Positions 1-37,990 of a stretch of DNA of 37,990 nt are shown piece after piece (position 1 is the stretch's first letter; every line of letters starts with the position of its first letter). The notes below the pieces were generated by a model. That model searched no databases, was not told where the DNA came from, and saw only the letters and a program-made list of their open reading frames with translations. This DNA comes from an uncultured Bacilli bacterium (GTDB lineage Bacteria; Bacillota_I; Bacilli_A; RF39; UBA660). The stretch covers positions 1 to 37,990 of the forward strand of contig CANPZX010000007.1 in assembly GCA_947589195.1 (NCBI GenBank). Reading direction: 5' to 3'. Made by a program: the position numbers and the translations under genes.

Positions 1-366
1 ATGTCAATAATTCTAATAATGGACATTTTCGCTTATTATTAGCGTATTATACTTATTTTTAATAGCGACATTTTCACTAATTATTCATTTTTTAAATAGC
101 GACATTATTACTAATTATTCACATTTTGATTACTTTCTAATTATTTTATGTTTTAAAATAATTGTATAAATAAAATAATTAATTGTCTATATACCCTCTC
201 TAGTTGTCTGCTTTAAGTTTACCACCGCAAATGCATTAAATAAATATCTAAAAAAGTGAAAAAAAAGCGTAAAATTCGGGGGGGGGGGCATTAAAAAAAT
301 AAGGAAATCTATTGAAGAGTAGCAATCAATTTGATAGGATAATTATAGTAAGGAGAAGATAAAAAA
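1..366. other. Intergenic region with degenerate tandem repeat and poly-G leader
   Basis: No credible gene is seen here. Positions 61-126 hold two imperfect copies of a 34-bp unit (AATAGCGACATT...CTAATTATTCA, starting at 61 and 95), with a weaker third trace around 15-40. The stretch 245-366 is the leader of the first TasA-like gene. It contains an 11-G tract at 278-288 and is nearly repeated at 1223-1343 before the second paralog. The rest is plain AT-rich sequence. Confidence 0.6.
278..288 (+). repeat. Poly-G tract (11 G) in the leader of TasA-like gene 1
   Basis: There are eleven consecutive G residues 78 nt upstream of the start codon. A TAAAAT box (270-275) ends 2 nt before the tract, so if it is a -10 element the transcription start would fall inside the tract. 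The same arrangement is seen before the paralog at 1344. Homopolymeric G tracts of this length are classic slipped-strand sites in phase-variable genes. The switching function is inference. Confidence 0.75.
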
Positions 367-1095
367 ATGGAAAGAAAAAATACAATATTATTAACAGTTA
401 TAGCAATAGCTACATTATTAGTAGCAGTAGTTGGAGCTACATTTGCATATTTTACTGCAACATTTAACAAAACTAATCCAAATAATAATACAGTAAGTGC
501 TAAAGCAGCAGTATTGCCAACTGTCACTTTTGATTATGGAAAGGAAATAAATACAGAAGGCACAGATATTTATCCAGGCTACAAATTCTTAAAAGAAGTG
601 ACTGTTAAAGGCGCTTGTACTGATAAAGGAAATGATTGTAAAACAGTTGATTTGGTTTTAACTTTAAAGCCAGATATTGATGATGCATTTGGTACAAATA
701 TTAAATATGCCGTTTATAAATCTAGTACTACTAATTCAAAGGCTGTCACATGTGTTAATAACCCAAAAGAAGTGAATGATACCGAAAATGGTGGAGTAAA
801 ATATTATTATGAAGGAACTTGTACAGCTGGTGAGAGTGTGACTCAATATAATGGTGATAATAGAAATTTTGCGGATGCAATAGATGCTGGTGAAATAGAA
901 GAAACGGGATATTCTGGAACATTTAAAACCAAAGCAAGTTCAGAAACTGTCACAATTTTAATTAGCGATGTGACAGGCAATACAGACGATACTTATTATG
1001 TTGTAGTTGATTATTACAATAATGATAAAGGCAATCAAGATGATGAACAAGGTAAATCTTTTAAAATAACCTTAGATGCTAGTTTACAACCATAG
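367..1095 (+). CDS. TasA/camelysin-like secreted surface protein (paralog 1)
   Basis: This 242-residue protein is probably exported and assembled at the cell surface. Residues 8-23 form a hydrophobic helix followed by GATFAYFTA, the pattern of SipW-dependent signal peptides (TasA, camelysin, CalY). The mature part is acidic and beta-rich, with four cysteines (CTDKGNDC, TCVNN, TCTAG) that are conserved in the next gene and could form two disulfides. It ends in a DEQGKSF...TLDASLQP tail shared with its neighbour. The first 33 residues are identical to paralog 2, while the rest diverges. The start is fixed by GGAG at 352-355. A terminator hairpin follows at 1108-1145, so the gene is probably monocistronic under the poly-G leader. 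A fibre or matrix subunit role is inferred from the family and from the SipW-type peptidase encoded downstream; no exact homolog is recognised. Confidence 0.8.
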   Translation: MERKNTILLTVIAIATLLVAVVGATFAYFTATFNKTNPNNNTVSAKAAVLPTVTFDYGKEINTEGTDIYPGYKFLKEVTVKGACTDKGNDCKTVDLVLTLKPDIDDAFGTNIKYAVYKSSTTNSKAVTCVNNPKEVNDTENGGVKYYYEGTCTAGESVTQYNGDNRNFADAIDAGEIEETGYSGTFKTKASSETVTILISDVTGNTDDTYYVVVDYYNNDKGNQDDEQGKSFKITLDASLQP

Positions 1096-1107
1096 TAAAT
1101 TATATAG

Positions 1108-1145
1108 ATGTTAGAAAATAAGAAATTATTTTTTAGCATTTTTTT
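1108..1145 (+). terminator. Rho-independent terminator after TasA-like gene 1
   Basis: A 14-bp stem with two G-U pairs (1108-1121 with 1126-1139) encloses a GAAA tetraloop. It is followed by a T run at 1140-1145. Confidence 0.75.
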
Positions 1146-1255
1146 AATTAATTGCGAAATAAGAATATCTTCATCTTATACTTATTGTAAAAATTTTGCT
1201 CACATCACAATTTATTAAAAAGTTTCTAAAAAATTGACATTAAAATGTAAAATCT

Positions 1256-1265
1256 GGGGGGGGGG
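1256..1265 (+). repeat. Poly-G tract (10 G) in the leader of TasA-like gene 2
   Basis: Ten consecutive G residues lie at the same place as the tract at 278-288, one base shorter. Upstream are TTGACA (1234-1239) and TAAAAT (1248-1253). TTGACA is too close to TAAAAT to pair with it, so the real promoter is uncertain. The 78 nt between tract and ATG differ from copy 1 at only about three positions. Confidence 0.75.
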
Positions 1266-1343
1266 CATTAAAAAAATAAGGAAATCTATTGAATAGTATC
1301 AATCAATTTGATAGGATGATTATAGTAAGGAGAAGATAAAAAA

Positions 1344-2057
1344 ATGGAAAGAAAAAACACAATATTATTAACAGTTATAGCGATAGCTACATTATTAGTA
1401 GCGGTAGTAGGAGCAACATTTGCTTATTTCACGGCAACATTTACACCAACTAATTCACAAAATAATAAAGTAGAGGCTAAGGCTGCAGTATTGCCAACAG
1501 TTACTTTTGACTATGGAGATACAGTTTCTGCTCCTGCAGACCTTTATCCAGGATATATATTTTTAAAAAAGGTAAGTGTTACTGGAACTTGTACCGGAAA
1601 TAATGAAAGTTGCAAAAATGTTGATTTAGTTTTAACATTAAAACCAGATATTGATGATGCATTTGGCTCAAATATTAAATATGCTGTTTATAAAAGTGCC
1701 AAATCAAATACTGATGCTATTACTTGCCAAAATGATGTTCAAACATCAAATGAAACTGATGGTTCAGTTAAGTATTCATATAATAGTCAATGTACAGTTG
1801 GAGATAATGTTTATAATGGTACTAAATTTGCTGATGCTGTAGAAAAAGGTACTATTACAGATACTGGTTTTACGGGTACTTTTAAAACTAAAAGTCAAGG
1901 AAGTACAGAAGAAACTATTCTAATTGAAGATGTTTCAGGGACAACTGCTGATACTTATTATATTCTTATCGATTATCATAATGATGATTCGAGCAAACAA
2001 GATGATGAACAAGGTAAATCATTTAGTGTTACACTAGAAGCAAATCTACAACCTTAA
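1344..2057 (+). CDS. TasA/camelysin-like secreted surface protein (paralog 2)
   Basis: This 237-residue tandem paralog of the gene at 367 has the same N-terminal helix and GATFAYFTA motif. It keeps the YPGY.FLK.V.V.G.C and LVLTLKPDIDDAFG blocks, the four cysteines and the DEQGKSF C-terminal tail. Between these blocks the sequence is considerably diverged, as expected for surface antigens under diversifying pressure. It has its own poly-G leader and its own terminator (2073-2094), so the two paralogs look independently controlled. Export through the SipW-type peptidase encoded at 4540 is inferred from the signal motif. A role as an alternative fibre subunit is plausible but unproven. Confidence 0.8.
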   Translation: MERKNTILLTVIAIATLLVAVVGATFAYFTATFTPTNSQNNKVEAKAAVLPTVTFDYGDTVSAPADLYPGYIFLKKVSVTGTCTGNNESCKNVDLVLTLKPDIDDAFGSNIKYAVYKSAKSNTDAITCQNDVQTSNETDGSVKYSYNSQCTVGDNVYNGTKFADAVEKGTITDTGFTGTFKTKSQGSTEETILIEDVSGTTADTYYILIDYHNDDSSKQDDEQGKSFSVTLEANLQP

Positions 2058-2072
2058 TAAAAATATAAAATT

Positions 2073-2094
2073 CTACCATTATGGTAGTTTTTTT
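2073..2094 (+). terminator. Rho-independent terminator after TasA-like gene 2
   Basis: The hairpin CTACC-ATTAT-GGTAG (2073-2087) is followed by seven T residues (2088-2094). Confidence 0.8.
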
Positions 2095-2257
2095 ATTGGC
2101 TTTATTGGCAAAATAAGCTTAATAAATAAGGTTACTATTTACAGCCTAAACAATAAAAAATTAATTAATTCCACATTGATGATAAAAATGATATAAAATT
2201 GGGAATTGGATTATAAAAAGCAAAGATTTTTTATATAAATCTTCCACTTTGAAAAAA

Positions 2258-2286
2258 TTGACATTTTTAACTTTTTTTTCTTAAAT
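2258..2286 (+). promoter_or_regulatory. Sigma-A-type promoter for the calcium-repeat gene
   Basis: A perfect TTGACA at 2258-2263 is followed by a 17-bp spacer and TTAAAT at 2281-2286. This predicts a leader of about 130 nt before the ATG at 2424. Confidence 0.55.
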
Positions 2287-2423
2287 ACTGCAAACCCTTA
2301 TATTATCTAGATTTGTGAGATTTCTTAAAATTGGCTGTAAATACTAACTAAATAAGTATTTAGCTACTTGCGAAACTTAATATGTTTTGATATACTTAGG
2401 TATAGTAAGGAGTTGTAGATTCC

Positions 2424-4478
2424 ATGAACAAAGATAAAGAACAATCTATTGAAGAAAATGAAAATACTTTAACTGAAATAGATTATGAAGAACAATATAA
2501 TATATTAATAGAAGAAGAGAAAGAAAAGGAAAGAAAAAAGAATTTGGTTGTATTTATTATATGTATCTTTGTAATTATCTTTTCTGTTTTGGTTTCAACT
2601 TATTCTTTTTATGCTATTTATCAAAATTTAAATGGGCATAAAATGGAATTTAATAAAGATTTAAATGGGGATGGAATACCAGATATTAATATAGATTTTA
2701 ATAATGATCAAGTATGTGATGTTAATTGTGACTATGATGGTGATGATATTCCAGATACTAATATTGATTATGGTGATGATAAGATACCAAGATTTAATGT
2801 TGATACCGATAATAATGGAAAACCTGATTCTAATTTAATGGATCAAGATATTAATAATGATGGGGTTTGTGATTTAAATTGTGATACCGATAATGATGGA
2901 CATCCTGATGTTAATGTTGATATGAATGGCGATGGGATTCCTGATTTAAATATTGATACCGATGATGATGGGGATGCCGATATAGATATAGATACAGATA
3001 AAGATGGAAAACCTGATATAAATATTGATGTTGATAAAGATGAAATTCCAGATACTAATATTGATACAGATGATGATTTACTACCGGATATTAATTTAGA
3101 TTATGAAGGAGATGGCGTACCAGATTTTAATATTGATGATAATGATGATGATATACCAGATCGAAATTTAACTAATCAAGATAATGATAATGATAAAAAA
3201 TGTGATGTTAATTGTGATACTAATGGGGATCATATGCCAGATTTAAATATTGATAAAGATGGTGATGGAGATTTAGATTTAAATATCGATACGGATGATG
3301 ATGGAAAACCAGATTTAAATGTTGATACTAATCAAGATGCTATATGTGATTTAAATTGTTTAAATCCTAATGGTCCTAAAACTAATTTAGATACGAATAA
3401 TGATGGCATACCTGATTTAAATTTAGATTATGATAATGATGGAATACCAGATTTTAATATCGATGATGATGGGGATTATAAACCAGATCGAAATTTAACT
3501 AATCAAGATAATGATAATGATAAAAAATGTGATGTTAATTGTGATACTAATGGTGATGGAATGCCGGATATTAATATAGATATTGATGGAGATGGAGATT
3601 TAGATTTAAATATTGATATTGATGATGATAAAGATCCCGATGTAAATATTGATAGTAATAGAGATAAAATACCTGAAATTAATGTTGATACTGATGGAGA
3701 TAATGTACCTGATTTAAATGTTGATTTAACTGAAGATGGGATACCAGATTTTAATATTGATACTGATGGTGATGGAATACCAGAAAAGAATTTAATGCCT
3801 CAAGATACTGATGGCGATGGAGTATGTGATTTAAACTGTGGTAAAGATAAATATGGGCGACCTCAGGTTAATGTCGATACTAATAATGATCAAAAACCAG
3901 ATTTAAATGTTGATACTGATAAAGATGGTAATCCGGATATAAATATTGATACTAATAATAATGGAATACCTGATTTAAATGTTGATGTTAATGGGGATGG
4001 AACACCAGATATAAATATCGATACTAATAAAGATGGAGTATGTGATATTGATTGTCAAAATGAAGATGTAGCAATTGAAATAGAACCTCCAACTAATAAT
4101 GAACTTATATTATATATTTCTTATAAACAAGGAATAAGTGCTAAAGGCATATTACCAGGTTGGTCTGGTATTCAAGAATTTGTAGTTGTTAATAATTCGG
4201 ATTATCAAGTTACTTATAATTTAAATTGGCAAGATGTTTATAATACCTTTAATAAAGGTAAAGGAATGGTTTATAGTTTATATCGGGATGGGGAAAGAAT
4301 CTTAAATGAATTAGATGTTCCTAGTGGTGATTCGAGACTTTTAGGAAGTATTATTTTACCACCTAAAACAACTCAAAGATATCAAGTTAAATATGAGTTT
4401 AAAGAAACTCATACTAATCAAAATTCTGAACAAGGAAAAACCTTTACTGCAAGTATTGGGGCAGAAATAGCTAATTAA
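2424..4478 (+). CDS. Anchored surface protein with about 35 DxDxDG calcium-loop repeats
   Basis: This 684-residue protein has an acidic cytoplasmic N-terminus (1-40) and a transmembrane or signal helix (41-66) ending VSTYSFYAIY, similar to the SipW motif of its neighbours. A repeat region of roughly residues 80-545 is made of 13-residue units of the form N/D-x-D-G-x-P-D-x-N-x-D. It ends in a beta domain (about 550-684) with an EQGKTF tail like that of the TasA-like proteins. The units resemble thrombospondin type 3 and dockerin calcium loops, so the region is probably a calcium-stiffened stalk. Seven units carry CDxNC or a variant, first Cys at residues 98, 149, 260, 308, 369, 468 and 540. 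Four of these (149, 260, 369, 468) are spaced about 100-111 residues apart within a larger repeat that starts NLxxQD. The signal peptidase gene follows 61 bp downstream. The exact family is not recognised; adhesin or fibre tether is inference. Confidence 0.8.
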   Translation: MNKDKEQSIEENENTLTEIDYEEQYNILIEEEKEKERKKNLVVFIICIFVIIFSVLVSTYSFYAIYQNLNGHKMEFNKDLNGDGIPDINIDFNNDQVCDVNCDYDGDDIPDTNIDYGDDKIPRFNVDTDNNGKPDSNLMDQDINNDGVCDLNCDTDNDGHPDVNVDMNGDGIPDLNIDTDDDGDADIDIDTDKDGKPDINIDVDKDEIPDTNIDTDDDLLPDINLDYEGDGVPDFNIDDNDDDIPDRNLTNQDNDNDKKCDVNCDTNGDHMPDLNIDKDGDGDLDLNIDTDDDGKPDLNVDTNQDAICDLNCLNPNGPKTNLDTNNDGIPDLNLDYDNDGIPDFNIDDDGDYKPDRNLTNQDNDNDKKCDVNCDTNGDGMPDINIDIDGDGDLDLNIDIDDDKDPDVNIDSNRDKIPEINVDTDGDNVPDLNVDLTEDGIPDFNIDTDGDGIPEKNLMPQDTDGDGVCDLNCGKDKYGRPQVNVDTNNDQKPDLNVDTDKDGNPDINIDTNNNGIPDLNVDVNGDGTPDINIDTNKDGVCDIDCQNEDVAIEIEPPTNNELILYISYKQGISAKGILPGWSGIQEFVVVNNSDYQVTYNLNWQDVYNTFNKGKGMVYSLYRDGERILNELDVPSGDSRLLGSIILPPKTTQRYQVKYEFKETHTNQNSEQGKTFTASIGAEIAN

Positions 4479-4539
4479 TTTTGTCTTGTATTTTAAACCT
4501 ATGTATTTTATAATTAATTAAGAATAGAGAGGGCTTTCT

Positions 4540-5367
4540 ATGAGAAACAATGATAATTATAATGGTCCAAAAGGTATATTAAAATTCATTGCTACAGCTA
4601 TTTCTTGGTCTGTATTAGTTTGTTTAATCATTGTGGCTTCTTTTTTAGCTTATTATTTAATAAGTACTAAAATATATGAACAAAAAGGGGAAAGATTTGA
4701 ACCATTTATTGCTTTATATAATGTCTTAACTATTAGTATGCTTCCTAATATAGAACCTCAAGATGTCGTGGTAACTTTAAAAGTTAAAGAACCAGATGAT
4801 ATAAAAGTAGGAGATATTATTACTTTTTATTCTACAGCTTCTATATCTAGGGGAATGATTATAACCCATCGGGTTGTTGATATTGTTGAAACAGAAGAAG
4901 GAATAGGTTATAAAACTAAAGGAGATAATAATACTGCTCCAGATACTGCTCCGGCGGAATTTGATAATGTTATTGGTAAAGTAATAATAAAGATACCTAA
5001 TTTAGGTTATATTCAAAATATATTAGCTAGTAAAGCTGGTTGGTTAATAATAATAGTTATTCCGGCTTTATTTATAATAATATCTGATATAGTTAAATTA
5101 TTCCATTTAAATGATATAAAACGAAAGATAACAACAATAGAACAAGAAAATAATAATAAAAAAGAATTAAAAAAACAACAAGAAGAAATAAGAAAGAATA
5201 ATTTAAAGAAAAAGTTAAAGATTGAAAAATCAATTTATGAACCAGATCCATTACCAGTTAAAAAACCGACAAGAATAGTTGTGGGTGAAACATTTATAGT
5301 TTCTAATGATGATGAAGATTATGCTAAAAAGAATAAAAAGAAAAATAAAAAAAATAAAAAACAGTAA
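4540..5367 (+). CDS. sipW: SipW/ER-type signal peptidase I
   Basis: This membrane serine protease probably processes the TasA-like proteins around it. The 275-residue protein has an N-terminal membrane helix (about 17-41), a catalytic Ser66 in TISMLP, and His110 in ITHRVVD. The Ser-His pair, in place of Ser-Lys, marks the archaeal/ER/SipW subfamily. Then come GDNN, a GKV...P block and a second membrane helix (about 167-185). An extra coiled-coil, Lys-rich cytoplasmic tail (190-275) is longer than in Bacillus SipW. The last codon and stop (CAG TAA, 5362-5367) lie inside the left inverted repeat of an insertion sequence. Before insertion the protein would have ended NKK at TAG, now at 6990-6992. 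The enzyme domain is untouched, so it should still work. The start follows GAGAGGG at 4530-4536. Confidence 0.85.
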   Translation: MRNNDNYNGPKGILKFIATAISWSVLVCLIIVASFLAYYLISTKIYEQKGERFEPFIALYNVLTISMLPNIEPQDVVVTLKVKEPDDIKVGDIITFYSTASISRGMIITHRVVDIVETEEGIGYKTKGDNNTAPDTAPAEFDNVIGKVIIKIPNLGYIQNILASKAGWLIIIVIPALFIIISDIVKLFHLNDIKRKITTIEQENNNKKELKKQQEEIRKNNLKKKLKIEKSIYEPDPLPVKKPTRIVVGETFIVSNDDEDYAKKNKKKNKKNKKQ

Positions 5368-5381
5368 AATAGAATAAAATT
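5362..5381 (+). repeat. Left terminal inverted repeat of the insertion sequence
   Basis: The repeat matches 6961-6980 in inverted orientation at 20 of 20 positions. It encodes the final Gln and the TAA stop of the upstream peptidase gene. Confidence 0.9.
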
Positions 5382-5406
5382 CATAAAAATATTCTAATTT
5401 AGTAAA

Positions 5407-5459
5407 AAAAAGAAGAAAAAACATATTTTAATAAAAATAAATAAATTTTTCTTCTTTTT
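5407..5459. terminator. Bidirectional terminator-like hairpin inside the insertion sequence
   Basis: AAAAAGAAGAAAAA (5407-5420) pairs with TTTTTCTTCTTTTT (5446-5459) as a perfect 14-bp stem with a 25-nt loop. It lies between the converging peptidase and transposase genes. The stem is only A/U plus two G-C pairs, so its strength is moderate. Confidence 0.5.
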
Positions 5460-5533
5460 AAATCACGCAAAAAAGATGCAAAATATGCATTTGATGAAAA
5501 AAAGGTTTCTTTTCAAAGAACAAAAGAGTATAA

Positions 5534-6877
5534 TTAAGGTAATCTTAATTGAATTTTTCTATTTAAATTAAGAGGTTTTGAGATTGAAGTAAGTGCTTTT
5601 CTAATTAAGTCACTTACTTCATTTTTTGTTGTACCTAAACCTATAATTAAAATATTGCCGTAATTTAGTAGATTAAGTAATGTATGAGCAAACTGAATGA
5701 TTAGATATATATTTTTAGTACCCTCACATCTTTTCGTATAAATATGATTAATATTTAAAATATCCGATTTTTGCTCTTTAAATCCTTTATTCTCTATTTT
5801 CCATCTACATCTTCCAAGTTGAAGTATACTGTTTTTATTTTTAGATGTAATTTCTAAAGAAGTAGCATACGCAAAATTAGTTATTATAACTTCACCAGTT
5901 TTTTCATCAATACTTTGTTCATCATAACTTATAACATTCACAGTATAAAAATCTTTATTTTTTAAATCACCAAATATTATTTCATTTTGATATTCATAAT
6001 TTCCATCTGTTATTTTAATCTCATCAAAATTTCTTTTTATCGATGGAGCATCCGTTTCTTTGTATCTAATAATATATTCAAAATGATTTTTATCACATAA
6101 TTCTAAAAAAGGTCTTCCTAAGTATAGAGCATCACCACCAATAATAATTGGAAGTTTAGGAAATCTTTTTTTAATTTTTTCAAGTAATCGATATGCTGCT
6201 TTTAATTCACAATCTTGTTTATCGAATCTTCTACATGCTTTACCATCTTCATCAATGTAAGTTTCATTTTCAACAAACTCAGTAGCCATTGAAAATGTCA
6301 TATTTCCACAAATTAATTTAGCTTCTAGTGCATAATAAGAATATAAAGTATATTCATTTTCTTCACCTTTATTATATACTTTTGTAATAGCTTGTTCACC
6401 AAGATTTACTCTAGTAGAGTAAAGATTTGTTCCATCAATAACAATATAAAATAAGCCATTAAATCTATATTTATCTAACATTTTAGATCGTATTAATGAC
6501 TTTATAATCATTGTTTGTATTTTTTCTAGTTCTTCAAATTTAATTTCTGAAATGACATTTATAAGTGTATCTTTATGTGGTAATTCTATATAGTTTGTTT
6601 TTAAAATATGATTGATATTTTCTATAACAATATCTGAATTAAAATCTCTACCAATTTTGTTCATTGATTGATAACTTGAACAAAAAGCTAATATTTGAGT
6701 TAGTAAACAAACTTTAATATCATATTTAATATATGATTGATTCCGTGTATCAGTTAATTTATCAATCCAATTAGTAAGTTTAGGAAAATATTGTTTAATT
6801 ATTATTAATAATTCTTCTAATGGATTAACAGCATTTTTTAATTCTCTTTTCATTTTCCTTGTTATTCTTTGTTTCAT
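5534..6877 (-). CDS. DDE transposase, IS4 superfamily
   Basis: This 447-residue enzyme catalyses cut-and-paste transposition of the surrounding element. The RNase-H-like catalytic acids are visible: Asp148 in YIVIDGTN, Asp249 in IIIGGDALY, and Glu362 in CRWKIENKGF, the last in the YREK-like helix typical of IS4-type enzymes. The N-terminal 1-130 is helical and probably binds the ends. The gene is uninterrupted, with an AAGGTGG Shine-Dalgarno 9 nt before the ATG. It is oriented against the host genes. The specific subgroup (IS231-like, ISLre2-like or other) cannot be settled by eye. The intact frame and perfect ends point to recent insertion. Confidence 0.88.
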   Translation of the reverse strand: MKQRITRKMKRELKNAVNPLEELLIIIKQYFPKLTNWIDKLTDTRNQSYIKYDIKVCLLTQILAFCSSYQSMNKIGRDFNSDIVIENINHILKTNYIELPHKDTLINVISEIKFEELEKIQTMIIKSLIRSKMLDKYRFNGLFYIVIDGTNLYSTRVNLGEQAITKVYNKGEENEYTLYSYYALEAKLICGNMTFSMATEFVENETYIDEDGKACRRFDKQDCELKAAYRLLEKIKKRFPKLPIIIGGDALYLGRPFLELCDKNHFEYIIRYKETDAPSIKRNFDEIKITDGNYEYQNEIIFGDLKNKDFYTVNVISYDEQSIDEKTGEVIITNFAYATSLEITSKNKNSILQLGRCRWKIENKGFKEQKSDILNINHIYTKRCEGTKNIYLIIQFAHTLLNLLNYGNILIIGLGTTKNEVSDLIRKALTSISKPLNLNRKIQLRLP

Positions 6878-6960
6878 ATATTACAACCACCTTTTATTAT
6901 TAATTGTAACATATTATCGTTATAATTTAAGCGACCTTTTATTCCTTTTTCATTGCGAAA

Positions 6961-6980
6961 AATTTTATTCTATTTTACTG
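6961..6980 (-). repeat. Right terminal inverted repeat of the insertion sequence
   Basis: This is the inverted partner of 5362-5381, identical over 20 bases. It is followed directly by the second copy of the 9-bp target duplication (6981-6989). Confidence 0.9.
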
Positions 6981-6997
6981 AATAAAAAATAGTAAAT

Positions 6998-7026
6998 TTG
7001 CATAATATTACTAATTATGCTATAAT
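6998..7026 (+). promoter_or_regulatory. Extended -10 promoter just past the insertion sequence
   Basis: TTGCAT (6998-7003), a 17-bp spacer and TGC-TATAAT (7018-7026) lie in host DNA between the IS and the gene at 7057. The downstream genes can therefore still be transcribed despite the insertion. CCTCCAT (7029-7035) could pair with ATGGGGG around the ribosome-binding site, but the predicted start would cut that stem. Confidence 0.65.
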
Positions 7027-7056
7027 AACCTCCATAAAACAAATGGGGGTTTTATT

Positions 7057-7590
7057 GTGAAAGAATTAAATAAATTAATTATTAAGAAAATAATTGAAAT
7101 TAATGTTTTAATTATATTTTTAATTGGATCTTATCCATTGTGGCAAAAAGTACATAAAACAATCGAATATGATAATCTTATTGCTAATTCTACTTATACT
7201 TATTTAGAAATAGAAAATCCTATTAATTATTATATGTTACCAATGAAAGATGAAATAGCTTTTGATTATTTAAAACCATGTCATATAGAAGTAAAAAATA
7301 TTAAAAGTGAAGATGTTAATTATACTTTAGTATTAAAGATAGCTAAGGGTTCAACAATGGATCCTAAATATTTAAATATTAGAATTAATAATAATATAAA
7401 AGAATTACAAAGTTTAGATAAAGTAATAGATAATGATTATATTTATTATATTATTGATCAAGGTAATATTTTAGAAAAAGAACCAATATATGATATTATT
7501 TTCTGGTTAAAAGAAGATACTATTATTTCAGAAGTTAATAAGAAATTAATATTTAATTTTGAGTTAATTCCATCTACTGTAAATATATAA
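7057..7590 (+). CDS. Small membrane-anchored extracellular protein, family unknown
   Basis: The 177-residue protein starts at GTG behind a GGGGG Shine-Dalgarno (7045-7049). A basic N-terminus and a hydrophobic helix (about 11-28, ending IGSYPLW) suggest a signal anchor. The remainder is Ile/Asn/Tyr-rich and probably a beta-sheet domain outside the membrane. No cysteine motif or catalytic motif is seen. It lies between the peptidase and two TasA-like fusion proteins and would have followed the peptidase directly before the IS inserted, so an accessory role in the surface fibre is likely. That role is inferred from position only. Confidence 0.65.
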   Translation: MKELNKLIIKKIIEINVLIIFLIGSYPLWQKVHKTIEYDNLIANSTYTYLEIENPINYYMLPMKDEIAFDYLKPCHIEVKNIKSEDVNYTLVLKIAKGSTMDPKYLNIRINNNIKELQSLDKVIDNDYIYYIIDQGNILEKEPIYDIIFWLKEDTIISEVNKKLIFNFELIPSTVNI

Positions 7591-7595
7591 TATTC

Positions 7596-7623
7596 TTGAT
7601 TAAATTTTGTTTTATGTTAATAT
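7596..7623 (+). promoter_or_regulatory. Promoter of the first TasA-fusion paralog
   Basis: TTGATT (7596-7601), a 16-bp spacer and TAATAT (7618-7623) are followed closely by AGGTGAT. The block is repeated before the next paralog at 9362. Confidence 0.45.
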
Positions 7624-7639
7624 TATACTAGGTGATAAT

Positions 7640-9277
7640 ATGAACTTCCAAAGTATTTTTAAAAGAGAAACTAAGTTAATAGTTTATGTTGTTTCTGCTT
7701 TAACAATTGTTTTGATAGGTTCTACTTATGCTTTATTTTTCAAAGTTAAAGAGAATAGTAATAATCAAGTAGTTCAAGCTGGAGCTTTAATTATGGAGTA
7801 TCCCAAGAGTGGTGAGTTAGTAGTAGCTGAAGGGGACGCGAAAGATAATAATTGTTTATATCCAACTGATGATGAAGATGGAAATACTAATGGATGTTCA
7901 TATACTTTTACGATGACTAATAGTGGTAGTTTACCAGTAGAATATACTTTATATTTATATAATGATATAACTGAATTACCAGAGGGTGGTAAGTTATTAG
8001 AGATAAAAAATATAAAACATACTTTAAGAAAAAGATTAGTTAAAGAGGGAGAAGAAGCTACTCTAGTAAATAATGCAGCTAGTTTAGATTCCTTAAAACA
8101 AGATACTGAAAAAGGAACTATATTAGAAAAAGAAGTTATAAATGTAGGGGAATCAATTGAATTTAGTTTAAGAGTATGGATAGATGAAGATGCCCCTAAT
8201 GGGGATGATCCAAATAGTATTGTTGGTAATTATGTAAGACTTAAAATAAATGCAAGTAGTACTGTTTATGAAGAACCAAATTATGTAACAGAGATATTAA
8301 AAAAACTAGTTTCAGAAGATAATAATGGTGTTTGTCCAGCATCTGGGATAGTTCCCGTAACTCATACTGATGCAACAATTTCAAACGTTCCTGAATATGA
8401 AACATTGGGTTTAGATTATACTAGAGTACAAGCAAATTTAAAAATGACCGAATACCGTTATTGTGGAGAAAATCCCAATAATTATGTAACATTTAATGGC
8501 GAAACAGCTGGTTGGCGAATAATCGGGTTAGTTAATACTCCGGAGGGACAACGAATTAAATTAATTCGAGCAACTCCATTAGAACCATTAATGGCATGGA
8601 ATAAAAAAGAAACTTCAAATAATGATTGGAGTGTTTCAGAATTACAAAAGGTGCTAAATAAAGGCGGAGCTTATTATGAACGTCAAAATGGAAATTGCCC
8701 GGCTGGTGAAAATGGAGAAACTATTGAATGTAACTTTAGAGATGTTGGGTTAACCGGAGAAGCCAAAGAAATGATTGATACTATTACTTGGAATTTAGGA
8801 GGATCTGCACCTAGTTTATATGGTGTAACTCTTACTAGACTGATGTATGATGGAGAAAGGGGAATAAAAGTATATACTGATCAAGAACGGCCATTATTAT
8901 GGAAAGGCGAAATAGGATTATTGTATCCAAGTGATTATGGATACGCTACTGGAGGCGGTAGTAATTATAATCGAGACTTTTGTGTTAATAAGCATTTATA
9001 TTATTGGAGATACCAACAATATCAAAATGATTGTGCATACACAGATTGGTTAATAAATAGAGATTTTTCTCAATGGACTATTACACCTGGTTCTGATAGT
9101 TCTACTTCCTCACATGTTTTAGATAAATATGGTGAAGTTCTTTTAAACTATTCAGCTGCTTCTTATTATCAACATGGTGTTTCACCAGTTTTATATTTAA
9201 AACCTAATGTTGAATTTGCTAGTAAAGATTCCGTTGGTTCACCAGAAAATCCTTATGAATTAGTTTTAAATGAATAA
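7640..9277 (+). CDS. TasA-like surface protein with a second C-terminal surface domain (copy 1)
   Basis: The start is placed at ATG 7640, preceded by AGGTGAT, because the paralog at 9408 begins with the same MNFQSIFKRETKL. The product is 545 residues. A signal helix (about 14-31) ends GSTYALFF, a SipW-type motif. A TasA-like beta domain (about 40-215) contains YPTDDEDGN and SYTFTMTNSGSLP. A linker leads to a C-terminal domain (about 270-545) with GWRIIG, WSVSELQKVLN, LYPSDYGYA and SPVLYLKPNV. That domain resembles the WR-II-G/VLYLK domains common on gut Firmicute surface proteins, perhaps near DUF6273, but the family is not confirmed. Several cysteines suggest disulfides. A terminator follows at 9284. 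A fibre-tip or adhesive subunit is a reasonable guess, not shown. Confidence 0.75.
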   Translation: MNFQSIFKRETKLIVYVVSALTIVLIGSTYALFFKVKENSNNQVVQAGALIMEYPKSGELVVAEGDAKDNNCLYPTDDEDGNTNGCSYTFTMTNSGSLPVEYTLYLYNDITELPEGGKLLEIKNIKHTLRKRLVKEGEEATLVNNAASLDSLKQDTEKGTILEKEVINVGESIEFSLRVWIDEDAPNGDDPNSIVGNYVRLKINASSTVYEEPNYVTEILKKLVSEDNNGVCPASGIVPVTHTDATISNVPEYETLGLDYTRVQANLKMTEYRYCGENPNNYVTFNGETAGWRIIGLVNTPEGQRIKLIRATPLEPLMAWNKKETSNNDWSVSELQKVLNKGGAYYERQNGNCPAGENGETIECNFRDVGLTGEAKEMIDTITWNLGGSAPSLYGVTLTRLMYDGERGIKVYTDQERPLLWKGEIGLLYPSDYGYATGGGSNYNRDFCVNKHLYYWRYQQYQNDCAYTDWLINRDFSQWTITPGSDSSTSSHVLDKYGEVLLNYSAASYYQHGVSPVLYLKPNVEFASKDSVGSPENPYELVLNE

Positions 9278-9283
9278 CAAATT

Positions 9284-9313
9284 AAAGTATCAGAAGAAAT
9301 TTTGATACTTTTT
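9284..9313 (+). terminator. Terminator after TasA-fusion copy 1
   Basis: AAAGTATCA (9284-9292) and TGATACTTT (9303-9311) form a 9-bp stem with a 10-nt loop, followed by a short T run. Confidence 0.7.
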
Positions 9314-9361
9314 ATAATGATTAAAATAACTAAAAAACCCCTAAATTCAAATTCTATCATC

Positions 9362-9391
9362 TTGATTATATATTCTATTTTGTGGTAATAT
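9362..9391 (+). promoter_or_regulatory. Promoter of the second TasA-fusion paralog
   Basis: TTGATT (9362-9367), an 18-bp spacer and TAATAT (9386-9391) match the block upstream of 7640. The spacer is two bases longer here, so expression strength may differ. Confidence 0.45.
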
Positions 9392-9407
9392 TATAGTAGG
9401 TGATAAT

Positions 9408-10859
9408 ATGAACTTCCAAAGTATTTTTAAAAGAGAAACGAAATTAATAGTTTATGTTGTTTCAGCTTTAACAATTGTATTAATAGGTTCTACATATGCT
9501 TTATTTTTTAGAGTTAAAGAAAATACTAATAATCAAGTAGTTCAAGCTGGAGCTTTAGTTATCGAATATTCTAATAATGGTAATGAAGTAGTAGCTGAAG
9601 GAGATGCTAAAGATAATAATTGTTTATATCCAACTGATGATGAAGATGGAAATCTTAATGGATGTTCATATACTTTTACCATGACTAATAATGGTAGTTT
9701 ACCTGCAGAATATACTTTATATTTAACAAATGATTCAAGTGATTTACCAGAGAATGGTAAATTATTAGAGATAAAAAATATAAAACATACTTTAAGAAAG
9801 AAATTAGTTAAAGATGGAGAACAAACTGTTGAAGTAAATAATGCTAAAAAGTTAAGTGAATTAGGACAAGATAACGAAAAAGGAACTATATTAGAAAAGA
9901 ATGTTATAAATGTCGGGGAATCAATTGAATTTAGTTTAAGAGTATGGATTGATGAAGATGCTCCTCATGAAGGTGCCCCAGACAGTATTGTGGGTAATTA
10001 TGTAAGACTTAAAATAAATGCAAGTAGTACTGTTTATGAAGGGACCTTAGCTGATGAGATAAAATTTTTAGCAGTTGATGAGAGTAATATAACAGCAGGA
10101 GATAGTGGAATTGTTAAAGTTAATACGGAAAGTGTTAGTCCTGTAGAATTGAATGGTCTTGATAGTGAAACAGAAGATCAAGTAGAATATCGGTATTATG
10201 GAAGTAATCCTAATAATTATGTTAGATTTAATGATGAGTTATGGCGGATAATTGGCCTAGTTAATACCCCTGAAGGACAACGAGTAAAAATAATCAAAGC
10301 TAGTCCTTTAGATTTAAAATTATCTTGGCCAAATGCAAATATTACGGAAAACACTTGGGAAAATTCCGAATTACAAAAAGTATTAAATGAAACATATTAT
10401 AATAAAACTTCTGGTGAGTGTACAATTTTCCAAAATGAGACGTGTGATTTTAGTAAAGTAGGTTTAAGCGAAGAAGCTAGACAATTGGTAGATAGTATAA
10501 CTTGGACATTAAATAGTTTAACTTGGAAAGGGAATATTGCTTTAATAAATCTTACAGATTATAAAAATGCTACTAGTGGTGGAGAGACTAATAATAGAAG
10601 TACTTGCTTAAGTGATTCTAGTTGGACTGAAAAGCAAGAATGTTTTCAAAATGATTGGTTAGCAAGTGAAGAAAATCAATTAACTTTAGATGCTTATGTT
10701 TCTAATAGTGAAGCAAATAATATTACTGCAACTGGATCTATAGGCAGTGATTCTAATAGTACATATACTATTTATCCAGCTCTTTATTTAAAATCTGATG
10801 TATTAGTTTTAAATGGTGAGGGTAGCATTGAAAAGCCATATATTTTAGATCAAAAATAA
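9408..10859 (+). CDS. TasA-like surface protein with a second C-terminal surface domain (copy 2)
   Basis: This 483-residue tandem paralog of the gene at 7640 has a nearly identical N-terminal half, including MNFQSIFKRETKL, GSTYALFF, YPTDDEDGN and the GNYVRLKINASSTVYE block near residue 210. The C-terminal domain is shorter and clearly diverged. It keeps LWRIIG, ENSELQKVLNETYY, LINLTDYKNA, QNDWLA and PALYLKSDV. The promoter and ribosome-binding region (TAATATTATAGTAGGTGAT) are also conserved. The pattern is a conserved anchor/fibre module with a variable display domain. Export through the SipW-type peptidase is inferred from the signal motif. Confidence 0.75.
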   Translation: MNFQSIFKRETKLIVYVVSALTIVLIGSTYALFFRVKENTNNQVVQAGALVIEYSNNGNEVVAEGDAKDNNCLYPTDDEDGNLNGCSYTFTMTNNGSLPAEYTLYLTNDSSDLPENGKLLEIKNIKHTLRKKLVKDGEQTVEVNNAKKLSELGQDNEKGTILEKNVINVGESIEFSLRVWIDEDAPHEGAPDSIVGNYVRLKINASSTVYEGTLADEIKFLAVDESNITAGDSGIVKVNTESVSPVELNGLDSETEDQVEYRYYGSNPNNYVRFNDELWRIIGLVNTPEGQRVKIIKASPLDLKLSWPNANITENTWENSELQKVLNETYYNKTSGECTIFQNETCDFSKVGLSEEARQLVDSITWTLNSLTWKGNIALINLTDYKNATSGGETNNRSTCLSDSSWTEKQECFQNDWLASEENQLTLDAYVSNSEANNITATGSIGSDSNSTYTIYPALYLKSDVLVLNGEGSIEKPYILDQK

Positions 10860-10890
10860 TATCAAAAATATAATATTTTTGATATTTTTT
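10858..10890 (+). terminator. Terminator after TasA-fusion copy 2
   Basis: AATATCAAAAATA pairs with the matching TATTTTTGATATT up to 10886, followed by T residues to 10890. It is A/T-rich but long. Confidence 0.65.
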
Positions 10891-10913
10891 AAAGTAATAT
10901 AAAGGAGGAAATA

Positions 10914-11240
10914 ATGAAAAAGTATTTGTTAGAATATATAGATAGTTTAGAGAAAGATATAAAGAATAATAAAAAGTATAGTAAAGAAGATATAGAGTTA
11001 GTTAAAACTAAAATAATGTTTTTTCAACATGAAAGATTAATTCATTTGTTAGTTACTTTGTTTTATGCTTTATTTACAATTATATTTTTGATATTAGGAA
11101 TGATATCTTGGATATTTATTATTATCTTTGTTATCTTGTTATGTTTTGTATTATGTTATATTCTTTATTACTTCTTTTTAGAAAATCATGTGCAATATTT
11201 ATATAAATTATATGATAAATTAAATAGTGAACATAAATAA
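10914..11240 (+). CDS. Small two-helix membrane protein, unknown function
   Basis: The 108-residue protein has a strong AAAGGAGG Shine-Dalgarno. A charged, probably helical N-terminus (1-40, rich in Lys/Glu) is followed by two adjacent membrane helices (about 43-62 and 65-88) and a short tail. The N-terminal part may form a coiled coil in the cytoplasm. No family is recognised. It closes the surface-protein cluster, and the next gene starts 36 bp later. Confidence 0.6.
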   Translation: MKKYLLEYIDSLEKDIKNNKKYSKEDIELVKTKIMFFQHERLIHLLVTLFYALFTIIFLILGMISWIFIIIFVILLCFVLCYILYYFFLENHVQYLYKLYDKLNSEHK

Positions 11241-11275
11241 TAAAAGCCCATATATTATTATGAGGTGGAAAGTTT

Positions 11276-12196
11276 ATGGAATATGATTATCATTATGGTA
11301 ATGATTATTATAAATATTTTACAAAAGAAGGGGTTAAAAGTACGGTATATCAAAAGTTAGCACCAGAACAATCCCAAGATAAACAACCAGGAATGGAATA
11401 TTTAATGAAACCTTTACCTATTTTTGATAATCCTAATTATAAGGGAAGTAATAAGTTAAAAGATAAAGTTGCGATTATTACGGGTGGAGATAGTGGTTTA
11501 GGTCGAGCTTGTGCGGTTATTTATGTGAAAGAAGGAGCTAAAGTAGTTATACCTTATTTAAATGAACATAAAGATGCTTTGGATACCAAGAATTATTTAG
11601 AGGGTCTTGGAGGAGAATGTTTAATGTTAAGTGGGGATATAACTGAGAAAAGTTTTTGTAAAAAGATTGTCGAAGAAACGTTAAATAGATTTGGTAAAAT
11701 AGACATATTAGTTAACAATGCGGGTGTACAATATCAAAGTGATGATTTAACTTGTATTAGTGATGAACAATTTGATCGAACAATGAAAGTTAATGTTTAT
11801 GGGATGTTTTATTTAACGAGGGAGGTCTTACCTCATTTAAAAAGTGGTTCTTCTATTATCAATTTATCTAGTGTGACAACCTTTTATGGAGATCCTCAAC
11901 TTATTGACTACGTTACGACTAAAGGGGCAATTGTTGGCTTTACTAGAGCTTTAGCCCGCAATTTGGCCCTTAAAAATATTCGAGTTAATGCGATAGCCCC
12001 AGGATTCTTTTGGACACCTTTACAACCTGCTTGTTGGGTAAAAGAAAAGATTCCCTCTTTAGGGGCTAATTCGGCAATGGGAAGAGGAGCCATGCCTTAT
12101 GAACTAGCTAGTACTTTTGTTTTCTTAGCTAGTGATGATGCTAGTTTCTTAACTGGGCAAGTTATTCATAATAATGGTGGAGAAGTAATGGGTTAA
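11276..12196 (+). CDS. Short-chain dehydrogenase, YghA/YhdF type
   Basis: This 306-residue NAD(P)-dependent oxidoreductase has a Rossmann fold. The family's N-terminal extension (about 1-55, PGMEYLMKPLP) is present. It is followed by the cofactor loop TGGDSGLG, the NNAG motif, and the catalytic Ser (INLSSV), Tyr and Lys (DYVTTKGA). The C-terminus ends GQVIHNNGGEVMG, as is usual for this group. Relatives are general-stress or glucose-dehydrogenase-like enzymes, and the substrate cannot be read from sequence. A GAGGTGG ribosome site precedes the ATG. Codon use is somewhat richer in G/C than in the surface genes, as for a conserved housekeeping gene. Confidence 0.88.
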   Translation: MEYDYHYGNDYYKYFTKEGVKSTVYQKLAPEQSQDKQPGMEYLMKPLPIFDNPNYKGSNKLKDKVAIITGGDSGLGRACAVIYVKEGAKVVIPYLNEHKDALDTKNYLEGLGGECLMLSGDITEKSFCKKIVEETLNRFGKIDILVNNAGVQYQSDDLTCISDEQFDRTMKVNVYGMFYLTREVLPHLKSGSSIINLSSVTTFYGDPQLIDYVTTKGAIVGFTRALARNLALKNIRVNAIAPGFFWTPLQPACWVKEKIPSLGANSAMGRGAMPYELASTFVFLASDDASFLTGQVIHNNGGEVMG

Positions 12197-12238
12197 ATAA
12201 AATTAATAAATGTGTTAAAATAACTTAGGGAGATATAT

Positions 12239-12892
12239 ATGGGAAGAAATGTTATTTTAAATTGTGAAAGTTTAAGTTTAGAAGAAATGGAAAGTGTTTT
12301 AAATAATAATTGTTATTCATCAAATAATATATATTATAAAATAAATAGTAATTTATTATATAATAAAATTATAGAAAAAATTAAAAGTTTAGATTCTAAA
12401 GTTTATTTTAATTTAAAGAAAGATAATAATTCTCTTTATGATATTATGAAGATTTTAATTAGTAATAGAGTGGATGTTATTGAAGTAGATGTATTTGATG
12501 GTTATGATTATTTAACTAAAGTTATTTCTTGTTTTAATAAAGTATATGAAGATTATAATTATGAATATCAGAAGTATAAAGATGTTTGTAGTTATCCAGC
12601 TGAAGCTTATAAATATTATTTAGCTAAAATTATTAATCATAAACCTTTATTATTAGGTAATTTAAGCAATAATTTAGACTTAAATAGTCTTCCCCTTATT
12701 CATGTCATATCTTTAGCTAAATTATGTCAGAATGAGGGTTTTAATGGGGTTATATGTAATTTAAGTAATATAGAAATAATAAAACAAACTTGTGGCAATG
12801 ATTTTGTTACTATTTCAACTAACTTAGAATGTCCTAGTGAATATATAATGGAAAAGATTTCTAATAGTACTTTAAATCTTAAACATAATTAG
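12239..12892 (+). CDS. OMP-decarboxylase-like (PyrF fold) protein, probably degenerate
   Basis: The 217-residue protein shows the order of elements of orotidine 5'-phosphate decarboxylase: YYKINSNLLYN (like YVKVGMELF), KVYFNLKKD (like VFLDLKLHD), VDVIEVDVFDG (like VDMINVHAAGG), KPLLLGNLSN, ISLAKLCQNEGFNGVICNLSNI and GNDFVTISTNL. The catalytic D-x-K-x-x-D signature has become N-L-K-K-D-N, and the final phosphate-binding GR-P-I segment is absent. It is therefore unlikely to make UMP, and may be a repurposed or decaying TIM barrel. An AGGGAG site precedes the ATG. The next gene begins with GGTGAT overlapping its end, so the two are probably cotranslated. The assignment is by pattern only. Confidence 0.5.
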   Translation: MGRNVILNCESLSLEEMESVLNNNCYSSNNIYYKINSNLLYNKIIEKIKSLDSKVYFNLKKDNNSLYDIMKILISNRVDVIEVDVFDGYDYLTKVISCFNKVYEDYNYEYQKYKDVCSYPAEAYKYYLAKIINHKPLLLGNLSNNLDLNSLPLIHVISLAKLCQNEGFNGVICNLSNIEIIKQTCGNDFVTISTNLECPSEYIMEKISNSTLNLKHN

Positions 12893-12903
12893 TGGTGATA
12901 AAG

Positions 12904-13404
12904 ATGAAACATAAAATTAATGATGGACAAATTTTAATAAAGTTATTTAAAGAAAGATTTATTAAGGTTATTGCTATACTTTTAATAATTTTATCTTATA
13001 TATTAATTAATATAAAAAAACAACCTTTAGATAATAATACTTTACTTTTAGTATTAGGTCTTTCAGTTAATACTTCGGTTATTGGTTTTATTTGGTTTAT
13101 CGTTCAAATTATTGTAAGTATTTATTTTGCTTATTTATTCTTATCTTGGGAAGTAGATAATTATTTTAAACCATTAATTCATCGTTTAGCTTTATTTAAA
13201 TATTTATTTTCTAAATATTTAATTTTAGAGTTTATAGTTATTTTAGTTAGATTATTATTTTATTTATTTTTAAAATTATTTTATTTTAAAAATATTGAAT
13301 TTAGTTTATTTATTTTTCTATTAAATATTGGTTTATATTTTATTATTATATCTATGGTCTTTATTATATTTATTATTAATTTATTTAGAGGTATTTCTAA
13401 ATAA
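12904..13404 (+). CDS. Integral membrane protein, about four helices, unknown
   Basis: The start is set at ATG 12904 because GGTGAT (12894-12899) lies just before it. An upstream in-frame GTG at 12892 would put the ribosome site inside the gene. The 166-residue product has a basic N-terminus and four hydrophobic helices rich in Leu, Ile and Phe, with no charged motif that suggests transport or catalysis. It follows the PyrF-like gene with virtually no gap, so they form a pair. No family is recognised. Confidence 0.6.
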   Translation: MKHKINDGQILIKLFKERFIKVIAILLIILSYILINIKKQPLDNNTLLLVLGLSVNTSVIGFIWFIVQIIVSIYFAYLFLSWEVDNYFKPLIHRLALFKYLFSKYLILEFIVILVRLLFYLFLKLFYFKNIEFSLFIFLLNIGLYFIIISMVFIIFIINLFRGISK

Positions 13405-13418
13405 ATTTTTTTAAGTTA

Positions 13419-13455
13419 ATTTGCAAAAAATATTTTTTTAACATTTTTTGCAAAT
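13419..13455. terminator. Perfect 13-bp inverted repeat between the membrane gene and the ATPase gene
   Basis: ATTTGCAAAAAAT (13419-13431) and ATTTTTTGCAAAT (13443-13455) are exact inverted copies with an 11-nt loop. No T run follows on the plus strand, so this is a weak terminator or possibly an operator just upstream of the promoter at 13469. Confidence 0.45.
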
Positions 13456-13468
13456 ATATCATCAAAAC

Positions 13469-13497
13469 TTTACAAATTAATTTTATTGTGATATTAT
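13469..13497 (+). promoter_or_regulatory. Promoter of the AAA/DUF4143 ATPase
   Basis: TTTACA (13469-13474), a 17-bp spacer and TATTAT (13492-13497) with an upstream TG. The predicted start of transcription falls near 13504, at the start codons, so the mRNA may be almost leaderless. Confidence 0.5.
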
Positions 13498-13506
13498 TGG
13501 GTTGTG

Positions 13507-14715
13507 ATGGAAATGATAATTAGAAAAGAATATTTAAATAAAATGATTGCGGCTAAAGATACGGAATTTATTAAAGTAATAACCGGGGTTAGAAGAAGTG
13601 GTAAATCAACTTTACTTATGATGTTTAAAGAATATTTGTTAAATAGTGGAATAAAAGAAGAAAGAATAGTTTATATGAATTTTGAATCGGCTAGTTATGA
13701 TGATATAAAAAATTATCAAGATTTATATTCATATGTTAAAGCTAAAATAAAAAAGGAAAAAATATATCTATTATTAGATGAAGTTCAAAATGTAGATATG
13801 TGGGAAAAAGCAATAAATTCTTTTAAAGTAGATTTTGATATAGATATATATCTTACTGGTTCTAATGCTTATTTGTTATCTTCAGAATTATCGACTTTAC
13901 TTTCGGGAAGATATATTGAAATAAAAGTATATCCTTTATCTTTTAAAGAATATTTAGAATTTAATAATTATGATAAAGAAAATATTGAAAATAAATTTAA
14001 TGAATATTTAAAATATGGTGGACTTCCCGCGATAACCTTAATAAAAGATAATTCAGATTTAGTATTATCATATTTAAATGATATATATAACACAATTGTA
14101 AAAAAAGATATAATAGATAAAAATAATATAAAAAATACAGCCTTATTAGAAAATATAATTAAGTATTTAGCTAATAATATTGGGAGTAGTGTTTCTTCTA
14201 CTAAAATAAGTGATTATTTAAATAGTAATAAAATCATTAAAAATTCTAATCATCAAACTATAGATAATTATTTAAATATGTTAGAAAAATCGTTTATTAT
14301 GTATAAAGCAGATCGAACTGATATTAAGAATAAATCATTATTAAAAACTTTAGGAAAATATTATATATCAGATATAGGTATAAGAAACATTATATTAGGT
14401 TTTAGAAATATTGATGAAGGACATTTACTGGAAAATGTTGTATATTTAGAACTTTTAAGAAGAGGATATCGAGTTAATATTGGTAAATCAAATGAATATG
14501 AAGTAGATTTTGTTGCGGAAAATCCTAATGATATTAAGTATTATCAAGTAACAAAATCTATATCTAATGATGATGTAAGAAATAGAGAGATTCGGAGTTT
14601 AGAAAGTATAGAAGATAATTATGAGAAGATTATATTAACTAGGGATAGATTAATAAGTAATGATTTTAATGGGATAAAGGTTAAAAATATAATTGATTGG
14701 TTATTAGATGAATAA
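13507..14715 (+). CDS. AAA ATPase with DUF4143 nuclease-like domain
   Basis: This protein of about 402 residues belongs to the AAA_14/DUF4143 family. Visible parts are Walker A GVRRSGKST (27-35), Walker B IYLLLDEVQN, a sensor segment YLTGSNAYLLSS, and a winged-helix region around 220-270. A C-terminal PDDEXK-like fold has ENVVYLELLRRGY, EVDFVA and YYQVTKS. Members of this family are often found near mobile or defence genes, but their job is poorly known. GTG 13504, ATG 13507 and ATG 13513 are all possible starts, and none has a classical ribosome site. Codon use is like its neighbours. It stands alone between a palindrome and a structured intergenic region. Confidence 0.82.
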   Translation: MEMIIRKEYLNKMIAAKDTEFIKVITGVRRSGKSTLLMMFKEYLLNSGIKEERIVYMNFESASYDDIKNYQDLYSYVKAKIKKEKIYLLLDEVQNVDMWEKAINSFKVDFDIDIYLTGSNAYLLSSELSTLLSGRYIEIKVYPLSFKEYLEFNNYDKENIENKFNEYLKYGGLPAITLIKDNSDLVLSYLNDIYNTIVKKDIIDKNNIKNTALLENIIKYLANNIGSSVSSTKISDYLNSNKIIKNSNHQTIDNYLNMLEKSFIMYKADRTDIKNKSLLKTLGKYYISDIGIRNIILGFRNIDEGHLLENVVYLELLRRGYRVNIGKSNEYEVDFVAENPNDIKYYQVTKSISNDDVRNREIRSLESIEDNYEKIILTRDRLISNDFNGIKVKNIIDWLLDE

Positions 14716-14971
14716 AATTTATTTAAGAAAATAAAAAAATATCATTAATAAATAAAGATAAATGATATAATTTTATTAGCGGTAAATATATACTAAAAAT
14801 ATTTTATGTTTGTAAGTTTTGGGGACCTCCAAGCCTCATTTAAAAATAAAGTGAAACTAAACTTCCCCAATCGATTGGCTAATGTGGAAGTTTAGTTTAT
14901 AATGCTATTAATGATATAAAATGTTATGTTCATTCAAAGAATTTAAGAAATAAATACACATATAGAGGAAT

Positions 14972-15016
14972 AAAAAAGTTGGTGTTAGTAAAAATAAATA
15001 CTGACACATCTTTTTT
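14972..15016 (+). terminator. Rho-independent terminator in the 14.7-15.1 kb gap
   Basis: The imperfect stem AAAAAAG..TG.GTG.T.AGTA (14972-14990) pairs with TACTGACACATCTTTTTT (14999-15016), with an 8-nt loop and a T run. No gene ends directly upstream, which implies a non-coding transcript. Confidence 0.65.
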
Positions 15017-15063
15017 ATGATAAATTAGTTTTAGAAAAGTATATTCTATACAGAGAGGCTTCC

Positions 15064-15092
15064 TTGTTTTGATTATAAAATAATGATAAAAT
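15064..15092 (+). promoter_or_regulatory. Promoter of uvrB with an upstream palindrome
   Basis: TTGTTT (15064-15069), a 17-bp spacer and TGA-TAAAAT (15084-15092). Just upstream, GTATA-TTC-TATAC (15039-15051) is a perfect inverted repeat that could be an operator. It does not match the Bacillus LexA box (CGAAC-N4-GTTCG). Confidence 0.5.
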
Positions 15093-15119
15093 AAATTAAT
15101 TCAGTGAGGAGGAAAAATT

Positions 15120-17066
15120 ATGTTCAATTTAGTATCAAAATATGAACCTAGTGGCGATCAACCAGAAGCAATAAAAGAGTTAGTAGAAGGTATTAAAGAG
15201 GGTAAAAAAGAACAAGTACTACTAGGGGCAACAGGTACTGGTAAAACTTTTACAATAGCAAATGTAATTAAAGAAGTTAATAAACCAACCTTAGTTTTGG
15301 CTCATAACAAAACTTTAGCCGGCCAACTTTATAGTGAATTAAAAGAGTTATTTCCTAATAATCATGTCGAATACTTTGTTTCTTATTACGATTATTATCA
15401 ACCTGAAGCTTATGTACCATCTAGTGATACTTATATTGAAAAAGATTCGTCAATTAATGATGAAATTGATGAACTTAGACATGCCGCGACTTCTTCTTTA
15501 ATTAATTATCCGGATACAATTGTGGTTTCTAGTGTTTCTTGTATTTATGGGATTGGCGAAAAAGAAGAATATATTAATAAAATGTTAATTTTAACAGTTG
15601 GGGATACAGTTAAAAGAAATACGATTATTAATAAATTAATTGATATGACTTATGAACGAAGTGATTTAGATTTTCACCGGGGGACCTTTAGAGTAAGAGG
15701 GGATGTCATTGATATTATTCCGGTCAATGAACATCAAAATGGAATTAGAATTGAGTTATTTGGGGATGAAGTTGATAAGATATATAGTTTTGATCCCGTA
15801 ACAGGAGCTATTATCCAAAATAAAAAGTCGATTACGATTTCTCCGGCTAGTCATTTCGTTACGAGTGATGAAAAGATGCAAGAAGCAATTAAAAGAATCG
15901 AAAAAGAATTAGAAGAGAGATTAGAAGAATTAAAAAAACAAAATAAATTAATTGAAGAACAACGACTTCGGGAAAGAACTTTATATGATATCGAAATGCT
16001 TAAAGAAACCGGATTTTGTAGTGGAGTAGAAAATTATTCTCGTCATTTAGCTTTAAGAGGAGCAGGGGAAACACCAACTTGTTTAATTGATTTTTTTCCA
16101 AAAGACTTTTTAATGGTCGTTGATGAATCCCACGTAACATTACCCCAAGTAAGAGGTATGTATAATGGAGATCGGATGCGCAAACAAACATTAGTTGATT
16201 ATGGTTTTAGATTGCCTAGTGCTTTAGATAACCGGCCTTTAAAATATGATGAATTTGAAGAAAAGATAAATAATGTTATTTATGTATCAGCAACTCCAGG
16301 AGATTATGAACTCGAAAAAACAAATGGGAAATTTGTTGAACAAATTATAAGACCTACCGGTTTACTTGATCCAACAATTGAGGTAAAACCAACTATTGGC
16401 CAAATCGATGATATTATCAATGAAATAAATATCCGGAAAAACAAAAATGAAAGAGTTTTAATTACCACCTTAACGATTAGAATGAGTGAAGAACTTACTA
16501 ACTATTTAAAAGAAATGAATATTAAAGTCGCTTATTTACATAGTGAAATAAAAACATTAGAAAGATTAAAAATAATTCAAGAATTACGCCAAGGTATATA
16601 TGATTGTGTTGTGGGAATTAACTTGTTAAGAGAAGGATTAGATATTCCCGAAGTAAGTTTAATTTGTATTTTAGATGCTGATAAACAAGGATTTTTAAGA
16701 AGTAGTCGCAGTTTAATTCAAACTATTGGTAGAGCTGCTCGTAATCAAAATGGTCATGTCATAATGTATGCGGATATCGTAAGTGAAGCGATGCAAATTG
16801 CTATTGAAGAAACTAAAAGAAGAAGAGAAATTCAAGAAAAATATAATCAAGAACATGGAATTGTTCCTAAAACCATTGAAAAAGCTATTAAAGATGTAAT
16901 AAGTAATGAAATTGATATGCCAAAAGAGGAAGCGAAGATGAGTAAAAAAGAACGTCAAGCTTTAATGATTAGAATTGAAGAAGAAATGAAAGAGGCGGCG
17001 AAAAAACTTGATTTTGAGCGAGCTATGGAACTTAGAAATATTCTTTTTGAAATGAAAAGCGAATAA
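15120..17066 (+). CDS. uvrB: UvrABC excinuclease subunit B
   Basis: This 648-residue DNA-damage-binding helicase of nucleotide excision repair receives DNA from UvrA and recruits UvrC. Seen directly are Walker A GATGTGKT (36-43), the beta-hairpin region [17 protein letters not shown] that clamps the strand, the DESH box ([11 protein letters not shown]), helicase motifs [11 protein letters not shown] and [13 protein letters not shown], motif [10 protein letters not shown], and the C-terminal UVR domain (about 612-645, [21 protein letters not shown]) that contacts UvrC. The length is close to the Bacillus protein. A GAGGAGG ribosome site precedes the ATG. uvrA is not the next gene but lies 2.7 kb downstream, past a pyrophosphatase and a dehydrogenase. 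Confidence 0.98.
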
Positions 17067-17126
17067 AAACTATTAAAATAGTCTAAATTATGCTATACTT
17101 TAAAGCGATAAAAGGAGTTGAAGTTG

Positions 17127-18749
17127 ATGTCTAAAATATATATTTTTGGTCATAAAAATCCCGATACTGATAGTGTTTGTTCTAGTATAAGTTTATCTTA
17201 TTTAAAAAATCAAAAAGGTTATGAGACAACTCCGAGAGTTTTAGGTAATATTAATAATGAAACTAAATTTGTTTTAAAAAGATTTGGTTTTTCCCAACCG
17301 GAATATTTAAATAACGTTAAAGTGCAAGTTCGTGATATGAATTATGATCGAGGCATAATGGTTAATGAAAAGGTTTCAATTACCGATGCTTTTAATTATA
17401 TGCAAGAAAAAAGTTTAACAGCTCTACCTTTAGTTAATGAAAAACAAAAACTAACAGGTTTTGTGACCTTAAAAGAAATTGCTTTACAAATGATGTATGG
17501 CGATTATGATGAATTAGAGTCATCTTATGATAATATTTTAAAAACGTTAAATGGGAAAGAAATTTTAAAATATAATGAAGAAATAAAAGGAAATATTTTA
17601 GTAAGTTCTTACCAAACCCAAACGTTTATTGATGAAATTAATTTAGATAAAAATGCTATTTTAATTGTAGGAGATCGTTATAAAGTTTTAGAGTATGCGA
17701 TTAAAAGTCGGGTGGGCTTAATTGTTATTACGGGTAGTCATGAAATACCAGAGGAGTTATATAAACTAGCTCAAGAAAATCAAGTTAATATTATTACAAC
17801 TCCTTTAAATACGTATCATACTTCGCTTAAAATAACGCAAAGTAATTATATTAATACTATTACGATTAATAAAGCACCAAGTACGATTAATGAACTAGAA
17901 TTTCGCACGGATTTTTTAGAATTAGGAGCGAGGACAGGCCATACAAATTATCCAGTTGTTAATAACAAAGGACAATGTTTAGGATTGCTTAGAATTACTT
18001 CGGCTTCCAGTTTTCATAAAAAACAAGTAATTTTAGTTGATCATAATAATTTAGAACAAAGTATTATGGGAATTGATGAAGCGGAGATTTTAGAGATTAT
18101 TGACCATCATAATCTCGGGGCTATTGGAACTTCGGTACCCATTAATTTTCGCAGTATGACTGTTGGTTGTACTTCAACAATCCTTTATTATATGTATAAA
18201 GAAGAACGAATTCCTATACCCAAAAATATTGCCGGTTTAATGGTATCAGCAATTCTTTCCGATACGATGATTTTAAAATCACCAACAACTACGGAAAAAG
18301 ACTGTATCGCGGCGAAAGCTTTAGCAACTATTGCTGGTGTTGATTGGGAAGAATATGGTATTGAAATGATTAAAGCTGGTTCTTCGATTAAGGGATTAAC
18401 TATTGATGATGTAATTTTCCAAGATTTAAAATCTTATACTATTGGGCATACTTTACTAGGAATTAGTCAAGTAATGACTTTGGATTTTGAAGAAATTAAA
18501 AAAGATATGAATAAATATATTGAACGGTTAAATGAAATAGCTAAGGGTCAATATGATGTTTTTGTTATATTTATTACTGATGTAATCAAAAATGGTTCTT
18601 ATATGATTTATAACACTGATTCTGAAAATATTTTACAAGATAGTTATAATTTAGATGAGATATATGAAGGTATTTATTTAGATAGAATGGTTTCTCGAAA
18701 AAAACAAATGTTACCTAGCTTAATGGATACCCTTGAAAAATGGAATTAA
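17127..18749 (+). CDS. ppaC: Manganese-dependent inorganic pyrophosphatase with CBS and DRTGG domains
   Basis: This family II (DHH/DHHA2) pyrophosphatase hydrolyses PPi to phosphate. It starts at ATG 17127, nine bases after AAAGGAG; an upstream TTG overlaps that site. The 540-residue product shows GHKNPDTDSVCSS (His9, Asp13, Asp15 as metal ligands), CBS motifs around residues 65-115 and 250-300 that flank a DRTGG-like insert, the DHH motif EIIDHHNLG, and a C-terminal DHHA2 domain ending SRKKQMLPSLM. Enzymes with this insert are regulated by adenine nucleotides, and the length of about 540 fits that subfamily. An extended -10 TGC-TATACT (17091-17099) lies upstream, and a terminator overlaps the stop codon. 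Confidence 0.93.
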   Translation: MSKIYIFGHKNPDTDSVCSSISLSYLKNQKGYETTPRVLGNINNETKFVLKRFGFSQPEYLNNVKVQVRDMNYDRGIMVNEKVSITDAFNYMQEKSLTALPLVNEKQKLTGFVTLKEIALQMMYGDYDELESSYDNILKTLNGKEILKYNEEIKGNILVSSYQTQTFIDEINLDKNAILIVGDRYKVLEYAIKSRVGLIVITGSHEIPEELYKLAQENQVNIITTPLNTYHTSLKITQSNYINTITINKAPSTINELEFRTDFLELGARTGHTNYPVVNNKGQCLGLLRITSASSFHKKQVILVDHNNLEQSIMGIDEAEILEIIDHHNLGAIGTSVPINFRSMTVGCTSTILYYMYKEERIPIPKNIAGLMVSAILSDTMILKSPTTTEKDCIAAKALATIAGVDWEEYGIEMIKAGSSIKGLTIDDVIFQDLKSYTIGHTLLGISQVMTLDFEEIKKDMNKYIERLNEIAKGQYDVFVIFITDVIKNGSYMIYNTDSENILQDSYNLDEIYEGIYLDRMVSRKKQMLPSLMDTLEKWN

Positions 18750-18767
18750 AAAAATTTCATTTTTTTT
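18741..18767 (+). terminator. Rho-independent terminator after ppaC
   Basis: TGGAATT (18741-18747) pairs with AATTTCA (18753-18759) around a five-A loop, followed by eight T residues. The stop codon lies within the hairpin. Confidence 0.65.
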
Positions 18768-18779
18768 GTAATTAAAGAA

Positions 18780-18914
18780 TAAATCCGGACTAAACCGGAA
18801 AATATTCCGGACTAGACCGGACGAAAAGCAAGAAATCCGTTTTTTTGAAGTAATTTAAATGGGAAGATAAATCCGGACTAAACCGGATAACATTCCGGAC
18901 TAGACCGGACGAAA
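18780..18914. repeat. Two 47-bp direct repeats, each with two TCCGG-N6-CCGGA palindromes
   Basis: Copy 1 is 18780-18826 and copy 2 is 18868-18914, with a period of 88 bp and only about two mismatches. Each copy contains TCCGG-ACTAAA-CCGGA followed by TCCGG-ACTAGA-CCGGA. The spacer between copies includes a T run after ATCCG (18835-18847) that resembles a terminator. These are among the most GC-rich bases of the window. Copy 2 ends about 10 bp before a possible -35 of the gene at 18971. The block could be an operator array, a set of RNA hairpins or a dispersed genomic repeat. Confidence 0.8.
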
Positions 18915-18943
18915 TAATATTAATTAATGATATTAGATTTTTT

Positions 18944-18952
18944 TGATATAAT
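18944..18952 (+). promoter_or_regulatory. Extended -10 element of the second dehydrogenase
   Basis: TGA-TATAAT (18944-18952) is followed by AGGTGAT (18960-18966) and a TTG start at 18971. The -35 (TTAATG, 18924-18929) is poor, so an activator or the adjacent palindrome array may matter. Confidence 0.45.
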
Positions 18953-18970
18953 AAAAAATAGGTGATACAT

Positions 18971-19726
18971 TTGAAAGCATTAATAACCGGGGCTAGTAGT
19001 GGAATGGGTAAAGATATGGCTTACTACTTAGCTAGTAAAGGTATTGATTTAATATTAGTAGCGAGAAGAAAAGAAATTTTAGAAGATATTAAAAAAGATT
19101 TACAAGTAAATGTTAAAGTGATAGTTCTTGATTTAATAAATGAAAAGAATGTTTTTAGTTTATATGAAAAAACGAAAGATGAAAATATTGATATTTTAAT
19201 TAATAATGCGGGTTTTGGATTATTTGGGCATTTTATTGATACTGATTTAAATCGAGAATTAGAGATGATTAATTTAAATATTAAAGCTTATCATATTTTA
19301 ACAAAATTATTTTTACAAGATTTTGTTAAAAGGGATTCTGGTTATATATTAAATGTTTGTAGTAGTGCTGGTTTTTTAGCCGGACCTAGATTAAGTACTT
19401 ATTATGCGACGAAGAATTATATTACTAAATTAACTTTAGCTATTTATGAGGAATTAAGAAGAATGAATAGTAAGGTAGTTATTTGTGCGTTATGTCCCGG
19501 ACCAGTAGCTACTGAATTTAATAAAGTAGCCCATGGAGATTTTGCTCTTAAAGAAGCTAAGAGTAGTGAGGTAGCTAAATACGCGATTGATAAAATGTTT
19601 CAAAAAAAGTTAATAATTGTCCCCACTTTAAGAATGAAATTAGGATTATTTTTTTCACGTTTTGCACCTTGGAAATTAATTTTACGAATTGGTTATAATA
19701 TTCAATATCGAAAAACAAAATCTTGA
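18971..19726 (+). CDS. Short-chain dehydrogenase, SDR family
   Basis: This 251-residue NAD(P)-dependent oxidoreductase is set to start at TTG 18971, four bases after AGGTGAT, giving MKALITGASSGMG. An upstream in-frame GTG lies inside the ribosome site. Visible motifs are the cofactor loop TGASSGMG, the NNAGFG motif, and the catalytic Ser (NVCSSAG), Tyr and Lys (TYYATKNY). The C-terminal segment is basic (RFAPWKLILRIGYNIQYRK) and may associate with the membrane. It resembles the DltE/YqjQ-like group, and the substrate is not known. The gene ends at TGA, and the -35 of uvrA overlaps this stop. Confidence 0.88.
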   Translation: MKALITGASSGMGKDMAYYLASKGIDLILVARRKEILEDIKKDLQVNVKVIVLDLINEKNVFSLYEKTKDENIDILINNAGFGLFGHFIDTDLNRELEMINLNIKAYHILTKLFLQDFVKRDSGYILNVCSSAGFLAGPRLSTYYATKNYITKLTLAIYEELRRMNSKVVICALCPGPVATEFNKVAHGDFALKEAKSSEVAKYAIDKMFQKKLIIVPTLRMKLGLFFSRFAPWKLILRIGYNIQYRKTKS

Positions 19727-19753
19727 CTAAAAATTTTAATTTTGTGGTACAAT
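19723..19753 (+). promoter_or_regulatory. Promoter of uvrA
   Basis: TTGACT (19723-19728) and TGG-TACAAT (19745-19753) with a 19-bp spacer. The -35 overlaps the stop codon of the upstream gene. No LexA-like box is seen. Confidence 0.5.
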
Positions 19754-19778
19754 AAATAACGCTAAAGGGATGAAGTTT

Positions 19779-22583
19779 ATGGATAAAATAATCATTAAAG
19801 GGGCTAGGGAAAATAATTTAAAAAATGTTAATTTGGAATTGCCTAAAAATAAGTTAATTGTTATGACTGGGGTATCTGGAAGTGGGAAAAGTAGTTTAGC
19901 TTTTGATACAATTTATGCTGAAGGTGAAAGAAGATATGTGGAAAGTTTAAGTGCTTATGCCAGACAATTTATTGGAAATAGTGAAAAACCGGATGTCGAT
20001 AGTATTGAAGGGTTAAGTCCGAGTATTTCTATTGATCAAAAAACGACGAATAAAAATCCAAGAAGTACGGTTGGTACTATTACCGAAATATATGATTACT
20101 TAAGATTATTATTTGCCCGCATTGGAACACCATATTGTCCGCACCATCATGTTCCAATTAAAAGTCAAAGTATTGAAGAAATGACGAATCGGGTTTTAGA
20201 TTTTAGTGAAGGAACAAAACTGGAAGTTTTAGCGCCGGTTTGTCGAGGCGAAAAAGGAACCCATAAAGATTTATTTGATAGTCTTAGAGCTAAAGGATAT
20301 ACGAGAGTCCGGGTAAACGGAGTAAATTATGGTTTAGAAGAAGAAATAACGTTAGAAAAAAATAAAAAAGATAATATTGATGTTGTAGTTGATCGTATTG
20401 TTGTTCGGGAAGATGAAAGAAGTCGTATTTTTGAAGCCATTGAGAATAGTACCAAATTAGCGGGAGGACGAGTTATTATTCGCGTTATTGGGGGAGAAGA
20501 AATCACCATGAGCGAAAATTATGCTTGTTTAGAATGTAATTATTCTATTGGCGAATTAGAACCAAGAATGTTTTCTTTTAATAGTCCTTATGGGGCTTGT
20601 GAAGCTTGTAAAGGATTAGGAACAAAATTGCAATTAAGTGAAGATTTACTTATTCCCGATAAAACCAGAAGTATTAAAAATGGGGCAATTGTTGCGTTAA
20701 ATATGGATTATAATATGTATATTGCCCAACTTTTAACCGTTTGTGAACATTATGATATTGATATAACAGTTCCCGTTAAAGATATGCCGAAAGATAAATT
20801 AAATTTAATTTTATATGGAACTGACGAAAAACTAGAATTTAAATATGTTTCCAAAACTGGTAATACCAGTACAAAGGTTGATTACTACGAAGGGGTAGTT
20901 AATAACTTACAACGGCGTTATATGGAAACTACTAGTACTTGGATAAGAGAATGGTTAGAAAATTATATGGTCGAAACTGAATGTGAAGTTTGTCATGGGG
21001 CGAGACTTGATGAAAGTATTCTTTCTGTATATATTAATAAAAAAAATATTTATGATATGACTTGTTTAAGTATTAGTGAATTATTAGAATTTATTAAAAA
21101 TTTAAAATTAACGAAAGAACAAACTGAAATTAGTACTTTAATTTTAAAAGAAATTCAAAATCGTTTAGAGTTTCTAGAAAATGTTGGTTTAGGGTATCTA
21201 GCCTTAAATAGACCAGCGGGAACGTTATCGGGAGGCGAAAGTCAACGAATTAGACTAGCTACGCAAATAGGTAGTAAATTATCGGGGGTTTTATATGTTT
21301 TAGATGAACCCAGTATTGGTTTGCATCAAAGGGATAATGAAAAATTAATTTATTCCTTAAAAGAAATGCGGGATTTAGGTAATACTTTAATTGTGGTAGA
21401 ACACGATACCGATACGATGCTAGCTGCCGATTATTTGGTGGATGTTGGTCCCGGAGCGGGTGAAGCTGGTGGTGAAATTGTTGCTTGTGGAACACCAGAA
21501 GAAGTAATGAATAATGAAAATAGTTTAACAGGAAGATATTTAAAAGGTTTAGAAAAAATTGAAGTACCGAAAAAAAGAAGAAAAGGTACTGGTAAGTTTC
21601 TGGAAGTAATTAAAGCAAGCGAAAACAACTTAAAAAATGTTTCCGTTAAATTTCCTTTAGGTAAGTTTATATGTGTGACGGGTGTATCGGGAAGTGGGAA
21701 AAGTACTTTAGTAAATGAAATACTTTATAAAACTTTAGCCAAAACCTTATATCGTTCCAAAGAAATTCCGGGTAAATGCAAAGAAGTAAAAGGAATCGAA
21801 AACATTGATAAAGTTGTTGATATAACGCAAGATGCTATTGGTAGAACACCTAGAAGTAATCCGGCTACTTATGTCGGGGTTTTCGATGATATTAGAACAG
21901 TATTCACCGAAATGAAAGAAAGTAAAATGCGGGGCTATGATAAAAGTAGATTCTCTTTTAATGTTAAAGGCGGAAGATGCGAAGCCTGTCAAGGTGATGG
22001 TGTCAAAAAAATAGAAATGCATTTCTTACCAGATGTTTATGTACCATGTGATGTTTGTCATGGAATGCGTTATAATAGGGAAACCTTAGATATTAAATTT
22101 AAAGGTAAAAATATTGCTGAAGTTTTAGATATGCGTGTCTCAGAAGCTATTAAATTTTTTGAAAATGTTCCTAAAGTAAGAGAAAAATTACAAGTTATGA
22201 TGGATGTTGGTTTATCATATATAAAACTTGGGCAAAGTGCTCCAACCTTATCGGGAGGAGAAGCAGGTCGGGTTAAACTAGCAAAAGAATTACAAAAAAA
22301 AGCTACGGGCAAAAGTGTCTTTATCTTAGATGAACCAACGACTGGTTTACATACTGACGATATTAAAAAATTATTAGTTATTTTAAATCGAATCGTAGAT
22401 AATGGGGATACGGTAATTGTAATTGAACATAATCTTGATGTCATTAAAGTTGCCGATTATATTATTGATTTAGGACCAGAAGGTGGTTCAGGTGGTGGCG
22501 AAATAATTGCAACCGGAACTCCCGAAGAAATAGCTAAACAAAATAATTCTTATACCGGTGAATTCTTAAAGAAATATCTTTAA
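19779..22583 (+). CDS. uvrA: UvrABC excinuclease subunit A
   Basis: This 934-residue ABC-type ATPase scans DNA for bulky lesions and loads UvrB. The start is ATG 19779, nine bases after AAAGGG, giving MDKIIIKGARENNL; an ATG at 19770 is too close to that site. Two ATPase modules are complete: Walker A GVSGSGKSS (31-39) and a second GVSGSGKST, signatures LSGGESQRIRLA and LSGGEAGRVKLA, and Walker B regions VLDEPSIGLH and ILDEPTTGLH. Zinc-binding cysteines are present in CLEC...CEAC, CEVCHGARL and CEACQGDG...CDVCHGMR. The length is normal. It has its own promoter, separate from uvrB. Confidence 0.98.
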   Translation: MDKIIIKGARENNLKNVNLELPKNKLIVMTGVSGSGKSSLAFDTIYAEGERRYVESLSAYARQFIGNSEKPDVDSIEGLSPSISIDQKTTNKNPRSTVGTITEIYDYLRLLFARIGTPYCPHHHVPIKSQSIEEMTNRVLDFSEGTKLEVLAPVCRGEKGTHKDLFDSLRAKGYTRVRVNGVNYGLEEEITLEKNKKDNIDVVVDRIVVREDERSRIFEAIENSTKLAGGRVIIRVIGGEEITMSENYACLECNYSIGELEPRMFSFNSPYGACEACKGLGTKLQLSEDLLIPDKTRSIKNGAIVALNMDYNMYIAQLLTVCEHYDIDITVPVKDMPKDKLNLILYGTDEKLEFKYVSKTGNTSTKVDYYEGVVNNLQRRYMETTSTWIREWLENYMVETECEVCHGARLDESILSVYINKKNIYDMTCLSISELLEFIKNLKLTKEQTEISTLILKEIQNRLEFLENVGLGYLALNRPAGTLSGGESQRIRLATQIGSKLSGVLYVLDEPSIGLHQRDNEKLIYSLKEMRDLGNTLIVVEHDTDTMLAADYLVDVGPGAGEAGGEIVACGTPEEVMNNENSLTGRYLKGLEKIEVPKKRRKGTGKFLEVIKASENNLKNVSVKFPLGKFICVTGVSGSGKSTLVNEILYKTLAKTLYRSKEIPGKCKEVKGIENIDKVVDITQDAIGRTPRSNPATYVGVFDDIRTVFTEMKESKMRGYDKSRFSFNVKGGRCEACQGDGVKKIEMHFLPDVYVPCDVCHGMRYNRETLDIKFKGKNIAEVLDMRVSEAIKFFENVPKVREKLQVMMDVGLSYIKLGQSAPTLSGGEAGRVKLAKELQKKATGKSVFILDEPTTGLHTDDIKKLLVILNRIVDNGDTVIVIEHNLDVIKVADYIIDLGPEGGSGGGEIIATGTPEEIAKQNNSYTGEFLKKYL

Positions 22584-22598
22584 TGATTCACCCTTTTT

Positions 22599-22607
22599 TG
22601 TTATAAT
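22599..22607 (+). promoter_or_regulatory. Extended -10 promoter of lgt
   Basis: TGT-TATAAT (22599-22607) lies in the short gap after uvrA. The -35 is weak. Confidence 0.4.
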
Positions 22608-22627
22608 TACCTTAAGGATGGTGAAAA

Positions 22628-23440
22628 ATGAATCCAATAGCATTTAAATTATTTGGTTATAGTATTAGATGGTATTCAATTTTTTTATTAATTGCCGTCA
22701 TTTTAGGTTTAACTTTACTGATAAAAGAAGGAAAAAAGTATGGTTATCCCAAAGATTTTTTATTTAATTTAGCTTTTTGGACAATAATTATTGGGTTTAT
22801 AAGTGCACGGTTATATTATTGTTTATTTAATTATAAATTATATATTGATGATCCTTTAAGTATTTTAAAAATATGGGAAGGGGGACTGGCTATTCATGGT
22901 GGTTTAATTGGGGGTTTTCTTACCTTAATCATTTATTGTGCGAAATATCATACGAATCTTTTTAAAGTATGTGATATGGCTAGTGTAAGTGTTTTATTAG
23001 GTCAAGCCATTGGCCGGTGGGGTAATTTTTTTAATAGTGAAGCCCATGGGGGAGCAACAACCCTTTTAGAATTACAAAACTATCATATTCCTGAGTTTAT
23101 AATTGATGGAATGTATATTAATGGAACATATTATCATCCGACCTTTTTTTATGAATCTATTTGGTGTTTAATTGGGGTTTTCCTTTTATTAGTAATAAGA
23201 CATTTTAAATATATTAAAATTGGTGAATTAACTTGTGTCTACTTAATGTGGTATAGTTTTGGGAGATTCTTTATTGAAGCGATGCGGACAGATTCTTTAA
23301 TGTTTGCCGGATTTAAAGTAGCTCAACTAGTATCAATTAGTTTATTCTTTATTGCATTAATAGCCTTATTGATTATTAAAAGAAAAAGTAAATTTGAAAG
23401 TTTATACCATGAAGAAAATGGAAAAAAAATAAAATGTTAG
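22628..23440 (+). CDS. lgt: Prolipoprotein diacylglyceryl transferase
   Basis: This integral membrane enzyme of 270 residues attaches diacylglycerol to the lipobox cysteine of prolipoproteins. Seven hydrophobic helices can be traced. Conserved pieces are IRWYSI, LAIHGGLIGG (His90, matching the essential His of E. coli Lgt), the Lgt signature GRWGNFFNSEAHGG (Arg130), HPTFFYES, and GRFFIEAMRTDS. It is followed after 15 bases by trxB, so the two are probably cotranscribed. Its presence implies lipoproteins and a Gram-positive type membrane. Confidence 0.96.
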   Translation: MNPIAFKLFGYSIRWYSIFLLIAVILGLTLLIKEGKKYGYPKDFLFNLAFWTIIIGFISARLYYCLFNYKLYIDDPLSILKIWEGGLAIHGGLIGGFLTLIIYCAKYHTNLFKVCDMASVSVLLGQAIGRWGNFFNSEAHGGATTLLELQNYHIPEFIIDGMYINGTYYHPTFFYESIWCLIGVFLLLVIRHFKYIKIGELTCVYLMWYSFGRFFIEAMRTDSLMFAGFKVAQLVSISLFFIALIALLIIKRKSKFESLYHEENGKKIKC

Positions 23441-23455
23441 AAAGAGGGAATAAAA

Positions 23456-24364
23456 ATGATTTATGATTGTATTGTAATTGGTATGGGAATATCAGGAATA
23501 TCTGCCGCGATTTATCTGAAAAATGGAGGGTTAAATATTTTAATGCTCGAAAAAGAAGCTCCGGGAGGTTTATTAAATAAAATCAATAAAATTAATAATT
23601 ATCCTGGATATGCTGAGACTACTGGACCAGAGTTATCCTATAAAGTATTTGAAAGTGTTGAGGCTTTAGAAATTCCTTATAAATTAGAAGAAGTAGTGGA
23701 TATTAGTCTTGCTGATAATTTAAAAATAGTTAAAACTAATAAAGATACTTATAAAACGAAATATATAGTAATTGCTAGTGGGCGTAATCCGCGAAAATTA
23801 AATATTGAAAATGAAAAAGAATTAACTGGTAAAGGAGTAAGTACTTGTGCTATTTGTGATGGTAGTTTATATAAAGGTCAAGATATCGCGATTGTCGGGG
23901 GAGGCAATAGTGCCTTAGAAGAAGCCATATATCTTTCTAAGTTAGTTAATAAAATTTATTTAATTCATCGGCGTGATACTTTTAGAGCCGAGCAAAGTTT
24001 AGTAAATAAAGTAAAAAAACAAGCTAATATTGAAATATTATATAATTCTAATGTCACTAAAATTAATTCAACAAATGATATCTTAGAAAGTATTGAAGTT
24101 AATAATGAACGAACTATTACAGTTAAAGGCTTATTTGTATATGTAGGATTTGAATCTAATACTGGTTATTTAAAAAATTTAAATATAACTAATGAATCAG
24201 GTAATATTTTAGTTAATGCTGAGGGTGAAACCCAAGTTGATGGAATTTATGCAGCGGGGGATGCTATTCAAAAAGATTTATACCAATTAGTAACGGGAGC
24301 TAGTGAAGGAGCTATTGCTGCGGTTAATATTATTAAAGATATTAATCAAAAAGAAAATGCTTAA
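23456..24364 (+). CDS. trxB: Thioredoxin reductase
   Basis: This 302-residue flavoenzyme transfers electrons from NADPH to thioredoxin. It has the FAD-binding GMGISG (residues 9-14), the redox pair Cys131/Cys134 in CAICDG (usually CATCDG), the NADPH loop VGGGNSALEEA with HRRD for phosphate binding, and the C-terminal FAD motif GIYAAGDA. The length is typical. It follows lgt closely. The next gene has its own strong promoter. Confidence 0.95.
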   Translation: MIYDCIVIGMGISGISAAIYLKNGGLNILMLEKEAPGGLLNKINKINNYPGYAETTGPELSYKVFESVEALEIPYKLEEVVDISLADNLKIVKTNKDTYKTKYIVIASGRNPRKLNIENEKELTGKGVSTCAICDGSLYKGQDIAIVGGGNSALEEAIYLSKLVNKIYLIHRRDTFRAEQSLVNKVKKQANIEILYNSNVTKINSTNDILESIEVNNERTITVKGLFVYVGFESNTGYLKNLNITNESGNILVNAEGETQVDGIYAAGDAIQKDLYQLVTGASEGAIAAVNIIKDINQKENA

Positions 24365-24370
24365 AGAAAG

Positions 24371-24399
24371 TTGACAAAAACTCAAGAATAATAGATAAT
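24371..24399 (+). promoter_or_regulatory. Strong sigma-A promoter of the lone TasA-like gene
   Basis: TTGACA (24371-24376), exactly 17 bp, then GATAAT (24394-24399). It is the best promoter match in the window, and it directs a short leader with AGGTGG before the ATG. Confidence 0.75.
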
Positions 24400-24425
24400 T
24401 ATAAATAGAGAATAGGTGGTTATCT

Positions 24426-24950
24426 ATGGAGAAAAATAATAAAAATGTAATTATTCAATCGGTAATCCTAGTTGCATCGTTCATACTTATCGCCGTTTCT
24501 ACAAGTTATGCTTTTTTTACGGCAAACTTTGAAACCACAGGTGATAGTGGGGTATCAGCTACCGCGGCAGATTTAAAAGTTAAATTTACGGATGGGGCTT
24601 TAATAAACGCAACTAATATGATTCCTGGGGATGTTGCTACGAAATCATTTACAGTTCAAAATACGGGTAGTCAAGCTATAAAATTTAAAATAGTTGTTAA
24701 AAATGTTGTTAATGGGTTTAAGAGACCTCAAGATTTAAAAGTAGAAATCAAAGAAGGAGATAGTGTAATTAAGACTGGTGAAAGTTTTCCCACCGCAGCT
24801 GGTCCCATAAGTGATTTAATTACTATTGCAGTTGGAGAAACAAAAAGTTATGAGATAACCATTACATATGTTAATGACCCTGATAATAATCAAAATGAAG
24901 ATATGGAAAAAAACGTAAGTGCGCAAGTATTTATTGAAGCTGCAGCTTAA
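24426..24950 (+). CDS. TasA/camelysin-like secreted protein (lone copy)
   Basis: This 174-residue protein has a hydrophobic helix (about 9-27) ending STSYAFFTA, the SipW-type motif. A beta-sandwich follows with the family pattern: MIPGDVATKSFTVQNTGSQAIKF, then GETKSYEITITYVND and QVFIEAAA. It is the closest of the window's proteins to the classical CalY/TasA subunit in size, and has no cysteines. It sits 19 kb from the main surface locus, between housekeeping genes, under a strong promoter of its own, so it may be an abundant major subunit. The peptidase encoded at 4540 is the likely processor. A fibre role is inferred from the family. Confidence 0.8.
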   Translation: MEKNNKNVIIQSVILVASFILIAVSTSYAFFTANFETTGDSGVSATAADLKVKFTDGALINATNMIPGDVATKSFTVQNTGSQAIKFKIVVKNVVNGFKRPQDLKVEIKEGDSVIKTGESFPTAAGPISDLITIAVGETKSYEITITYVNDPDNNQNEDMEKNVSAQVFIEAAA

Positions 24951-24962
24951 TAAGAGTATAAT
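24934..24962 (+). promoter_or_regulatory. Promoter of tex, inside the end of the TasA-like gene
   Basis: TTGAAG (24934-24939), a 17-bp spacer and TATAAT (24957-24962). Transcripts from here would meet the terminator at 24984-25012 before reaching tex. Confidence 0.45.
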
Positions 24963-24983
24963 AAAAAAGAAAAGTAATTAAGG

Positions 24984-25012
24984 GATATAGAGTGATATCT
25001 ATATCTTTTTTT
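24984..25012 (+). terminator. Terminator directly abutting the tex ribosome-binding site
   Basis: GATATAGA (24984-24991), loop GTGATA and TCTATATC (24998-25005) are followed by seven T residues (25006-25012) and at once by GGAGG (25013-25017). Any tex transcript starting upstream must read through it. Confidence 0.75.
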
Positions 25013-25023
25013 GGAGGTAAAAA

Positions 25024-27138
25024 ATGGATATAATTACAAAATTAGCAAATGATTTAAATATTAAAAGAAGTGGGGTAGAAGCCGTCTTAAAACTTTTAAG
25101 TGAAGACTGTACAATTCCTTTTATTGCCCGATATCGGAAAGAAGCAACTGGTAACTTAAATGAAGAACAAATTGGGATAATTGATGAACAATATCGTTAT
25201 TTAGTTAATTTAGAAAAAAGAAAAGAAGATATAATTCGTTTAATTGCTGAGAAGGACTTATTAACACCCGAATTAGAAGAAAAAATAAAGGCTTGTGAAA
25301 AATTAGTAGAAGTTGAGGATTTATATCGGCCATTTAAAGAAAAGAAAAAAACTAAAGCAACCGAGGCCATTAAAATGGGCTTAGAACCTCTAGCTAAAAA
25401 AATTATGGCTTTTCCTAAAAATGGTAATTTAGAATCTTTAGCAAGTGGTTATAATATGAGTATTGATGAAGCCTTATTAAATGCTTCTTATATTATAAGT
25501 GAGTGGATAAGTGATAATGCTTACTATCGGAAAATAATTCGTAATTATATCTATAATAATGGCTTGATTGTTTCCAAAAAGAAAAAGAATAGTAGCGATG
25601 AAGATCATACCTATGAAATGTATTATGAATTTCAAGATAAAATTAAGTATATTAAACATTATCGGGTGTTAGCCCTAAATCGGGGTGAAAAAGAAGGCAT
25701 ATTAACCGTATCAATAGTATTTGATAATGAAAAAGTTATTAACTTATTAAAAGAAAAAGTAATTAAAGAACCAACTTCTTTTGTTTGTGAGATTGTAAAT
25801 AATGCAATTATTGATTCTTTAAAAAGATTAATTATTCCCAGTATCGAAAGAGAAATACGAGCTGAATTAACCGAAAAAGCTTCAATCGAAGCAATTAAGA
25901 CCTTTAAAGAAAATTTAGGCAAGTTGTTAATAACTAAACCAATTAAAAACAAAACAGTTTTAGGTTTTGATCCCGCTTTTCGTACCGGTTGTAAATTAGC
26001 GGTTTTAAATCCCTATGGTGAAGTATTAGAAATTGCAACAATTTATCCCCATGAACCTCAAAACAAAAAAGAAGAAGCTACTAAAATTTTAAGAGATTTA
26101 ATTAATAAATATCATATTGATATTATTGCAATAGGTAATGGAACGGCATCTCGGGAAAGTGAAATGTTTGTAGCTGAAGCCATCAAAGGCCTACCTGTTA
26201 AATACAATATCGTCAGTGAAGCTGGAGCAAGTGTTTATTCAGCAAGTAAACTAGCCATCGCCGAATTTCCCGATTTAACTGTCGAAAAAAGAAGCGCTAT
26301 TTCTATTGGCAGACGCATTCAAGATCCCCTTTCCGAATTAGTTAAAATTGACCCTAAATCAATTGGTGTAGGAGAGTATCAACATGATGTTAACCAAGCT
26401 AATTTAGGTGAAGCCTTAGATTTTACTGTCCAAAAAATAGTGAATGAAGTAGGAGTTAATATAAATACTGCTAGTGATAGCATTTTAAAATATATCTCTG
26501 GTTTAACCAAAAAAACTATTGAAAATATTCAAAATTTTAAAAAAGAAAAAACTTTTAAAAATAGAGAAGAAATAAAAAAATTAAAGGGAATTACTCCCAA
26601 AATATATGAACAATGTATTGGCTTTTTACGAATAACTGATGGAGAAAATATTTTAGATCGTACCAAAATTCATCCGGAAAGTTATGATAAAACTTATGAA
26701 CTTTTAAATTATTTAAATTTAGATTTAAAAAATATTGATACTTTAGAATTTAAAGATACTTTAAAAAATTGTGATATTAATAATATTAGTTCCCAAATAA
26801 ATTTGGATGTTTATACAACCACAGATATAATTAATGAATTACTAAATCCCGGATTAGACCCCCGTGATAATTTAGAAGATGTGTTATTAAAAAGTGATGT
26901 TTTAACTATTGATGATTTAGAAGTAGGGATGGAGTTAAAAGGGACTGTAAGAAATGTTGTTTCTTTCGGAGCTTTTGTTGATATTGGTCTTAAAAATGAT
27001 GGCTTAATTCATATTTCTAAATTATCCAAAGACTTTGTTAAAAATCCTTTAGATGTTGTAGAAGTGGGAGATATCATTACTTGTTATGTCGAAAAAATTG
27101 ATAAAGAAAAAAAGAAAGTTAATCTTACTCTTATTTAA
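25024..27138 (+). CDS. tex: Tex family RNA-binding protein
   Basis: This 704-residue protein is of the Tex/YdcI family, nucleic-acid-binding factors linked to transcription and stress tolerance. Domains in order are an N-terminal helical Tex domain (about 1-300), a YqgF/RNase-H-like domain beginning VLGFDPAFRTGCKLAVL (about 317), a helix-hairpin-helix region with GEYQHDV and KKLKGITPKIYEQC, and a C-terminal S1 domain (about 635-704, GMELKGTVRNVVSFGAFVDIG). The length is near the family norm. The ribosome site GGAGG follows immediately after a terminator, so expression probably depends on readthrough or on a switch there. The next gene begins 29 bp downstream. Confidence 0.94.
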   Translation: MDIITKLANDLNIKRSGVEAVLKLLSEDCTIPFIARYRKEATGNLNEEQIGIIDEQYRYLVNLEKRKEDIIRLIAEKDLLTPELEEKIKACEKLVEVEDLYRPFKEKKKTKATEAIKMGLEPLAKKIMAFPKNGNLESLASGYNMSIDEALLNASYIISEWISDNAYYRKIIRNYIYNNGLIVSKKKKNSSDEDHTYEMYYEFQDKIKYIKHYRVLALNRGEKEGILTVSIVFDNEKVINLLKEKVIKEPTSFVCEIVNNAIIDSLKRLIIPSIEREIRAELTEKASIEAIKTFKENLGKLLITKPIKNKTVLGFDPAFRTGCKLAVLNPYGEVLEIATIYPHEPQNKKEEATKILRDLINKYHIDIIAIGNGTASRESEMFVAEAIKGLPVKYNIVSEAGASVYSASKLAIAEFPDLTVEKRSAISIGRRIQDPLSELVKIDPKSIGVGEYQHDVNQANLGEALDFTVQKIVNEVGVNINTASDSILKYISGLTKKTIENIQNFKKEKTFKNREEIKKLKGITPKIYEQCIGFLRITDGENILDRTKIHPESYDKTYELLNYLNLDLKNIDTLEFKDTLKNCDINNISSQINLDVYTTTDIINELLNPGLDPRDNLEDVLLKSDVLTIDDLEVGMELKGTVRNVVSFGAFVDIGLKNDGLIHISKLSKDFVKNPLDVVEVGDIITCYVEKIDKEKKKVNLTLI

Positions 27139-27167
27139 TATGATATAATTACTTCAAGGTGAAGTAT

Positions 27168-29099
27168 ATGAAAAAAAAGTACTCTTTATTTATTGCTTAC
27201 TTATTTTTATTTATCTTTTTAGAATATATAAATAAAGTTTTAATGTTTAATAAATTTGGGGGTTTAGAATTTTTTTATCCCATAATTTTTGCTATTCCTG
27301 TTTGTTTTATTTTAACGATAATTAGTCGTTTGGGTTCGTTAAAGGTTAATAAAATAATAACGATTATTCTCATGTTTTTAATAAGTTTTATATATTGTTT
27401 TAATTACTTATATTTTTCTCTTTTAGCGACTCCTTTTTCTATTAGTGTTTTAGAATTAGCTAGTCAAGCCATGGATTTTACCGAAATAGCTTTGCACGTT
27501 ATAAATGTCGATTTAGTAAGTATCTTAATTATTGCTTTACCCTTTATCATGTTCTTAATTTATCAAAATCATTTTAATTATGAACGAATTACTTTAAAAA
27601 AGACGGGTTTAAGTCTTTTATTAGCCATTATCTTTTATGTTGGAGCAATCCTATCTTTAAATTTAGATAAAACTAAATTATATTCGGCTTATAACTTATA
27701 TTACAATTTAGATGCAATTACCCCATCGACTGACGTTTTAGGAGTATTTACGACCGAGCGATTAGGTATAAAAAGAAATTTATTTGGTTTTGAAGAAAAG
27801 ATTTTATTACCAGATGAAACTCCCGAAGAACCAAGTGAAGAACCCGAAAAGCCAGTTTCTTATAATAAAATAGAGATTGATTTTCCTAGTTTAATTTTAA
27901 ATACGAAAGATAAATCTTTAAAAAGTTTATATGAATTTTTAAATAATGAAACTCCTTCTAAGCAAAATGAATATACTGGGATATATAAAGGAAAAAATTT
28001 AATTTTTATTTTAGCCGAAGGCTTTAATTCGATTGCCGTGGACGAAGAAAGAACTCCAACACTTTATAAAATGATTCATGAAGGGTTTAATTTTACAAAC
28101 TTTTATAGTCCCGTTTTCTTAAGTACGACCGGTGGTGAGTTTCAAGCCACAACTAGTTTAATTCCAACTCAAGAAATTTTAGGTTTATGGCGAAATAGTA
28201 ATCCCACGATAAGCTATGCTTTAGGTAATGCCTTTAAAAAAGAAGGTTATTATGCTAGTAGTTATCATGATTGGAATTATAAATATTATAGTCGGCAAAA
28301 AACTATGCCGACATTAGGTTATGATAATTATTTAGCTTGTAAAAATGGTTTGGAAAAAGAAATGAATTGTAATTGGCTTCCTAGTGATGTTGATTTAATT
28401 GATACAACATTTTTAAAATACGCTAATAATACCCCTTTTATAACTTATTATATTTCAGTAAGTGGTCATGCTCCATATAATTTTTTAGGAGGCAATAGCA
28501 TAGCTAGTAAAAATAAAATGTATGTCGCTGATTTACCATATTCTGATGCGGTTAAAGCATATTTAGCCAGTCAATTAGAACTCGAGTTTGCTTTAACTGA
28601 TTTAGTTAATAAATTAGATACCCAAGGTATTTTAGATGATACAGTTATTGTTTTAGTCGGGGATCATTATCCTTATACTTTAACTGTTGATGAAATAAAT
28701 GAAATATCTTCTTATAAAAGAGATGAAACAATTGAAGTTAATCATAGTAATTTAATAATTTGGAATAATAAAAATATGGAAATAACTAGTTCAAAAGTAG
28801 CTAGTCAATTAGATGTTCTACCAACTATTTTAAATTTATTTGGTATTAATTATGACTCCCGGTTATTAATTGGTAATGATATTTTTAGTGATAAAGAAGG
28901 ATTAGCTATTTTTTCTGATCGTAGTTGGAAAAGTGATTTAGGGACCTATACAGCATCCAATAAAAAGTTTGTTCCAAACCCTGGAGTAGAAGTACCAGAT
29001 AATTATGTTGAAAATATGAATTTAAGAATAGCAACCTATTTTACAATGAGTAAGGTTATGATTGAAAAAGATATATATAAAACATTGTTAGGAGAGTAG
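27168..29099 (+). CDS. LTA-synthase-like membrane sulfatase
   Basis: This 643-residue protein is set to start at ATG 27168, five bases after AAGGTGA. Five hydrophobic helices (residues 5-25, 35-53, 62-88, 115-133, 147-165) precede an extracellular sulfatase-fold domain from about 270. Visible catalytic and metal positions are Glu284 (LAEGFN), the nucleophile Thr in LSTTGGEF (320-321), His in SGHAPYN and Asp-His in LVGDHYPY, matching the LtaS layout. Such enzymes add glycerol phosphate from phosphatidylglycerol to a lipid anchor, or modify other envelope polymers. The sequence is divergent, so the exact acceptor is open. asnB begins 5 bases after its stop, so they share a transcript. Confidence 0.85.
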   Translation: MKKKYSLFIAYLFLFIFLEYINKVLMFNKFGGLEFFYPIIFAIPVCFILTIISRLGSLKVNKIITIILMFLISFIYCFNYLYFSLLATPFSISVLELASQAMDFTEIALHVINVDLVSILIIALPFIMFLIYQNHFNYERITLKKTGLSLLLAIIFYVGAILSLNLDKTKLYSAYNLYYNLDAITPSTDVLGVFTTERLGIKRNLFGFEEKILLPDETPEEPSEEPEKPVSYNKIEIDFPSLILNTKDKSLKSLYEFLNNETPSKQNEYTGIYKGKNLIFILAEGFNSIAVDEERTPTLYKMIHEGFNFTNFYSPVFLSTTGGEFQATTSLIPTQEILGLWRNSNPTISYALGNAFKKEGYYASSYHDWNYKYYSRQKTMPTLGYDNYLACKNGLEKEMNCNWLPSDVDLIDTTFLKYANNTPFITYYISVSGHAPYNFLGGNSIASKNKMYVADLPYSDAVKAYLASQLELEFALTDLVNKLDTQGILDDTVIVLVGDHYPYTLTVDEINEISSYKRDETIEVNHSNLIIWNNKNMEITSSKVASQLDVLPTILNLFGINYDSRLLIGNDIFSDKEGLAIFSDRSWKSDLGTYTASNKKFVPNPGVEVPDNYVENMNLRIATYFTMSKVMIEKDIYKTLLGE

Positions 29100-29104
29100 A
29101 TAGT

Positions 29105-30940
29105 ATGTGTGGCATAACAGGATTTGTGAGTAAAGAAAAAAATAAGAAAAAAATAATTAAAGAAATGGCTTCTTCTATTCAACATCGCGGACCAGATGAA
29201 GAAGGTTATTATGTTGATAGTGATATTGCTCTTGGCCATCGCCGTCTTTCTATTATTGATTTAAGTAGTGGTAAACAACCAATGGAGAATGAAGATGGCA
29301 ATTTAGTTGTTATCTTTAACGGGGAAATTTATAATTATTTAGAACTAAGAACCGAATTAAAAAAGCATAAACATCAATTTAAAACGAATAGTGATACCGA
29401 AGTATTACTGCATGGCTATGAAGAGTGGGGTAGCGCTTTACCTAAAAAATTAAGAGGGATGTTTGCTTTTGCAATTTGGAATAAAATAGATAAAACGCTT
29501 TTTCTAGCTCGCGATAATTTTGGCATTAAACCATTATATTATTATCAAAATGGCGAATCATTTATGTTTGCATCCGAAATAAAGGCCTTTTTGCATCATC
29601 CAACTTTTAAAAAAGAATTAAATAAAGAATTAATTGGTCCCTATTTATCTTTTAGTTTTACTCCTACTACGGAAACATTCTTTAAAGGAGTTTACCGGTT
29701 AGACCCGGGGACTACTTTAACACTTAAAGATAATAATTTTAAAATTGAAAGATATTTTAAAATTAGCTTTAAAGAAAAAAATAAAGATTTTTCTACATTT
29801 GTAAATGATATATCAAATATTATGTCTGATAGTGTCAATCATCATATGTTAAGTGATGTCGAAGTTGGTTCTTTTTTGTCAAGTGGCATTGATTCATCTT
29901 ATATAGTAAGTTTAGCTAAACCCGATAAAACCTACACCGTAGGTTATGATATTCCCCGGTATAGTGAAATAGATTATGCTAAAGATTTAGCCGCTAAATT
30001 AAAAATTAAAAATATTAGTAAAAAAATAACTAAAGAAGAATATATGAAAATAATTCCCAAAATTATGTATCATATGGATGAACCAACTAGCGATCCCGCG
30101 GCTGTGGCTTTATATTTTGTTTCCAATTTAGCCAAAAAAGATGTCAAAGTAATCTTATCAGGAGAAGGAGCTGACGAATTCTTCGGGGGCTATAATTACT
30201 ATCGGGAAGAAATAGATTACCAATTTTATAATAAAATTCCTTACTTTTTTAGACATATGGCCGCCCTTATATTTGGTTTACTTCCGGAATTTCCGGGTCG
30301 TAATTTTATCGTAAGACGGGGAACTAAATTAGAAGATGGTTATATTGGTGTTAATAAAGTTTTCTCCGAAAAAGAACGCAAGAAAGTTTTAAGTTTTAAA
30401 GATACTTTAAAAAATAAAGATATAACCGCGGATACTTTTTTAGAATATCGTGATGAAAGCAATATTATTAAAATGCAAGCTATCGATATTAATTTTTGGC
30501 TAATTAAAGATATTTTACAAAAAGCTGATCGGATGACGATGGCTAATTCCTTAGAAGGAAGAGTACCCTTTGTCGATAAAGAAGTCTTTAAAGTAGCATC
30601 CTCTTTACCATTTCCTTATAAAGTATCCAAAGAAAATACCAAAGTTGCTTTAAGAGAAGCAGCCAAAAAAGCGATTCCTACCGAGGCTTATAAAAAGAAA
30701 AAGTTAGGTTTTCCGGTTCCTTTAAGAGAATGGATGCGGGATGATGATATTTATAACGAAATAAAAAAGACTATTCAGGAAGACTATGTTAAAGATTTAT
30801 TTAATCAAAAATATGTTCTAAAATTATTAGAACAACATAAAAATAAAAAGAAAGATAACTATAAAAAAGTTTGGACAGTTTATTGTTTCTTAAAATGGTA
30901 TGAAGTTTTCTTTTTAGATAGAAAGTATAATTATGAATAA
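29105..30940 (+). CDS. asnB: Asparagine synthase (glutamine-hydrolysing)
   Basis: This 611-residue enzyme makes asparagine from aspartate, ATP and glutamine. The class II amidotransferase domain starts with the catalytic Cys2 (MCGITGFV) and includes QHRGPDEEG, RLSIIDLS and FNGEIYNY. The synthetase domain has the ATP-pyrophosphatase loop LSSGIDSS, SGEGADEFFGGY and ADRMTMANSLEGRVPF. It follows the LtaS-like gene by 5 bases, and overlaps the PAP2 gene by 8 bases, so the three form an operon. The pairing with envelope genes may mean it acts on a cell-wall precursor instead of free aspartate, but the motifs are those of ordinary AsnB. Confidence 0.95.
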   Translation: MCGITGFVSKEKNKKKIIKEMASSIQHRGPDEEGYYVDSDIALGHRRLSIIDLSSGKQPMENEDGNLVVIFNGEIYNYLELRTELKKHKHQFKTNSDTEVLLHGYEEWGSALPKKLRGMFAFAIWNKIDKTLFLARDNFGIKPLYYYQNGESFMFASEIKAFLHHPTFKKELNKELIGPYLSFSFTPTTETFFKGVYRLDPGTTLTLKDNNFKIERYFKISFKEKNKDFSTFVNDISNIMSDSVNHHMLSDVEVGSFLSSGIDSSYIVSLAKPDKTYTVGYDIPRYSEIDYAKDLAAKLKIKNISKKITKEEYMKIIPKIMYHMDEPTSDPAAVALYFVSNLAKKDVKVILSGEGADEFFGGYNYYREEIDYQFYNKIPYFFRHMAALIFGLLPEFPGRNFIVRRGTKLEDGYIGVNKVFSEKERKKVLSFKDTLKNKDITADTFLEYRDESNIIKMQAIDINFWLIKDILQKADRMTMANSLEGRVPFVDKEVFKVASSLPFPYKVSKENTKVALREAAKKAIPTEAYKKKKLGFPVPLREWMRDDDIYNEIKKTIQEDYVKDLFNQKYVLKLLEQHKNKKKDNYKKVWTVYCFLKWYEVFFLDRKYNYE

Positions 30941-31529
30941 AAATTTAAAATATTGTCTTTTACCTTTAATTTTACTTATTATTTTAATAATTCTTCTCTA
31001 TACGGATAATTTATTAACTTTTGATATATATATAGCTAGTTTAATTTATCATTCACCATTTTTAACTAGTTTCTTTAAAATTATTACGTGGTTTGGTTCC
31101 ACTTGGGGAATTATTACTATTTCTTTAATTCTTATATTTATTATTCGTCCTTTAAGGGAATTATTATGGTTATATACAACTATTATTTCTTCAACTATTA
31201 TTAATAATATTTTAAAAGTAATTATTTGTCGACCTAGACCAGATTTAGACTTCTTAGTAAAAGAAACTACTTATAGTTTTCCTAGTGGACACGCGATGGC
31301 AACCCTTACCTTTTATGGCTCATTAATTTATTTAATTTGGCAAAGTAATTTAAGTAAAGGAAAAAAAGTCTGTTTAACTTCTTTTTTAGGTCTTTTAATA
31401 ATGCTAATAGGTTATAGTCGTATTTATTTAAATGTTCATCATTTAACGGATATTTTCGCGGGTTATTTATGTTCTATTATAATCATTAATTTAGCAATAA
31501 TATTATTTAAAAAGTACGTAAAAGCATAA
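30933..31529 (+). CDS. PAP2 family membrane phosphatase
   Basis: The 198-residue protein has six predicted membrane helices and the full phosphatase signature: KVIICRPRP (motif 1), SFPSGHAMA (motif 2), and SRIYLNVHHLTD (motif 3). It probably dephosphorylates phosphatidylglycerol phosphate, undecaprenyl pyrophosphate or a similar lipid on the outer face. The start codon overlaps the last 8 bases of asnB, showing translational coupling. Its place after an LTA-synthase-like gene suggests recycling of a lipid by-product, which is inference. Confidence 0.9.
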   Translation: MNKNLKYCLLPLILLIILIILLYTDNLLTFDIYIASLIYHSPFLTSFFKIITWFGSTWGIITISLILIFIIRPLRELLWLYTTIISSTIINNILKVIICRPRPDLDFLVKETTYSFPSGHAMATLTFYGSLIYLIWQSNLSKGKKVCLTSFLGLLIMLIGYSRIYLNVHHLTDIFAGYLCSIIIINLAIILFKKYVKA

Positions 31530-31555
31530 TAAAACTTATATAATTTTTAAAAAAA

Positions 31556-31564
31556 TGTTATAAT
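31556..31564 (+). promoter_or_regulatory. Extended -10 promoter of the alpha-CTD-like gene
   Basis: TGT-TATAAT (31556-31564), with a short leader to AGGAGG and the ATG at 31595. The -35 is poor. Confidence 0.45.
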
Positions 31565-31594
31565 TTTATTAGAAAACTTTACCTAGGAGGTATA

Positions 31595-31813
31595 ATGATG
31601 ATTATTAATATGAATGATTCAATTAAATGTTTAGAATTAGGAAAAGACTTAATTAAAAGATTAGAAGAACATAATATTATAAGTGTTAATGATTTATGGA
31701 AAATGAAAAGACAAGAATTAAAAGATTTAGGTTTTAATAATAAAGATATTAATGAATTAATTATTAAACTCCAATTATCAGGTTTAGATTTAAATAAAAA
31801 ATATGTTAAATAG
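31595..31813 (+). CDS. Free-standing RNA polymerase alpha-CTD-like protein
   Basis: The whole 72-residue protein lines up with the C-terminal domain of RpoA: SIKCLELGKDLIKRLEEHNI (like IEELDLSVRSYNCLKRAGI), SVNDLWKMKRQELKDLGFNNKDINELIIKL (like TVEELLKLSEEDLLKIRNFGKKSLEEIKEKL), then SGLDL. This helix-hairpin-helix fold binds UP-element DNA or regulators. There is no alpha N-terminal domain, so it cannot join the polymerase core by itself. It has a consensus AGGAGG site and is followed after 13 bases by a DUF308 gene. It may be a small DNA-binding regulator or simply an HhH protein. The resemblance is clear to the eye, but function is inferred. Confidence 0.65.
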   Translation: MMIINMNDSIKCLELGKDLIKRLEEHNIISVNDLWKMKRQELKDLGFNNKDINELIIKLQLSGLDLNKKYVK

Positions 31814-31826
31814 GAGGTAGAAAGGT

Positions 31827-32390
31827 ATGGCAACAATTTTAAAAAAGTTAAAACAAGATAATTATGAAGCAATGTTTGTAAGTTTAATGACGATAATTGT
31901 TGGGATTATTATGATTATTTATTCTACTAATATTTTAAATATAATTTCTTATTTAATGGGAGGAATTTTAATTATTAATGGTTTACTTAAAATATTTTAT
32001 TATTTTAAATATGAAGGTAAATATAATATTTTTAATTATGATTTATCTTTTGGTATTTTAAATATTATTTTAGGTATTTTCTGTTTTATATTTAAAAGTG
32101 AACTTCAAAGTATCTTTCGTTTAATTATTGGCCTAATTGTTATTTATGAAGGTATATTAAATATTACTTTAGCTACTAAGATTTTATATGTTAATAAACC
32201 AGCGGGTTTAATAAGTATTTTATTATCTTTATTAATGATTTTAAGTGGGGGACTTATTGTTTTAGTTAAAGGAATAGTTATTGAAACAATTGGTTATATT
32301 CTTGTACTTTTTGCTATTATGAATATAATTGAATGTTTAATTTTTCATAAGAATTTAAATAAAATAAGTAAATACTTAAGTAGTATTTAA
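31827..32390 (+). CDS. DUF308 (HdeD-like) membrane protein
   Basis: The 187-residue protein has six hydrophobic helices arranged in short hairpins with glycine-rich turns: LMGGILIINGLLKIFYY, LIIGLIVIYEGILNI and LVLFAIMNIIECLIF. This repeated G-x-x-x-I-N-G-L pattern is that of the DUF308/HdeD family, whose members are linked to acid or membrane stress but remain poorly defined. A GGAGG site lies 6-10 bases upstream. It probably shares a transcript with the alpha-CTD-like gene. Confidence 0.75.
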   Translation: MATILKKLKQDNYEAMFVSLMTIIVGIIMIIYSTNILNIISYLMGGILIINGLLKIFYYFKYEGKYNIFNYDLSFGILNIILGIFCFIFKSELQSIFRLIIGLIVIYEGILNITLATKILYVNKPAGLISILLSLLMILSGGLIVLVKGIVIETIGYILVLFAIMNIIECLIFHKNLNKISKYLSSI

Positions 32391-32453
32391 CTATTTTTTT
32401 TGGAATATATTTAATTATAAAAACATATTTTTTTATTTAGGGGGATTATAGTT

Positions 32454-35400
32454 ATGCGTAAAATTACAGATTTTATCGTGAGATTAAGATATTTATTTTT
32501 AGTTTTATTTATCATTTTAGGAATATTTTGTTTGTACTTATCAACTAAAGTAGAAATTAATGAAGATATCATGAAGTATTTACCTAAAACTAGTGAAACT
32601 AAAATTGGTAAAGATATTATGGATAAAGAATTTAGTAAACAGGATACAGCAGTTTTAAATGTAATGTTTAAAGATTTAAGCGAAGAAGAAAAAAGTACTA
32701 CTTTAAATAAATTAGAAAGTATTACCGGAGTAAGTTCGGTTCTTTATGATAATACTTCACTTTATAATCAAGATAAATATACTTTATATGTTTTAAATGT
32801 AGATGATTATGCTGATTCAAAAATATCAACTGATGTTTATAACTATGTAGTTAATAACTTTAAGCCTGTAGGATTAAGTGGTTCAATTTATGATGAAAAT
32901 AAACCTATTTTACAATTATGGATTGTTATTTTAGCTATTGCTTGTGCGATGATTATTTTAATAATTTTAAGTGAATCATATTTAGAACCTTGGTTATATT
33001 TAATATCCATTGGCATTGCTATCTTTATTAATAAAGGTACCAATATTATGTTTTCTAGTGTCTCAGCGATTACTAATTCTATTGTTGCTATCTTACAACT
33101 GGCTTTATCGATGGATTATTCTATTATGTTATCTAATCGTTATAAACAAGAAAAAGAAAATCATGCTAAAAAAACAGATGCCATGAAAGAAGCTTTATAT
33201 CAATCATTTAAAGCTATTTTTAGTAGTTCAATCACAACCATTGTTGGTTTAATAGCCCTAGTATTTATGAGTTTCACCATTGGTAAAGATTTAGGTTTGG
33301 TTTTAGCTAAAGGAGTTCTTTTAAGTTTAGTAAGTATCTTCTTTTGTTTGCCAGCTTTACTTTTACTTTTTGATAACTTAATTGCTAAAACTAAGAAAAA
33401 AGCCATCAAAATTAACTTAGCTAAATTAGGTAAATTTACTTATAAAATGCGCTATGTTGAAGCTATTTTAATCGTCATTATCTTTATAGTTGCTTATATT
33501 TTTAAAGGTAATATTAATATTTTATATACCGGAAGTGAACAAGATAAAGTTGGAAAAGTTTTTCAAACGAATAACCAATTAGCTATTGTTTACCATAATA
33601 ATTACGAGAATATGATGGCTAATTATTGCAAGGAATTAGAAAATGAGGAAAAAATAACGGATGTTTTATGTTATGCCAATACTATCAATGAAAAACTAAA
33701 GTTTAATGAATTAAATAACAAACTAGCTCTTATGGGGCAAAATATCGAAATTGAAGATTACTTAATTAAATTAATTTATTATAAATATTATAATCCGGAA
33801 GAAAATAATAAAATGACTTTAAATCAATTTATATCTTTTATTAAAAAAGAAGTTAAAGAATCGGCTTTTTCACAAACTTTAACTAATGAAATAAAAGATA
33901 ATTTAAATTTACTAGAAAACTTTACAAATAGTTCTTTGCTAAACCAAAAAAGAAACCCAAAAGAAATAGCTAAGATTTTCGAAATGAAGGAAAATGATGT
34001 TAATAACATTTTAACTTATTATAATAGTAATAATTTAGATATTACGTTATCTTTAAAAGATTTTGTTAATTTTATCTTTAATGATGTTTTGAAAAATGCC
34101 GAATACGCTTCCCAAATCGGGGATAGTACAATTCTTAAATTACAAAAATTAAAAGATTTTACGGATGCATCAATAATCAATAAACCTTTAACTTCTAAGG
34201 AACTGGCTAATATGTTTGGTATTGATGAAAAATTAATTCAAGATTTACTTTTTTTAAATGATGCCAAAAACGAAAGTACTACGAAATTAACCTTTAACGA
34301 ATTTGCTAACTTTTCCCTTAACTTAGCAGAAGATGAAACGTATCAAGCATATCTTGATACTGATACTAAACAATTATTAACTAAATTACAATTACTAAGT
34401 AATGAAAATATAGTTAATAAAGATGTTAATATAACGACGATGAAAAATTATCTTAATAATTTAGGTTTAAATATAACAGATAAGGATTTAAATTTATTAT
34501 ATGTTTATTATGTAGGGAGTAATACCCAAACTAAATTAAGTATCAAAGAGTTTAGTACTACAGCTCTTTTAATGGCCCAAGATGAAATATATCAATCTTT
34601 CTTTGATGAACGAACAAAAATGTTACTAGAAATGTTAGCTAAAATATCTGATACCAATACTTATAGTGTTTCTGATATTGCGACGAGTCTAGGGCAAGAT
34701 AAAACTTTAGTAAGTGTAGTGTTCGGGGTTTTTGATCAAGGGACAAATAAAAATATTTCGTTAAAAAATCTTATTAATTTCTTATCTACAAATAAAGATA
34801 ATTCTTTATTAAAACCTTATTTACAAGATAATCTAGCAACATTAGATTTAGCTTATTTAATTGTTAGTAATCTAAAAACAAATTATAACTATCAAGAATT
34901 AAGTGCCATATTAAATATTGATGCTGCAAAAGTAAAACTAATCTATACTTTATATGATAATAATCAAAACATCCAAACGATGAGTCCAATAGCTTTAGTA
35001 GATTTTATTTTAAATAATAAAGATAATGAACTATTAAAACCTAACTTATCTAAGCAAATTTTAAATGAACTAAACTTATTAAAAGAAGTAATGACTTCGA
35101 CATTAAATAATACTAAATATAGTGCTTCTAAGTTAAGTTCTCTTTTTAACCTACCAATAGATACTTGTAAATTATTATATAGTTTATATAACACCCAATA
35201 TTTAAAAAATAATCAAACAATATCTTTAGCTAATTATGTTAATTTTTTAGTAAAAGAAATAATGCCTAATCCGGAATATACTAATAAATTTACTAATGCG
35301 CAAAAATTAAAAATAACAACAATTAATAATATCATAACGGACTCTTTAAATAAAACTAAATATTCTAAAGATAAAACTTATAGTACTTTAAGTAAATTAA

Positions 35401-36299
35401 CACCTAATTTAGATAAATCTTTAATTGATTTAGTTTATCTATATTATGGCAGTATTAAAGAATATGATTTAACTTATCAAATGACTATTGAAGAATTTGT
35501 AAATTATTTAAATACGCATATTATTACTGATTCCCGGTTTAATGATTTTCTTGATAAGGAAAAAAGAACAGAAATTATAGAGGCCGAGGACTTACTTAAT
35601 AAATCCAAAAATCTAATTGTATCTGATAATTATTCCCGTATTGTTTTAAATACAAAGTATGCCTTTGAAAATAAAGAAACATTTAATTTTGTTAATAATA
35701 TTCATAAAAGACTTGGTAATTTAAGTGATGTTTATGTTGTTGGTGATTCCCCAATGGCGGTAGAAATAAGTAAAACCTTTAATAATGAATTAAATAAAAT
35801 TACGATTTTAACCATGATATTTATTTTTATTGTTGTTGCCTTTACCTTTAAAGATTTAATTATTCCTTTAGTTTTAGTCTTAATTATTGAAACCGCGGTA
35901 TATCTTACCATGAGTGCGATTAGTTTAACAGGTGGTTCGGTTTATTTTATATCTTTATTAATCGTGCAAGCTATTCTTATGGGAGCAACTATTGATTATG
36001 CGATAGTTTATACTTCATATTACAAAGAATCTCGAATAACGATGGGAATTAAAGATGCTATTATTAATGCTTATAATCGTTCAATTATGACCATCATTAG
36101 CTCTTCATCAATTTTAATAATTGTTACTTTAATAGTTGCTAATTTTGCTTCCGCCATTGCGGCCAAAATATGTGAAACCATTTCTTATGGGACATTCGTT
36201 TCAACTATCTTAATCTTATTTATTTTACCTGGAGTTTTAGCATCAACTGATAAACTAATTTGTAGAAAAGGCTCATTTAAAGAACCAAAGGTCAAGTAA
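32454..36299 (+). CDS. MMPL/RND-family membrane protein with a giant repeat-built loop
   Basis: This 1,281-residue protein is a proton-driven RND-type exporter of the MMPL group, probably for a lipid or envelope component. Each half has an initial helix, an outer loop and five clustered helices. Asp-Tyr motifs of the proton relay appear as SMDYSIMLSNRYK (about 221) and TIDYAIVYTSYYKE (about 1180). The first outer loop is small, but the second (about 355-1095) is far larger than usual. It contains roughly seven copies of a unit of about 95 residues: a helix with L-x-x-L-x-x-I/F, a segment S-x-x-x-L/I-A-x-x-F-x-I-D, L-L-Y-x-L-Y, and T-x-S-L-x-E-F-x-N-F. The protein is intact. A terminator overlaps the stop codon. 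The substrate is unknown. Confidence 0.85.
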   Translation: MRKITDFIVRLRYLFLVLFIILGIFCLYLSTKVEINEDIMKYLPKTSETKIGKDIMDKEFSKQDTAVLNVMFKDLSEEEKSTTLNKLESITGVSSVLYDNTSLYNQDKYTLYVLNVDDYADSKISTDVYNYVVNNFKPVGLSGSIYDENKPILQLWIVILAIACAMIILIILSESYLEPWLYLISIGIAIFINKGTNIMFSSVSAITNSIVAILQLALSMDYSIMLSNRYKQEKENHAKKTDAMKEALYQSFKAIFSSSITTIVGLIALVFMSFTIGKDLGLVLAKGVLLSLVSIFFCLPALLLLFDNLIAKTKKKAIKINLAKLGKFTYKMRYVEAILIVIIFIVAYIFKGNINILYTGSEQDKVGKVFQTNNQLAIVYHNNYENMMANYCKELENEEKITDVLCYANTINEKLKFNELNNKLALMGQNIEIEDYLIKLIYYKYYNPEENNKMTLNQFISFIKKEVKESAFSQTLTNEIKDNLNLLENFTNSSLLNQKRNPKEIAKIFEMKENDVNNILTYYNSNNLDITLSLKDFVNFIFNDVLKNAEYASQIGDSTILKLQKLKDFTDASIINKPLTSKELANMFGIDEKLIQDLLFLNDAKNESTTKLTFNEFANFSLNLAEDETYQAYLDTDTKQLLTKLQLLSNENIVNKDVNITTMKNYLNNLGLNITDKDLNLLYVYYVGSNTQTKLSIKEFSTTALLMAQDEIYQSFFDERTKMLLEMLAKISDTNTYSVSDIATSLGQDKTLVSVVFGVFDQGTNKNISLKNLINFLSTNKDNSLLKPYLQDNLATLDLAYLIVSNLKTNYNYQELSAILNIDAAKVKLIYTLYDNNQNIQTMSPIALVDFILNNKDNELLKPNLSKQILNELNLLKEVMTSTLNNTKYSASKLSSLFNLPIDTCKLLYSLYNTQYLKNNQTISLANYVNFLVKEIMPNPEYTNKFTNAQKLKITTINNIITDSLNKTKYSKDKTYSTLSKLTPNLDKSLIDLVYLYYGSIKEYDLTYQMTIEEFVNYLNTHIITDSRFNDFLDKEKRTEIIEAEDLLNKSKNLIVSDNYSRIVLNTKYAFENKETFNFVNNIHKRLGNLSDVYVVGDSPMAVEISKTFNNELNKITILTMIFIFIVVAFTFKDLIIPLVLVLIIETAVYLTMSAISLTGGSVYFISLLIVQAILMGATIDYAIVYTSYYKESRITMGIKDAIINAYNRSIMTIISSSSILIIVTLIVANFASAIAAKICETISYGTFVSTILILFILPGVLASTDKLICRKGSFKEPKVK

Positions 36300-36321
36300 A
36301 AAAACTTACTTGCCTTTTTTT
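36290..36321 (+). terminator. Terminator after the MMPL gene
   Basis: GG-t-CAAGTAA (36290-36299) pairs with TTACTTGCC (36306-36314), and seven T residues follow. The stop codon is within the stem. Confidence 0.8.
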
Positions 36322-36364
36322 AATATTTAATCGTGATATAATAGATTACATTAAGAGGGATATT

Positions 36365-36814
36365 ATGAATAAAAAAATAATTTTAATTATGATTGTTATT
36401 TTAACAATTAGTTTATTAGGAATAATAGGTTATAAGATATTAAATAATTATTCTTATGTTTTAAAAATAAACTGGAATATTGAATTACCCAAGAATTTAA
36501 AAGAAATATATGAAATTAGTACTGATGCCAATTTCCACGGGGATGGTACTCGTTATCACATTTTTACTTATCAAGAAGATGAACAAGTCCAAGATATGTT
36601 TAAGTGGACTTTAAATGAACAAGAAACTTTATATTATAAATCTTATCAAGAATTTGTCGATGATTCTTTAAATAAACTAAATGTTCCTTCCACCAATTAT
36701 CCTAATTATGCTAACTCTCAATATTGGTATAATAAGAAAGATGATAATAGCGAAATAATTATTCTTTGGGATAGCCTAGAAAATAAATTATATATTATTG
36801 AATCATTTTTATAA
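36365..36814 (+). CDS. Small membrane-anchored extracellular protein, unknown
   Basis: The 149-residue protein has a basic N-terminus and one hydrophobic helix (about 4-25), then a soluble domain rich in Tyr, Asn and acidic residues with WNIELP, FHGDGTRYHIFTY and NSEIIILWDSLENKLYIIES. There is no lipobox cysteine, so it is a signal-anchored protein, not a lipoprotein. A TGA-TATAAT promoter element lies just before AGAGGG and the ATG. No family is recognised, and it stands at the edge of the mobile-element region. Confidence 0.65.
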   Translation: MNKKIILIMIVILTISLLGIIGYKILNNYSYVLKINWNIELPKNLKEIYEISTDANFHGDGTRYHIFTYQEDEQVQDMFKWTLNEQETLYYKSYQEFVDDSLNKLNVPSTNYPNYANSQYWYNKKDDNSEIIILWDSLENKLYIIESFL

Positions 36815-36886
36815 AGAGAACTCTCACTTTATGTCCTGTTTATTAATTTAAGAATTTTATATAATTTTTTTGAAGGAGAAAAATAT

Positions 36887-37027
36887 ATGAATCAAGAAAA
36901 GATTGGCAAATTTATTGCTAAGTTAAGAAAAGAACAAGATTTAACTCAAGAAGAATTAGCTGAAAAATTAGGAGTAAGTGCTAAATCTGTAAGTAGATGG
37001 GAGAACGGTGTTTCTCTTGTCAAATGA
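36887..37027 (+). pseudogene. Truncated XRE-family regulator (HTH_3 remnant)
   Basis: A GAAGGAG ribosome site leads an open frame of 46 codons: MNQEKIGKFIAKLRKEQ, DLTQEELAEKLGVS and AKSVSRWENG, a perfect helix-turn-helix of the Cro/CI type. The frame then meets TGA after VSLVK, where intact relatives continue with a segment like MPDISLL and a C-terminal domain. No frameshift restores it. A 44-codon frame (ATG 37024 to TAA 37158) overlaps its stop as ATGA and may be the tail of another gene. The most likely cause is a rearrangement at the mobile element next door. Confidence 0.6.
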
Positions 37028-37158
37028 CACATAATAAAAAAATAAGAGATTTACTTTATTTTAAAGGAAAAAGTGAAGATTTAGAAATTAAGTTAGAAAT
37101 TTCAAAAAAGATAGAACTTGGTGATATTTTTAACATAATTGTATCCATATCAAAATAA
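37024..37158 (+). pseudogene. Short open frame, possible gene remnant
   Basis: The 44-codon frame reads MTHNKKIRDLLYFKGKSED and ends NIIVSISK. It overlaps the stop of the XRE remnant by ATGA. Without a ribosome site of its own or a recognisable domain, it is most likely a fragment. Translational coupling to the HTH peptide is possible. Confidence 0.3.
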
Positions 37159-37188
37159 ATGTAGATTTTAGCAGTTTTGAATTTAGGT

Positions 37189-37221
37189 AAAAGGTATGTC
37201 TAAAAAAAGCATATCTTTTTT
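37189..37221 (+). terminator. Terminator before the relaxase gene
   Basis: AAAAGGTATG (37189-37198) pairs with CATATCTTTT (37210-37219) with one G-U pair, followed by a T run. Confidence 0.6.
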
Positions 37222-37255
37222 ATTATGTGAAATTAGAAAGAGAGGAATGATAATT

Positions 37256-37990
37256 ATGAGTTTAAATTATGGAATATTTAGAAGTGAACCGATAATGACT
37301 ATCAATGATTTAGCCCAAATTGGATCACACAATAAAAGAGAAAAGAAAGCATATAAAAGTAATAAAGATATTAAATTAGAATTAAGTAAAAATAATATAG
37401 AATTAGTACCCTTAGCAGAAAAGTATGTTAAGGGTTTTAAATTGAAAGTAAAAGATTATGAAAAAGAACACAACGAAAGAATGAAAACTGAACGACCTGA
37501 AAGAAAAAGAACTTTTAATGAAATGCTAAATAAGTCTAAAAGTGTTGTTGCCGATGAATTATTATTTACAACAACAAATAAATTTTTCAATGATAAAAGT
37601 AAAGAAGAAATAATAAGATGGGCTAATACTTGTATGGATTTTGTTTATAATGATTTAGGTTATACAAAAGAACAAGTTTTACATGCAACAATACACATGG
37701 ACGAATTAACACCACATATTCATTGTGTTGTTATACCACTTGTTAAAAAATTAGATAAAAGAACAAATACAGAAAGATACACTATATCTAAAAAGCAATA
37801 TATCAAAGATAATATCCATTTATCAGAATTACAAGATGTTTATAACGTTAGATTAAGGGAAGCAGGTTTTGAACTTGAACGAGGTATTAAAGGTAGCGAT
37901 AGAAAACATCAAAAAGTAAAAGAGTTTAAGAAAACAACTAGATATTTTGAGGAAAAAGTAACCACTATCAATAAAGGTTTAGAAGAGTCT
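37256..37990 (+). CDS. MobV/Pre-type relaxase, partial (runs off the window)
   Basis: This plasmid mobilisation relaxase nicks and joins the origin of transfer. The visible 245 residues begin MSLNYGIFRSEP after AGAGG. They contain the N-terminal motif SHNKREKKAYKSNKDI (about 24-39) and the metal-binding histidine motif HMDELTPHIH (147-156, H-x-D-E-x-T-P-H-x-H), both hallmarks of the Pre/Mob family. The coiled C-terminal part begins near 225 and is cut by the window edge. Codons ending in C (CAC, GAC, ATC, TAC) appear more often than in neighbouring genes, consistent with transfer. It marks an integrated mobilisable element or plasmid-derived island. Confidence 0.88.
   Translation, partial: MSLNYGIFRSEPIMTINDLAQIGSHNKREKKAYKSNKDIKLELSKNNIELVPLAEKYVKGFKLKVKDYEKEHNERMKTERPERKRTFNEMLNKSKSVVADELLFTTTNKFFNDKSKEEIIRWANTCMDFVYNDLGYTKEQVLHATIHMDELTPHIHCVVIPLVKKLDKRTNTERYTISKKQYIKDNIHLSELQDVYNVRLREAGFELERGIKGSDRKHQKVKEFKKTTRYFEEKVTTINKGLEES

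Follow-up and report, generated by a model that had tools for sequence, protein, structure and literature searches.

Poly-G contingency loci have been described chiefly in pathogens such as Neisseria, Helicobacter, Campylobacter and Treponema. In Neisseria meningitidis, poly-G tracts lie in the promoter spacer of porA and in the reading frame of lgtG (PMC3639595). Repeats upstream of the core promoter also control transcription: the length of a T-tract at Helicobacter pylori sabA shifts the core promoter relative to upstream AT-rich elements and gives a graded output (PMC4081817), and the repeat number at N. meningitidis nadA changes the spacing between distal and proximal elements (PMC2791445). 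In Treponema, poly-G length upstream of the tpr genes and Tp0126 is reported to modulate transcription (PMC10118025).

We compared with these systems a stretch of 37,990 nucleotides, hereafter the window, which is contig C7 of a 1.35-Mb metagenome-assembled genome (MAG; 88.6% complete) of an uncultured Bacilli bacterium and in which G11 and G10 tracts precede two tandem surface-protein genes. The porA and lgtG architectures are those of the other tracts of this genome, the window tracts being in neither position. As at sabA, the homopolymer of the window stands 5′ of the −35 box, but the sabA T-tract adjoins the −35 whereas the window G-tract is 23 bp upstream of it. The window shares with nadA a repeat, presumably variable here, 5′ of the promoter; nadA, however, has a tetranucleotide TAAA repeat, the repressor NadR and IHF, in contrast to a G-tract and a model free of regulators. 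In the Treponema pallidum tpr subfamily and Tp0126, poly-G precedes the transcription start of surface-protein genes, whether paralogous or single (PMC10118025), as it precedes the predicted starts in the window; unlike Treponema, the window belongs to Gram-positive-type Bacilli and encodes SipW-type secreted proteins. Finally, the Bacillus subtilis TasA/TapA/SipW system likewise brings a signal of the SipW type together with a SipW-like peptidase within one cluster (NCBIfam models), but the window proteins score below the TasA and TapA equivalog cut-offs, and our literature search for poly-G control of the B. subtilis system found none.

Two G tracts upstream of tandem SipW-type genes

The preliminary description of this DNA had reported the two tracts at the same place in two leaders, 78 nt before the start codons, in DNA where even runs of four G would be rare. 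The gap is indeed 78 nt in both leaders (ATGs at 367 and 1344), and the tracts exceed chance: G8 matches number 7 in the window versus 0.06 in shuffled sequences, none of 100 shuffles reaching 7. Runs of four G turn out to be less rare than that (55, with 13 runs of five), but the tracts are exceptional all the same, being set apart from the run-length distribution because the window has no runs of 6–9 G. The 23 bp on the 3′ side of the two tracts are identical. A TAAAAT sequence ends 2 nt before each tract, at 270–275 and 1248–1253, as had been noted; with 210 occurrences in the window against 220 expected, it carries no weight alone, since it is found at chance frequency. Note that the one-base difference between the two paralogs is not by itself evidence of switching.

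As in contingency loci, the window pair is longer than chance allows, as judged from the shuffles, and is placed near a promoter from which an effect on expression is predicted. The tracts are outside any coding frame and no −35/−10 pair spans them; a coding role of the lgtG type and a promoter-spacer role of the porA type were both rejected on these grounds, and the pair is a third tract position beside the coding and promoter-spacer placements.

The two genes are paralogous surface genes, as previously proposed (Table 1), and the first 33 residues of their products are the same. The signal is of the SipW type, for gene 1 by TIGR04088 and for gene 2 by the shared N-terminus, and a signal peptidase is encoded nearby, as in SipW-dependent secretion; this peptidase, which scores 102.7 bits against the SipW model NF046067, below its cut-off of 190, is expected to process the products of genes 1 and 2. 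The aspartate-repeat protein of the cluster gave only low-complexity matches to Sdr/Clf repeat regions. Homologs of gene 1 are present in 23 of the 60 genomes searched, its own included. Gene 1 scores 15.8 bits against the TapA model (cut-off 80), and its predicted fold is a weak model (mean pLDDT 60) that aligns with a TasA fibre at Z 6.3 (rmsd 4.0, 134 aligned residues), among many tied beta-sandwich rows. Foldseek with this low-confidence model returned no match at E ≤ 0.001, a search of solved structures by sequence gave no match, and a protein search of genomic contigs with gene 1 gave none confirmed.

Table 1. Coordinates of genes, tracts and leader elements in the window.
Feature	Position	Strand	Basis
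GTAAAAT upstream box of gene 1 (containing the previously noted TAAAAT)	269..275	+	comparison of leaders
G11 tract of gene 1	278..288	+	sequence
−35 box TTGAAG of gene 1 (predicted)	312..317	+	alignment of homologous leaders
−10 box TAGGAT of gene 1 (predicted), 17 nt after −35	335..340	+	alignment of homologous leaders
Predicted transcription start of gene 1	near 347	+	from predicted promoter
Ribosome-binding site AAGGAG of gene 1	350..355	+	sequence
Gene 1, 242-aa SipW-type surface protein	367..1095	+	TIGR04088 20.1 bits, cut-off 19
GTAAAAT upstream box of gene 2	1247..1253	+	comparison of leaders
G10 tract of gene 2	1256..1265	+	sequence
−35 box TTGAAT of gene 2 (predicted)	1289..1294	+	comparison of leaders
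−10 box TAGGAT of gene 2 (predicted), N17 spacer	1312..1317	+	comparison of leaders
Predicted transcription start of gene 2	near 1324	+	from predicted promoter
Ribosome-binding site AAGGAG of gene 2	1327..1332	+	sequence
Gene 2, 237-aa paralog of gene 1	1344..2057	+	67% identical
684-aa aspartate-repeat surface protein, same cluster, no tract	2424..4478	+	sequence
SipW-like signal peptidase I	4540..5367	+	TIGR02228 105.5 bits, cut-off 51.85

Several other features of the window were observed. Its first 232 nucleotides, at the contig start, are a repeated sequence with pieces common to the ends of contigs C9 and C76 and to C57:8445–8537, where the repeat adjoins a poly-G surface gene; they probably represent one terminus of a mobile element that landed upstream of gene 1. 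An IS4/IS1380-like transposase (5534–6877, minus strand), below the cut-offs of the models, adjoins the signal peptidase gene. Two more paralogous ORFs with a SipW-like N-terminus (MNFQSIFKRETKLIVYVV...) lie at 7607–10859, with no tract and no Pfam match, and a TasA/camelysin-like protein is encoded outside the cluster at 24426–24950 (Peptidase_M73, 27.5 bits, cut-off 22.5). The contig end cuts a gene for a Mob_Pre plasmid mobilisation enzyme (37196–37990).

Predicted promoter geometry of the tract-bearing leaders

The leaders of homologs in the genus and family display TTGnnn-N17-TAnnAT, or a close variant, followed by a ribosome-binding site resembling TAAGGAGG. This conserved promoter was found in nearly all comparison leaders, which comprise that of a paralog in the same genome and those of homologs from other genomes; the paralog (C9:212-937, minus strand) has TTGCAT-N17-TAACAT and no tract. 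The window promoters are predicted 3′ of the tracts because the leader-conserved promoter stands at the same place, between tract and ATG. Each of the predicted −35 and −10 boxes keeps 4 of 6 consensus bases, and a generic promoter scan of the window did not list the proposed promoter.

Of the 19 comparison leaders, 12 have a GTAAAAT-like box 11–20 nt upstream of the −35, where shuffles average 0.26 and reach 4 at most, a count to be read with the box being short and AT-rich and the leaders sharing ancestry. A k-mer test on 17 non-redundant upstream regions agrees, more weakly, with a conserved upstream box: TGTAAA is found in 8/17, versus 1–2/17 further upstream, the best shuffle giving 7. 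In the window, the distance from the box to the −35 is 36 nt for gene 1 and 35 nt for gene 2, longer because the tract plus about 9 nt intervene, which amounts to about two helical turns more than in the relatives. Each tract thus lies between an upstream element and the −35, the geometry of a distal-spacing rheostat as read from a predicted promoter and a short box, and about 59–69 bp before the predicted transcription start. Counting the G-run length in related genomes had been suggested earlier as a check on phase variation; none of the homologous leaders of other species has a tract, and a search of viral contigs for the same leader found none.

The displacement of the upstream box relative to the leaders of relatives is what leads us to propose a spacing rheostat. 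Slipped-strand gain or loss of G in the tract would change the distance between the GTAAAAT box and the core promoter, each G turning the box by ~34 degrees relative to RNA polymerase, so that transcription of genes 1 and 2 would be tuned separately, in the manner of a rheostat and not of an on/off frame switch. On this view tract length would differ between members of the population, and the distance would be the decisive variable. We give about an even chance to this reading, in which the window tracts belong, as contingency repeats, to a poly-G phase-variation system of the whole genus and act in this way on the core promoter.

Other readings of the pair were weighed as well. The tracts may be phase-variable through a protein-binding site or an unusual G-rich DNA structure instead of through spacing, which we consider unlikely. 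G tracts of this length class are under selection elsewhere in the genome, and in a genome of another genus of the family (G025) a conserved element with a fixed G8 beside TATAAT looks like a binding site; that element, however, has other flanks and a constant length, unlike the G11/G10 of the window.

It is less probable still that the tracts are passive, slippage-prone DNA that spread or grew with no effect on genes 1 and 2. Their position outside the core promoter, and the lack of a tract in the paralog of the same genome and in the homologs elsewhere, are what this would predict, and a placement seen solely in one tandem pair of paralogs might be no more than a passive by-product. Yet both tandem copies retain a long tract with an identical 3′ flank, whereas no other G run of the window exceeds 5, and most other tracts of the genome sit at places that control expression.

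The preliminary description had placed the transcription start, predicted from the TAAAAT box, inside the tract. On this model TAAAAT would be the −10 box, and changes in length would affect either initiation, stuttering of RNA polymerase included, or the untranslated leader. A start 4–8 nt beyond a box that ends 2 nt before both tracts would in fact fall within them. However, besides the chance frequency of TAAAAT, the promoter scan shows no −35-like hexamer 16–18 nt 5′ of it, the promoter common to the homologs stands downstream of the tract, and TAAAAT matches the upstream element of tract-free relatives. As a −10 box it was rejected on its chance frequency and its placement as an upstream box, and we regard a start within the tract as improbable.

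The spacing rheostat remains the reading that we prefer for the window pair. Phase variation of this pair is plausible, a good inference that is strengthened by the genome-wide system described below.

Poly-G tracts across the genome, genus and family

A scan of the whole genome gave 80 places with at least eight G, the modal length being 10. Most are near the start of long ORFs, and these ORFs fall into a small number of paralogous families predicted to be surface proteins. One of these families starts ATGGAAAAAATAGCAAAT-Gn-TTATTTAAGAGTAAG; in two more the leader is hydrophobic and ends in GTTCT-Gn-TATTTTAGT or a near variant. In the surface families, a tract of G9 (or G12) puts the start codon in frame with the long ORF. 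G10 is the usual length, and the other two frames hit stops within a few codons. The ORFs behind out-of-frame tracts nevertheless stay open, many for 300–970 aa, which one would hardly expect of sequences that are never expressed. A natural in-frame member (L064) carries DUF285/PARCEL repeats, a type described in surface proteins of Mycoplasma and other microbes (PMC2996958). Tracts are also found inside sugar-related genes, encoding acyltransferases, a sugar-transfer ATP-grasp protein and a PMT_2-like protein. Two tracts, L015 (spacer 19) and L071 (spacer 18), lie between TTGACA and TATAGT or TATAAT and are of the porA type, most other tracts of the genome being of the lgtG frame type. The genes for MutS and MutL are intact; loss of mismatch repair was therefore rejected as the cause, and slippage raised by it is no part of the explanation.

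The only hint of length variation within a population comes from one contig, C70 (5.5 kb), which carries at both ends the same gene start with 157 identical flanking bases and G10 at one end versus G9 at the other (L072 and L073). This may reflect a tandem copy, circular DNA or a population with mixed tract lengths.

Tracts are present in every one of the 21 other genomes of the genus, 2–60 in each. Genera of the same family have 0–26 and other families of the class mostly 0–4, with 9 and 22 in one genus. Tracts were classified in four genomes representing four species, one genome each (the present one, G017, G003 and G020), with flanks read from stretches around the tracts, so that counts are nearly complete for G003 and incomplete for G020. 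The coding and promoter-spacer placements recur in the three others with different flanking sequences. Most tracts are at the 5′ end of surface-family genes, in the signal-peptide region, and about 19 tracts lie between −35 and −10 boxes, with spacers mostly of 15–19 nt; tracts inside TTGACA..TATAAT spacers are present in all four species. A DNA pattern for one coding family was found in 94 stretches, nearly all from uncultured Bacilli/Tenericutes MAGs, a wild-mouse MAG being among the carriers.

Two kinds of arrangement were observed besides these. In G017, L113 and L195 hold G11 or G10 a few codons downstream of the ATG of a short frame; a G+C-rich stretch and another ATG-initiated gene come next. 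These two loci fit none of the three tract placements. In G025, at least 11 copies of a conserved CATAAATC-G8-TACTTTTAATnAnATATAATG sequence, almost always with exactly G8, stand just 5′ of genes (L233, L237, L239, L241, L243, L247, L249, L251, L253, L259 and L261); the element has the look of a family of promoters or operators, more a binding site than a switch.

Tract length is uniform across the four species, G10 accounting for 160 of 210 tracts. Among the 120 classifiable tracts with a frame that is ON at 9, 13 are in the ON state versus one third expected (p = 1.6e-8), a value that overstates independence because family members share ancestry and that includes a heuristic choice of start codon. 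Mid-gene tracts, including those of sugar-related genes, have the same usual length and are mostly in frame at 10. The usual length therefore looks the same everywhere, and the gene classes differ in the frame that it leaves open.

This uniformity, with few G9, could also mean that G10 is not OFF in the coding families, and that programmed transcriptional or translational slippage gives steady low expression. We find this very improbable: every species has G8, G9 and G11 members, and the promoter-spacer tracts are left unexplained. The uniform length needs no slippage function, since the sugar-related genes share it and most of them are in frame. A sequencing or assembly artefact, such as two-colour-chemistry poly-G or homopolymer miscalls, might be suspected from the MAG assembly and the many tracts near contig ends and may leave single tract lengths off by one, but it is hardly credible as the source of tracts that lie within contigs, at the same codon position in dozens of paralogs, and that recur in MAGs obtained independently from several sample sets, some of them labelled rabbit or mouse.

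Frame tracts together with promoter-spacer tracts are textbook architectures of phase variation. What had been proposed for two genes, poly-G phase variation, is strongly supported by sequence comparison as the way of working of the genome and genus (about 80 tracts, their frames, the promoter spacers), and stays an inference for the window pair, which joins them as a distal-spacing kind if our reading of it holds. We are about half convinced of a further step, in which this genus of uncultured gut Bacilli would run its surface by poly-G slippage: dozens of surface genes per 1–1.5 Mb would be out of frame at 10 and one base from in-frame, the sugar-related genes mostly in frame, with frames matched to the resting length in a way that gives every gene class a default state of its own. 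A literature search, covering few subscription papers, found no earlier description of this poly-G system.

The genus-wide network of surface genes that are out of frame at the usual length is a larger finding than the window pair. Here poly-G tracts abound in gut Bacilli that are uncultured and probably commensal and whose MutS and MutL genes are intact, and the tracts are linked to SipW-type surface proteins. Should this be confirmed, existing metagenome reads could tell for each tract whether its surface gene is on in a host, and the same reads could test whether the resting length sets the default state of each gene class. Judging from its genome, the organism seems equipped to switch its surface through minimal changes in the length of G runs.
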